A stretch of DNA of 64,000 nt, taken from positions 1 to 64,000 of the forward strand of contig CANSNC010000004.1 in the NCBI GenBank assembly GCA_947648205.1. The letters run 5' to 3'. The position numbers and the translations under genes were made by a program. This stretch comes from an uncultured Mycoplasma sp. Lineage in GTDB: Bacteria; Bacillota_I; Bacilli_A; Mycoplasmatales; Mycoplasmoidaceae. The notes below the pieces were generated by a model that was not told the DNA's origin, made no database searches, and worked only from the letters and a program-made list of their open reading frames with translations. Shown piece by piece: positions 1 to 64,000 of this stretch (within the stretch, counting starts at the first letter, position 1; every line of letters begins with the position of its first letter).

Positions 1-1
1 A

Positions 2-73
2 ACAATAAAGAATGATATTAAAGATATAAAAAATTGTCCAACAATTAAATCTGAACTTAATCTATTTAAGTAA
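2..73 (+). CDS. 3' end of an upstream gene (partial, tentative)
   Basis: An open frame enters at the left edge and ends with TAA at 71-73, giving 23 residues with mixed charged and polar composition ending in NLFK. It is most simply the C-terminus of a gene that begins before the window. The piece is too short to identify and could be chance in such AT-rich DNA. The next gene starts about 150 bp downstream. Confidence 0.3.
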   Translation, partial: TIKNDIKDIKNCPTIKSELNLFK

Positions 74-226
74 ATTGAGTTTATTAATTTTGATATAAAA
101 ACTAATAAAAATAATTTATAAAAGTGATAACAGAATATTTGACTTTTTAATGCTAAAACTAAAAATAAATGATAATAAAATTATTTTTAGTGTAGAATTC
201 TTTTGTAAAAAATAAAGGAGTTAACA

Positions 227-784
227 GTGCTAGAAAGAAAAAATGTTTTAAAATTATCATTATCCTTCTTAGTTGGTAGTGTTAGTGTAATTACACCACT
301 TTTTGTTTTAACTTCTTGTAAGAATGATGTTATTTCAAAAGATTCAGAGGATGCTATATCAAAACATACAGAATTTTTTTCTTGTAAAATAGATGATAGA
401 TTTGTAGTTAGTAATGGTATTAAAATGCATATAAATGTATCACAATTTAAAAATTTTCCATCATTAGATAGAGATGAAATTGTTAATAAAAAATTAATTA
501 ATTCAAATTTAATATTTGATAATATTGATCTTTTTGTTAAAGCTGGAACACACAATATTACTTCAGCAGATAAAATAATAATGTATGATTTATACAAAGA
601 TAGTTTGCAATATAAACCAACCATTTCTTTTGCTTTTTATTTTGTAAAAGAATCAATATATGCAAATGGGAAATTAAATCAAAGTTATTCTCCAATTCAA
701 ATAAGTAATAGTGGGAAACATTACATTAGTCCACTTTATTTCACATTAAAAGGTGATTGAATAAACGAAAATAAAGGTAAGTAA
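227..784 (+). CDS. Small lipoprotein, function unknown
   Basis: This 185-residue protein has a lipoprotein signal peptide: a basic start (MLERKNVLK), a hydrophobic stretch and the lipobox VLTSC, with the lipidated Cys near residue 28. It should be exported and anchored to the outer face of the membrane. The start is GTG at 227, chosen for the strong ribosome binding site AAAGGAG just upstream. A TGA at 758-760 is read as Trp and the gene ends at TAA 782-784. The mature part has no family I recognise. A perfect 15-bp terminator hairpin follows, so the gene looks like the end of its own transcription unit. Confidence 0.8.
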
Positions 785-798
785 TGTGTATACTTTGT

Positions 799-848
799 AA
801 AATAGACATATTTTTTCAATGATGTTTGGTGAAATATGTCTATTTTTT
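799..848 (+). terminator. Rho-independent terminator
   Basis: A perfect 15-bp inverted repeat (799-813 with 832-846, 18-nt loop) whose right arm ends in a T run. It lies 15 bp after the small lipoprotein gene. Confidence 0.8.
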
Positions 849-1125
849 ATATTCATAAGACAATTTTTATTATGATAATATTTTTTGCTATATCAAATGC
901 ATTATATTCTATTTTATTTATAAAAATGATATAAATAACTATTTTCACATTATTGCATGCAAAAAAATACTAATTTTTATTAAAGAATTAGTAAAATTAG
1001 ATTAGCATTTATGCATAAAAGACATTATTAATTATTGTTTTAACTTATTAAGTGGTTTTACTTGTTATTGTTTGTATAAATGTATTAAAATAATTATGTA
1101 TGCAAAAAATGAAAGAAGGATGAAT
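849..1125. other. Intergenic region before the pdh operon
   Basis: No gene is visible here. The region is very AT-rich and contains a palindrome TGCATGCA around 955 and a weak hairpin (ACTAATTTTTA with AATTAGT, about 970-994). A possible promoter for pdhA lies at its end: TTGTTA at 1062-1067, an 18-bp spacer and TAAAAT at 1086-1091. The promoter call is weak because TATAAA at 1075-1080 is an alternative -10. Confidence 0.4.
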
Positions 1126-2202
1126 ATGTTGATTAACAAATTTGACCAACAAACTGAAACTTATTCAGTTTTAGACATTAATGGAGAAATAACTAAATTA
1201 GGTTATAAAATTCCATTAACAAATGAACAAATTCATAAAGCATTTTATTTAATGAAATTAAGTAGAAGACTTGATGAAAGAATGTTACAAATGCAAAGAC
1301 AAGGTAGAATGTTGACTTTCCCTCCTAACATGGGTGAAGAAGCTTTACAAGTTGCATCTGTATTTGGTATGGATAAAAATGATTATTATGTACCAGCATT
1401 TAGATCAGGAGCTGTTGCATTAGCAATGGGGTGTCCTGCATGACAATTAATGTTGTTATGAAATGGTAATGAATGAGGAAATGTTGCTCCTGAAGGTGTA
1501 AACTTTTTACCTCCAAATATTACTATAGGTGCACAATATTCTCAAGCAACTGGAATTGGTTTTGCTTTAAATTATAAAAAACTTCCAAATGTTGCTGTTA
1601 CTGTAATTGGTGATGGTGGAACATCTGAAGGTGAATTCTATGAAGCTATGAACTTTGGTAATGTAAGAGGAGCTCAAACAATTTATTGTGTAAATAACAA
1701 CATGTGAGCTATTTCTACTCCAACTCATAAAGAAACAGTTCAACTTGATATTGCTGCAAAGGCAATTGCTGCAGGTATGCCATATATTAAAGTTGATGGA
1801 AATGATATCTTTGCAAGTTATGAAGCTTTTGTTGAAGCAAGAGAATATGTTGTTACAAATAAAAAACCTATTTTAATTGAGTTTGTAACTTACAGACAAG
1901 GTCCACACACTACAAGTGATAATCCAAGAGTGTATAGATCTGAAGAATATGAAGCAGAACATAATAAAAAATGTCCTATTTCAAGACTTGAAAAATACAT
2001 GTTAGCAAATGGATTGATTACTCCAGTTGAAATTGCTGAGCTTGAAGCTAAAATTGAAGCTGAAATTACTGAAGCTACAAATATAATGGAAAGCAAAAAA
2101 GCTGTTACAATTGATGAAGTTTTTGATTATACATATGCTAACAACTATGATGAATTAAAAGAACAAAAACAAGAAGCTAAAAGAATCTTTGGTGGTAAAT
2201 AA
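1126..2202 (+). CDS. pdhA: Pyruvate dehydrogenase E1 component, alpha subunit
   Basis: With PdhB this forms the thiamine-diphosphate-dependent E1 enzyme, which decarboxylates pyruvate and acetylates the lipoyl group of E2. The 358-residue protein has the thiamine-diphosphate motif GDGGTSEGEF from residue 162 and ends with NNNMWAIS from residue 190, where Trp is a TGA codon. Several in-frame TGA codons fall at conserved Trp positions. The start at 1126 lies 6 nt after AGAAGG; ATG 1120 touches that site and ATG 1072 lies upstream of it, so both are less likely. It is the first gene of pdhABCD-lplA, with only 2 nt before pdhB. Confidence 0.95.
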
Positions 2203-2204
2203 TT

Positions 2205-3200
2205 ATGTCTAAAATTACTGTAAATAATATTGAAGCATTGAATAATGCTATTGAATTAAACATGAGAAAAGATCCAAACATTTTACTTTGAGGTGAAGAT
2301 GCTGGATTTGAAGGTGGTGTTTTTAGAGCCACTCAAGGGTTACAAGAAAAATTTGGTGAAGAAAGAGTATTTGATGCTCCAATTGCTGAAGCATCAATTG
2401 TTGGTGCTGGTGTAGGTGCTGCTCTTGCTGGTTTAAAACCAATTGTAGAAATTCAGTTCTCAGGTTTTTCTTTCCTAATTATGCAACATTTATTCTGTCA
2501 TGCAGCAAGAATTAGAAATAGATCTAGAGGAAGATGAACTTGTCCTTTAGTTGTTAGAATGCCAATGTCAGGTGGAGTAAAAGCTCTTGAACACCACTCT
2601 GAAGCATTAGAAGCAATTTATGCTCATATTCCAGGAATTAAAGTTGTAATGCCTTCAACTCCTTATGACACAAAAGGGTTGATGACAGCAGCTATTAATG
2701 ATCCAGATACTGTTGTATTCTTTGAACCAAAAAGATTATATAGATCATTTAAACAAGAGATTCCTGAAGAATTATATGAAGTTGAAATTGGTAAAGCTAA
2801 TGTAATGGTTGAAGGAAATGATGTAACTATTGTATCTTATGGAGCACAAGTTCATGATAGTCTTGAAGCTATTAATCAATTAAAAAAATCTCACCCAAAT
2901 ATTAGTGTGGAATTAATTGATTTAAGAACAATTAAGCCTCTTGATGTAAAAACAATTATTAAATCAGTTAAGAAAACAGGTAGATTGTTAGTTGCTCATG
3001 AAGCTGTTAAATCACATGGTTTAGCAAGTGAAATTATTACACTTGCAAATGAATTAGCTTTTTATCATTTAAAAGCTGCTCCAGTTAGAGTGACTGGTTG
3101 AGATATTACTGTTCCTTGACCACAAGGTGAAAAATATCATATGGTTACTCCTGAAAGAATAGTTGAAAAAGTGGTAGAATTAGTAAATACTAAGGAGTAA
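2205..3200 (+). CDS. pdhB: Pyruvate dehydrogenase E1 component, beta subunit
   Basis: The 331-residue beta subunit completes the E1 heterotetramer and contributes to the pyruvate/thiamine-diphosphate site. Recognisable family segments are EAPIAE-like DAPIAEASIVG near residues 60-70, the conserved middle region RMPMSGGVKALEHHSEALEA, and the C-terminal transketolase-like domain with SVELIDLRTIKPLD. The length matches other bacterial PdhB proteins. It starts 2 nt after pdhA and ends in TAAGGAGTAA, so its last codons carry the ribosome binding site of pdhC, 9 nt away. The genes are clearly co-transcribed and probably translationally coupled. Confidence 0.95.
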
Positions 3201-3209
3201 TAAAATTTT

Positions 3210-4532
3210 ATGTATTCATTTAAATTTGCAGATATAGGTGAAGGAATTCACGAAGGTAAGGTTAGTGAAATTCTTGTTAAAGAAGGTGATGCTGTAGTTG
3301 ATGGAAAGGATTTAATTGTTGTTGAAACTGATAAAGTTACAACTCCAATTGCTTCTCCAGTAAATGGTGTTATTAGTAAAGTATTAGTAAAAATAGGTGA
3401 CACTATTCATGTAGGTCAAGAACTATTTTCAATTAATACTGATGGAGGAAGTGGATCAAGTTCTACACCTTCAGCTAGTACTTCAGCATCAGTTGAAACT
3501 AAGAGTGAACCAAAACCTGCACAAGAATCATCTGGTGGTGGTGCAAGTGTAGTTGGTCAAGTTAAAGTTTCTGATGATTTATTACCATCTTTTGGTAGTC
3601 AAAATGTTTCGTCTTCTACTACTGTAGTTGAAAACAAAGAAATATTAGCAAGTCCTGTAGCTAGAGCAGTTGCTTTAGAAAAAGGAATTTCTTTATCAAC
3701 AATCAAAGGTACAGGTCCTTTGGGTAGAATATTAAAAGAAGATGTTTTAAAAGCTAGTGGGTCAAGTAATAGCAGTAGTGTTTCTTCAAGTAGTTCAACT
3801 ACTGTAACTACTCCTGCTCCAGTAAAAATTTCTGGTCAAGATGTTGCTATTGAAACTACATCTATGAGAAAAGCTATTGCTAAGGCAATGAAAGATTCTT
3901 GAGGAAATGTAGCTTATACAAATTTAGCTGTAGAAATTGATGTAACAGAATTATGACATCAAAGAAATAAATTTAAAGATTTAGTTTTAAAAGAAGAAGG
4001 AGTAAAATTAACTCTTCTTCCATTCATTGTAAAAGCTATTTCTAAAGCACTTGAAAAATTCCCAAAATTTAATGCTTTAGTTGATGAAGCTAAACAACAA
4101 ATTATTCAAAAAGGTAATATTAATATTGGAATAGCAATTGATACAAAAGATGGATTAATTGTTCCAAATATTAAAGATGCTAATTTTAAATCAATTTTAG
4201 ATATTGCTAAAGAAATAAGTGATTTAGCTCAAAAAGCAAGAGATAAAAAAATTCAAATGAATGATTTATCAAATGGTACATTCTCAATTTCAAATTATGG
4301 ATCATTAGGAGCAAGTTTTGGTGTTCCTGTAATTAAATATCCAGAAGTTGCAATTGCAGGTATTGGTTCTTTAGAAGATAAAATTAAAAAAGATGGTTTA
4401 CATTTTGTAGAAAGAAAAGTAATGTATTTAACAATTGCTGCAGATCATAGATGAGTTGATGGTGGTGACATTGGAAGATTTGCAAGCAAAATTAAACAAT
4501 ATCTTGAAAACTTCACTTTATTATTTATTTAA
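3210..4532 (+). CDS. pdhC: Dihydrolipoamide acetyltransferase, E2 of pyruvate dehydrogenase
   Basis: E2 forms the core of the complex and transfers the acetyl group from lipoate to CoA. The 440-residue protein has one N-terminal lipoyl domain (about 1-78) with the lipoylated Lys at position 42 in ETDKVTT. A Ser/Ala/Pro-rich linker follows, then a peripheral-subunit-binding domain (SPVARAVALEKGI...GRILKEDV, about 145-180), a second Ser/Thr-rich linker and the acyltransferase domain. The catalytic motif DHRWVDG has His413 and Asp417, with Trp encoded by TGA. One lipoyl domain is the small version of the family. lplA, two genes downstream, is the obvious candidate to modify Lys42. Confidence 0.95.
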
Positions 4533-4538
4533 TTAAAA

Positions 4539-5939
4539 ATGAGTAAATACGATTTAATAGTTATTGGTAGTGGTCCTGGGGGATACATTGCTGCTGAGTA
4601 TGCAGCTAAACAAGGGTTGCATACTCTTATTATAGAATCAGATAATTTTGGTGGAGTTTGTTTAAATAAAGGTTGTATTCCAACTAAAACATTACTTAAA
4701 TCATCTAAAGTATTAGAATACTTAGCAGAAGCTAGTAAATATGGAATTGAAGGATTGTCAAAAGAAGGTATTTCTTTGAATTGATCTAAAATTCAAGAAC
4801 GTAAAAATAATGTAGTAAAACAATTACAAAATGGAATTGGTGGTTTATTAAAGAGCGCTAAAGTTGAAGTTATTAAAGGTATTGCTACTGTTTTATCAAA
4901 CAATACAGTATCTGTTAATGACACTATTATTGAATTTGATAAATTAATTGTAGCAACTGGTAGTACTCCAAGAAAATTTACAAATATTCCTGGTTTTGAA
5001 GAAGGATATGCATCAGGAAAATTGATTACATCAGATGAAGCACTTGTATTAAGTGAAATACCAAAGAAATTAACAGTAATTGGTGGTGGTGTAATTGGTG
5101 TAGAGTTTGCTACTTTATATGCAGGATTGGGTTCTCAAGTTACAATTCTTCAAGGTGTTGATAGAATTCTTGAGGTGTTAGACAATGATATTTCAAAGGA
5201 AATAACTTCATTGTTGCAGAAAGAAAATGTTAATATTATAACTAATATTAATTTGGTTGAATTTAAAGATAATAATGTAATTTATACAGTTAATGGAGAA
5301 ACTAAAGTTGATGATGCTGATGTTGTTTTAGTATCTGTTGGTCGTGTTCCAACTTCAGACTGTGTAAAACAAATTGGTATTAATTTAGAAAAAAATGGAT
5401 CAATCATTACTAATGAACATATGCAAACAAGCATTGAAAACATTTATGCAATAGGTGACTGTACTAGTAGAATTATGCTAGCACATACAGCTCATAAAAA
5501 TGCTTTAGTAGCAGTAGATCATATTTTAAATAAACCAAATAAATATGAACCATTAAAAGTTCCTTCTTGTATTTATACTCATCCAGAAGTTGCATCTATT
5601 GGCTATACTGAAGAACAATTAATTGAAAAAAATATTCCATATTATAAGGGTAAAACTCCAATGTCTCATATTGGTAAAGCATTGGCTGATGGTGAGTCAA
5701 AAGGATTTTTAAAATTATTAGTGGGAAAAGAATATGGTGAAATTTTAGGTTGTCATATTGTTGCAACTACAGCAAGTGATATTATTAGTGAAATAGCATT
5801 AGCAATGGAACTTGAAGCTACAGTATATGATTTAACAAATACTATCCACCCACACCCTACAATTAGTGAAATAGTTTGGGAAACTGCTAAAAAAATATTA
5901 ACTGATAACTTTAAAGATAAGAAATGATTTAAAAATTAA
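4539..5939 (+). CDS. pdhD: Dihydrolipoamide dehydrogenase, E3
   Basis: This FAD enzyme reoxidises dihydrolipoamide on E2 and passes electrons to NAD+. The 466-residue protein begins directly with the FAD-binding motif IGSGPGG (9-15), so it lacks the extra N-terminal lipoyl domain found in some mycoplasma E3 proteins. The redox-active disulfide is Cys41/Cys46 in GGVCLNKGCIP. The NAD-binding motif is VIGGGVIGVEFA, FAD is also contacted by AIGDC, and the catalytic pair near the C-terminus is His439 and Glu444 in HPHPTISE. A rare TGG Trp codon occurs at 5877. Its stop codon overlaps the lplA start. Confidence 0.95.
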
Positions 5940-6937
5940 TGAAAATTATTAAACTTCTAAATGATGAAAATCCATACATTAATTTGGCAAGTGAAGAATT
6001 TTTGTTAAAATATGAAAAAGATCTTCTCGATGAAGATCTTTTTATTATATGAAAAAACAAAAATACTATTGTTATAGGTAATACACAAAATGCCTTTAGT
6101 GAAATAAATTTAATGTATGTTAATAATCATAATATAAAAGTTGTCAGACGTTTAAGTGGTGGTGGTGCAGTATATCATGATAGAAACAATTTTAATTTCA
6201 CATTCATTAAGAGAAAAAAAAGAAGTAGTTTTTCTTTTCAAGAATGTTTAGATGTAATTATAGAATTTTTAGCAACACTTAATATAAATGCTAAATATTC
6301 TGGAAGAAATGATATTACTGTTGATGGTAAAAAAATATCAGGGAATGCTGTTACTTTTTATCAAAATGATTATCTATTACATGGAACATTATTGTTTGAC
6401 ATTGATATTGAAAAACTTGTTGAGTCATTGCATGTAGATAAAAATAAATTGATTTCTAAGGGAATAGAATCTGTTAAAAGCAGGGTTATGAACATTAAAG
6501 AATTATTACCATATTCAATTGATGTTATTTATTTTGAAAAACTATTCATAGATTTTTTAGAAAAGAAATATAATACAAAAACAATGTTTAATAGTTATAA
6601 AAACAATTCTATTGTTAATCAATTGGTTTTAGAAAAATATATGAATTATGAATATATTTTTGGAAGAAATTATAACTTTAATTTTAAAAATAGTGTTAAA
6701 TTACCCAATGCTTTAATTTCAGTTGAATTATTAATTGATGATGGAACAATTAAAGAAATTCATTTTTATACAGATGCATTGTATGAAAATAATATTAAAG
6801 AATTAGAAAAATATTTTGTAAATGCAAAATACAATATGAATATAATAGAAAAATCGCTTAATTTTATTGATTTAAATAAATATATGTATGAATTAGACAA
6901 AAAGCAGTTTATTGAATTACTTTTTAAAAATAATTAG
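5939..6937 (+). CDS. lplA: Lipoate-protein ligase
   Basis: LplA activates lipoate with ATP and attaches it to a specific Lys of lipoyl domains. The 332-residue protein has the lipoate-binding motif RRLSGGGAVYHD at about 70-81, the second motif GRNDI and the Lys-containing segment GKKISGNA, all typical of LplA. A C-terminal accessory domain of about 80 residues follows the catalytic part. The ATG overlaps the pdhD stop codon (TAATG at 5937-5941) and has no strong ribosome binding site, which suggests coupled translation. Its place at the end of the pdh operon points to E2 PdhC as the main target. Whether it also serves other lipoyl proteins cannot be seen here. Confidence 0.93.
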
Positions 6938-6941
6938 CATA

Positions 6942-6979
6942 ATAACTCATTTTAGTAACTACAAAATGAGTTATTTTTT
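6942..6979 (+). terminator. Terminator of the pdhABCD-lplA operon
   Basis: A 12-bp perfect stem (6942-6953 with 6963-6974) with a 9-nt loop and a run of T. It lies 4 nt after lplA. Confidence 0.85.
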
Positions 6980-7033
6980 CATATATAAAATATAATTAGA
7001 ATTGTTAGAGAGATTTTATTGTGAAGGTATATT

Positions 7034-7537
7034 ATGGAAGATAATTTATTACTAGAAAAGGAAAAAAGAATTAAACAACTAGAATTAGAATCATATGAAC
7101 TTGATAAACTAATTAGCAGTAAACAAACAACCTTTGTTATTTTAATTATTGTTGGTTTTTTGATTATTTTTATTTGAATAGTAGCTTATTTAGAATATAG
7201 AACAAAAGAAAAATTGATAGAAGAAAAAAGAAAAATAGATAAAGAATTACAAGAATTAGTTAAAGAAGTAAGAGAAATTAAAATTAATGAATTAAAATCA
7301 AAATACACAAAAGAACAATTTGAACAATTTGATATCTTAGATGGGCTTTTAAATAAAAAAAATAAAAATGAAGAATACAGCAATATTTTAAATGACATTA
7401 TGAACAGTTTTAAAAATCAACCTTCACTTATAACAAGAATTCTTGAAATTAATGAATTAGTTGAAAAGAAAATAATTAATGTTTCTAAAGAAAATTTTGA
7501 TATCTGAAAAGATATTAAATTAAAAGAAATCAATTAG
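7034..7537 (+). CDS. Small single-span membrane protein with coiled coil
   Basis: The protein has 167 residues. A charged N-terminal stretch (about 1-30) precedes one hydrophobic membrane segment at about 31-54 (TTFVILIIVGFLIIFIW). A long Lys/Glu-rich helix that should form a coiled coil follows (about 55-100), then a helical C-terminal part. No family is recognised. GAAGG at 7023-7027 is the ribosome binding site, 6 nt before the ATG. A TATAAT at 6991-6996, between the preceding terminator and the gene, suggests its own promoter. A terminator follows, so it is probably monocistronic. Confidence 0.75.
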
Positions 7538-7561
7538 TTTATTAAATTAATTCTTATTAAC

Positions 7562-7620
7562 ACTCTATTAAAATGCAAATAAAGATTATTTTATTACATT
7601 TTTAATAGAGTCTTTATTTT
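7562..7620 (+). terminator. Rho-independent terminator
   Basis: The arms ACTCTATTAAAATG (7562-7575) and CATTTTTAATAGAGT (7597-7611) pair with one bulge across a 21-nt AT-rich loop. A T-rich tail follows. Confidence 0.65.
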
Positions 7621-7697
7621 TTATACTTTTAATAAAAAATAGTTTTTTATATTTTTATAAGTATAATTAAATCGTGTTATTAATTGGTGGTGTTAAG

Positions 7698-8987
7698 ATG
7701 ATAAAAATTGATTTTTCAAGTTTTGATATGAAACTATCAAAAGAAGTTATGGAATTATATAAAGATAAGGTAAAAGATATTCATAAAATAATAACAAATA
7801 AAACTTGTCCAGGTGGAGAAATGCTTGGATGAATGGATTATCCTTTTAATTATGACACTAATGAATTGAATGAAATAATTTCTTTTTCTCAAGCATGAAG
7901 AAAAAACGATAATATCAAAACACTTGTTGTTCTTGGTATTGGTGGATCATATTTGGGTTTAAAAGCTGCTATTGAAATGTGTTTGCCTGCTTTTGATAGA
8001 GATAGAGAAATAATTTATGTTTATAATTTATCTTCAAATTACATTGTATCCTTATTAAAAAAACTAAAAAAAGAAAATTTTTATTTAATATGTATTTCAA
8101 AATCAGGTACAACATTGGAAACAGCTGTAGCATTTAGATTATTTTATGAACTTATGTTTAATAAAGTAGGTGGAGAAGTTGCAAAAGAAAGAATGGTTTG
8201 TATTACTGATAAAGAAAAAGGTAAATTAAGACAAATTGTTAATAAATACAATTTAAAATCATTTGTTATTCCAAGTGATGTAGGTGGTAGATTTAGTGCA
8301 ATAACTCCTGTTGGATTATTTGCAATGGCTTATATGGGTCTTGATGTCCAACAAATTCTTAAAGGTTGCCAGGCTGCATTAAATGATACTAATGTATCTA
8401 CATTATCAAAAAATACTGCATATAAATATGCAGTGGCTAGACATTATTGTTATGAAAAACTAAATAAATCACTTGAAGTATTTGGTGTTTATGAACCTAA
8501 TATGCATTATTTAACAGAGCATTGAAAACAATTGATGGCTGAATCTGAAGGCAAAAACCATAAAGGTTTATATCCTACAAATTGTTTATTTACAACAGAT
8601 TTACATTCTGTGGGTCAATTCTTACAGGAAGGTTCACCAATCTTTTTTGAAACTATATTACATGTAGAAAATCCAAACTTTGATAAGAAAATAGAATCAT
8701 TTATGAATGATGATGATGGATTAAATTTTGTCAATAATAAAACTATTAACCAGTTAAATAAAATAGCTTGTTTATCTACAATAGATGCACATCATATTGA
8801 TGGAAATACTCCAATTATTCAATTGTACATTGATAAAATGGATGAATATCATTTTGGATATTTATATTCATGATTATCAAAAGTTGTTGCTATGAGTGCA
8901 TTATTATTAGGGGTAAACCCATTTGATCAACCAGGAGTTGAACAATATAAAAAAAGAATGTTTAAAAAATTAAAAGAAAATATTTAA
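7698..8987 (+). CDS. pgi: Glucose-6-phosphate isomerase
   Basis: Pgi interconverts glucose-6-phosphate and fructose-6-phosphate, the second step of glycolysis and the source of the pfkA substrate. The 429-residue protein has the sugar-phosphate-binding motif [12 protein letters not shown], the motif [10 protein letters not shown] and, further on, [12 protein letters not shown]. All are typical of the short bacterial Pgi form, and the length fits. In-frame TGA codons encode Trp, for example in GGEMLGWMDYPF. The start follows the G-rich GGTGGTG site, with a TATAAT at 7662-7667 upstream. It is flanked by terminators and probably transcribed alone. Confidence 0.95.
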
Positions 8988-8996
8988 AAAATTATA

Positions 8997-9031
8997 AATC
9001 CTATATTGTTTGTATTAATATAGGATTTTTT
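8997..9031 (+). terminator. Terminator of pgi
   Basis: An 11-bp perfect stem (8997-9007 with 9017-9027), 9-nt loop and a T tail. Confidence 0.8.
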
Positions 9032-9086
9032 GTTGCCAAATTTAATAATTTGATAAAAATAAACTCCTATTTTTTGCTTCTCCCCC

Positions 9087-9114
9087 TTGTATTTTGCCAA
9101 GTTGCATATATAAT
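9087..9114 (+). promoter_or_regulatory. Promoter of the first giant surface protein
   Basis: TTGTAT (9087-9092), a 16-bp spacer and a consensus TATAAT (9109-9114) lie 33 bp before the start codon of the gene at 9148. A ribosome binding site TAGGAGA follows. There is no long homopolymer in this spacer, unlike the promoters near 12.6 kb and 47.6-50.9 kb. Confidence 0.6.
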
Positions 9115-9147
9115 CAAATTGGAGAATCTTTTAGGAGATCTTTTACT

Positions 9148-12100
9148 ATGAAAAAAAATAATCATGGTAAAGTAAGTAAACTTTTATTTTCTTTACCAGC
9201 AATAATATCTGCAATTGCTTTAGTCCCAGCAATTGGAGTTTTGGGGTACAACAATTCTGCCTCTAAGAAAATTGAGGACTCAAATATAAATGCTGATGCA
9301 ACAAATCCTTCTGCACAAGAAATTAAACCACTTGTTCCATCAGTTGCAAATATGTATAATGCTAAACTAAGTTCTAAAAATGGACCTATTGTATTTTGAA
9401 AAGACAAAATTACAAGTTTAGATTGATTTGGAGCTGAACGTTGATCAATAGATGTTACAACCATTGAACTAGATGGAATTAAACCTTTTACAGTTAATGG
9501 GAATAGTGGTTCATCATGACAAAGATATTGATTAAATTTTGATTTAGACAAAACTAGAGACATTCTATATGTTTTAAGTAATGCTAAAAGAAACAGTCAT
9601 CAATATGCTGTTTCTATAAATGTTCAAACAGGTCAACCAATGAAAATGTATAAAACTGCAAATCCCGTATCTGGAAGTACATTATCAAATGCTTATTTTA
9701 TGTTAAAAGTATTGAATAATGGTAACTTTGCTTTTTTAGGTAAACCTGGAAATGTTGGTGATGGTACATCAATGGATGTTGTTGATATAAAAACAGGTGT
9801 TGTTACAAATTATCAAAGTAATATTGATAATGTTGTTTTGCCTAGACCAACAGCTACTGAATCTGGACATAATTATTCTTCATCAAAGAATGCAACTTTT
9901 AACATCATTCCAATTGCAAGTAATAGAAACTTATTAGCTGTTTATAATTTAACAGGTAAACCTGGTACAACAGCTGATAATGGTGCTAGATGAGGTACAT
10001 CAGATGTATGATTTGTATTAGTTGATGATAATTTAAAAACAATTCCTAATGCCACTGGTGGATGAGATAAGGCAAAATTAGTTACAAATGCAATTACAAA
10101 CACTCGTAATAGTAAAACAAGACCTCAATGTGATTATCATGTTTTACTTGATGGAAGAGTTGTTACTGTAATTTATGATAAATTAATTATTATAGATCCT
10201 GCTAACATTAATAATCCAACTCTTGCTATTTCAGTTTTAGAACAAGATAAATGAATTGATTCTTGATCTTTTGATAGTAATGAAACATTGTTTTTTAAAG
10301 CAAGAAATTCATCAAACATTAAGCAAGTTTCTTTAGACAAAAATAGAAATAATTATGCTAATCCAAACCATGTAATATCCCCATATTATAATTTAGCTGA
10401 ATCTCCAATTCAAGCAATTAAAGATGCTGCAAATTCTTTAGTTTTATATAATGTGTATGGTTATATTGGGCAAATTATGTTAATCAATTCTCAATATCAA
10501 GAAGGGATAGATTATAAACAATATCCAACTGATGAACAAATAGAACAACAAAAATATGGTTTGGCAGTTGCTATTACAAATAATAAAAATACTACAGGTC
10601 AAGGTGATACAAAAGGTTTATTAAATACTGCTGATGCTTTTCAAAAATCAGCTGATTTTGAAATTAATGCAAGTTTATTAAAATCAAAACTTCCAAGTGA
10701 AATTACAAGAAGTGATATAACATTTCATAATGATTCATTTTTAACTACAAATACTAATAAGAATCCTGATGGTTCTTTAATGTATGAACCATTTGTTAAA
10801 AATCTTGTTGATGATGTAAATAAAAAATTAACTGTTACTTTACACTTAGATCAAATTCCTTGATTTGTTACTAATGGACAAATGCCTAATAATATTGTTC
10901 CATTAAAAATTACAAAGACATATGATTTTACTTCTAATATTGAAAGTAGATTTAGTTGAAAAAATGTTGATGTAGAAGATTATGACTTTAAAAATACTTT
11001 ACCTTCTAAATTAACAATTGATGATATTAAAAGAGTTAATCCTTTAGTATCTACATTGACTAGTCAAAATGTTACAATCAATGGTGAATCATATCCTAAA
11101 GTAACTTATTCTAAAACAAATGTAAATGATTCAACTGGATCAATTACTATTCAAGCTAAATATGATTATCTTCCAATGGAGTTAAAAGCAAATACAGGTA
11201 ACTTAAAAAGTTATACAACAAGCAAAACATATACAATTTTTAGAAGTGGTACAACTAAGAAATTTGAATTTGTTGGTGGTAATGAAACAGAAGTTAGTTT
11301 AATTCCTGAATTAAAAGAAATTAAAGAATCAAATATTTTACCAAGTGTATTTGCAAATGCTTCAAAACAAGAATATTTAAAATTTATTGATACTAATAAA
11401 ACTATAGGATATCCATTAGAAAAAATGAATATTAGTGTTATTCCAAATGACTCTAATGGTACATTACAAATTACAATTGATCCAAGACAATATGATCCAA
11501 CTTTAAATTCAATTTCTAAAACATTTAAAGGTTTAAATAAAACTGCTTCATATTCACTAAAATTTACTGAAGGAACAGGTTTTAATAGATCTCAGTACTT
11601 ACCAAGTGAAATAAATGAAGAAATATTCTATCAAAACTTTGTAACCTTTAGTGGTTTTGATGCTTCAGATCTTGAGTTAGAATTGTTTTCAAATGATGTT
11701 AATGGAAGTTTAGTAGCTAATATAATCTTGACAGGTGATTATCCAGATGGTCCAACTAGCAACACAGATTTTAAAAAAGAAAATAATTTGTGAATAGCTA
11801 GAAAAACATTAACAGGTTTTAAAAATGTTGAAGACTTTAATCAAGAATATCAAGTTCAATTCAAACAAGATGATGATACTTCTTTAACTGAGTTACAAAG
11901 ATTAACTCCTTCTGAAATTATGAATAAATTAACTGCAGGTAATTTAACAATGGGGTCTACAACTTTCACATCAAAAGAACAATTAGCTCAATATTTCATT
12001 GCAGAAAGTGGAGACAAGATTCCTAAAAATATTGTTAACAATAAAGATGTTAGTGTTGAATTATACATTAATAATGGTGGTGGAGAACTTACTTGAAGAA

Positions 12101-12498
12101 TTACTTACAATAATCTTGAAGGATATTCAAATTCAATTACTTTCCTTGCAACAATTACTGGATTTGTAAAAGGAAATCAAATTCCTACAAGTGATATTTT
12201 AACTTTTACAAATAATGCACAACTAAAATCAAAAAATCCTAGTTACTTCACAAAACTTCCAAGTGAAATTAAGAAAATGCTTGATGATAACAAACAAACT
12301 ATTAGTAACTTTTTCTTAAATGAACCAAGTGGTGGATATAAACCGAGTATAGATAATGGTGATTTTGAATTAACTGTAATAGCTGATGATACTAGGGGTA
12401 ATTTACATATAAAACTTGTTTTCAATAGAAACACTAATATTAATGCTTCTTCCTTGTTAGAATACAACCAAACATATACTGGTTTTATGTATAATTAA
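9148..12498 (+). CDS. Giant surface protein, propeller-like N-half and Lipoprotein_17-like repeats
   Basis: The protein has 1,116 residues. The N-terminus (about 10-32) is a basic plus hydrophobic signal or membrane-anchor segment without a lipobox Cys. Residues about 75-430 contain repeated short beta-strand blocks (LYVLSNAK, AVSINVQTG, MDVVDIKTGV, LIIIDPAN) like a beta-propeller. The second half carries repeated units of the form NDxNGxLxxxI...GF, such as NDSNGTLQITI and NDVNGSLVANI, together with LPSEI motifs. These resemble the Lipoprotein_17 domain of mycoplasma variable surface proteins. There is no C-terminal membrane segment, so it should be secreted or held by its N-terminus. It is a close paralog of the next gene. 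Function is unknown; adhesion or immune evasion is only a guess. Confidence 0.8.
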
Positions 12499-12509
12499 TA
12501 TTAATTAAC

Positions 12510-12543
12510 AAACTTAAAGATTTATATATCTTTAAGTTTTTTT
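12510..12543 (+). terminator. Rho-independent terminator
   Basis: A perfect 12-bp stem (12510-12521 with 12528-12539), 6-nt loop and T tail, 11 nt after the first giant surface gene. Confidence 0.85.
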
Positions 12544-12599
12544 ATTCATTTTACTTGTGTATATAAATTGTTTTAAAATAGTTTTATAAATCTATTTTA

Positions 12600-12628
12600 T
12601 TGTTTTTCAAATTTTTTTTTCATATATT
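12600..12628 (+). promoter_or_regulatory. Promoter of the second giant surface protein, T9 tract in spacer
   Basis: TTGTTT (12600-12605) and TATATT (12623-12628) are separated by 17 bp that include nine consecutive T (12612-12620). The start codon is at 12668, after TAGGAGAG. The tract lies where a length change would alter -35/-10 spacing. This is a weaker version of the arrangement at the P35-like genes. Confidence 0.5.
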
Positions 12629-12667
12629 TTAATAGTAGTCTATCTTTATTTAGGAGAGATACTTTTT

Positions 12668-15600
12668 ATGAAAAAAACTAATAAAAGGAATAAAATTCTA
12701 TTGTTTTTCCCTGCTTTAATTGCTTCTATTTCTTTAATTCCGACAATTGGAATTTTAGCATCTAAAGGCATTAGCAGAAGTGATATGAATAATTCTAAAA
12801 TAAATGCTGATGATACAACTCAATCAACATCGAATGTTAAACCTCTTGTTCCATCAGTTTCAAATATGTATAACCCAAAATTAAGTTCTAAAAATGGACC
12901 TATTGTTTTTTGAAAAAACAAAATTACAAGTTTAGACTGATTTGGTGCTGAACGTTGATCAATAGATGTTACAACAATTACAATAGATGGTATACAACCA
13001 TTTGTAGTTAATGGAAACAATAATACAGCATGAAAGAGAAATTGATTAAATTTTGATTTGGATAAAACTAATGATATTTTATATATTCTTTCAAATGCAA
13101 AATTTAATAGTAAACAATATGCTGTAGCAATTAATGTTCAAACTGGTGTACCTACAAAAAAATATGAAACAGCAGAACCTATTACTGGTGAATTGAATAT
13201 GAATTCATTCTTTATGTTAAAAGTTTTAACAAATGGTAATTTAGCATTTTTAGGTAGACCTGGTAATATAGGAAATGGTGAAACAGATACAATAGATGTA
13301 GTTGATATTAAAACTGGAGTTACTACTAGACGTAAAGGAAATATTGATAATAATATTGCTCCTCTACCGCAAAATACAGATGGTAATGATTATTCAAGAT
13401 CTAATAATGCAGTATTTAATCTTATTCCAATAGGCACTAATAGAAATTTGTTAGCTATTTATAATTTAACAGGTAAATCAAATACTACAGGTGATGATGG
13501 TGCTATTAATGGTACATCTGAAGTTTGATTTATTTTAGTTGATGATAATCTACAAACTGTTTCTACAGCAAATGAAAAATGACAAAGAGCTGTATCTGTT
13601 ACACAAGGAATTACAAATACTCGTAATAGTAAAACAAGACCTCAATGTGATTATCATGTTTTACTTGATGGAAGAGTTGTTACTGTAATTTATGATAAAT
13701 TAATAGTTATAGATCCAGCTGATTTAAACAACCCAACACTTGCAATATCTACATTAGATGCTGATAAATGAATTGAATCTTGATCTTTTGATAGTAATGA
13801 GTCTTTATTCTTTAAAGCAAAAAATTCAACACAAATAAAAAAAGTTACTTTAGATCAAGATAGATCAAATTTTGAAAATCCAAATAATGTAATTTCTCCA
13901 TATTATGATCTTGCACAATCTCCAATTGATGAAATTAAAGCATGTGCAAATTCTTTAGTTTTATATAATGTGTATGGTTATATTGGTCAAATTATGTTAA
14001 TTAATGCTCATTATCAAGAAGGTATATTAGATGCTTTATATCCAAATGATACTGTTGTACAACAACAAAAATATGGATTAGCTGTTGCTATTACAAATAA
14101 TAAAGATGTTGATGGACAAGGTGATACAAAGGGATTGTTAAATACTGAAAAAGCTTATCAAAAATCTGCTGATTATGATATTAATGCAGATTTATTAAAA
14201 ACAAAATTACCAAGTGAAATTACAAGAAGTGATATAACATTCTTAAACAATTCATTCTTAACTCAAAATACCTCTAAAAATGATGATGGAACTTTAAAGT
14301 ATGAACCTTTTGTTAAAAATGAAATAGATGATAATGCAAAAACATTAAAATTAACTTTATACTTAGATCAAATTCCATGATTTGTAACAGATGGTGTAAT
14401 GCCTAATAATGTTGTTCCATTACAAATCACTAAAACTTTCAACTTTACATCAGATATTAATTCTAGATTTAGTTGAAAACCAGTTGATAGAGATGATTAT
14501 GATTTTAAAAATACATTACCTTCAAAAATTACAGGTGATGATATTGAAAGAGTTAGCCCTTTAGTATCTACACTAACTAGTCAAAAGGTGACAATTAATG
14601 ATGTTAATTATCCTAAAACAACTTATACTGTTACAACTGCAAATGATAGTACTGGTAAACTAATTATTAAAGCTGATTATCAATATCTTCCAATGGAGTT
14701 AAAAGCTGGTGTAGAAAACTTAAAAACTTATACCACAACAAAAGAATATACTATTTTCAAGAATTCAGATTCTAAAAAAATTGAATTTGTTGGTGGTGCT
14801 GGAACTACAACTACTGATATATCTACAGTTCCTGAATTAAAAGATATAAAGGAATCAGATGTATTACCAAGTTCATTCTCAAATGCACCAAAACAAGAAT
14901 ATTTAAGATTTATTAATACATCTAAAACTACAGGTTATCCATTAGAAAAAATTAATATTACTGTAACACCAAATGATACAACTGGTACTTTAACTATTAA
15001 TCTTGATCCAACTAAATATGACAGTAGTTTACCTATGATTTCAAAAACATATACTGGTTTAAATAAATTAACACAATATACTTTTCACTTTACTAATGGT
15101 GAAGGTTTTAATAGATCAGTTTATTTACCAAGTGATATTAATGAGGAAATATTTTATAAGAATTTTGTAAGATTTAGTGGATTTGATTCATCTGACTTTG
15201 AATTAGAATTATTTCCAAATAATGACACTGGTACATTGGTTGCAAATGTTATTTTAATGGGTGATTATCCAAATGGTCCTGAAGCTAATACAGATTTCAA
15301 ACAAGAAGATGGTAAATGAATTGCTAAAATTACTTTAGATAATTTTAAAAATACTGATGATTATAATAAAGAATATCAAGTTTCATTTAAAGAAGATGGA
15401 GATAAAACATTATCAGATATTCAAAAACTAACACCTGCTGAAATAGAAAATGGAATTACAAACAAAAATCTAACAATTGGTGGAACTACATATACTTCAG
15501 TAGAACAATTATCTGATTTATTTATTGCAACAAGAGGAATTAAAATTCCTAGTACAAATGTAAATAATACTAATGTAAGTGTTGAAATGTTTATTAATAA

Positions 15601-16030
15601 TGGTGGTGGAGAAATAGCTTGAAGAATTACATATAGTAATTTATCAGGTTATCCTAATCCAATTACATTTTTGCAAACAACTACAGGATTTGTAAAAGGT
15701 AATGAAATTCCAACAGCTGATGTTTTAACATTCTGTAATTCTAATCAATTAAAAACTAAACAACCAACATATTTTAATATGTTGCCTAGTCAAATTAAGG
15801 ATATGCTTGTAAAAGATAAAAAAGCAATTAATAATTTCTTTTTAAGCCCTCCAACAGGTGGTTATTTAACTGCAGTAAATAGTGGAGATTTTACATTAGA
15901 AGTTATAGCAGATGATAATACAGGTTCTTTAAATATTAGAATAATCTTTGTAAGAAATAATACTAATAATATAGATTCTAAATCTTTATTAGAATATACA
16001 CAAACATATACTGGTTTATCTTTTAATTAA
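12668..16030 (+). CDS. Giant surface protein, paralog of the preceding gene
   Basis: The 1,120-residue protein aligns along its whole length with the gene at 9148. Both share an N-terminal hydrophobic anchor without Cys, the block NGPIVFWK, the propeller-like first half and the C-terminal series of Lipoprotein_17-like repeats ending in YTQTYTGLSFN. Some blocks are nearly identical between the two, for example the coding of NTRNSKTRPQCDYHVLLDG. The pair therefore arose by duplication, with possible later exchange. Each copy has its own promoter and terminator, so the two can be expressed separately. Trp codons are TGA throughout. Export is supported by the signal segment; binding partners are unknown. 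Confidence 0.8.
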
Positions 16031-16036
16031 AATATA

Positions 16037-16067
16037 AAAACCTATAATTATGAGTTATAGGTTTTTT
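16037..16067. terminator. Shared bidirectional terminator
   Basis: The stem AAACCTATAA (16038-16047) pairs with TTATAGGTTT (16055-16064), flanked by A on the left and T on the right. It can end the plus-strand surface gene and, read in reverse, the minus-strand YigZ gene whose stop lies at 16048-16050. Confidence 0.7.
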
Positions 16068-16638
16068 TAATGTATGTTTTTTTGATGAAAATAGGATTTT
16101 CAAAATTATTAATTATTTGATTGTTTAAACTAGTTTCTATTATTAAATTATTTTCATTTAATGTCTTATTAAAAATGATTTCTTTATTTTTTGCAAGATA
16201 CTCAATAATTGAATTTGCTCTTTGCAATTCAATAGTAATTTTATATATATTTATTAGAGATAAGTCACATATATTTTTTAAATCATTTGTCACTAATGTT
16301 GAACTATGATAATAGCTTCTAGACAATAAACCAACTCCAAGTTTTGTTCCATTCATGTATCTAATTACAACAATTAAAATGTTATGTAATTTATTTATTA
16401 ATATAGTTTCTAATATTTTTTTACCTGCAGTATTTTGTGGTTCATTATCATCACTAAATTTTTGTTTATCATCAATTTTATAAGCAAAACAAATATGTTT
16501 TGCTTTTCTATGATCTGATTTTAATTTACTTAAAATATCATTTATCATACTAATTTCTTCAACATAAAAACAAATGGAAATAAATTTTGAACCATTAATT
16601 TGATAGATATATTCTTTTGTTTTTTTAATTGTTTTCAT
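16048..16638 (-). CDS. YigZ/IMPACT family protein (UPF0029)
   Basis: The 196-residue protein carries the signature of the YigZ/IMPACT family: KSxF-like GSKFISICF near residue 17, HICFAYKI, SDDNEPQNTAGKKIL and the glycine-rich VIRYMNGTKLGVGLLSRSY. A variable C-terminal domain follows. Family members are thought to act in translation or its regulation, but the molecular role in bacteria is unsettled. The ATG complement ends at 16638 and has no clear ribosome binding site. The next minus-strand gene upstream is pfkA, 85 bp away. Confidence 0.88.
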   Translation of the reverse strand: MKTIKKTKEYIYQINGSKFISICFYVEEISMINDILSKLKSDHRKAKHICFAYKIDDKQKFSDDNEPQNTAGKKILETILINKLHNILIVVIRYMNGTKLGVGLLSRSYYHSSTLVTNDLKNICDLSLINIYKITIELQRANSIIEYLAKNKEIIFNKTLNENNLIIETSLNNQIINNFENPIFIKKTYIKKTYNS

Positions 16639-16723
16639 AAAATTATTTTAAATTGATAATTAAAAAAATGACTAATTTTCATTAATCATTTTTTATAGAT
16701 TTTTTAACTTATATTTATTTTTA

Positions 16724-17698
16724 TTAATTAAAAAATTTATTAATTATTTGAGCATTATTAGAATCTTGCTTTTTATTGATTGCTTCTTCAATTTCATATG
16801 CTATAGCATTTTCAGATTCATCTAATCCTATAATTTTTCCATACTCATTATTTTGAATGCATTCACATGTTTTATATACCATTTGAGTTGCTCTTACTAA
16901 ATCCATTGCACTAGGAGAACCACCTCTTTGACCATATCCTAGTACATTTATTTTTATTAATTCTCTAGAATTTGATTCAATATATTGTTTGTATTCTTCA
17001 AGGGAAGGAATACCATTTTTACCTAATAGATTTTCAGTTACTAAAACAATTAGTCCAGATTTATTTGTTTTTCTTATAGATTGAATTTTTTCTAATAGTT
17101 CGCTTGGACTTAATATATTTTCATTTGTAATTAATATATTAGCTTCAGTAGCTAATCCAGCATATACAGTTAAATCTGTGCAATGTCTTCCCATTATTTC
17201 AATCATGGCTGTATCTCTATGCGAAGTCATACATGATTTTATTTCATTAATTCTTGTTACAATGTTATTTAATGCTGTATCAAATCCAATTGTATATTTT
17301 GTAGAAGTTATATCATTGTCAATAGTTCCTGGTAGTCCAATTACATTAAAACCTGATTGATGTAATCTTAAAGCTCCCTTATAACTTCCATCTCCTCCAA
17401 TCACAACAAGAGTATCAATACCTAATTGATTTAAATTATCAATTGCTTTATCAACATTTTCTTGTTCTGCAAATTCCATAAATCTTGCTGACAATATTTT
17501 AGTCCCTGGTAAATTGTATCAAGTTTTCATTTCTGAATTACTTGCTTTATATATTGCATTTCTTACTAAACCCTTAAATCCTGCATATACCAAGTATATT
17601 TCTAAATTAAATTTTTCTGCATAAGTTGCAAATGAACTAATGCATTTATTCATGGTAGAAGCATCTCCACCTGATGTTAATATCGCTATTTTTTTCAT
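16724..17698 (-). CDS. pfkA: 6-phosphofructokinase
   Basis: PfkA phosphorylates fructose-6-phosphate with ATP, the committed step of glycolysis. The 324-residue protein begins MKKIAILTSGGDA, carries the ATP-binding VIGGDGSYKGA and the catalytic PGTIDNDI. The substrate-contact segment is IMGRH, and GQRGGSPSAMD is near the C-terminus. Length is normal for a bacterial ATP-dependent enzyme. The start at 17698 is preceded on the minus strand by GGGGT. It lies head to head with the gene at 17961 across a 260-bp intergenic region. With pgi at 7.7 kb it supports sugar fermentation. Confidence 0.95.
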
Positions 17699-17831
17699 AT
17701 TTACCCCAAAATTATTTACTTAAATATTTTATAATCAATTGATATTAATAACTAATTTTTTGAACTTAAAGGAAAAAAGTATATTTTTAATAATTGATTT
17801 TTTAAAAAATATCAATAGTTTAATGATGTGT

Positions 17832-17904
17832 TATGATATTTAAGAATATTTTTATAATAGTTAGTTTTTATTTTATAGTATCATTTTAATGATACTATTT
17901 TTTA
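17832..17904 (+). promoter_or_regulatory. Possible short leader transcript with terminator hairpin
   Basis: TATGAT at 17832-17837 could be a -10 element, without a clear -35. About 40 nt later a perfect 11-bp stem (17875-17885 with 17888-17898) is followed by a T run. The hairpin lies some 60 bp before the gene at 17961. It could be an attenuator, the end of a small RNA, or a terminator with another role. A similar arrangement precedes the gene at 28584. Confidence 0.4.
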
Positions 17905-17960
17905 TTTTCAAACATATATAGATATTTATGTATAGTATTTAAAGATTTTTTGGAGGCATT

Positions 17961-19583
17961 ATGGAAAACAATAATACTAAAAATAAATCTAAAACTTATG
18001 TTCGTCTAATAGATAAAGAACTTGACTATTTTAGAACAAATATTACAAGAATTAAAGAATTAGAACCAACAAGTTATAGTAATGATGTATTATATGACAC
18101 AAATTCAAATTTTATAACTAATGACAAAAATTATAATGAACAATCTAATGGATTAAATTCTAACCAGGAGGTAAAAAATAAAAAACCTGTTGTTACAATT
18201 AATTCATTCCCAAAAGTGGATCCTCTTCCTCCAAAAAAACCAGTTGTTATTATTAAGAAAAACATTTCGAATTTAGAAAATAAGCAAAAACCAATTGTTG
18301 TAAAAAAACCAGTTGTATCTATAATCCCTCAAAAAGAATTACTTAAATCAAAAGAATTGCAAAACAATCCTACTGATTATAAAACAGATATAAGTATAGA
18401 CTTTGATGCTCCTCCAACAAAGGAACAAATAGACCATTCATCAGTTTATATTATTCCAAAAGAAAAGAATAATTCTTTTTGAAATAAACAAGTTGATAAT
18501 CAAATTGAAAAATTAAATGAAAAACCTTTTTTACTTTTTACAAATGATAAATCAGATACAAGTGAATCAACTAATGAAAAAGAACATAAGAAAGATTATT
18601 TTTCTACAAAACCTATTTCATCAGTTTTTATAAAGGGTCTTGATTCAAAGCAAGATGATAACAATGAAAATGATTACAATGATTATCAATTGCAAGAACC
18701 AAATGTTGTTTTTGAAGAATATGAGTCAGATTATCAACCTGTTGTAAAAGAAATAGATCATAATCTAATACCTGAAGCCCAAGAGGTTGACTACAATGAT
18801 GTTGATTTATCTAATAATTTAGATGTTGAAGATTATAGTAGCAATATTTTAGATAATCTTGGTAAATCTACAAAAATTACATTAAATATAAAAGATTATG
18901 AATTTGAATCATTAATATTAGATAGTATAGAAAAGTATATATATACATCAGTTTTCAAAGCAAAAATATTAAAAAAATTAAATATGTCAATTTATGCAAA
19001 TGATGTAGTTTTAGTTTATTGTCCTACAAGTGGGGGTAAAACTACTCTTCTTAATATAATTGCAAGAAAAGAAAACTTTAATAAAGGTGAATATTTAATT
19101 CATGATTTTAAACATAAAGAATTAAATGAAGCACAAATAAATGATTTTATTAGTCAACATTTATTTTACATTCATAGAGCCATAAGTTTAAGTTCTCAAG
19201 AAACAGTTTATTGACATCTAAAAAATGCTTATAACAAATATTGTAAAGAATGTAATTATACATTTGCTTTAGATGACATAATTAATAAATTTAATATTGG
19301 TGGATGTGTTAATAGAACTTTCAATATTTTAAATAATATAGAAAAAACAATTGTTTTAATAGTATATTCAATTATTACTAATAATAAGATTATTTTAGTA
19401 GATGATCCTTATTTACCAGATGATATTCAAGAAGACTATTTATTTAAAAATGTGATAAGAACTGCTAATACTGTTTATAACAAAACAATAGTTATAACAG
19501 CTAAAGATAAAAGACTATATGATATTGCAACAAAAATATATTCATTAAGTAGAGGAAGTGCAAAATTAATTACTAATAATTAA
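17961..19583 (+). CDS. Disordered protein fused to a degenerate ABC-type ATPase domain
   Basis: The protein has 540 residues. Residues 1 to about 300 are low-complexity, with KKPVV-type Lys/Pro/Val repeats (about 70-125) followed by acidic stretches, and no signal peptide. The last 240 residues resemble an ABC ATPase. A Walker A-like CPTSGGKTT begins at 354 with Cys in place of the first Gly; Walker B is KIILVDDP with Asp481 and Asp482, so the usual catalytic Glu is Asp. No LSGGQ signature is visible; the expected area reads FNILNNIEKT. No membrane subunit is adjacent. It may bind ATP with weak or no hydrolysis, perhaps as a cytoskeletal or regulatory protein, which is a guess. GGAGG precedes the ATG by 4 nt. 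Confidence 0.75.
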
Positions 19584-19734
19584 TTGTTCTTTTTATATTT
19601 TAATTTTATAAATATCTTTTTTATGTTATATTTTATAGTGGTTTGAATGTAGTATTGTATAGTTCTTTTCCTTTTTGAATTAATCACTTTACTAACATTA
19701 ACAAATAAAATATATAAAAGGAGTCATAACATAT

Positions 19735-20004
19735 ATGGCAATCTCAAAACAATTAAAGGCTAAATTAGTTAAAGAATTTGGTGGTAATGAAAAAAATACA
19801 GGTAAAACTGAAGTTCAAATTGCAATTTTATCAGCGGAAATAAAATCTTTAACACAACATTTAATTAACAATCACAAAGACTATACTTCTAAGCGTGGAT
19901 TATATACAAAGGTTTCACAAAGAAAATCATTACTTTCATATTTAAAAAATATAGATATTGAAAGATATCGTGAGATTATTAAGAAACTTGAAATTCGTGG
20001 TTAA
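19735..20004 (+). CDS. rpsO: Ribosomal protein S15
   Basis: S15 binds the central domain of 16S rRNA early in 30S assembly. The 89-residue product has the usual length and the family segments [19 protein letters not shown] and [18 protein letters not shown]. The start follows AAAAGGAG with a 12-nt spacer. The 150 bp upstream hold no gene and probably carry its promoter. A terminator follows, so rpsO appears monocistronic here and is not followed by pnp, its frequent partner in other bacteria. Confidence 0.95.
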
Positions 20005-20032
20005 TAATTTAGTAGAAAATAATTTTGTTATA

Positions 20033-20072
20033 AATAGACATTCTGATTTAATTTCATTAATGTCTATTTTTT
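20033..20072 (+). terminator. Terminator of rpsO
   Basis: A 10-bp perfect stem AATAGACATT (20033-20042) with AATGTCTATT (20059-20068), followed by T residues. Confidence 0.8.
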
Positions 20073-20263
20073 TTATTATTATAAAAATTTAAAGTTGATT
20101 ATACAACTTTATTATAGTTAATATTGAATATAACATTGTGACTAGTGATATTTATTAAAATGCTAAAATTTTGAAACTTATAAAAAGTAATATAAATTTT
20201 AAAATATTATAAATTTTATTGTAGTACAAAGGAAATAAAATTTATAAGGAAAGAAGAAATATT

Positions 20264-21778
20264 ATGAGAAAAATTAGTAAGAAAATATTATTAACAACTT
20301 TAGGTATTACAAGTTTTGCTATTGTAACTCCTTTAATATTAACAAGTTGTGGAGATAATACTAGTAACACACAAGGTGGAAATTCAACAAATCCTGATAC
20401 TCCTAGTGGTCAAAAAATAACACCAACTTTTAATAGCAGTTTAGAAGTGATTGGTACTATTGAGTCATTGTTTGATACTCAAGGTAATTTGGTTGATGTA
20501 GGTGCATTATTTACTCAAATGATAAAAGATAACCCTTCATTAAAATCAAAAGTAATTTCAAACTATAGTTCATTTACAAAAGAACAACAAGATAGTATAG
20601 TAGTGCAAATTACAACTAATAAACAAACTGATATTCAATGAGGTGGAACTACTACTTATGAAACATGAGGTGCAACAGCAAATATTGAAGTTGTTTATTA
20701 TAATATAGGTTCACAACAATTAGATGTTTCAAGTCCAAAAGATTTAAAAAACCAATTAACAGCTGAAAAACTAAAACAAATTATGACTGAAATTGGTAGT
20801 TCTAATGCACCAGAACCAAGTGCTACTTATGCATTAGAAGCAAATAGTCAAATAGCGTTTGATGCTAAAAAAGACTATGTAAATATTCATGTTAAAGAAA
20901 CTTTTAACAATAATACAAAAGATATAAATTTAAGAATCCCTGTTTCTGATTTAAATTTAGTATTAAAGGATGCAGCTGTTAATGTTACAAGTTCAAATTC
21001 TAATGTACAACCAACAACTGCAACATTGTCTCTTGACTATAATGTTGGTATTGATCCAACAGTACATTTAATTCCAGAATTTAGCCATGATGTACAAGTT
21101 GATGCAAATCCACAAATAAATGATGTTAATGCAGTATTAGAAAAATTAGGTTTTATAAAATATAATAAAGTTAATATAGAAAGTTCTTCTCAAGTATCGT
21201 TAAAGTCTGCTACTACTTCTTCATTGGATAATGAAAAAATTGGTGAAACAACTCAGATTTTTAATACACAATTTTCTAATCCACAATTAACTAATAATAC
21301 TGGGAAACATTCTTTATCATTTGATGCAGTTCCAATGAATGGTCATTATTGAACTGATGGTACAACTGCATCAAGAAGACTATCTATTAATAATTTAAAT
21401 ATTACTTCTAAAAATTTACCACAGGATGCTACATTTCAATCAACTGTAGATTATGATGATAGTGCTGCTAGTGTTCCTGGTTCTGCTAGTTTAGAATCGT
21501 TTAAAAATTGATGAACTAGCAGTCCAGGTCAAGGACAAACTATTTCAGATAATGCATTACGTACTCTTATACCTGCTGTAACTCAATCCAATGGATTTGC
21601 TAATGTTGTTTTAACATATGCAGGTGATAATAATATTTCATGGGATGCAACTCGTAATCTTCCAATTATAAAATTAAATGTTACTCCAGCTGAAAATCAT
21701 GCTTTTGCAACTGATGCACCAAAGATAAGAGAAGTTTTAGTTTCATGAACTAACATTAGTTGGAATTCTGCATCTTAA
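20264..21778 (+). CDS. P35-like lipoprotein (isolated family member)
   Basis: The 504-residue lipoprotein has the signal MRKISKKILL...LILTSC, with lipidation at Cys near residue 29. A Ser/Thr/Gly/Asn linker and a long extracellular domain follow. It shares with the three tandem genes at 47.7-52.4 kb the blocks SLFDTQGNLVDVG, LRIPVSDLNL, ETTQIFNTQF and GHYWTDGT, and a C-terminal HAF...V motif. It is a diverged member of the same family. From memory the family resembles P35 lipoproteins of Mycoplasma penetrans. Unlike the tandem copies, its upstream region has no long T tract, so it may be expressed constantly. RBS-like AAGGAAAGAAG precedes the ATG. Confidence 0.8.
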
Positions 21779-21791
21779 TAATTAGATGAAT

Positions 21792-21827
21792 AAAAAATAC
21801 CCAAGTAATATGGGTATTTTTTTATTA
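21792..21827 (+). terminator. Rho-independent terminator
   Basis: The stem AAAATACCC pairs with GGGTATTTT across a short AT loop. A T run follows, 15 nt after the P35-like gene. Confidence 0.85.
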
Positions 21828-21970
21828 TATGTCAGCTCTCAATTTACTTATAAATACTATTATTTTATGTTTAATTACTATTAATAATTTTGAAACCAAA
21901 TTTTATTTTTATAATAAAATTAATGTGATGTTTCTAAATTTTATTATTTTTTATTGAAAGGAGGAAATAT

Positions 21971-23761
21971 ATGTTTAAACTGTTAAGATTTATCAAGGGT
22001 AAAGATGTATGACTAACCTTTCTAGGGTTTTTTTTAATTATGTTACAAACAGTTTGTGATGTTGCTCAACCATTTTTATTAGCTTTATTTTTAAAAGAAG
22101 CAGATAAAGGTTATATAAATGGTGATGGAACATCCCCTACTTTTTGAGTCCAACAAGATAATAATCCAATTGGTGGAATCTGAGGATTAGCAGGCATAAT
22201 GCTTGCTTTAATTTTTATTGCTTTAACAGTTCAAGCAATTGGGATAGTTATAACAGCAAGAATTGGTGTTAGATTAGGAAGTAATATTAGGTATAATGCT
22301 TTTAAAAAGATTCAATCTTTAACTTTTAAAGAAATAGATAATATTACCACTCCATCATTAATAACAAGACTAACCAATGACATTATGTTTTATCAAAATA
22401 CAGTTATTATTTCATTAAGAATGGTTGTAAGATCAGTCTTTTTAATGATTGGTGGAACTATTGCAACATTTATATTGGGTGCACAAATTGATCTTTGATG
22501 AATTGGTGGAGTCTTTTTAGGTTTTATGGCAATAGTTTTTGTTTCTATTTTATTGTTACTTAAAAAATCTGTCCCATATTTTAGAAGACAACAAAAAGGA
22601 CTTGATCAAGTAAATAGTAAAATGAGAGAAAATTTATTGGGTGTTAGAGTTGTGAAAGCATTCAATATGCAAAATAATCAAATTGAAAAATTTGATGAAA
22701 AGAGTTTGAATTTTGCTAGAGTTTCAACTGTTGCAAATAGATGATCAGCTTCTATTATTCCTGTAATATTTTTTGTTGTTCAAGTTTCTGTTGTAGTTAT
22801 AATTATGATAATTGCAGCAAGTGCTAATTCTATAAATTTTGAAATAACAATAGTGTTACAAATTATACAATTAACTTCTTTAGTTGTGCTGGGAATTATA
22901 TTAATTGTTACAATTTTAATTCAATTAGCATATGTTAAAGCTTCATGTGATAGAATTAATCAAATTTTTGATTCAGAACCTTCTATTCCTAGAAATGTTT
23001 CAAATAATTTGATTGTAAATTCAAATGTAAAATTTGATAAAGTGTTTTTTAAATATAATTCAAGTGAAGACTCTGAATATGCTTTAAATGATATTTCTTT
23101 TGAAGCAAAAGCTGGAGAAATGATTGGAATTATTGGTCCAACAGGTAGTGGTAAGACAAGTTTAATTAATTTAATTACAAGAATGTATGATCCAGTCAAA
23201 GGTGATGTGTATATATCTGATATTAATGTAAAAGATATTAATTATGAATCATTAAGAAATTCAATTGGAGTTTCCCCTCAAAAAAGTTTGTTATTTAGTG
23301 GAACAATTGCTTCTAATTTAAGATTTGGTAAAGAAGATGCTACATTAGAAGAAATGGAAGAAGCTGCAACATTATCAAATGCAATTGAATTTATTAATAG
23401 TAAAGAAGGAAGATTTGATAGTGTTGTTGAACAACGGGGAACAAATCTTTCTGGAGGACAAAAACAACGTGTTTCAATTGCTAGAGCTTTAATTAAAAAA
23501 CCTAAAATTTTAATATTAGATGATTCTACAAGTGCATTGGATATGATAACAGAAGCAAATGTACAAAATAATATTAGAAAATATAAAAATACTACAATAT
23601 TTTTAATAGGACAACGTGTTAATGCAATTAGTAAAGCAGATAAAATTATTGTTCTTGAATCAGGTAATATGGTTGGATTTGGTACTCATAAACAACTTAT
23701 GAAAAATTGTGCACTATACAAAGAAATAGCAAATTCACAAGGTTTTAAGGAGGGTAAATAA
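21971..23761 (+). CDS. ABC exporter half-transporter with degenerate ATPase site
   Basis: This 596-residue half-transporter has an N-terminal membrane domain of about six helices (1-335) and a C-terminal ATPase domain. Walker A is GPTGSGKT from residue 389, the signature is LSGGQ at 493-497, and Walker B is ILILDD with Asp517. Position 518, normally catalytic Glu, is Asp. The switch His is replaced by Gln548 (LIGQR). Such changes mark the non-hydrolysing half of heterodimeric exporters (LmrCD/TM287-288 type). The gene lies 2 nt before its canonical partner, and they should form one exporter for lipids, peptides or drugs; the substrate is unknown. Strong RBS AAAGGAGG. Confidence 0.9.
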
Positions 23762-23763
23762 TT

Positions 23764-25662
23764 ATGAAAAAAATGAAAATAAAAGATATATATTATTTAC
23801 CAACTTATGAACAAAGACTTAAAGAACATAATAGAAAATCAAGTTTTTTAATAACATTAAATCTTTGTTATAGATATGTAAAGTATTTTAAATTTTCTTT
23901 TTGATTTGCCTTATTTGCTTCTACTTTATCAACTGTATTCAATATTCTTGTTATTTTAGGTGTAAGTGAAATTACAAAAAAATTAAATGAATATTTAGAT
24001 CCTGCAATTAAAGAAGTTACACTAGAAACTTTATTGGTATATGGTACAGTATTGATTGTCTTTTATTTTTTAAATGCTTTGGGAAATTTTTTGATGAATT
24101 TCATATTAGTAGATATTTCACAAAAAATTTCATATAGGTTAAGAATGGATTTATTTAATAAAATTCAGATGTTGAAACTTCAATATTTTGACACACATGA
24201 AAGTGGAGACATCATGAGTGTGTTAACAAATGATATTTTCAACTTGATGATATTTATTTCTCAAAACTTTGGGCAATTAATGTTTGGTGTAACTACAATG
24301 ATTGGTATGTTAATTATTATGTTTTTAGTATCACCATTCTTAACATTAATTACATTAGGTATTGTTATATTACTTACAGTTTATATTGTATTTATGTCAA
24401 GAAAATCAGTTCCAGCATTTTTTAGACAACAAGAAAAATTAGGTAAAATGAATGGTTATATTGAAGAAATATTGTCAGGACAAAACATTGTTAATTTATT
24501 TAAAAGAGAAAAATTAACTGAAGATAATTTTCAAAAAATAAATTATGCTTTAAATAAGGAAGCTGAAAGAGCGCAAACAATATCAGGTTTGTTTATTCCT
24601 TTTATGAATTTTTTAGCTAACTTTTCAGTTTTTATAATGACTGTTATTGCTATTTTATTTATTGTAAATGGTATTAGTTTTGGTAGTGATATATTTGGTA
24701 ATTATAAAGGTGAAAATGGAAGTATAGATGTTGTAGCATCTATTGCATTAATTAATGCATATATGTTAGCATTAAGAAATTTTGTTCAACCTATTAACAA
24801 CATTGTTGGTATGATTGCTAATTTACAACAAGCTTTAGCTGGATCTAAACGTGCTTCTGAAATGTTTATTTTAGATAATGAAGATTTACCTGAAGAAACT
24901 CAAGTTGTAGAAAGTCTTAAAGGTTCATTAAAAATAAAAAATTTAAACTTTGGTTATAGTGAAAATAAATTGGTTTTAAAAAATATTAATCTTGATGTAA
25001 AACCTGGTGAAACTATTGCAATAGTTGGTCCAACAGGTTCTGGAAAAACAACAATCATAAATTTATTAACAAAATTTTATGATGTTACAGATGGTGATAT
25101 ATTGTTTGATAATTATGATATTAAAACTATTACAAAAAGTAGTATTAGAAACCAAGTTTCTATAGTGTTACAAGATACATATTTATTTACAGATACTATA
25201 AAGAATAATATTAGATATGCAAAGCCAAATGCAACTGATCAAGAAATAATGAATGTATGTAAGATTGCAAATTGTGATACATTCATCAATCAACTTGAAT
25301 TTGGATATAATACAATGTTAACTGAAAATGCAAGTGAATTATCACAAGGGCAAAAACAATTACTAGCAATTGCTAGAGCAATGCTAAGTACATCTTCAAT
25401 TTTAATTTTAGATGAAGCTACAAGTAATATTGATACAAGAACAGAAAAAGTAATACAAGATGCAATGAATAAATTAATTGCTACAAAAACTTCTTTTGTT
25501 ATTGCCCATAGATTGTCAACAATTAAAAATGCAGATAAAATTGTTGTTTTAAAAAATGGTGAAATAATTGAAATGGGAAATCATAATCAATTAATGAAAT
25601 TAAAAGGTTTTTATTATCAATTAAGTAATTCAAAAACAGGTAAAATTGATCAAGAAGATTAA
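23764..25662 (+). CDS. ABC exporter half-transporter with canonical catalytic residues
   Basis: The 632-residue protein is the partner of the preceding gene. It has a membrane domain with about six helices (1-350) and an ATPase domain. Walker A is GPTGSGKT from 422, Walker B ends in Asp550-Glu551 (ILDEATSNID) and the switch is His582 (IAHRLST). Its signature is LSQGQ (526-530) instead of LSGGQ. In a head-to-tail dimer this altered signature would face the degenerate Walker B of the partner. One composite site is thus doubly degenerate and the other fully canonical, the known asymmetric exporter pattern. The RBS AAGGAGGG lies within the end of the upstream gene; ATG 23773 is an alternative start. 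Confidence 0.9.
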
Positions 25663-25670
25663 TATAACAC

Positions 25671-25703
25671 AATCTACAACAAGTATTTGTTGTAGATTTT
25701 TAT
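25671..25703 (+). terminator. Terminator of the ABC exporter operon
   Basis: A perfect 12-bp stem (25671-25682 with 25687-25698), a 4-nt loop and a T-rich tail. Confidence 0.85.
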
Positions 25704-25835
25704 TTATAAATATTAAAATTCCTATATACCACAAAAATATAAAAAAATATCATTTTTTTTGTTTCTAATTTGTATTTGTCATTTTAAATTGATAAAATTA
25801 TTAATAGATTGTTGAATAATTGATGGAGTAATATT

Positions 25836-27134
25836 GTGAGTGATTTAAGTAAAAAAGATATAAGTGAACTTCCTAATGCGCAAAAATTAAATAACTATAA
25901 AAATATTTTACTTAAAGAAAGAAAGCGTATTCTAGATAGAATAACTTCACTTAACCAAAAATATTCATCTACTAATCTAAGATATGCTAAAAAAGTTATT
26001 GGTGAAGAAATAGATGTATTAGAGTTTGAGCTTGAAAAAGTTGATAGCTATTTGAGAAATTGTTTTTTTGATAAAAGAGTATTATTGGATAATATCAAAA
26101 ATAAACAAGATGAAATTAATGAAATTGAATTCTTGATTAAGATTAATGAATTGCCTGAAAGTATGAAAAGTGAACTACTAAGTAAGAAATTGGATTTAAA
26201 TTCATTTATTTGTGAATCAATTCTAAGAAATAATTTATCTAATGGAAATAGAAATTTTGCAAGTGCTACAAATATTGTAGAAGTAGAAAAAATAGTTGAA
26301 GTTCCAAAAATTGTAGAAGTTGAAAAAGTAATTGAAGTTCCAACAATTGTAGAGGTTGAAAAAACTATTGAGGTTGAAAAACCATATGAAGTTGAGAAGA
26401 TAGTAACAGTACCTGAAATTGTAGAAGTTGAAAAAGTAGTTGAGAAAATAATAGAAGTTCCAACATTAATTGGTGTTGATAAAGTTGTAGAAGTACCAAA
26501 AATTGTAGAAGTAGATACAAATGGAAATACTCCTATAATTAATACTGATGAAATAACAGATTCAATTAATAGATTATCTGAACAAGTATCAAATAATGTT
26601 TCATATAATCAAGAGTTATTCAATCAATTAAATCAAGCAAATGATAAATTAGAGTACTTAGAAAAATCATTAAGTGATTCTGTAAATGCTCAACCAACTA
26701 TTCAAAAAGAAGTTGAACCAATTTATATTGAAACTCCAGTTCTAGTTCAACATCCATATTATGATGAAGAACCTGAATATGAAGAAGAATATATTGAAAC
26801 TCAAGAAACACCAACAGTTGATGAAATTAGAAATGTAGTTGTTGAAGAATATTATCCAGTTGAAGAAGAAGAAGCACAAACTGCAGAACCAATTGTTACA
26901 CAAACAGTAACAGAAGAGATTATTCCTCCAGAACCAAAGATTGAAGTTATTGTTGAAAATCCAGATGATGTTCCAGACATTACAATTAACAATGAAAGAG
27001 TAACTCCAGTAGTTACAACAAATCCTCCAGTTGAACCACAACTTTCTACAAAAACTGTTCAACAAGAAGTTTATGAAGAAGTAGATGATGACTACTTTGA
27101 TGATGATGACGATTTTGATAGTGCATTTGAATAA
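25836..27134 (+). CDS. Cytoplasmic coiled-coil protein with EVEK/EVPK repeats and acidic tail
   Basis: The protein has 432 residues, no signal peptide and no membrane segment. Residues 1-130 are helical and charged, likely coiled coil. Residues about 147-230 are a run of short repeats of the type IVEVEK/IVEVPK. Another helical segment follows (about 235-285), then an acidic, Pro- and Glu-rich tail ending in DDDYFDDDDDFDSAFE. Repeats and acidic Pro-rich regions recall cytoskeletal and attachment-organelle proteins of other mycoplasmas, but no specific family is recognised. The start is GTG at 25836, supported by TGGAG 8 nt upstream. A terminator follows, so it appears monocistronic. Confidence 0.75.
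   Translation: MSDLSKKDISELPNAQKLNNYKNILLKERKRILDRITSLNQKYSSTNLRYAKKVIGEEIDVLEFELEKVDSYLRNCFFDKRVLLDNIKNKQDEINEIEFLIKINELPESMKSELLSKKLDLNSFICESILRNNLSNGNRNFASATNIVEVEKIVEVPKIVEVEKVIEVPTIVEVEKTIEVEKPYEVEKIVTVPEIVEVEKVVEKIIEVPTLIGVDKVVEVPKIVEVDTNGNTPIINTDEITDSINRLSEQVSNNVSYNQELFNQLNQANDKLEYLEKSLSDSVNAQPTIQKEVEPIYIETPVLVQHPYYDEEPEYEEEYIETQETPTVDEIRNVVVEEYYPVEEEEAQTAEPIVTQTVTEEIIPPEPKIEVIVENPDDVPDITINNERVTPVVTTNPPVEPQLSTKTVQQEVYEEVDDDYFDDDDDFDSAFE
26276..26520 (+). repeat. In-frame EVEK/EVPK-coding repeats
   Basis: Imperfect units of about 18-24 bp encode alternating (I/V)VEVEK and (I/V)VEVPK in the gene at 25836. The units are diverged at DNA level (GAAGTTGAA, GAAGTAGAA, GAGGTTGAA), so they are older than a fresh tandem expansion. 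Confidence 0.75.
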
Positions 27135-27148
27135 TTTTTAGAAATAAG

Positions 27149-27185
27149 ATATGAAAATAAATAATTTATTTTCATATTTTTTATT
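27149..27185 (+). terminator. Rho-independent terminator
   Basis: The stem ATATGAAAATAAA pairs with TTTATTTTCATAT across a short loop. A T-rich tail follows, 14 nt after the EVEK-repeat gene. Confidence 0.8.
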
Positions 27186-27336
27186 TTATTACTCACTAAC
27201 TCTATAATAATTAATTTAATAACTTATAAGTTTTTAATTTAAGAAAATTTATTTTTAATTTTTATTAAAAAATTATTATATAATTTATTGTTACAACATT
27301 TTAGTGTGTAATAAAATAATAATGATGGTAATGGAA

Positions 27337-28116
27337 ATGAAAAAAATGGAATTTAATAAAAAGAGATTTATATCTCTTTTAGTTTTAGGTGCTTCTGCAT
27401 TTGCTATCGGAGTACCAACAATAGCTTTAGTTTCTTGTTCAGAAACTAGTAATAATCCTGGTGGGGATTCAAATAATCCAGGTGGAGATTCAAATAATCC
27501 AGGTGGAGATTCAAATAATCCAGGTGGAGATTCAAATAATCCAGGCACACAAAAGAAAAAAGTGCAATCTTTAACAACAGATAACCCTTTTGATTCAAAA
27601 GATGGAAATTATTTATTCCATTCATATGGAAATACATCATTTGGTTCTTGATCAAAAACAGACATAAAAAATCACTTTGGAAATATAACTTGAAAAACTA
27701 ATGATACTAAAAATAGGTTATCTTATACATTCGATGATAAAGATAGTGCAGATGTTAAATCAAAATTAAATATATTAAAAGAAAAAGTAACTGCTGATTG
27801 TACTCAAGCTAATTCAACTAAAAATACACAACCTACAATTAAATTTAGTACTTTAAATTTTACAGGTGTAACTCAAGCAACTGGTTCAAATATTAGATTT
27901 AGTCTTTCTTTTGATAGTTCTGATAAGCTTGAAACTCTTGCAATTGCATTCTTTTTAAATGAAGGTTATGAATGAACAAATGGAGCAGTTCAAAATGGAA
28001 CAAATGGTTGAGATAACATATTTGAAGCATTTGCAAAAGATACTCTTAAAAATGGTAATCCTTCAGGATATTATTTTACTATTAATAAAGATGATCCATT
28101 TTCTGCAAATAAATAA
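27337..28116 (+). CDS. Lipoprotein with NNPGGDS tandem repeats
   Basis: About 259 residues. A basic N-terminus and hydrophobic segment lead to the lipobox ALVSC, so it is an anchored surface lipoprotein. Directly after the Cys are four copies of NNPGGDS plus a partial fifth, forming a flexible stalk. The rest (about 80-259) contains Trp residues encoded by TGA and no recognised family. The start is uncertain: ATG codons at 27322, 27325, 27331, 27337 and 27346 are in frame and no clear ribosome binding site decides; 27337 (MKKMEF) is chosen because it gives a normal signal peptide. A terminator follows. Confidence 0.75.
27451..27545 (+). repeat. 21-bp tandem repeat (4.5 copies), in frame
   Basis: Units begin at 27451, 27472, 27493 and 27514, with a partial unit at 27535. 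Units 2-4 are identical (AATAATCCAGGTGGAGATTC plus A) and unit 1 differs at two positions. The unit length is a multiple of three, so copy changes would lengthen or shorten the NNPGGDS stalk without breaking the frame. Confidence 0.9.
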
Positions 28117-28144
28117 TGTATTTTAATTTTTTAAAGATTTAATT

Positions 28145-28182
28145 ATATTCACAATCAATAAATGATTGTGAATATTTTTTTA
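28145..28182 (+). terminator. Rho-independent terminator
   Basis: A perfect 13-bp stem (28145-28157 with 28163-28175), a 5-nt loop and a T run, 29 nt after the NNPGGDS lipoprotein gene. Confidence 0.85.
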
Positions 28183-28500
28183 CATAATAAATATTAAAAG
28201 TTTTAAAGATAGTTATTTTTAAAATTAAAAAACATGAAGAACTATACATAATATTTTTATCATGTATTTTACTTCATGTATTCATTGATTCTACCACTAA
28301 ATTTTTATTTTTATCAACTTCAACTAGAACTATTGCTAAAGTAAAAAGGATATAAGCAATGTTATATCACTATCTCCTATTTGAATTGGTTCTACATGTT
28401 GGCTCAATTGTTTGTTTATATAAATAGAATTTACATAAATAAAAAAGAAAAATTGCCATTGGTTTTTTAGTTTAAATAGTTTTATCAATAGTGATTATAA
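28183..28500 (-). pseudogene. Possible gene relic on the minus strand
   Basis: The gap between the genes at 27337 and 28584 has no intact gene. Read on the minus strand, however, one frame from about 28495 gives coding-like sequence including NQWQFFFFIYVNS and KQLSQHVEPIQIGDSDIT down to about 28350. A second frame continues from about 28350 with LAIVLVEVDKNKNLVVES. One frameshift would join them into about 100 residues. There is no clear start, and the family is not recognised. It may be a decayed gene fragment or chance. Confidence 0.35.
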
Positions 28501-28513
28501 GAATTTAATATGT

Positions 28514-28570
28514 TATGATTAATATTATTGTGCTTTAAACCATTTTAAAATCCTTGAAAAGGATTTTTTT
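28514..28570 (+). promoter_or_regulatory. Promoter-like element and hairpin directly before the nuclease gene
   Basis: TATGAT (28514-28519) is a plausible -10 without a clear -35. A 9-bp stem AAAATCCTT (28547-28555) with AAGGATTTT (28559-28567) and T run follows. It ends only about 5 nt before the ribosome binding site TAGGAG of the gene at 28584. A transcript from this promoter would have to pass a terminator-like hairpin, as in attenuation. Confidence 0.45.
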
Positions 28571-28583
28571 ATTTAGGAGTTTT

Positions 28584-29828
28584 ATGAGTAAAAAAAGGAT
28601 AAAAAAACAAAATAAAATTTTATATATAATTTTAATTTTTATTTTATTATGTCTGATAGGTGGAGTAATATATTATTTTGTTTTTTATAAAGAAAATGTT
28701 AAGTCTGAAAATAATAATAATAAACCATTGATTGACAAACCAATAGGAGATAATTTATATAGTGTTAATCAAGAAAATGGATTTATTATAAAAAATTATT
28801 CTTTAGTGGAACAAAATATTTTAGAAAATCCTGCAATAAATTTGTATGATAATGATATTTATAAATATATTAGATATTCAGTTAGCGACCATAATCCTAT
28901 TGGATTTAATTTAACTATTGATCAAAATGAGTTTTATAAAATTGGTCACTGAAATACACTTAATTTTAATTTATTAAAAAATAATCCTAGTGCAAAAGAA
29001 AAAGAACATGCTATGAATATAGCTAAAATAGTGAATTATTTTAAATTTGATTTAATAGGTATGACAGAAATTAATAAAAATGTTATTACTGAAGCCAATG
29101 CTATTGAGGTAAATAATCCAGCAAGTAATTTTGTTAATTTAATAAATGATTTAGTGCCAGAAGCTAGAAAAAATCAATATCACTATAATATTATTGTTTC
29201 AAAGAATACAAATTCTTTATATGCTAAAAGTGGTCAATCAGAGCAAGTGGCTATTTTGTATAATACAAAAAAATTTAAACTTAATGAAGCAAATAGCAAA
29301 AATGATGCATTAATTGGGAGTGGAACTTTTTATTCAAATTCATCTGTTAATGATAATGGTATTGATAGAGATTATGTTAGAGCACCTTTTGGAAGTAAAT
29401 TTCAAACAACTAATAATGTCAATAATAAAGAATTTGTTGTAAGCTTTAGCCATTTTGATAGTCCTGGAAGTAGTCAAGATTCAGTAGATTATGGTCTAAT
29501 AGATGGCATTGGAAAACAAGAATATTTTGAGGCACAACAAATAGATAAAGTTATTGAAGAGTTTAGAACATTATATAATACCAATAATGTTATTTTTATG
29601 GGTGACACTAATATAAAAACAGGTAAACAAAATTCTGCTTTTAATATTGAAAAATTATCTAGTTTAAATTATAAATTTGCATTTGATGATAATGATTACT
29701 ACAATACTTCATTGGCTACAGTAGCAACTGTTAATAAGTATCCAAATGATCAGTTAAAATGATATTCTAATGCTTATGATAAAATAATTTACCGATTAGA
29801 TGAGTTTCAAACAACTATTAGTAAATAA
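28584..29828 (+). CDS. Membrane-anchored endonuclease/exonuclease/phosphatase-family protein with permuted motif order
   Basis: The protein has 414 residues. An N-terminal membrane anchor (about 13-37) without lipobox places the rest outside the cell. Motifs of the EEP nuclease fold are present: GHWNTLNF (121-128), GMTEIN with Glu162, SHFDSPG from 289, GDTN (340-343) and YDKI (Asp399). The SDHNP motif, normally at the extreme C-terminus, is at residues 101-105, just before GHWN. The domain thus looks circularly permuted. Mycoplasmas use surface nucleases of this superfamily to obtain nucleotides, the likely role here. It is not known to me whether this order is general among mycoplasma nucleases. 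TAGGAG precedes the ATG. Confidence 0.8.
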
Positions 29829-29928
29829 TTAGTATTAAAAATACAATTAAGTTATTAATTTTATATAAAAATGTAAGTAAAATAATAATAAAATTAAATA
29901 TGTTATTATGTTGGAAGAGTAACTTGCT

Positions 29929-31179
29929 ATGAATAAATTTAATTATAATAAAACTTTAACTTTTTATGGGTATAGTAATGTTAAAGTTGTAAAACTATTA
30001 GGTTCATTTTATTTTTGTAATAAATTATTTTTATTGTTCTTAGAAGAAAAAGATAATTTATTATTTAATTCTTTATTTGTAATAAAAGATGGGAAAATTG
30101 TTGATTATATTTGTAATTTTATAGATCAACAATTTAATTTTGAATCATCATCAATTATGGATGGTAGTTTTTTTAGTAAAAACTTAAAACCATATTTATT
30201 TTATACTGGATCTGTTATGGATGAAAATGGCAATTTTAAATCAGTGATTGTAAGATCAGATTTTAGTCCAATTAATAATTTAATTAGTCATAAAACAGAA
30301 CTAAGAGTAGATTTTAATAATGTTAAAAAATATAATCAAAATATTTCAAACCCTTTTGTATTTTCTTATAATAATAGATATTATTTATTAGTTGTATCTA
30401 ATAATTTAGAAACTAATAATGCAACATTATTATTGTTTAGTTTAAGTGATTTTTTGAATAATCCAAGATTTATAAAAGAGATTAATATTAAAGATATATA
30501 TGAAACAATTGATAGTATACATTTAAAAGTGATGGGTAATAGTATATTATTATTTGTTACTTCAACTTTTAAAAATAAATCTACTAAAGATCCTTTGAAT
30601 GGTCAAATATCTTTTTATTCAATAATAGAAGATTTACACAATTTTTTTAATGATAAAGATGAAATTTATTTTATAACAAATTTTAATAAAGTTGATGTTT
30701 CAGATAATTTTATTTATCCTTTGATTTATTCAATTAATAATGCAAATTATTTATTGGGTGTTGTATCAGATAGTGTTAATAATAATTTAATTACAAGTCC
30801 TAAAGTCTTTTCTTTTGATGGGAATAAAATAAAATTAACTCTTAATGAAGTTAGCAAGAAATTAATCTCTAAAATATTTGATAATAGAGTTTTATTCCGT
30901 GAATTATATTTAGAGGATGATCATAAAATTGAATTGTTAGATGATCAAAAATTGTTGTTTACTATAAGTTATGATGGCTTTGATCTAAAAATAGAAAATC
31001 ATACTACATCAAAAGTAGATGAATCATACATTTTAGTAAATAAAGATAAATGTAATGTTAAGGTTCTAGTTGATACAAATGTTTTAGAAATATATATTGA
31101 TAATTCTTGTGTTTATACATCAATTATACATATAGAGAAAAAGATTTTAATGCATAAAAACTTTATAGTTAAAATTTAA
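29929..31179 (+). CDS. GH32-like protein lacking the catalytic residues
   Basis: The 416-residue protein has no signal peptide. It resembles sucrose-6-phosphate hydrolases (GH32) in the order of segments: IMDGSFF (76-82; family GxxSGS), YLFYTG (89-94), NPFVFSYNNRYYLLVV near 141, LFRELYLE with Arg324-Glu325, and the C-terminal beta-sandwich strand VLEIYIDNSCVYTS. The N-terminal WMNDPNG with the nucleophile Asp is absent. The transition-state RDP motif appears as SNP (140-142). An active hydrolase is therefore unlikely; a sugar-binding or regulatory role, or decay in progress, is possible. The frame is fully intact. It lies between the nuclease gene and clpB and has its own terminator. Confidence 0.6.
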   Translation: MNKFNYNKTLTFYGYSNVKVVKLLGSFYFCNKLFLLFLEEKDNLLFNSLFVIKDGKIVDYICNFIDQQFNFESSSIMDGSFFSKNLKPYLFYTGSVMDENGNFKSVIVRSDFSPINNLISHKTELRVDFNNVKKYNQNISNPFVFSYNNRYYLLVVSNNLETNNATLLLFSLSDFLNNPRFIKEINIKDIYETIDSIHLKVMGNSILLFVTSTFKNKSTKDPLNGQISFYSIIEDLHNFFNDKDEIYFITNFNKVDVSDNFIYPLIYSINNANYLLGVVSDSVNNNLITSPKVFSFDGNKIKLTLNEVSKKLISKIFDNRVLFRELYLEDDHKIELLDDQKLLFTISYDGFDLKIENHTTSKVDESYILVNKDKCNVKVLVDTNVLEIYIDNSCVYTSIIHIEKKILMHKNFIVKI

Positions 31180-31208
31180 AAGATAGTTTTGAACTATCTT
31201 TTTTTTTA
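31179..31208 (+). terminator. Rho-independent terminator
   Basis: The stem AAAGATAGTT pairs with AACTATCTTT across a 3-nt loop. A T run follows, starting at the stop codon of the GH32-like gene. Confidence 0.85.
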
Positions 31209-31234
31209 TTTGCATAATAAAAAATATTTAAAAA

Positions 31235-31275
31235 TTAGCACTCAAATGTGCAAAGTGCTAAATATGGTGTATAAT
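31235..31275 (+). promoter_or_regulatory. CIRCE operator and promoter of clpB
   Basis: TTAGCACTC (31235-31243), a 9-bp spacer and AAGTGCTAA (31253-31261) match the CIRCE consensus TTAGCACTC-N9-GAGTGCTAA with one change (G to A). A consensus -10 TATAAT is at 31270-31275. CIRCE is the binding site of the heat-shock repressor HrcA, so clpB should be HrcA-repressed and heat-induced. The operator overlaps the -35 region, where a bound repressor would block RNA polymerase. hrcA is not in the window. Confidence 0.9.
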
Positions 31276-31308
31276 CTATTAAACTAGCAAATAATGGAGG
31301 TATATCAT

Positions 31309-33435
31309 ATGGAATTTAATTTTGAACCAAGTGATAATAGAAGTGCATTAGAAAAATATACACGTAATTTAAATCAAGATGTTGAAAACAATAAATTAAA
31401 TAATGTTATTGGTCGTGAAGAAGAAATAAGAAGAATTATTGAAATACTGTCTAGACGTGAAAAAAATAATCCTATTTTAATTGGGGAACCAGGTGTTGGT
31501 AAAACAGCAATTGTAGAAGGTTTTGTAAGAAGAATTATTTCAAAGGATGTTCCAGGCAATTTAAAAAATTGTGTTGTATATGAAGTAAATTTATCATCAA
31601 TTATAGCTGGTGCATCATTTCAAGGTGAATTTGAAAAAAGAATAAATAATTTAATTAATGAAGCTAGAAAAAAAGATGCAAATATTATTTTGTTTATTGA
31701 TGAAATCCATCAGTTAATGGGTATGGGTAAAACAGGTCCAAATTCTGGTATGGATGCAGCAAATATTATTAAACCTTTAATGGCTCGTGGAGAAATTAAA
31801 ATTATAGGTGCAACTACTTTACAAGAATATAAGCAGTATATTGAAAAAGATGGAGCACTTGAGAGAAGATTTCAAAAAATATTAGTAGATGAACCAACTC
31901 CTAATGAAGCATTAGCTATTATGAGAGGATTAAAAGAAAAATGAGAAATTTTTCACAATGTAAGAATTACAGATAATGCATTAATAGCAGCTGTTAAATT
32001 ATCTGAACGTTATATATCTGATAAATATTTACCAGATAAAGCAATTGACTTAATAGATGAAGCTGCTGCAAAAATTAAAACACAAGCACATAGTGCTCCT
32101 GTAGAACTTGATACAATAAATCGTGAAGTATTTTTACTAGAAGCTGAAAAAATAGCTTTAAATAAAGAAAAGCATGATTCATCAATTAATAGAATAAATG
32201 AAATTGATAAAAGATTACAGCAATTAAAGTTATCTCAAGATAAATTAACTAAAGAATGAGAATTACAAAAAGAACAGCAAGCAAAACTTGCAAAGGTTAA
32301 AAATGATATTGAACAAAATACTCATTCAGTTGAAATGTACCAAAACCAAGGGGATTATGTTCAAGCTTCAAAAATAATGTATCAGGATTTGCCTAAATTA
32401 AAAAAGCAACTTGAAGATATTGAAAAAGAAATTTCTTTAAATAAAAATTTATTGATAAAAGATTATGTTGATGAAACAGATGTTGCAAGTGTTATTAGTA
32501 GAATGACTAAAATACCTTTAGAAAAAATATCTGAATCTGAAAATGAAAAATTATTAAAATTAAAAGATAATTTAAAACTTAGAGTTAAAGGGCAAGATAA
32601 TGCAATAAATTTAGTTGTTGATACAGTTTTAAAAAATCGTGTTGGTATTAATAACCCAAATAGACCAATAGGTAGTTTTATGTTTGTTGGTCCAACAGGT
32701 GTTGGTAAAACAGAACTTGCAAAATCTTTAGCATACAATTTATTTAATAGTGAAAAAGCTATGGTAAGAATTAATATGAGTGAGTATATGGAAAAACACT
32801 CTGTTAGTAGATTAATTGGTGCTCCTCCAGGATATATAGGATATGAACAATCTGGTGAATTGAGTGAAGCTGTTAGAAGAAAACCATATTCAATTGTTTT
32901 ATTAGATGAAATAGAAAAAGCTCATCCTGATATTTTAAATTTACTATTGCAAATATTAGATGATGGACAGCTAAAAGATGCGCAAGGCAGATTTATTAAT
33001 TTTAAAAATACAATAATTATTATGACATCAAATGTGGGATCTACATTTGTAATTGATAATAAAATGGATGAATTTAATAGAATATTAAAAGTAACATTTA
33101 AACCTGAATTTTTAAATAGAATAGATGAAATTGTTGATTTTAATCCAATATCTATTGAAATTGCCAATGATATATCTGTTAAATTGTTAAAAGAATTATC
33201 AAATCGTTTGAAGGAAAATAATTATAATATACATTTTTCAGACAATATTGTAGGATATATTACACATAATGGATATGATAAAGAATATGGAGCAAGACCA
33301 CTAAATAGATTTATTCAAAAAAATCTTGAAACATATATAACAAATCAAATAATTAAAAAAATAATAGTTCCAAATCAATCTATTTTAATAGACTATGATA
33401 AAAAACTTGGATTACAAGTTAAAAAACAATCTTAA
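31309..33435 (+). CDS. clpB: Chaperone ClpB (disaggregase), short form
   Basis: ClpB is a hexameric AAA+ disaggregase that works with DnaK to rescue aggregated proteins. The 708-residue protein starts about where full-length ClpB begins its first ATPase domain, so the N-terminal Clp-N domain is missing. Nucleotide-binding domain 1 has Walker A GEPGVGKT from 59 and Walker B LFIDEIHQL. The middle coiled coil spans about 270-385. Nucleotide-binding domain 2 has Walker A GPTGVGKT from 461 and VLLDEIEKAHPD. Loss of the N-domain resembles the internal-start form of other bacteria and is usual in mycoplasmas. The start at 31309 lies 8 nt after TGGAGG and is controlled by the CIRCE operator upstream. 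Confidence 0.95.
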
Positions 33436-33443
33436 TAAAAGCT

Positions 33444-33471
33444 AAACAGAGATAAATTCCTCTGTTTTTTT
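33444..33471 (+). terminator. Terminator of clpB
   Basis: The stem AAACAGAG (33444-33451) pairs with CTCTGTTT (33460-33467). A T run follows. Confidence 0.8.
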
Positions 33472-33522
33472 AATTGGATATAATGATTAATAATTACTGT
33501 TTTTAGGTTATTATTTTATTGT

Positions 33523-34380
33523 ATGAAAAAAGATTTTAATAAATGAATGACAACATTAACTGACACAATTGCTACATTTGATTACTTTGCTAATTTCAAT
33601 CTTGCTTATCAAAATATTGATGATATTAGAGTTGAATTGAATATTATTAATTCATTAGTTGGATCTAAAAATATAGAAAATGATTTTGAAAAATTATATA
33701 TGAAATATCCAGAAATTTCTAAATGTATTCCTTTGTTATTGGCAGTTAGAGAAAAAGAGATAAAAGTTTTAGAGGGTGATGAAAAATTAATATTTAATTT
33801 TTCTATAATTCAAGATGTAAATTTTGTTAAAAAGTTTATGAGAGAGACAGGTTTATTTAATTTAATATCAAATAAAATAATTAATAGTATTATTGATTAT
33901 GCAACTGGCATTGAGATAGGTTTAGGTTCTAATGGAAGAAAAAATAGATGTGGTCATATGATGGAAAAAATTCTTCAATACTATATAGAATTAGAAGGGT
34001 TTGAAATAGGAAAAAATTATTTTAAAGAAATGAAAATAAAAGATATTGAACAAAAATGATCTATTAATTTATCAACATTATCAAATCTTGGTAAAGTAAC
34101 AAAAAAGTTTGATTATGTTATTAAAACAAATGATTATATTTATGTATTTGAAACAAATTTTTATGGAACTAATGGTTCAAAATTGAATGAAGTTGCAAGA
34201 AGTTATAAAGCAATCGCACAGCAATCAAAAAAAATTGCTAATTTTGTATTTATATGAATCACTGATGGAATAGGATGAGTAAAATCAAAAAATAACTTAG
34301 AAGAGACTTTTGATGTAACAGAACATATCTATAATATATGTGATTTAAAGAAAGGTATTTTAAAAAAAATAATTAAATAA
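33523..34380 (+). CDS. Type II restriction endonuclease, DpnII/MboI family (GATC)
   Basis: The 285-residue protein matches the DpnII/MboI family in length (about 290) and in recognisable segments: GLGSNGRKNRCGHMMEKI (about 137-154), typical of the family, and KFDYVIK with Asp197 followed by VFETNFYG with Glu210. The latter two probably form the nuclease active site (family pattern D...ExN). DpnII enzymes cut unmethylated GATC. The protein lies 15 nt upstream of a Dam-type methylase, which supports a complete restriction-modification unit. The start is ATG 33523; ATG 33547 is a weaker alternative. No clear ribosome binding site precedes it. It has not lost its frame, so it is probably active. 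Confidence 0.85.
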
Positions 34381-34395
34381 ATATAAGGAGATTAT

Positions 34396-35286
34396 ATGCA
34401 AAAAAATTTTGCCAAACCTTTTATAAAATGAGTTGGCGGTAAAAGACAACTTATTGGCACTTTTATAGATTTATTTCCAATAGAATTATTTGAAGGTAAA
34501 ATTGACACATATATAGAACCTTTTGTTGGTGGTGGAGCACTATTATTTTATTTGTTACAAAATTATAAAATTAAAAAAATAATTATTAATGATATAAATA
34601 GAGAGTTAATAAATTGTTATTATTGTATAAAAAAAGATGTGCAAAATGTAATAAAATGTTTAAAAAAAATTGAGAATGAATATTTATCTTCTGAAAATAA
34701 GGATGAATATTACTACAATATGAGAAAAAAATATAATTTTAATAGTTTAGAAGAAAAAAATAAAATAGAAAAATGTTGTGAACTTATTTTTTTAAATAAA
34801 ACATGTTTTAATGGATTATATAGAGTGAATAGTTTAGGACATTTTAATGTTCCACATGGAAAATATAAAAAACCTTTAATTTGTGATTCTAATAATTTAA
34901 AATTATGCTCTCATCTCTTAAAAAATGTTGATATATACTGTGGAGACTATAAAAAAGTTTTAAATGAAATAAATACTAAGACTTTTGTTTATTTTGATCC
35001 ACCATATAAACCAATTTTAAACAATAATTCATTTGTAAACTATAATGCATTAGGTTTTGATGATGATGAACAAATCAGATTAGCTACTTTCTTTAAGAAA
35101 CTTAATAATAAAAAATGTTTTTTAATGTTGTCTAATTCAGATCCTAAAAACACAGATAATACAAACAATTTTTTTGATGAACTATACAAAAATTTTGATA
35201 TTAAAAGAGTATTTGCAAAAAGAGTTGTTAATTCAAATCCAAGTAAAAGAGGTAATATAACTGAGATAGTAGTTAGAAATTATTAA
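34396..35286 (+). CDS. DNA adenine methylase, Dam/DpnM type (GATC)
   Basis: The 296-residue enzyme should methylate adenine N6 in GATC and protect the chromosome from the adjacent endonuclease. Motif order is that of the alpha class: KWVGGKRQL near residue 11, AdoMet-binding EPFVGGGA from 41, then catalytic DPPY with Asp201. Other family segments are NKTCFNGLYRVN and GHFNVPHG. AAGGAG precedes the ATG. The order here is endonuclease then methylase, and no second single-strand methylase (DpnA type) is present, unlike the pneumococcal DpnII locus. GATC sites are common in the window, as expected if the genome is methylated. Confidence 0.92.
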
Positions 35287-35411
35287 TTAATATATAATTC
35301 TATGAATTAAAGATCTAAAAAATGTAAAATGTAAATTTTTTATTTTTTATCTAAATCAAAATAAAGCTTTAAAATTAAAGTATTTAATAAATATATTAAA
35401 ATGAGGAACCT

Positions 35412-36923
35412 ATGACAAATAAGTATACAGTAATTTCAAATGTTTTTAAAAACAAATATGAAAATTATATTGGAGGACATTGAGTGGCTCCAATTGAAGG
35501 AAAATACATTGATAATACTTCACCTATTAATGGTAAAGTTTTATGTAAAGTTCCATACTCTACAGATGCAGATATTGAAAAAGCTTTAGATGCAGCACAT
35601 GCTGCAAAAGAAAAATGAGCTAATACAAGCCCTGCTGAAAGATCTAGAATTTTATTAAAAATTGCAGATAAAATTGAAGCGAATTTAGAACTAATAGCAT
35701 ATGCTGAAACATGAGATAATGGTAAACCTATTAGAGAAACATTAAATGCTGATATTCCATTAGCAATTGATCATTTTAGATATTTTGCAGGATGTATTAG
35801 AGCACAAGAAGGTACAGTTGCTGAAATTGATAAAGATACAGTAGCTTATCATTTTCATGAACCTTTAGGAGTAGTTGCACAAATTATTCCTTGAAACTTT
35901 CCAATTTTAATGGCAGCTTGAAAAATTGCTCCTGCATTAGCTGCTGGTAATTGTATAGTTTTAAAACCTGCAAGTGCAACACCTGCAAGTATTTTGGTGT
36001 TATTAGAAATCATTGGAGATTTGTTGCCTCCAGGTGTTTTAAATGTTATTAATGGTAGTGGTGCAAAAATTGGTAAAACTTTAGCTACTAGTCCAAGAAT
36101 AGCAAAAGTTGCTTTTACAGGAAGCACTGAAGTTGGAAGACAAATTATGCAATATGCAACTGAAAATATTATTCCTTCCACTTTAGAACTTGGTGGAAAA
36201 TCTCCAAACATTTTCTTTGAAGATGTTATGGATAAAGATGATGACTATTTAGATAAAGCAATTGAAGGGTTGGTATTATTTGCATTTAACCAAGGTGAAG
36301 TTTGTACATGTCCAAGTAGAGCTTTAATTCATGAAAAAATATATGACAAATTTATGGAGAGAGTTTTAAAAAGAGTTGCTGCAATAAAAGTTGGAAATCC
36401 ATTGGAAATGGATACAATGATGGGTGCACAAGTTGATAATAAACAAGTTGAAACAATATTAAATTACATTAATATTGGTAAAGAAGAAGGTGCAACTTGT
36501 TTAATAGGTGGAGAAAAAAACAATCTACCTGGAGAACTTGCAAATGGATGTTATATAAAACCAACTATTTTTAAAGGTAATAACAAAATGAGAATTTTTC
36601 AAGAAGAAATTTTTGGTCCAGTGCTTGCTGTAACTACTTTTAAAGACGACAAAGAGGCTTTAGAAATAGCAAACGATACAGTTTATGGTTTAGGTAGTGG
36701 TGTTTGAACTAGAGATATAAATAGAGCTTATAGATTCGGAAGAGGAATTAAAGCTGGTAGAGTTTGAACAAATTGTTACCATCAATATCCAGCTCATGCT
36801 GCTTTTGGTGGATATAAACTTTCAGGTATAGGACGTGAAACTCATAAAATGATTCTTGATCATTACCAACAAACTAAAAACATCTTAGTAAGTTATTCAA
36901 CAAAGAAATTAGGATTTTTCTAA
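35412..36923 (+). CDS. NAD(P)-dependent aldehyde dehydrogenase
   Basis: The 503-residue protein is a full-length aldehyde dehydrogenase that oxidises aldehydes to acids. Motifs are [18 protein letters not shown] for NAD(P) binding, LELGGKSP with general base Glu259, catalytic Cys298 in GEVCTC, and [10 protein letters not shown]. The C-terminal segment [13 protein letters not shown] is also conserved. The sequence is close in pattern to acetaldehyde dehydrogenases (AldB/ExaC type), so removal of acetaldehyde or a similar aldehyde is plausible; the exact substrate cannot be told. The start follows a GAGGAA site. The 126 bp upstream hold no gene. A terminator follows. Confidence 0.9.
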
Positions 36924-36955
36924 TACAATTTCTTAATTGTTTTAATAATGTAAGT

Positions 36956-36990
36956 AAATCTATAACTTTTTAGTAGTTATAGATTTTTTA
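36956..36990 (+). terminator. Rho-independent terminator
   Basis: The stem AAATCTATAACT (36956-36967) pairs with AGTTATAGATTT (36975-36986) and ends in a T run. The same stem core, AATCTATAAC, recurs at 47504 and 49170. Confidence 0.85.
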
Positions 36991-37049
36991 TTTTATTACT
37001 ATTGAATTAATCATAATAAACATATAAAATTCATATTCTACTTGCACTA

Positions 37050-37078
37050 TTGAATTAGTAATTTTAGAATAATATAAT
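37050..37078 (+). promoter_or_regulatory. Promoter of the giant surface-protein operon
   Basis: TTGAAT (37050-37055), a 17-bp spacer and a consensus TATAAT (37073-37078) lie 38 bp before the start codon at 37116. This looks like a strong, constitutive promoter, and the spacer contains no long homopolymer. Confidence 0.65.
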
Positions 37079-37115
37079 TTTAATAGTATTATTGACTTAT
37101 TTTTAGGAGTAATTT

Positions 37116-40100
37116 ATGGCTAAAAGGTCTTTAAATATTTTATGCTCTTGTATAACTAGTTTCTTAGTATCAGCACTAACTATAACACCTACAATATACT
37201 TTAATCAAACAAGTTTACAGTCATCTAATAATATTGATAATAGCATTAATTCATTAACTTCTACTTCTACAACTACTAATAAAGCATCACTGTTTGTTAG
37301 TAATAGGAATAGTGATTATGAAAGTCCAAATGGAATAGTGCAACTAAAAAAGGATGCAAATAATCAAACTGCTCTTGAATTTGTTTCATACTTTAATAGT
37401 GTTTATTGAACATACAATATGGTTTCACCAACAACAGAAACAAATAAATCAATTTTAAGTTTACAACCTGATTTTAAAAGTTTATATAGTACTAGTGTTA
37501 AGTATAATCCTTACTCTAACACATTTTTTGTCTATGGTACATATATAACAACTAACAATGATAATAAGGCTGCATATTTATTTCAATTAGATGCTAATAC
37601 AGGTAGAGAGATAATTATTAATAATTCTCCTTCTACTTCTCTTTGAGTTGAAAAACAGTATATAAAAGAAATTGAAGGAATAGTGATGTATGGTGTAACT
37701 AATAGTGTTTTAGTAATACCAAAATATGAGTATTGAGCTTCAACTATTACTAATACTGTGCTATTTAGAGTTAATTTTAGTGCATACACTTCTGTTTGAC
37801 TTAAATTTCAATCATGAGCTATTCATTCTACTGCACTTGGTAATCTTACTAAAAATACTAACCATAAAATAGGTTCAATATTTGAATTAGGAGATGATCT
37901 AGGTAGATGAGGTATGACAATATTAGACACTACAGATCCTGATACTTTAAAATATAAATATGCTTTTTTTGATGATCAAATATATTTCTATGGATTTTCA
38001 ACTAATTGAGAGACAATATCAACTAAAAATCCTAATAATGCAACACAGACATGAAGTAAAAACTATGGTGAGATATCAGTAGCAGACCCTGTTTTTTATA
38101 GAAATGCTACAACTGATACTTATACAATGGTTGATATGAATGTTAACCCTGTAACTTCTTCTTCTTTTATTAGTGGTGGTGACATCAATGCAACAGGAAG
38201 TAGTGAAGTTCGTATGTCAACATTTACTTGATCTAAAGGGTTTAATCCTACAAATACTGTTAATAAAACTCAATTGGCTAATAATGGTAAGGTTAATTAT
38301 GTATACCAATTCAAAAGAGATGCAAAACATAATCTTTTATATATGAGTTGTTATCCTTATAATGCAGAAACTAATACAGGAAGATCAATTAACACTTCTT
38401 CTACAAATTTATTTTGTTTTGCAATTACTCCTGGGCAGACAACTCTTACTTCTCTAGGAAGTGTTGCCACTTCATACTCATTTACTGGCAAAAGAGCAAT
38501 TTTAAATTTTTCAGTAATAAATGATTATCATATTGATGGATTAAATCCTGAGAATGCTAGTGCAAAAAGTTCTTTAGTAAAAGAAGTATTAGCATATACA
38601 ACAGAACATACAAGTATTACTGTAGATACACCAATTGCAAATATTCATCAGAAAAGAGTATCTAATGCAAAAAATGCTAGTGGTACTTGAACAAAGGGTA
38701 ATGACATAGATTGAGGTGCTTTTGCAAAAGGTGATTATTTAGCTACAGCAACTGCAAGTGATCAAATTAATAAATTACCAGGTGATGTTGATGAAACAGT
38801 AATTCCTAATTGAATAACATATACTAATGGTACTACTGCTGTGGATTATTTAACTAATTCTTTAGAAAATGTTACAGCTCCTAGTGGGTATAGTTTATCA
38901 TCAAGTGGTAAAATGGCATACAATAATGAAACTGGTGCTTTAAAAGCAAGAGTAAAAAGTGAATTGGCAAAATGATGATATGAAAAGCCAACAACTGGAG
39001 CTCTTGAAGGATATGATAAAGTTGTAAACTATACAGATATGGAAATTACTGGATTTGCCACTATAAGTTCATTAATGTTTAAATTAGTAACAAGTTCTGA
39101 AGTAGATGCTACTAAATGAGACAAAATTAATAGAGAATATCTTGGAAAAAAATTGCCAAGTCAATTAATTGCTCAACAATTTTTGGATGATTTTATTATT
39201 CAAGGAAATAAATTAAATATAACTGCTAGTGATATTTTTCTTAGAACTGCAGACCAAGCAAAAGACACTTCAAAAGCAATTGATATTGTTTATAATGATG
39301 TTAATGGAACATTAACTGTTGAATGAAACATGACAAATAAAAGCTCTCCAGGAATTACTCCAAGTTATTTAGCTGGAACTTATACATATACAGGTTTTTT
39401 AAGAACGTCAAGTTATGCAGCAATAACTTTAGATAATACAGCTTTTACTGCACTTAAAGCAAGAAAATTAGCTTATGAATTCACAATTGAAGATATGTTA
39501 AAAGTTGTTACTTTATCTGATGGTTATAATACTGATGTAGCAAACTGACAATTGCAATATACAGAAAATCCAGGTACTGAAAATTACAATAATAATTTAA
39601 TTAGTGGTACAACAGGTTTTACATTCTCTTACAAAAGAACAGATGATATTCCTTCATCAATAGATGATACAATGCTAAAAGTTACAATTGATTCAACAAA
39701 TGGAACGGGTTGTAAAAAACTTGAAGATTATATAGGTGGAGCAACTGTTACATCAACATCTAACCTTGATCCAAAATTATCTGGGATTTATTTTGATGAA
39801 AAATATGCTAATTCTTTAACTGGGACAGAGACTGCAGAAAATGTTGATTCTAAAATAAATAATTTAATTTCTCAAACAATTAGTGTTGATCTAGATTGAT
39901 TTAGTGTAAATCAATTTATACCTGTTAAAAACTCAACTTTATCAGTTGATAATAAAGCTGTATATGATTTAACTTTAAAAGATGATATTACTAGTAATAT
40001 TCAAATAACAAGAGATGGTGTTACTAAACAAAGTTTAGTGATATCAAAATCATTACAAGACAAATTAAAATTAACACGTCCTAATATGTTGAAAATTAAT

Positions 40101-40727
40101 TTTCAAGATGATTTAAGAGTTACTTTTAATTATCAAAGTGTTAATTATAATTGAAATTATGATATTGCTCCAACTGATGGAACAAATTCAACAACTGTGG
40201 ATTTTCAATCATTAGTAGAAAAAGTTAACCTTGATAGAGAAACAAATAAAATGGAATTACTTCCAACTGATTATCCATCAGCATCAGCTTTTGTAGATAA
40301 ATACATTAATAATATTGACTTATTCAAAAAAGACTTTAATCTTATATCAAATGCAGGAGTGAAATTAACATCTACAGGTACACCAACAGATCCAAGTTAT
40401 TTTGAAATTACAGAAGTTGATATGATTGCAAATGATCAAAATGGAACAGTTTTAGTTAGATATAAATTGTATTATCCAAATTTAACTAGTTCTATAGAAG
40501 TAACTACATCACCTGAAATAACAATTACAGGTTTTCCATCTTCTAGTATTGCTATAACAATTTTAATTGTTGTAGTGTCATCACTATTAATTTTATTAAC
40601 TGCATTAGTTATTTGATGAATGGTTTACATAAATGTGAAAAGAAATAAAAAATTATATCAATATAGAGACAAATATAACAAAAAATCATTTGCAAAAATT
40701 TATAAAAATAAAGTTGTAAAAAATTAA
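37116..40727 (+). CDS. Giant membrane-anchored surface protein 1 of 3
   Basis: The 1,203-residue protein is the first of three tandem paralogs. An N-terminal hydrophobic signal or anchor (about 7-30) is followed by a Ser/Thr/Asn-rich stretch and a long extracellular part. The first half has repeated short beta blocks with aromatic and Gly residues, which may form a propeller. The second half has Lipoprotein_17-like units (NDVNGTLTVEW, YTYTGFL, NDQNGTVLVRY). Near the C-terminus is a membrane helix (about 1147-1170) and then a basic tail ending in KIYKNKVVKN, presumably cytoplasmic. Trp codons are nearly all TGA. TAGGAG precedes the ATG. The function is not known. Confidence 0.8.
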
Positions 40728-40755
40728 TTAATACAAATGTTTAAAAAGGAAAAAT

Positions 40756-43700
40756 ATGACTAGATTTAAAGCAAAAAAAATATTTTATTCAATATTTGCT
40801 TTACCAATTATTTCATTAATTGGTATTTTTCCTTTTGTACCATTGAATAATATTAATGATATTAATTCACAAATAATTCAAACTAATCATTTAAATAACA
40901 ATGCTACAACATCAATTAACTCTATTAATAACTTTACAGATTATGATTCAATTGTTAATACTACTACTTTTCAATCTATTTCTACTAAAATAGGTTTTTT
41001 AGGAAAAACAAAAGATAGTAAAACAGCAATTTTAACAAGTTATAGTGGAGTTATTGTTTGATCAACTACAATATCACAAATACAATTAGTTAAAGATTTT
41101 TATGCAAATAAAGGTATCAATGATATATCAACATATACTATTAATGGTTGAGTTAATGTTACATTAGGCAGTCAAGAATATATTTCAATTTTATTTGGAA
41201 CACCAACAAATGAAAATCAAATAGTACTATTTTTAGATGCAGCAACTGGTATTGTTTTTACTCCATATTCAATAGCTAATCCTAATTCTACAAATACATT
41301 TGTAGGAAATATGGCATATGTTGGAGATGGGCAAACTACACTTTATAAAACAAGTAGGTCAAAAATTTTAGCAATTGGTGGCACAACTTCAAGTGATATT
41401 TCATCTAAAGCACAAATTGTTACACTAACAAATACAAATATCAGTTCTATGCAACCTAATATTTCTTCAATTGGTTTAAGTGAAACTGATTCTTTTGTAG
41501 GATTTACACCAGGTTTTCTTTCAACCTCTTCTACAGTTGATTTTTTTCAATTTAAAAAATCAGATGGAACTATTTATACTGTTGCTGTAGATCAAAATTT
41601 AAATAATATTTTGAATTCTAGTAGTCAAAAAGTTAGTCAAGATTTAAGTGTGTTTACACCAACTTCATCTTTTACTGAAGACAAAATAATAAAATATGGT
41701 TTTTCTTGTACTACAAATAGTGCTGGTGTTAATACTCCAAAATTTGTTTACTTAGTTCCAGGTAGTTCAACAAAATTACATTTAGTAACTTATAATGTAT
41801 CATCTAAATCATTTTCAAAAACTGAATTTGACATTTCCATTTCTAAACCAAATGATGTTATATCAAATGCAATTTTTGACTATACAAATAATAAAATATA
41901 TTTTTCATTATCAGCATCAGATGATTCAATAATTAGCTATATTGATGTGTCAGCCTCTACAATGAGTTATCAAACTTTAAAAGCTAAAGGAAGTATAACT
42001 ATTAATAAGCCATGGTTAATGTCTCCTGTTATTAATAGTGGTACAAGTTCTGCTTTTGTTGCTATTAACAATGAAAATAAAGTGGTTAAAAATTATATTA
42101 AAACAGATAATACAACAGCACCAGAAACAGAACTTGCATTTGCTAAATATCAAGATCCTGTAGCAAATATTAAAGCTGATACAAATATTATGAAAGGAAC
42201 AATGGCTTCAAGTGTTAGTGCATCTTCATTAAAAAATCATTTAGTATTTGTGGGTAATTCTTCAGGTTATACAGTTGAAGTGTTATCAATGAATTCTGAT
42301 AATAATAAAGGTACATTGTCATTTAAGTATGTTGTTAAGTATAAAGCTTGATGAAGCGATTCTGTTACTCAATCATTTGATATTCCTATTTTTATTGATG
42401 GTATGTATACACTTTCAAATGTTAATGTAGCTTTTGTTGTAAGTGAAAATATAGATCCTACAAAATATGCAGAGATTGAAAAATTAAAAGAAAAAAAATC
42501 AGCTAATATAATTACAAAAAAAGAAGTTCTGGACAATTTTATTGTTGCTGATATTACAGATAAAAATGGTAATAAATTACAATTACAAGAGCAATACATT
42601 ACACTTGAATCATTAGAAAATGATTATACTTTAAAAGTTACTCTCAGATTACCAAGTGGAAATTTTCCAACAGGATTTAATAACTTAACTTACACTGCTT
42701 CTTTTAAAGGGTTTAGTAAACTAGAAGGATATGATGCTAGAATTTTAAATGATAATGATACTTCTGTAACATTACTTAAATCAAAATTTCCTTCTGAAAT
42801 AACTTTTGAAAATGTAATGTCAAGTTTTATAGATTTTAAATCATCTGGTTATTCATATTACACATCTAGGGAAAATTGAGATTATGAATCTACTTATGAT
42901 GATTATTTAGGAACATTTAAAATAACTAAATTGTATTATAAAAGAACAGATGGTGTACCAAGTTCATTGTCTAATTCAAAAAGAGAAATAATAGGCTTGA
43001 ATAATCAAAAAACATATAATAATTTTAAAAAAATATTGTCAAGTTTTAATGTTTCACCTGTTTTAAAAAATGTTCCAACAAGTGTTGCTGGAACAATGAC
43101 ACCAGTTGATGCATGGAATGAATGGGATCAAGCAATTAGTTCAGGTAATAATAATGAAATTATTAGTACACTTTTATACAATAATATAGATTTTAGTTTA
43201 GTAAAATCTCCAAGTGATTTAGTGTTTACACCTTTGAATTTAGATACAGCTAATCAAGAAAAAAAATTAGTTTTTAATATAAAAATTAAAGAGGGTGCAA
43301 CATTAAATATAAAGTATAAAGGTAATGATTTGGTTTTTAGTAAAGAAGTTGAAAATAATTTAATAAGTAAGAATCCAAATAAAAATTATTACCCTTTTAG
43401 AGCAGAATGGCAAATTGATTCTTTAAATGAATATTTTGAATGAAATATTCCAGAAGGTTCTGGATTTAGACATGATATTGAAAATGGAATTGAAAGATTA
43501 ACTATAAATTTAGATCAACAAAGTTGACAATTAATTAATAGAACAATGACTGTTGATGAGTTTTTATCAAATCCTGTTCAATACAAAACAGCAATTGTTC
43601 AATTGTTTAATTATTCTGATAATTATGAAATTCAATTTTCAGAACCTATTTCAAATTATGAGCAAGGAATTGTAACTATAAGAGTAGATTTTATTGATAA

Positions 43701-44085
43701 AACTACAAGTCAAACAAATGCAATAAATCTTAATAAAAGTACAATAAGAAGTGTTAGTTCTACTAAAGAAATAACTATTGTAGGTTTTAAATTGCCAACT
43801 TCAAAATTTGCAATTATAATTCCTATTTTACTATCATTAATTATTGCATTAGCATTAATCATTAGTATTACATATATTTTTTTAAGAACAAAAAAGATAC
43901 AAAAAAATAAAAAGAAAAATTTTCAATCACAAAAATTACTTGAAGAAAGAAAAGCAAAATATGTAGTGGTTGAATCAGTTGTTAAAAACGATAATAAGGA
44001 CTCACTAAATAATTTAAATAACAAGAATAACAATCTTGTTGTTAATAGATTTCAAGGAACAAATAGCAAATATAAGAAAAGGTAA
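40756..44085 (+). CDS. Giant membrane-anchored surface protein 2 of 3
   Basis: The 1,109-residue paralog of its neighbours starts 28 bp after the first, behind AAAAAGGA. It has an N-terminal hydrophobic segment (about 9-32) and an Asn/Thr-rich linker. The block TKIGFLGKTKDSKTAILTSY matches SVGFLGLSKDKKTIILTSY in the third gene. Lipoprotein_17-like repeats are in the second half. A C-terminal membrane helix (about 1017-1040) precedes a Lys-rich tail. A few TGG codons occur (for example at 42013 and 43114) among the TGA Trp codons. The shared N- and C-terminal membrane segments suggest it is anchored at both ends, with an extracellular loop of about 1,000 residues. Confidence 0.8.
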
Positions 44086-44097
44086 GAGTAATTTATT

Positions 44098-47000
44098 ATG
44101 ATGAGAAGAAAAATTAGTAGGTTTAAAAGAATATTATCTATAGGGTGTCTTACAATTATTCCTATATCTTTGGGGTATGCATCAACATTTGCATTAGTTA
44201 AGCAGAATAATAGTTTGATTGATGTTGATAGTGTAAAAAATAATAAATTAAATGATTCAACTACTACAAATAATGCAACTAATAATTCAAAATTAATAAG
44301 TGGACTTGATGCTATTAATAGTTATTCAGATTATGATCCAATATACTCAAGTGCAACACATCAAGTAGTAAGTAATTCAGTAGGATTTTTAGGATTATCA
44401 AAAGATAAAAAAACAATTATTTTAACAAGTTATAATGGTTTGGTTGCATGGTCAAATAAAGTTACAGAAATTGGATTAGTTACAAGTTTTCTTTCAACAA
44501 TTGGTGTTAATGATACTACTAATTATACAGTTGCTAGTTGATTGAAAATAGACGAAAGTTATTTAGCTGTGTTACTACAGTCAACAGATACTAATCAACC
44601 ATCAATAACATTTTCTCTAAATATGAGTAATGGTGAAATATATTGTCCAAAAGTTGATAATTTTGGTAACCCTATACCAGCTAGAAATATTGTAGAACTT
44701 CCACATGAAGTTAATGCAATAGTTACAGCATCTGAACAAGGAACATATTTTGCTCTTCCTATGGGAGAACAATCAAGAAATACTGCAAAAAAAGTTACAC
44801 TTGTTTCAGTTAATGCACAAGGTGTTAGTGGTTTAGATTTACAGAATTTAAAAGTAACAACTTATAATGATGAACAAATTTTAAGTATAACTCCAGGTGC
44901 TAAAGGATCAGATAAAAACTTTTTATTAACTTATTCTCCAACAACTACTAAATTTACAATTTATGTTATTAATGGGCAATTTAAAAATTGATATGTTGGG
45001 CTAAATATAGCAAAATATTCTATTGATAATAGTCTTTTTCATTTAAATAATTTTACAGATGATCAAAAAACTGAATTATTTAATTCAACACATAGACAAG
45101 GTTTTTATATAGGTGATAGATCTACACTACCAACATCAAACCTAATGAATATATTAATTCCAATGTATGGAGATCAAACAAGCACTTCAGGTTATATTTA
45201 TGCAACTTATAATAACTCAAATGGAAATTTAACAACACAAAAAATTACTAATACTTCATCAACTGGAGTAGAACAACCAGCAGCTGTTACAGTAGAAGGA
45301 ACAAAAGTTTTTTACTCATCTAAAAAAACATCTTTAAATACAATTTTTGGTCAAATGGATATATCTAATCCAACATCTCCAGTATTTACAACTATTAAAT
45401 CATCAACAACTGAAGCTCAAAAGGCTAAACCTTGATTGTTTGCACCAGTTAGTGGAACAAATGGTGCTGCATATGTTTACATTGATACAACTAGTACTGG
45501 TGGTGGTATTAAAAGAGAACATTTAACAGGAACTACATGATCTAATCCTATTGATTTATCATTTAATAAATATACAGATCCTGTTAGTTCAATTAAAAGT
45601 AATAGCATTTATACAGCAAAAATTGTTAATAGTATAACTGATGCTGAATTAGTTAGTTTACTTAATTTTAGTAATAATTCTTTAAGATCAACATACACAA
45701 TTTCAATAGCAAATAGAACTAATAATCCAGATAATGGTATTTTAGAATTTGACTATAAAGTAGAAACTGTGTCATGATGAAATTCTGCATCTAGAACAAC
45801 TTTTTATATACATGTAAAAGTTGAAGGTTTTTATGCACTTAGTAATATTAGTTTAGCTTTTGTTAATTCGCCATCTGTTGATAATACAAAGTATCAAGCA
45901 ATTAACCAATTAAAAACTACTAAATATGCAGATCAGGTAACAAAAGCAGAGATATTACAAAGTTTTATTAAATATGATATAACAACTAAAAGTAATACAA
46001 AATTAACATTGACTGAGACTCATATAACAACTTCTGTATCAGCAGATAAAGATGCATTGACAGTAACTGTTAGATTACCAGCAGATCAATTTCCAACAGG
46101 TATAACTTCTTTCTCATCAATAATGACAAGAACATATACATTTACTGGTTTCTTATCATTATCAGGTTATAATTTTACAGTTAACTCTGCTGCTAGTGAT
46201 AGTTTAAAAACAAAATACCCATCACAGATAACATTTGATGACATTATTAATCAAGTTGTTAATTTAGGTGCAGCATATTCTAAAGCATCAACTGATTGAA
46301 CTTGTAATTATACATCAGATGATTTAAATGGAACATTAACTATTAGTGAATTAAAATATACAAAACAATTACATCAACCAGTTCCTGATGACAAGAAAAA
46401 TATTATATCAAGTCCTCTTGTAATTTCTGGATTAAAAAATACTGCAAGTTTATTTACTAAAAGACCAACAATTGCAAATATACCAAAATCAAGTAGCGTT
46501 GGTAAAACACCATCAAGTATATGAAATGAGTATAAAACAGCAGTTGATAATAATGATGCACTAACGCTTTCAAGAAATTTAATTTATAAATCATTATCAA
46601 ACCCTGTAACTCTTAGTAAAGATGATTTGGTTTTGAATATAACAAATCTTGCTACAGCAGATGCAGATGGAGAACTACGTTTTGATGTAACAATTAAACA
46701 AGATTCTAAATTAGTAGATAAAGTTGGTAATCAAAATGTTGTTTTTGATGCAGCATATGAAAATAAAATAAAACAACTTTATCCTAGCGTTTATCCTTTT
46801 AAATTAATTCAAAAAGTTGAAATGGAAAAATATGATGTAAATTGAAATTCTTCAACAATAGAAAAATTAGATAATGCAACAATGGATAATGATAATAACA
46901 TTGTTATTGATTTAGATGTTAATCAATGAAATGGTGTTACAAATTCAATGACAGCTAATGAATTTACAGATAATTATGAAAATTATAAAGATAACATTTT

Positions 47001-47496
47001 AGGATTATTTTCATATACTGATAGCTATATACCAAATATTTCAAAACCACTTAGTAATTTAACTGAGGGTACAGTTGTTGTTCAAGTGGAGTTTACTCCA
47101 GGAATATCAGTTGATAAAAATAATAAAAATAGTTTGATAAATTTAAAATCAAATGAATCTCAAAATACTGCTGTAGGCTCTGTCTATAAACAAGTAACTA
47201 TTCAAGGTTTTAAAATTCCTTCATCTCCTATGTTAGAATTTTTACCATTTATAATTATTATTGTTTTAGGATTATCGTTATTAATTTTATTTATTTTTAT
47301 AGTTATAAGAACAAAGAATGCAAAGAAATTAAATGATAAAAAATTTATAAGACCGATTGTTAGCAAATCAAAAAAATATTTAGGATCTAAAGAAATTGTT
47401 GTTGAATCTTCTTCAATTTTAGGTTTGGGATCAAAAGAAGTTATTAAAGAAGAATTAATTAACAATACTAAAAAAGAACCTAAAAAATGAATTTAA
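44098..47496 (+). CDS. Giant membrane-anchored surface protein 3 of 3
   Basis: The 1,132-residue third paralog starts 12 bp after the second. The first ATG is 44098; ATG 44101 is equally possible, and the ribosome binding site is weak, as in a coupled operon. It has an N-terminal hydrophobic segment (about 12-33) and the shared block around residues 95-120. Propeller-like strands and repeats with LP-type motifs (YPSQITFDDIINQ, TYTFTGFLSL) follow. A C-terminal helix (about 1042-1065) precedes a basic tail rich in Lys and Ser. An operon terminator follows. The clearest similarity is to the second protein. Whether the three act together in a complex is unknown. Confidence 0.8.
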
Positions 47497-47502
47497 ATTA
47501 AA

Positions 47503-47533
47503 TGAATCTATAACTTAGTGTTATAGATTTTTT
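47503..47533 (+). terminator. Terminator of the giant surface-protein operon
   Basis: The stem GAATCTATAAC (47504-47514) pairs with GTTATAGATT (47520-47529) across a 5-nt loop. T residues follow. Confidence 0.8.
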
Positions 47534-47587
47534 ATTATTTAATTTAATAAAATTGTTAATTATTTTTAAAAAATAATTCTGTAGGAC

Positions 47588-47617
47588 TTGACTTTTTTTT
47601 TTTTTTTTTTTGATAAG
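47588..47617 (+). promoter_or_regulatory. T19-tract promoter of P35-like gene 1
   Basis: TTGACT (47588-47593) and GATAAG (47612-47617) are separated by 18 bp made only of T; the full T run is 47593-47611 (19 T). The motif CTGTAGGACTTGAC before the tract is shared with gene 2. A change of one or two T would shift the -35/-10 distance around the 17-bp optimum. GATAAG matches four of six -10 positions and lacks the last T, so the -10 assignment is tentative. Confidence 0.65.
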
Positions 47618-47663
47618 GTCATAGTGTGTTGAAGAAAATTAAATAAGAAACGAGATAATGTAT

Positions 47664-49142
47664 ATGAAAAAAATTAGTAAGAAAATCTTGCTTGCCACTT
47701 TAGGTATAGCAGGATTTGCAACTATTACTCCTGTTATCTTAACTAGTTGTTCAATTAGCACTAATTCACCTACTAACCCAGACAATCCTAATAATCCTGA
47801 TAACCCTAGTACAACAAAAGTTGTACCAGAAGTTGCAAATAATATTGAAACAGTTGGATCTGTTGCAGATTTATTTGATAATCAAGGGCAATTAGTTAAT
47901 GTTGGAGAATTATTCAACAATAAGGTAAATAGTAGTGATGAATTGAAAAAACAATTAATTACAAATTATGATAAATTTACTCAAGAACAAAAAGATAACA
48001 CAGAAATTAAAATTTCAACAGAAACACCTTCTGGTGATTTAACATGAGGTGGAACAACTCCAGTTGAGACATGAAATACTGCTCAAACTGAAGTTGTTTA
48101 CTATGACATTAATTCTCCTGAGATTAATGTTTCAAGTGCAAAAGATTTAAAAACAAAATTGGATGCAAATAAATTAAAAGAAATAATGAGTCAAGCTAAT
48201 AGAGCTGATGCTGAAAATATGACATATTCTTTAGTAGAAACAAGTCAAATAGGACTTGATGCTAATAAAGATTATGTAAATATAAATGTTAATGAAGCAC
48301 CAGCATCTGGAACTGCTAAAAGTCTTAATCTAAAACTTCCAGTTTCTGATCTAAACTTAGTTGTAGATTCATCAAAAGTTAGCATTGTAAGTAAAAATCC
48401 ACAAATAGTAGAATCAAAAGAAGCTACAATAACTTTAGACTACAATATTGGTATTGATAGTAAAGTAGTTTTACCTACAACATTTAATAAGGCAATTACT
48501 TTAGATTCTCCTGATATTACTCCTGAAAATGTTGTTACAAAGCTTGGCTTTGTTGAAACTGCTGTAACTACAACTTCATCAACAAGTGCAATAAATTTAA
48601 ATAGTGATTTCATTGGGCAAACAACACAAATATTCAACACAACGTTTGCAAATCCTACTTTAAATGAAAATAATACAACACTTTACTTTGATGCAACTCC
48701 AACAACTGGACACTACTGAATTGATGGTACAAACACAACTAAGCAAGTTGCTATTGAAGGATTAACTATTACTCCTGGTCAAGCATTACCAAAAGATGCT
48801 AAATTTGCAAGTTCTTTCACTCTTAACAATCCATATAATACAAATAAGCAAGCAAGTTTAGAGCAATTTAAAATTTGATACAATAGCAACAATACTAGTG
48901 GTCAAAAAATTGGTGATGTAATAAATCAAACAGCTATTACTGCAATGAATGCAGACACAGCTAATTTTGCAAATGTGACATTCACTTATAAAGGAGATGA
49001 TAGTATGTTGTGAGATGCAACTGCTAAAAAACCATCAATAGTATTTACTGTTACTCCACAAGATCAACATGCATTTGAGGATAATGTTCCTGCAACTCAT
49101 GAAGTAACTGTTCTTTTAAGTGGTGTAAGATTTACTAGTTAG
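47664..49142 (+). CDS. P35-like lipoprotein 1 of tandem array
   Basis: The 492-residue lipoprotein has the signal MKKISKKILL...PVILTSC, with lipidation at Cys near 29. A flexible Asn/Pro/Asp linker (NPDNPNNPDNPST) follows, then a surface domain with the family blocks SVADLFDNQGQL, LKLPVSDLNLVV and TTQIFNTTFANP. The end has HAFEDNVPATHEVTVLLSG. ATG 47664 matches the starts of its paralogs; ATG 47658 is in frame but probably not used. It has its own promoter with a T19 tract and its own terminator, so it can be switched independently. A 779-bp internal segment is identical to gene 3. Family assignment to P35 of M. penetrans is from memory. Confidence 0.85.
47995..48773 (+). repeat. 779-bp segment identical to 51260-52038 (copy 1)
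   Basis: Direct comparison of the two stretches finds no difference. The flanks differ at once: G at 47994 versus A at 51259, and C at 48774 versus G at 52039. The segment encodes the middle of P35-like gene 1. Such identity inside otherwise diverged paralogs points to recent gene conversion or duplication. Confidence 0.9.
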
Positions 49143-49168
49143 TAATAATTTAAAAAAAATATTTTTTT

Positions 49169-49199
49169 AAATCTATAACATAATGTTATAGATTTTTTT
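49169..49199 (+). terminator. Terminator of P35-like gene 1
   Basis: A 13-bp stem AAATCTATAACAT (49169-49181) pairs with ATGTTATAGATTT (49183-49195). T residues follow. An A8/T7 palindrome lies just upstream. Confidence 0.8.
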
Positions 49200-49244
49200 G
49201 TTATTTTTTTAAAATTATTTTTTTAGAAACACATTCTGTAGGAC

Positions 49245-49273
49245 TTGACTTTTTTTTTTTTTTTTTTGATAAG
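49245..49273 (+). promoter_or_regulatory. T18-tract promoter of P35-like gene 2
   Basis: TTGACT (49245-49250) and GATAAG (49268-49273) are separated by 17 bp of T; the full run is 49250-49267 (18 T). The 17-bp spacer is the optimum for the main sigma factor, so of the three copies this one is predicted to be in the most active state. Confidence 0.65.
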
Positions 49274-49316
49274 GTAGTATTGGTGTTGAAAAAAATAAAA
49301 AAGAAATGAGATAATA

Positions 49317-50786
49317 ATGAAAAAAATTAACAAGAAAATCTTGCTTGCCACTTTAGGTATAGCAGGATTTGCAATTGTTACTCCTGTTATCTTAACTAGT
49401 TGTTCAACTAGCACTAATTCACCTAATAATCCTGATAATCCTAATAATCCTGATAACCCTGGTACAACAAAAGTTGTTCCAGAAGTTGCTTCTAATTTTG
49501 AAGTAGTAGGATCAATTGCAGATTTATTTGATAACCAAGGTAAATTAGTAGATGTTGGAGAATTATTCAACAATAAAGTTAATGGTAGTGACGAATTAAA
49601 AAAACAATTAATTACAAACTATGATACATTTTCTCAAGAACAAAAAAATAATATAGAAATTAAAGTATCAGCTCAAACTCCAAGTGATCTTGTTTGAGGC
49701 GGAACAAATGCATTTGATACTTGAAATACTGCTCAAACTGAAACTGTTTATTATGATATAAGTTTAGCTGAAATGAATGTTTCAAGTGCTAAAGACTTAA
49801 AAGACAAACTAACTGATGCAAATACACTTAAGACAATTATGACAAAATCAGGAAGAGCTAATGCAGAATCATCAACTTATGCTTTAGTTTCTGATAGTCA
49901 AGTTTCACTTGATAGTAACAAAGATTATTTAAATATTAATGTAACTGAAACACCAACAACTGGAACTGCTAAAAATCTAAATTTAAAGCTTCCTGTTTCT
50001 GATTTAAATTTAGTTTTAGATCAATCAACTGTTAGTATTGTAAGTAAAAATCCACAAATAGTAGAATCTAAAGAAGCTAAAATATCTTTAGATTATAATG
50101 TAGGTATTGATAGTACAGTAATTTTACCTACAACATTTAATAAAGCTATTACTTTAGACTCACCAGATGTGACAGTTGAAAATGTTGTTCAAAAATTAGG
50201 TTTTGTTGCAAATGCTGTAACAACTTCTTCATCAAACTCTTCAAGAAATACAATCTCTTTAAATAGTGAATTGATTGGCGAAACAACTCAAATATTCAAC
50301 ACAACTTTTGCTAATCCTACACTAAATACAGAAAATACAATTTTATCATTTGATGCTACACCAACACAAGGTCATTATTGAATTGATGGTACAAATTCAA
50401 CTAAGCAAATTTCAATTGAAGGTTTGACTATAACTCCTGGTCAAGCTTTACCAAAAGATGCTAAATTTGCTTCTGATTTTACATTAGCAGATAGATACAC
50501 TATTACTGGAACTGCAAGCTTAGATACTTTTAAAACTTGATTAGCTAGTGGAAATAATAAAAACTTAGTAACAACAAACACAACTAATAAAATGAATGCT
50601 GACACTGCTAATTTTGCAAATGTAACATTTGCTTATAAGGGTGATGATAGTATTCTATGAGACAGTACAACTAATAAACCAAAAATAGTATTTACTGTTT
50701 CTCCGCAAGATCAACATGCATTTGAAGACAATGCTCCTCAAGTTCGTGAAGTTACTGTTCTTTTAAGTGGTATAACATTTAGATAG
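49317..50786 (+). CDS. P35-like lipoprotein 2 of tandem array
   Basis: The 489-residue lipoprotein has the signal MKKINKKILL...VILTSC and the same Asn/Pro/Asp linker and domain blocks as gene 1 (IADLFDNQGKLVDVG, KLPVSDLNLVL, ETTQIFNTTF, GHYWIDGT). It differs from gene 1 at many scattered positions through the middle, for example TLKTIMTKSGRANAES where gene 1 has KLKEIMSQANRADAEN. Its 5' third is nearly the same as gene 3. The leader and weak AGAAATGAGA site before the ATG are shared with gene 3. It has its own T18 promoter and terminator. It should be exposed on the cell surface, with antigenic variation the likely purpose of switching. Confidence 0.85.
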
Positions 50787-50818
50787 AAGTTAATAAATAA
50801 TTGTAATTAGTAATATAT

Positions 50819-50853
50819 AAAAATCTATAGCACATGAATGCTATAGATTTTTT
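50819..50853 (+). terminator. Terminator of P35-like gene 2
   Basis: The stem AAATCTATAGCA pairs with TGCTATAGATTT and ends in a T run. The gene 3 promoter begins only a few bases later at 50858, so terminator and promoter are nearly fused. Confidence 0.8.
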
Positions 50854-50857
50854 GTAC

Positions 50858-50884
50858 TTGACTTTTTTTTTTTTTTTTGATAAG
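50858..50884 (+). promoter_or_regulatory. T16-tract promoter of P35-like gene 3
   Basis: TTGACT (50858-50863) and GATAAG (50879-50884) are separated by 15 bp of T; the full run is 50863-50878 (16 T). A 15-bp spacer is shorter than optimal, so this copy may be weakly expressed or off in the sequenced clone. The sequence after GATAAG is nearly identical to that of gene 2. Confidence 0.65.
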
Positions 50885-50928
50885 GTAGTATTGGTGTTGA
50901 AAAAAATAAAAAAAGAAATGAGATAATA

Positions 50929-52389
50929 ATGAAAAAAATTAGCAAAAAAATCTTGCTTGCCACTTTAGGTATAGCAGGATTTACAATTGTTACTCCTGTT
51001 ATCTTAACTAGTTGTTCAACTAGCACTAATTCACCTAATAATCCTGATAATCCTAATAATCCTGATAACCCTGGTACAACAAAAGTTGTTCCAGAAGTTG
51101 CTTCTAATTTTGAAGTAGTAGGATCAATTGCAGATTTATTTGATGATCAAGGTCAATTAGTTAATGTTGGAGAATTATTCAATAATAAGGTAAATAGTAG
51201 TGACGAATTGAAAAAACAATTAATTACAAATTATGATAAATTTACTCAAGAACAAAAAAATAACACAGAAATTAAAATTTCAACAGAAACACCTTCTGGT
51301 GATTTAACATGAGGTGGAACAACTCCAGTTGAGACATGAAATACTGCTCAAACTGAAGTTGTTTACTATGACATTAATTCTCCTGAGATTAATGTTTCAA
51401 GTGCAAAAGATTTAAAAACAAAATTGGATGCAAATAAATTAAAAGAAATAATGAGTCAAGCTAATAGAGCTGATGCTGAAAATATGACATATTCTTTAGT
51501 AGAAACAAGTCAAATAGGACTTGATGCTAATAAAGATTATGTAAATATAAATGTTAATGAAGCACCAGCATCTGGAACTGCTAAAAGTCTTAATCTAAAA
51601 CTTCCAGTTTCTGATCTAAACTTAGTTGTAGATTCATCAAAAGTTAGCATTGTAAGTAAAAATCCACAAATAGTAGAATCAAAAGAAGCTACAATAACTT
51701 TAGACTACAATATTGGTATTGATAGTAAAGTAGTTTTACCTACAACATTTAATAAGGCAATTACTTTAGATTCTCCTGATATTACTCCTGAAAATGTTGT
51801 TACAAAGCTTGGCTTTGTTGAAACTGCTGTAACTACAACTTCATCAACAAGTGCAATAAATTTAAATAGTGATTTCATTGGGCAAACAACACAAATATTC
51901 AACACAACGTTTGCAAATCCTACTTTAAATGAAAATAATACAACACTTTACTTTGATGCAACTCCAACAACTGGACACTACTGAATTGATGGTACAAACA
52001 CAACTAAGCAAGTTGCTATTGAAGGATTAACTATTACTGCTGGTCCAGCTTTACCAAAAGATGCTAAGTTTATTAGTAATACTACTAATACTGGTAGATA
52101 TACTACAAATCTTTCAGGAAGTTTAGAAAATTTTAAGACATGATTAAATGGTAATGGTAGAGTAGCTATTCAATATGTTATTAATGACATGAAAAGGGAT
52201 ACAACTAATTTTGCAAATGTAAATTTCACTTTTAAGGGCATTGAAACAGGTGGAATATCTTGAAATCAAGATATTAAAAGAGGTTCATTGATTTATACAG
52301 TAACACCTATTGATCAACATGCTTTTGAAGATGGTGTTCCTGACGTTCATGAAGTTACTGTACTTTTATCTAATGCAATATTTAACTAA
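50929..52389 (+). CDS. P35-like lipoprotein 3 of tandem array (mosaic)
   Basis: The 486-residue lipoprotein has the signal MKKISKKILL...VILTSC and family blocks as in genes 1 and 2. It is a patchwork. From the promoter to about 51145 it follows gene 2, including VPEVASNFEVVGSIADLFD. From there it follows gene 1, and 51260-52038 is identical to it. From 52039 it has its own C-terminal sequence (NTTNTGRYTTNLSGSLENF) before the shared ending DQHAFEDGVPDVHEVTVLLS. The frame is intact, so the mosaic yields a complete product. It has its own T16 promoter and terminator. Confidence 0.85.
51260..52038 (+). repeat. 779-bp segment identical to 47995-48773 (copy 2)
   Basis: This is the second copy of the identical segment, in P35-like gene 3, offset by 3,265 bp in direct orientation. 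Recombination between the copies would delete or duplicate the intervening gene 2. Confidence 0.9.
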
Positions 52390-52405
52390 TGTGTTAATTA
52401 AATTA

Positions 52406-52442
52406 AAAATCTATAGTATTCATTTACTATAGATTTTTTTTA
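52406..52442 (+). terminator. Terminator of P35-like gene 3
   Basis: The stem AAATCTATAGTA pairs with TACTATAGATTT across a short loop. A T run follows. Confidence 0.8.
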
Positions 52443-52595
52443 TTTCTATAAAAATTATATTAATTTACTTTATTTCTTTTGATTTTAATAGTCTATAATT
52501 TATATACACGTTATGATAATAAAATTTATATTAATTATAACTTTCATAATATAATTTATTTTTTAAATTTTTCTATAATTTTAGGAGTAATATGA

Positions 52596-54701
52596 ATGAT
52601 AAAAAATAAAATAAATATATTAAAAAAATATTCTGAATTCATAAATATGATTATTCCATTATTATTATCAGTGCCTTTAATGGTTATTGAAATGATTACA
52701 ATGATTAGTGGACTACATTTACCACTTTATTATGATTGATTAGCTTTTGCAATAGCAACAATTGTTATTTTTTACTTTGGTAAAGAATTTTATAAATGGT
52801 GTATAATTGAAATTTTTAAATATAAATCAATTGGGATGTCAACATTAATTACATTAAGTACTTCTGTCTCATATGTATATAGTACCTACTTATTGATTTA
52901 TAAAACAATAATATTTGCAAGAACAGGAAATTTGCCTCATATAATGTCTTTTTATGAGGTTGGTGCAACTATAATTGCTATTGTTAATGCAGGTGAATAT
53001 ATTGCTAAAAAAATTAGAGATAAATCTAATCAAGATATTAATAATTTATCTTTGTTGTTAGTGCCTAAAGCAATTTTATTTAATAAAAGTAAAAATACAT
53101 ATGAAGAAGTAGATTCTTCAACACTAAAAATAAATGATTTAGTTTATGTAAAAAAAGGAACTAAAATTCCAATTGATGGAGTTATTTATGATAAACCAAC
53201 AGATGTTCATGAAGCATTGTTAACAGGTGAAACAAAAAGTGTTTATAAAAATGTAGGTGATAGAGTAATTGGGGGAACAATTAATTTATCAACTGATATT
53301 CTTATTATAGTAAAATCACTTCAAACAAATTCAATTCTAAGTTCAATAATAAATAATGTTAAAAAAATTGAAAACTCAAAAAACAAAACACAAAGAATGA
53401 TTGATATTGTAGCAAAATTTTTTACGCCAGTAATAATATTGTCAGCAATTCTTGCATTTTTATTACAGATGTTTGTCCCTAATATTTTAGACATTTCAAA
53501 TAATTCAGGATTATTTGGGAATGTTAATTTAGATTGAATAAATGGAAATACTTGAGAAATTAGAGCTCAAAAAGGACTATATTTTTTTATTGCAACTTTA
53601 ACTATAAGTTGTCCATGTGCATTAGGAATAGCATCTCCACTTGCAAGTTTAATTGGAATAAGTAAAGGTGCAAAAAATGGAATTATTTTTAATAATTCAG
53701 AAGTTTTTGAAAAAATTAAAAGAATTAACAAGGTTGTTTTTGACAAAACAGGAACTTTAACAACAGGAAATCTTAAAGTAAGTAAAATAATTGGTTCTAC
53801 AAATAATTTAAATAAAATATATGAAATGGAAAAAATATCTTTTCATCCTCTTGCTAAAGCAATAGTTAATTATTGTATAAATAATAATTATGTAAAAAAA
53901 ACAAATACAGATTTAGTTTATACATTTGAAGAAATAGCTGGTATTGGTGTTTATGATAGAAAAAATAATGAGTATATTTGTTCTTTAAAGTATGCTATTG
54001 AAAAGAATTTTAAATTTGAAAATGGCATGGAAAAAGATTATAAAAAATATATAGATTCTTTTAGTAATACTCAATTATTGCAAGTTATTGTAGTGTATGT
54101 CAAAAATAAGGTGATTAAAAATATCATTTTCCTTGAAGATGAAGTAAGAGAGGATGCTATTTTTGTCATTGAAAAATTTAGAAAAATGAAAATCGATATT
54201 GCTATGATTACAGGAGATAGTAAAGAAAATGCTTATAATATTGGTAATAAATTAAATATTAATGAAATCTATTATGAAATATCTCCAGATAAAAAAGCAA
54301 ACATAATTAAAGAAATGCAAAAGGACAATAAACAGATTGTTTATGTTGGAGATGGAATAAATGATCTTGAAGCTTTAAAGCAATCAGATTTATCTTTTTC
54401 TATAACACAAGATAATGAATCAGCAAAATCAGTTGCTGATGTTAATTTAGTTTATCTAAATATCAATAGTATTTATAAAGCTATTGTTATTGCAAAGCAA
54501 ACAAGAATTGCAATTATTACAAATTTAATTTGAGCATTTGGATATAATTTAGTTACAGTTCCTTTAGCTATTTTAGGATTTATTCCAGCAATTGTTGGTG
54601 TGTACATTATGATGTTGAGTGATATAACAGTGAATATAAATTCATTAATTTTTAAGTTTATAAAAGTTCCTGATGCACATCATAATAATAAAAAACATTA
54701 A
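52596..54701 (+). CDS. Heavy-metal (P1B-type) P-type ATPase
   Basis: The 701-residue pump couples ATP hydrolysis to export of a metal ion. Motifs are the TGE loop at 210, SCPCALGIASP with ion-binding Cys339 and Cys341, the phosphorylated Asp383 in DKTGTLTTG, HPLAKAI in the nucleotide domain, and GDGINDLEAL. The CPC motif occurs in Cu+/Ag+ and in Cd2+/Zn2+/Pb2+ pumps; copper is more common, but the metal is not decided. There is no N-terminal CxxC metal-binding domain. The C-terminus is His-rich (DAHHNNKKH). TAGGAG (52582-52587) serves ATG 52596; an earlier ATG at 52592 opens only a 5-codon frame that overlaps the gene start. Confidence 0.9.
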
Positions 54702-54798
54702 TATCTTGTAATAATATGTAAAAAACTATTTATAAGTACTAAAATTTGTTTTTAAAATATTATATAATTTATATGATTGAAGGAATTTGAGGTTTAAA

Positions 54799-55758
54799 AT
54801 GAACAACATTATTGCAAACAATTTAAAAAATGGTGGCATCAACATTTTTGAACAATGAAAAAGACTTCATATTAAATTATTAGAAATTAAAAATGCTAGG
54901 TTAGATGAAAAAAAAGAGTTGATTCCAACATTAGAAGAACAATACAATGAAATTATTTCTAATGCCATTAAAGTTAATGGCGGTTCATATGAATTTAATT
55001 TATCAAATTTGGTAAAAATTGTTAAGTATTTAAACAATTCAAATGACTTTTTTAATAATCGTGTAAGTTTTGAAATGATGGATGAAATTCTATTATTAGT
55101 TTATTTATATGAATGATTATGTTTGGGCAAAGAGAAAAATATTTCTATTTTAGGAAATAAGGAAGAAGTTATTCATAAATTTAGGATTCTAACTTTTAAA
55201 ACAAATAGTGAATATCGTTTAATATTTGAAGGTATTGATTTAAATAATAAAGATGATTACAACACTTTTACATCTAGAATAAGAAATGCAACATTTAGAG
55301 CATATAATTCTTTATTAAACATAATTTCAATTGATAATGAATATTTTGAAAAAGTAAGATGTCAAGAATATGTAAATATAAAATTACTAAATGAAGATTA
55401 TTTTTTAAAACTATGAAAAGATACATTTTCAATTGAAGATGAAAGAGTTACTTATTCTTATAGTGCAATTAATAGTGATGATGTTTTTATATTTATTAAT
55501 GTAGAAACAAAAACAGAACAAGTTGCTTTTGTAAAATTTAGAATGTTTGAAACATTTGTTTCTAAAAATGGTAAAGTTGTTTCTAATGGAATATCAAAAG
55601 AAATTTTAAGAATAGAATTTTTAAATCCTAAATATGAAAATTTAGGGTCAAGTATATTGGCTAATGTTTTAAAACTTGCTAACAGAGTTGTAAAATACAT
55701 TTTTTTACCAGATTTAAGATTCAGAAATGAACAATGAGAACTTGAAAATAGAAATTAA
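54799..55758 (+). CDS. Hypothetical protein, soluble
   Basis: The 319-residue protein has no signal peptide and no membrane segment. The first 110 residues look helical (KRLHIKLLEIKNARLDEKKEL is typical). The remainder mixes strands and helices, with KFRMFETFVSKNGK and RIEFLNPKYENLG near the end. TGA encodes three Trp residues. I do not recognise a family. It lies 97 bp after the metal ATPase, behind a weak GAGG site, and is convergent with the Nudix gene. A regulatory or structural cytoplasmic role is possible, but nothing in the sequence shows it. Confidence 0.7.
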
Positions 55759-55771
55759 ATAATTATTTTTG

Positions 55772-56296
55772 TTATTTTAAATATGTTTTAAAAAAAGGTT
55801 TAAGTTTCTTAAATCTTTTTTTTATGTCATATGTAAATAAATTTGATTTTAGCATTTCTTTAAATGTTCTAAAATCAACTAGTTTTATTTCATCAATTTC
55901 ATTATTATTAAAATTAATTTTAGATAAATCTAATTGATCTAATTTAACAAAATATGTTGTCATAAAATAACAAATTTTATTATCAACATTGAAGAATATT
56001 TTATTTAATTGATGTGGTTGCAAGTCTATGTTTAATTCTTCTTTTACTTCTCTAATTGCAGCTTGTAAGATGGTTTCATCAAGAGTTACAGCACCTGCAA
56101 CACATTCATATAAATTTGGGAAAAGAGATTTATTTTTACTTCTTTTCTGAATTAAAATTTTTTTCTGTTTTTCTATAATAATTCAAATATTTACAAGATG
56201 AAAATAGAAACCTTTTATTGGCAAAAGTCTTCTATCAATGTATTCTGAAAACATATTTTGTTTTTTGTCATAAACTCTAACTAATTCTTTTTTCAT
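55772..56296 (-). CDS. Nudix hydrolase
   Basis: The 174-residue protein contains the Nudix box: GAVTLDETILQAAIREVKEEL, in which Gly, Glu, Arg-Glu and Glu-Glu are spaced as GX5EX7REUXEE. The start is the ATG complement at 56296. The N-terminal part (LLPIKGFYFHLVNIWIII, then ILIQKRSKNK) resembles the isopentenyl-diphosphate-isomerase-like branch of Nudix proteins, so hydrolysis of a nucleotide or other diphosphate is likely but the substrate is unknown. It is the only gene on the minus strand between 17.7 and 61 kb apart from a possible relic, and it faces the preceding gene. Confidence 0.88.
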
Positions 56297-56458
56297 AATA
56301 TGTAATTGTAATGCAAATTAATATATATTAGTTAATTGTTGATTTATGAATAATAAAATTTATTAAGATAAGTGTTTATTATTTGTGTTTGATTTTCCTT
56401 TTTTGTTTTTTGTATCTCAATTAGTGTAAAATTAATAATGGATTTTTAGGGGGTTAAC

Positions 56459-58462
56459 ATGGTAAAAGAAATTAAAAAATTTGTTAATGACCTAAAGGTG
56501 AGAACAATATTTCCTTTTTATATTGATAATATTAATGAGAACTTTTTTAGTTCAATTAATAAATATAATAATAAATCCTTTAATAGAAAAATAGCATCAA
56601 GACTTAATAATTTGAAAATTGAAGAACTTAAAAAACTTAAAGAGATTGAAGATATTTCAAGTCACAATACATTATTACTTCTGGTTAATAGAATTATAAA
56701 AAAAATAGTTTCTAAAACAGGAACAGATAAATATGATTTATTTGTTGAAAAAGATATAGATAAAAATAATCAACCAATTTATGTTGAAGAAAAAAATGAA
56801 ATATATGATTTTAATGTAATAGGTAATGTTCAAAAAGATAGAAGATATATTTATGCAATAGATATTGATAAAAGATCATATTTGTTTAATTATGTAGAAC
56901 AAATTCAATTTTCTTTTTATTTAGATGAAAAAAATAAAATGGTATCAGGTGGTGTTTCTTGAAATTGGGGTAATGATAATAAACCTACTAATCAAGAAGA
57001 TGTCAATGAAAAGGTTTATATAACAAATTTAATAAAATATTATTTAACAAGAGAAATTAAGGATATTAGTTTAAACAACATAATAAGTATTTTTGACAAT
57101 GACACTAATAATAATCAAAATAAAAAAAGAAAATTTGTTACTAAACAAAATTATGAAAAGAATATAACTCTTGAATCATTAAGAAACTCATGAAAAGAAT
57201 TAATTACTAAAAAAATACTTAATAAATCAAACTATAGTGACAAGTTAGGAAAATATTTATTAAATGAGTTATTTTATTCCTTGATGAATACATTGATGAT
57301 TTCTTTAGCTGTATTTGAAGAACTTAAAATCTATTTTAGACATAATGAACCTGAGATTTATGGTCCTTTATTAAAAAGGGTATTAACAACAAATGATAAT
57401 GATAATCAAAATTACACTGAAGATTTTTTTGAATTGTTTGCATTTTTAAAAAAGAATTATTTTAACTTTGAAAAAATTAATTTGAAAAAAATCCTTGATG
57501 CAGATGATGCAATTCAAGCATTAATAAAATTTGATAAAATAGAAAATTTGTATTTTGGTGAGCCATTATTAAGTTATGAAATTATTAGAAATAGTGACAT
57601 ACCTTTTTTAGATGAAGATGATGATGTATTTATGAATAGCGTTGAATTAAAAACATTATTTTTAATGACAATGGATCCACAAATATTTGGTATTCATCAT
57701 AATAATCATAATTTTATTAATTATAGTGAATTGAATACTATGCTATCAAACATTAACTATAATTTAGAGAATTGAAAAGATGTTTTAGATGAAAAAATTG
57801 ATCAAACAATTTGTGAATGAAATTACGATTATGTTTCTTTTTTAAATCAAGATTTAACTTTTTTAATTGTAAAAAATAATAATCCAATTGATTTTATTTC
57901 AACTAAAAAAAATAACTATGATTATGATGCGAATAGAAAATTATTTAATAACTATTTATGATCACAAATTTATGCACACGCTATTATTTATAAAATGAAA
58001 GATTTAGAATTGAAGTTTAACACAAATAAAGTTAAATATCCTCAATTATTAAGAGGCTATATTCTTCAAGTTGAACAACTTCATTTTGATTGATATGATG
58101 ATTTTTATGGATTGCCACAAATAAAAAAGGTCATAAAAAAAATAGATGAATTTAAGCAATTAAATAAATCAATTTCATTATTAACTAAAAAAATAAATCG
58201 TGAAGACAAAATATATGGAAAATCAAAAGAGAGATTAAATATTTCATTTGCATTTATTGCAGCATCACTTTTTGGTATAACAGATTTTTTAACAATGGTG
58301 TTTACAGTTTTAACTGTAAAGGATACAACAAAAGGGTTATTATTAGAAAATATAATTACTATAGCTGCAGGATGCTTTATTTCTTTTATAATGCTTTTGA
58401 TATTATTGTTTTCAATAATTTCTCCTATTATTAAAAAAAGAAAAATGAAAAAGGAGGTTTAG
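56459..58462 (+). CDS. Tandem paralog 1: large cytoplasmic domain with C-terminal two-helix membrane hairpin
   Basis: The 667-residue protein has no signal peptide. Residues 1 to about 590 are hydrophilic, with conserved patches shared with the next gene: SKTGTDKYDLF from 85, WSQIYAHA from 501 and FDWYDDFYGLPQIKKV near 544. Two membrane helices follow (about 594-621 and 631-655) and then a basic tail. This layout, with a long helix leading into a C-terminal hairpin, resembles CorA-type ion channels, but the GMN motif is absent and the relation is only a suggestion. TAGGGGG precedes the ATG. It is co-transcribed with its paralog 3 bp downstream. Confidence 0.75.
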
Positions 58463-58465
58463 ACT

Positions 58466-60466
58466 ATGAAAGACAAAAACATTAATAACAAAATGTTTAA
58501 TGGATTAAAAATAAAAAACATTTTTTCATTTTATATTGATGATATAAATGATAAGTTTTTTACTAGTTTAAAAAACCATCCTAATAGATATTTTGTAAAT
58601 AAAGTTTTACCAAAAATTAAGAAAAATTTTGATAAAGATGAGTTAGAAAAATTTACAGAAATAGATAGTTTAACAAAAAACAATAAAATTAAATTAATGT
58701 TAAATCTTGCTCTTAGAAAAATTGCTTCTAAAACAGGAACAGACAACTGTGAATTATTTGATTCAACAGAAAAAGATCAGTTTGGAGATCAATTGTTTAT
58801 TAAACAATTACTTCAGGGAACTGATTCTCAGGTTTTAAGTGATACAAATATTGATAGAAGATATGAGTTTGTTATTGATATTAATAAAAATTCTTATCTT
58901 CATAAATATTTATCTAATATTCAATTATCTTTTTTCCTTGAAGATGATACTAAAATGCTTTCTGGTGGTTTTAGTCTTAATAAAAATTTTAATGATAAAT
59001 TAGGGATAAGTTTTCCAGAAGTTATTTCAGATATATATTTGTATTCATTAATTAAACACTTTATTGGAAAACAATTATATCCAATTTCTTTAAATAATAT
59101 GTTGGATATGATTGAAAGTTTTGAATCATCTCACAAAAAGAGAAAAGTATGATCAAAAGCTAAATATAATATTGATTTTAAACAAGTTTCAATTGAAAAT
59201 TTAAAAGATAATTGAGTTGATTTAATTAACAGAAAATATTTAAATTTTTTAAATATTACTAAAGATAAAAAAGAATATTATGAAAACACTATGTTTTATT
59301 CAATTTTAATTGTAACAATTATAATGCTATCTTTGTATGAAGAGTTAAAAAAATATTTTACTAATGAAAAACCTGAAATGATTTTAAGTTTATTGGATAA
59401 ACCTCAACTTATGAATTCAAATACCAATCAAGATCCTGAAACAGATTTTTATGAGATAGGTCATTTTCTATTTGATAATTACACAGATAAAAATAGAAAT
59501 GTTAAATTAAATAAAATTAAAAGTTATGAAGATATAATTGACACACTTAATGAACAAAAATCTTATGATTTGAATTCATTTGGTAAACCAATTGTAACTA
59601 TTGAATTATATAGAAAAGAAAATGAACCATTTATTAATGAGTATGAAATATTTTCTAGAAATAATGAATTAAGAATTATTTATTTAACAACTATTTCTCC
59701 TGAACTTTTTGGAATGGATGAATCTACAGGATATTTTATTGAATACAAACAATTTGAAGATATTATTAATAAAAATTCATTGCAAAAATTTAAAATTAGT
59801 GAGTCACTTGGTGAAAAAATTGAAAAATCTAGGTGTGAGTTAAACTATGATTATATTACATTTATTAGTAATGAACCTAGCATGTTAATTATTAAAAATA
59901 ATACAGAAACTATGTTTAATGAATTGCATTCTGAAACTATGTATACAGGACTTTATGAAAATTATTTTTGATCACAAATTTATGCACAAGCAAGGTTATG
60001 AAAAAGAATTCACATTGAGTCAGAATTTAATTATGATGTACAAAATAAAATTGATATATATCATAAAAATAAATTAGTAGCTTTAGAGAATTTAATTTTT
60101 AATTGATATGATAGTTTTTATGGAATGCCTGGAATTAAAAATATTGTTTATAAAATAAACGAATTAAGTGATTTAAAAAATTCAATTGAGATGTTAATAA
60201 TTGAAATTAGACAAAAAGATGAATTATCAAAAAAAGATAAAGAAAGAAAAAGTGTTTTATTTGCATATGTGATAGCATCATTAATTGGATTCATTAATTT
60301 TTTTGGAATGGTATTTACAATATTAACTGTAGATAATACAAAGGAAGGATTAACTCCAGTAAATATTGCAGTTATTTCAATTGGAACAGTTCTTGTATCA
60401 ATTTTAGTTGGTATTCTAATTTATTTTGGAACAAAGGTTTTGAAATCCAAGTTTAAAAAAGGATAA
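58466..60466 (+). CDS. Tandem paralog 2: large cytoplasmic domain with C-terminal two-helix membrane hairpin
   Basis: The 666-residue product matches the preceding gene in length and layout. Shared patches are KIKNIFSFYIDDINDKFF near the start, SKTGTDNCELF, WSQIYAQA, FNWYDSFYGMPGIKNI and the C-terminal hairpin with ERKSVLFAYVIASLIGF. Most of the rest has diverged, so the duplication is old. The ribosome binding site AAGGAGG lies inside the end of the upstream gene and the spacing is 3 bp, so the two are translated together and may form a hetero-oligomer. No catalytic motif is seen. A strong terminator follows. Confidence 0.75.
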
Positions 60467-60470
60467 ATTT

Positions 60471-60512
60471 AATTAAAAATTCATAATAATTTTATGAATT
60501 TTTAATTTTTTA
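60471..60512 (+). terminator. Terminator of the two-gene operon
   Basis: The stem AATTAAAAATTCATAA (60471-60486) pairs with TTATGAATTTTTAATT across a short loop. T residues follow. Confidence 0.85.
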
Positions 60513-60608
60513 TTAATATAAAATAGCATTCAATAATATAATTTTTATAATTAATAATCATTTATTCAATAATCTTATTTTAGATTAGAGTATTGTATAG
60601 GAGAAACT

Positions 60609-61070
60609 ATGATTGAAATAGATACATTAAAAAAGGCTTTAATTGTAGAAAAGTTATCATTTATTTTATCAGTTACTTTTTTTGTTATTTTTATAATTAT
60701 TTCTATTGTTGCTTCTCTTCTTCTTTTTGTATTTTCTAATTCACAACAACAATATTTATATAATAGAACTGATTTTACAAATGATATAAAAATTGGAGTT
60801 GGAATTACATTATTTGCATTATTAGGAATTTATGGAGTTTTTACAATAATCTTATTGATTATTCTTAATATTAGAAGTATTGAAATAACATCAAAATTAG
60901 ATGTATGAAAAAGTAGAATCTTTTATTTAGTAATTTCATTATTATCTTTATTTTTTATAGGTTTTATTGGTAGTTTAGTTAAAATTATTTATATGAAAAG
61001 TGATATTGAAAGACTTGAAAAATTTGGAACATATAATCCAAATAATACAAAATTATGAAAAGATGAATAA
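60609..61070 (+). CDS. Small membrane protein, family member 1
   Basis: The 153-residue protein has about four hydrophobic segments: about 15-42, 58-85 (GVGITLFALLGIYGVFTIIL) and two close together at about 103-128. A short Lys/Glu-rich start and a hydrophilic end flank them. Shared with the genes at 62228 and 62907 are an NI(R/K)SI segment after the second helix and the ending GSLVKIIYMKSDIE, like LVCKNEIKDIE and LVNKEIKSF. The family is not recognised. AGGAGA precedes the ATG. It is convergent with the HAD gene and the two share a terminator. Confidence 0.75.
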
Positions 61071-61090
61071 ATTTTTTAAAAGATAAAAAT

Positions 61091-61120
61091 AAAGATGTTT
61101 TGTTATAAAACATCTTTTTT
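61091..61120. terminator. Shared bidirectional terminator
   Basis: The stem AAAGATGTTTT (61091-61101) pairs with AAAACATCTTT (61107-61117). A-rich and T-rich flanks on either side serve both the membrane-protein gene and the minus-strand HAD gene. Confidence 0.75.
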
Positions 61121-62021
61121 AATTATGATTATTTTTTTCTTTAATAATTTTATTAATCACATCTTCTACAAAAAATGAGCTTTTGTTTTCAATAATATTT
61201 TTTGCTACATTTTTTACAAATGGATATGTGTCATGTCTTGAAAAACTATTGTTGAAACTATAAAGCATAGATATATCATTTCCTCCATCTCCAAAAACAG
61301 CAAATTCATTATTACTTGCTTTATAATACTTTTTATTAATCATGTGAATTGCAGTACTTTTATCAATGTTTTTTGGTGTTATTTCAATTGTACTTGTTGT
61401 TAGATATGATAAATCTGGAAATTTAGATTGTAAATCTGATGTTATATGTAATTTTTTTTCTATAGGCATTTTGTAGTCTACAAATCCTATTGTGATTTTA
61501 TATGCATTTTTTAATAAAGATGTAGAAAAAGAACTTCTAACTAATAAACCAATGCCAGTTTCTTTGAATCTATTAAGCATATAATTTGTGCTTTGCAATA
61601 CATTAATGTTCTCATTTTCTTTTATATAAAAAGTAATATGTGTTAATGTCTTGCCTAATGAATATCCATACATATATAATTGATTAGGATATTTTCTATC
61701 TATATATTCAAATGCTTTCATAGCATAGTTGTGTTCTTGTTCTGTAAAAGTTCTTACAAAAATTAATTGATTCAAACTTCTATTATATATTTGAGCTCCA
61801 TTACAACCTATAATATAATCATAGTTATTTATTCCATTTAACTCTAGTATTTTTTTTGCATTTAAATAATCACGTCCTGTTGCAATAGAAAAATTTATTC
61901 CATAATTTGGAAGTGAATTAATTGTGTGTGCAAATTTTGGATCTATTTTTTTATCATTTTCACTACTTGATTTAAATAGTGTTCCATCTAAATCTGTAAA
62001 TATATATTTAATGCTATTCAT
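61119..62021 (-). CDS. HAD-superfamily (Cof-type) phosphatase
   Basis: The 300-residue protein is a haloacid-dehalogenase phosphatase of the Cof class, which commonly dephosphorylates sugar phosphates or flavin mononucleotide. Motif I is DLDGTLF near residue 10, motif II ATGR near 48, the motif III Lys is in NIDKSTAI and motif IV is FGDGGNDISML. The cap domain lies in the middle, as in the C2 type. The substrate is not decided. The start is ATG at 62021; an in-frame TTG at 62039 is a less likely alternative. No strong ribosome binding site is visible. Confidence 0.9.
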   Translation of the reverse strand: MNSIKYIFTDLDGTLFKSSSENDKKIDPKFAHTINSLPNYGINFSIATGRDYLNAKKILELNGINNYDYIIGCNGAQIYNRSLNQLIFVRTFTEQEHNYAMKAFEYIDRKYPNQLYMYGYSLGKTLTHITFYIKENENINVLQSTNYMLNRFKETGIGLLVRSSFSTSLLKNAYKITIGFVDYKMPIEKKLHITSDLQSKFPDLSYLTTSTIEITPKNIDKSTAIHMINKKYYKASNNEFAVFGDGGNDISMLYSFNNSFSRHDTYPFVKNVAKNIIENKSSFFVEDVINKIIKEKNNHN

Positions 62022-62227
62022 ACTTTGAACCCAAAACAATAAAAGCTTTTTTATTTATTATATATTTAGTTTTGTAAATTTATTGAATTTGTTTTACTAT
62101 TAATATAGGTGGATTTGATCAATTAATATTAATTTATTTTTACTTTTAAAGTATTAAAATTAGTTAATTGTTGATTGTTTCTTTAAATTGACTATTAAAT
62201 ATTGAATAATAATTATAAAGAGGTCTT

Positions 62228-62722
62228 ATGTCTGAAGAACTAGAAAAATTAAAAAAATTGAAAAAAATAGAAAAATTTAATCTTGTTTGGCAAATTGTTT
62301 TTGTGATTGTATTTATCTTACTTTTAATTTTAAATTCTGTTTTTATTGCAAATTCTGTGGCAACTAACAACAATAATATATATGAAAATTCACCAAATAC
62401 ATCTACAACTGATGCACCACTAATATCTTCAACTATAATATTTGCTATTATTGGTTTATACAGTTTGATAACATTTATTATTAATCTTATTTTTAACATT
62501 AAAAGTATAATTTGCTCATCAAGTTTAGTTAAATCAAAAAATAAATCATTGTATTTAATAATGTCTATATTAGCTATTTTCTTTCTTGGTGTTATTTCAA
62601 ATCTAGTAAATTTTTTAGTTTGTAAAAATGAAATAAAAGATATTGAAAATAATCCAAGTGATACTTATGGACAAACTTATGTAGGAGAAAAGCCAACAGC
62701 TCCTTCACAATCTATTTATTAG
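62228..62722 (+). CDS. Small membrane protein, family member 2
   Basis: The 164-residue protein starts with a Lys/Glu-rich helix (SEELEKLKKLKKIEKFNL). Hydrophobic segments at about 19-43, 67-92 and 106-130 follow, and a hydrophilic tail with Pro and Tyr (SDTYGQTYVGEKP). It is related to the genes at 60609 and 62907 by the FNIKSI segment and the KNEIKDIE ending of the last helix. One Trp is a TGG codon. AGAGG lies 6 nt before the ATG. Function is unknown. Confidence 0.75.
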   Translation: MSEELEKLKKLKKIEKFNLVWQIVFVIVFILLLILNSVFIANSVATNNNNIYENSPNTSTTDAPLISSTIIFAIIGLYSLITFIINLIFNIKSIICSSSLVKSKNKSLYLIMSILAIFFLGVISNLVNFLVCKNEIKDIENNPSDTYGQTYVGEKPTAPSQSIY

Positions 62723-62727
62723 TTTTT

Positions 62728-62757
62728 AAAACACTCAGTTAATGGGTGTTTTTTTAT
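62728..62757 (+). terminator. Rho-independent terminator
   Basis: The stem AAAACACTCA pairs with TGGGTGTTTT with one G-T pair. A T run follows. Confidence 0.75.
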
Positions 62758-62906
62758 TTTTATATTTATTAAATTTATTTTTTAAGTAAGTTAATTATTT
62801 TATTAATTAGTTTTAAACATATTAGAATAAAGGCATGTATAAATTTTTTTGTACATTACTAATTTAAACAATAATTTTTATTACATTTTATTTAAAGGAG
62901 GAATTT

Positions 62907-63368
62907 ATGTCAGAATTGGATAAATTAAAGCATGTTCATTTTTGTGAAAAATTTAGCGGCATCTGAAGCATTATATATGTATTTTGTTCTCTTTATCTTT
63001 TGCCTGTTTATATTGTGTTAACTAGTTGATATTTTGATTCTTCATATAAGTTATCTATTCAGGACGCAGAATATTATAGAAAAGTAGCTACAATACTTGT
63101 TGGAATTTATATAGCATATACTGTTTTAACTTTCATATTATGTTTATTTTTTAATATTAAAAGTATTTTTTATTCAATGGAACTTGTCTCATCAAAAAAT
63201 AAATGAATTTATATAATTATGTCAATATTATCTATTTTTTTATTAGGAGTTATTTGTAATATTGTTAATTGAATACTAGTTAATAAAGAAATTAAAAGTT
63301 TCCAAAATGACAATATTAGTGGTCAAATATATGAAAAGGAAATTGGTTTTCCTGAATCATTAAAATAA
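62907..63368 (+). CDS. Small membrane protein, family member 3
   Basis: The 153-residue protein is easily missed because in-frame TGA Trp codons cut its frame into short pieces. A strong AAAGGAGG site precedes the ATG, and the product has the same plan as the gene at 62228: SELDKLKHVHF start, hydrophobic segments at about 19-42, 64-88 and 106-128, FNIKSI after the second and VNKEIKSF after the third. The tail is hydrophilic. It is probably a duplicate of the preceding gene, with separate transcription because a terminator lies between them. Function is unknown. Confidence 0.75.
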
Positions 63369-63422
63369 TTTTAATATTTTACAAATTTATTGATATTTAA
63401 ATTAAAGAAAATATGTAATTGT

Positions 63423-63457
63423 ATATTAATAATCAAATAAGATTATTAATATTTTTT
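63423..63457 (+). terminator. Rho-independent terminator
   Basis: The stem ATTAATAATC pairs with GATTATTAAT across a 6-nt loop, followed by a T run, about 55 nt after the third small membrane-protein gene. Confidence 0.75.
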
Positions 63458-63506
63458 TATTAATTTATAATTTACTTAGTAGATATTTATTATTTTGAGG
63501 AATAAA

Positions 63507-64000
63507 ATGATAAAGAAAGTAGATTTTAAATCTCTATTTTTAAATCCTATTGATGGTTTTTATAAACATATTATGTCTAATTTAAATGAAATAGTTGATT
63601 CATTTTTTGATGATGAATTTAAGGATACAAAACCTAATTATAATTTAATTCAAAATTGTGATTTAGAAATAAGTAATATTAAAGAAGAAATTAAACAACG
63701 TAAAAATAAGGATAAAATTTCATCTAGATACACTGTTAATTCTGTTATATTTTTTTTATTTTTCTTTCTTATAGGTTTTTTAATGCTTCCTATATATTTA
63801 GTAAATAATAGAATAATTAATGATTTTTCAAAATATCATTTTGAAAAGAAAAAAAGAATTAGTGAATTAGTAAAATTAAAATGTGAACAAATATATTATT
63901 CATTTACCACTATTACATTAAGAGATATATATTCATATGTTTTTGAAAAATTAGGAATGAAAGTTTTAAATAATTTTAATCAAAAAGAAATATTAAATTT
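63507..64000 (+). CDS. Membrane protein, truncated by the window edge
   Basis: The frame is open from ATG 63507 to the end of the window (164 residues seen). A GAGGAA site precedes it. The first 80 residues are hydrophilic and helical, one clear membrane segment follows (about 82-105, VIFFLFFFLIGFLMLPIYL), then a Lys-rich helix. No family is recognised from this part. It follows the small membrane proteins but appears to be a separate unit. Confidence 0.65.
   Translation, partial: MIKKVDFKSLFLNPIDGFYKHIMSNLNEIVDSFFDDEFKDTKPNYNLIQNCDLEISNIKEEIKQRKNKDKISSRYTVNSVIFFLFFFLIGFLMLPIYLVNNRIINDFSKYHFEKKKRISELVKLKCEQIYYSFTTITLRDIYSYVFEKLGMKVLNNFNQKEILN

Follow-up and report, generated by a model that had tools for sequence, protein, structure and literature searches.

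In Mycoplasma hyorhinis, slippage in a poly-A tract of the promoter controls transcription of the vlp lipoprotein genes, and in M. mycoides dinucleotide repeats within the promoter spacer of vmm alter its spacing (PMC10502178). A promoter whose -35 and -10 elements are split by a long adenine run has likewise been likened to slippage-controlled promoters of Mollicutes (PMC11213901). The P35 genes of M. penetrans, on the other hand, are switched by promoter inversion (PMC10502178). A first-pass annotation of a 64,000-nt stretch of Mycoplasma sp. DNA (henceforth the window) had cited both the vlp and the P35 precedents, in agreement with the published account, and had proposed that three tandem P35-like lipoprotein genes are switched by slippage in promoter T tracts. 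Here, we compare this locus with the remainder of its source genome (G000, a single draft assembly of 999,747 bases, 1.0 Mb), with other genomes of the genus and order, and with the described systems.

T-tract promoters of three P35-family genes

The three tandem genes encode products of 486-494 aa in the mycoplasma code (TGA = W), and all of them match PF07668 (E values 1e-37 to 1e-40; 130-139 bits against a cut-off of 22.7). This model represents M. penetrans paralogue family 1 (MpPF1), the P35 family, and the name P35-like was thus well chosen. As read from the translations, each product has an N-terminal signal peptide with a lipobox cysteine (ILTSC near residue 29). Directly 5' of the cluster, three consecutive large ORFs of 1203, 1109, and 1132 aa occupy positions 37116-47496; the 1203-aa ORF contains a Lipoprotein_17 domain, and the other two have no Pfam match. 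The PF07668 genes and the elements preceding genes 1-3, as located by pattern search of the sequence, are as follows.

20264-21778, + strand: fourth PF07668 paralogue, without a T tract
47588-47593, + strand: TTGACT, -35-like element of gene 1, within GACTTGAC (47585-47592), whose GACTTG(N)C is common to the tract promoters of a second species
47593-47611, + strand: T19 tract of promoter 1
47614-47619, + strand: TAAGGT, putative -10 box for gene 1 with a 20-bp spacer
47658-49142, + strand: gene 1, PF07668 lipoprotein (paralogous start 47664)
49245-49250, + strand: TTGACT, -35-like element of gene 2
49250-49267, + strand: T18 tract of promoter 2
49270-49275, + strand: TAAGGT, putative -10 box for gene 2 with a 19-bp spacer
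49317-50786, + strand: gene 2, PF07668 lipoprotein
50858-50863, + strand: TTGACT, -35-like element of gene 3
50863-50878, + strand: T16 tract of promoter 3
50881-50886, + strand: TAAGGT, putative -10 box for gene 3 with a 17-bp spacer, candidate for the ON state
50929-52389, + strand: gene 3, PF07668 lipoprotein

The tract elements lie 46-50 nt 5' of the three genes and have the form TTGAC-T19-GATAAGGT (47588-47619), TTGAC-T18-GATAAGGT (49245-49275), and TTGAC-T16-GATAAGGT (50858-50886). The tract lengths and starting positions given in the first-pass annotation (T19, T18, and T16 at 47593, 49250, and 50863) were confirmed to the base, although each length, coming from one draft assembly, could be off by one or more; its statement that the flanks are constant outside the tract also holds, with TTGAC before and GATAAGGT after at all three sites. 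No further site of this form exists in the 999,747-base assembly. TTGAC followed by at least 15 T occurs three times in the window against 0.00 expected from 100 dinucleotide-preserving shuffles, and T16 has eight overlapping occurrences against 0.07. The three-promoter pattern is not due to chance.

Proposed position of the -10 element and spacer length

The first-pass annotation had taken GATAAG (47612-47617 at gene 1) as the -10 and had given TTGACT-GATAAG distances of 18, 17, and 15 bp. These distances are counted rightly, but a comparison of 17 tract promoters from G000 and from a second species of the genus (G008, a single-contig genome of 1.28 Mb) points to another box. In eight of the nine distinct downstream sequences a TAnnnT motif starts 1-3 nt past the tract, against an average of 1.56 in shuffles, and in the ninth, at 16068 of G000 contig 6, a TATAAT is formed with the last T of the tract. 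These boxes are found 40-50 nt before the ATG, a zone of genome-wide TATAAT enrichment; ordinary G000 promoters have TATAAT 30-50 nt before the start codon. The comparison suggests that the -10 of genes 1-3 is probably TAAGGT rather than GATAAG. With this box the TTGACT spacers become 20, 19, and 17 bp. Were 17 bp the optimum, the candidate for the ON state would be gene 3 with its T16 tract and not gene 2, whose T18 tract had been taken as the strong state.

The homopolymer is uninterrupted between the assigned -35 and -10 at all three genes, the boxes having been placed by comparison rather than by mapping. No -35 consensus is visible in ordinary G000 promoters aligned on their TATAAT boxes, and TTGACA-N12-23-TATAAT is not above control across the genus and yields no optimum spacing; dependence on spacing is therefore an assumption, and the 17-bp rule is taken from other bacteria. 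TAAGGT is a poor box, and transcription could start elsewhere; its poor match also suggests that the tract promoters need a -35 more than ordinary promoters do. A consensus promoter scanner, whose spacer and hexamer limits exclude the three sites, did not list them, and with a count for the region below that of shuffles its output is uninformative. In a cluster of six such promoters in G008, one has T16, corresponding to a 17-bp spacer, and five have T19, corresponding to 20 bp. With an optimum of 17 bp these five would be mostly OFF; alternatively, the best spacer would be a longer one.

Probable promoter slippage and its alternatives

We consider slipped-strand phase variation of the promoter spacer the most probable explanation of the three lipoprotein promoters, with a probability of about 0.72 on the sequence evidence. 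Each gene would have its own sigma-A-type promoter, consisting of GACTTGAC with TTGACT as the -35, a T tract filling most of the spacer, and the poor -10 TAAGGT, because of which RNA polymerase would probably need the two boxes to be correctly spaced. Slipped-strand mispairing, presumably at a high rate in vivo, would add or remove T residues and thereby change the spacers from their present 20, 19, and 17 bp. Provided that expression depends on spacer length, each gene would, independently and reversibly, be turned up or down or switched on or off, with the 17-bp spacer of gene 3 as the presumed ON state, and antigenically mixed populations would result, to which recombination among the paralogues would add further sequence variation.

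Promoters 2 and 3 share 51 identical bases (16 T and the next 35 nt) and their tracts nonetheless differ by two T, and the tract of promoter 1 has one T more than that of promoter 2. Different tract lengths with unchanged flanks are thus seen among paralogues of one assembly, which shows change on the time scale of duplication and not a rate per generation. These differences bear on an alternative in which the T tract is a static or graded promoter element, acting by DNA bending or as an UP-like A/T tract, that tunes promoter strength modestly without ON/OFF switching. T-rich regions occur in extended promoters of Borrelia outer-surface lipoproteins, as cited in PMC2525819; the ordinary promoters here have no -35, so the T tract could stand in for it, and five of the six clustered G008 tracts have the same length. 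A static element should, however, tolerate interruptions, whereas the tracts are uninterrupted, differ in length between near-identical promoters, and are bordered by conserved -35-like and -10-like flanks; we regard this alternative as unlikely.

A reading of the tracts as U-tracts of intrinsic terminators, or as part of a transcript leader, rather than as spacers is highly improbable. The gene before each tract promoter ends in its own hairpin with a 10-14-bp stem and a T run, located before the tract.

47505-47529, + strand: terminator-like hairpin of the gene 5' of promoter 1, AATCTATAAC/GTTATAGATT followed by a T run, apart from the tract
49169-49195, + strand: terminator-like hairpin of gene 1, 13-bp perfect stem, apart from the tract of promoter 2
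50819-50852, + strand: terminator-like hairpin of gene 2, 14-bp perfect stem, apart from the tract of promoter 3

Since the upstream genes have their own terminators and the longest stem adjoining any of the three tracts is 2 bp, we rejected the tracts as terminators; they also sit at the -35/-10 position between conserved flanks. What speaks for a U-tract is the behavior of other long T runs in G000, several of which (T14-T17) sit directly after hairpins. The assembly has 12 runs of at least 14 T, of which four follow hairpins and are terminator-like, one adjoins a tRNA-like gene (by eye), and two, on contig 16, have no clear gene; the latter (T15 and T19, at 2144 and 4201) are followed by similar sequence (AAAAGTGNCATTTTTTTGCCAAAAA) and could be linked to neither a promoter nor a hairpin. 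The remaining five lie 43-50 nt 5' of surface-protein genes, namely genes 1-3 and two genes on contig 6. At 10635 of this contig, TTGTC-T17-GATATTATG precedes a 163-aa lipoprotein with a GTG start, and at 16068 TTGTC-T15-ATAATTA precedes a gene (13322-16024, with the TATAAT box 43 nt 5') for a 900-aa protein with papain-like protease and lectin-like domains. This protein may be phase-variable as well.

Recombination, either promoter inversion or gene conversion, could alternatively be the main switch, as in P35 of M. penetrans (PMC10502178), with the tracts being incidental. Segments do move between the paralogues: genes 1 and 3 are identical over 779 bp, a region in which gene 2 is 58-88% identical to them, and this identity points to recent gene conversion or recombination.

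47995-48773, + strand, in gene 1: 779 bp identical to 51260-52038 in gene 3

As a positive control for inverted repeats we used 13 P35 promoters of an M. penetrans-like genome (G001). In ten of them, exactly inverted 12-bp repeats of the form TAAYNNNNATTA are located near -225 and -78, counted from a fixed downstream motif. By length alone such a repeat equals or slightly exceeds the 95% level of the shuffles (11-12), but the repeats are clear because their position and shape are fixed and their inner bases vary from gene to gene and yet still pair. They fit the promoter inversion described for M. penetrans (PMC10502178). No long T tract was found on the P35 genes of this genome. At the G000 and G008 tracts, by contrast, exact inverted repeats reach at most 8-11 bases and are T/A-rich, at varying positions, and within the shuffle range; the short flanking inverted repeats of M. 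penetrans-type invertible promoters are absent from the three tracts, whose longest exact repeats (9-11 bases) do not exceed shuffles, and all three promoters are oriented towards their own genes. Promoter inversion at the cluster was rejected by this comparison, and recombination as the main switch is, in our judgment, less probable still than a static element. Given this contrast between G001 and the two tract-bearing genomes, the antigen family appears to have two different switches within a single genus. The original proposal of a T-tract mechanism distinct from P35 inversion is supported in part, namely by the tract architecture with three lengths between unchanged flanks, its recurrence in another species and upstream of surface genes outside the family, and the lack of an inversion signature; its assignment of the box and of the ON state is not supported.

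Distribution of the element and comparison with known systems

Searching nine other genomes of the genus for PF07668 identified carriers in G001 (43 members), G008, and G006. About a dozen G008 promoters contain the element, composed of GACTTG(N)C, T16-19, GA or GAG, and TAnnnT; GACTTGC-T16..19-GAG-TATACT stands 37-52 nt before the start of six lipoprotein genes in tandem and of several further genes, with GAT-TATACT, GAG-TAGCAT, and GAA-TAGGAT as variants after the tract. GACTTG(N)CTTTTT runs on into at least 16 T at all three sites in G000 and all nine in G008, and its matches in other genus members are ordinary short runs; the reversed-pattern control has no match in G000 or G008. Four of the G008 tract genes are PF07668 members; others encode products of unrelated surface families, one of them a Lipoprotein_17 protein. 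As the element is found on non-homologous genes, its conservation is not merely the duplication of one gene.

Other observations were made in these genomes. In G008 a T18 tract at 767895, followed by GATATGGT, lies 52 nt 5' of a nucleotidyltransferase gene, which may act on surface sugars and be phase-variable. The G008 lipoprotein cluster includes two identical 326-aa transposase genes, IS30-like by eye, in opposite orientation (L078, 8668-9648 and 15547-16527), and homologous recombination between them could invert the intervening segment. In another species of the genus (G009, contig 5), TTGTC-T16 with its tract at 126548 lies 5' of a gene (L082:4664-6271) whose product is homologous to Protein M, which binds antibodies (PF20757, E 1e-11).

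In the order, 31 of 298 genomes and 14 of 46 genera have CTTG(N)C followed by at least 14 T with a TA no more than nine bases further on, and none of the 298 has the reversed CTTG(N)C-T14+ pattern. The sites inspected in other genera (L160-L189) lie 5' of lipoprotein genes, in several of these genera, and also of two restriction genes of the GmrSD type, of an aquaporin-like gene, and of genes for an N6 methylase and a PTS transporter, in proportions that are biased because the inspected sites were partly chosen from genomes with many hits. These gene categories are typical of contingency loci, and the elements may be homologous or merely convergent. Tentatively, and with somewhat less than an even chance of being right, we propose that CTTG(N)C-T14+-TA is a widespread mollicute contingency promoter through which lipoproteins, transporters, and restriction-modification genes of many genera undergo phase variation, and that P35 antigens have moved between slippage and inversion switching within one genus.

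In the accessible, largely non-subscription literature, P35-type genes with a T-tract promoter were not found to be described. As far as this literature shows, three points are new, namely a T-tract form that has a defined motif, its occurrence on P35 antigens instead of inversion, and its spread; control of mycoplasma lipoproteins by slippage in a promoter homopolymer is already known from the vlp poly-A promoters (PMC10502178). The locus provides a sequence-defined, testable candidate switch for a major family of surface antigens in a species other than M. penetrans. It suggests two unrelated switching mechanisms for related antigens of a single genus, and its motif is usable for listing candidate phase-variable genes across many poorly studied mollicutes.

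Among the described systems, vlp of M. hyorhinis likewise has a homopolymer in the promoter of every member of a lipoprotein family (PMC10502178); here, however, the coding strand carries T and not A, the antigens are of PF07668, the flanks are the fixed GACTTG(N)C and TAnnnT, and the genus is another. The vmm system of M. mycoides shares the repeat inside the promoter spacer (PMC10502178), whereas the repeat here is mononucleotide T, changes in 1-bp steps, and serves a multigene family. Poly-T in the promoters of variable surface lipoproteins is also found for vlp/vmp and ospAB of Borrelia (PMC2525819), where, however, there is a single telomeric vlp expression site and the tracts have 46-174 T. 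P35/mpl of M. penetrans shares PF07668, the genus, and tandem gene copies with the present locus, and differs from it in inverting at short inverted repeats of a kind that is absent from the tracts described here.
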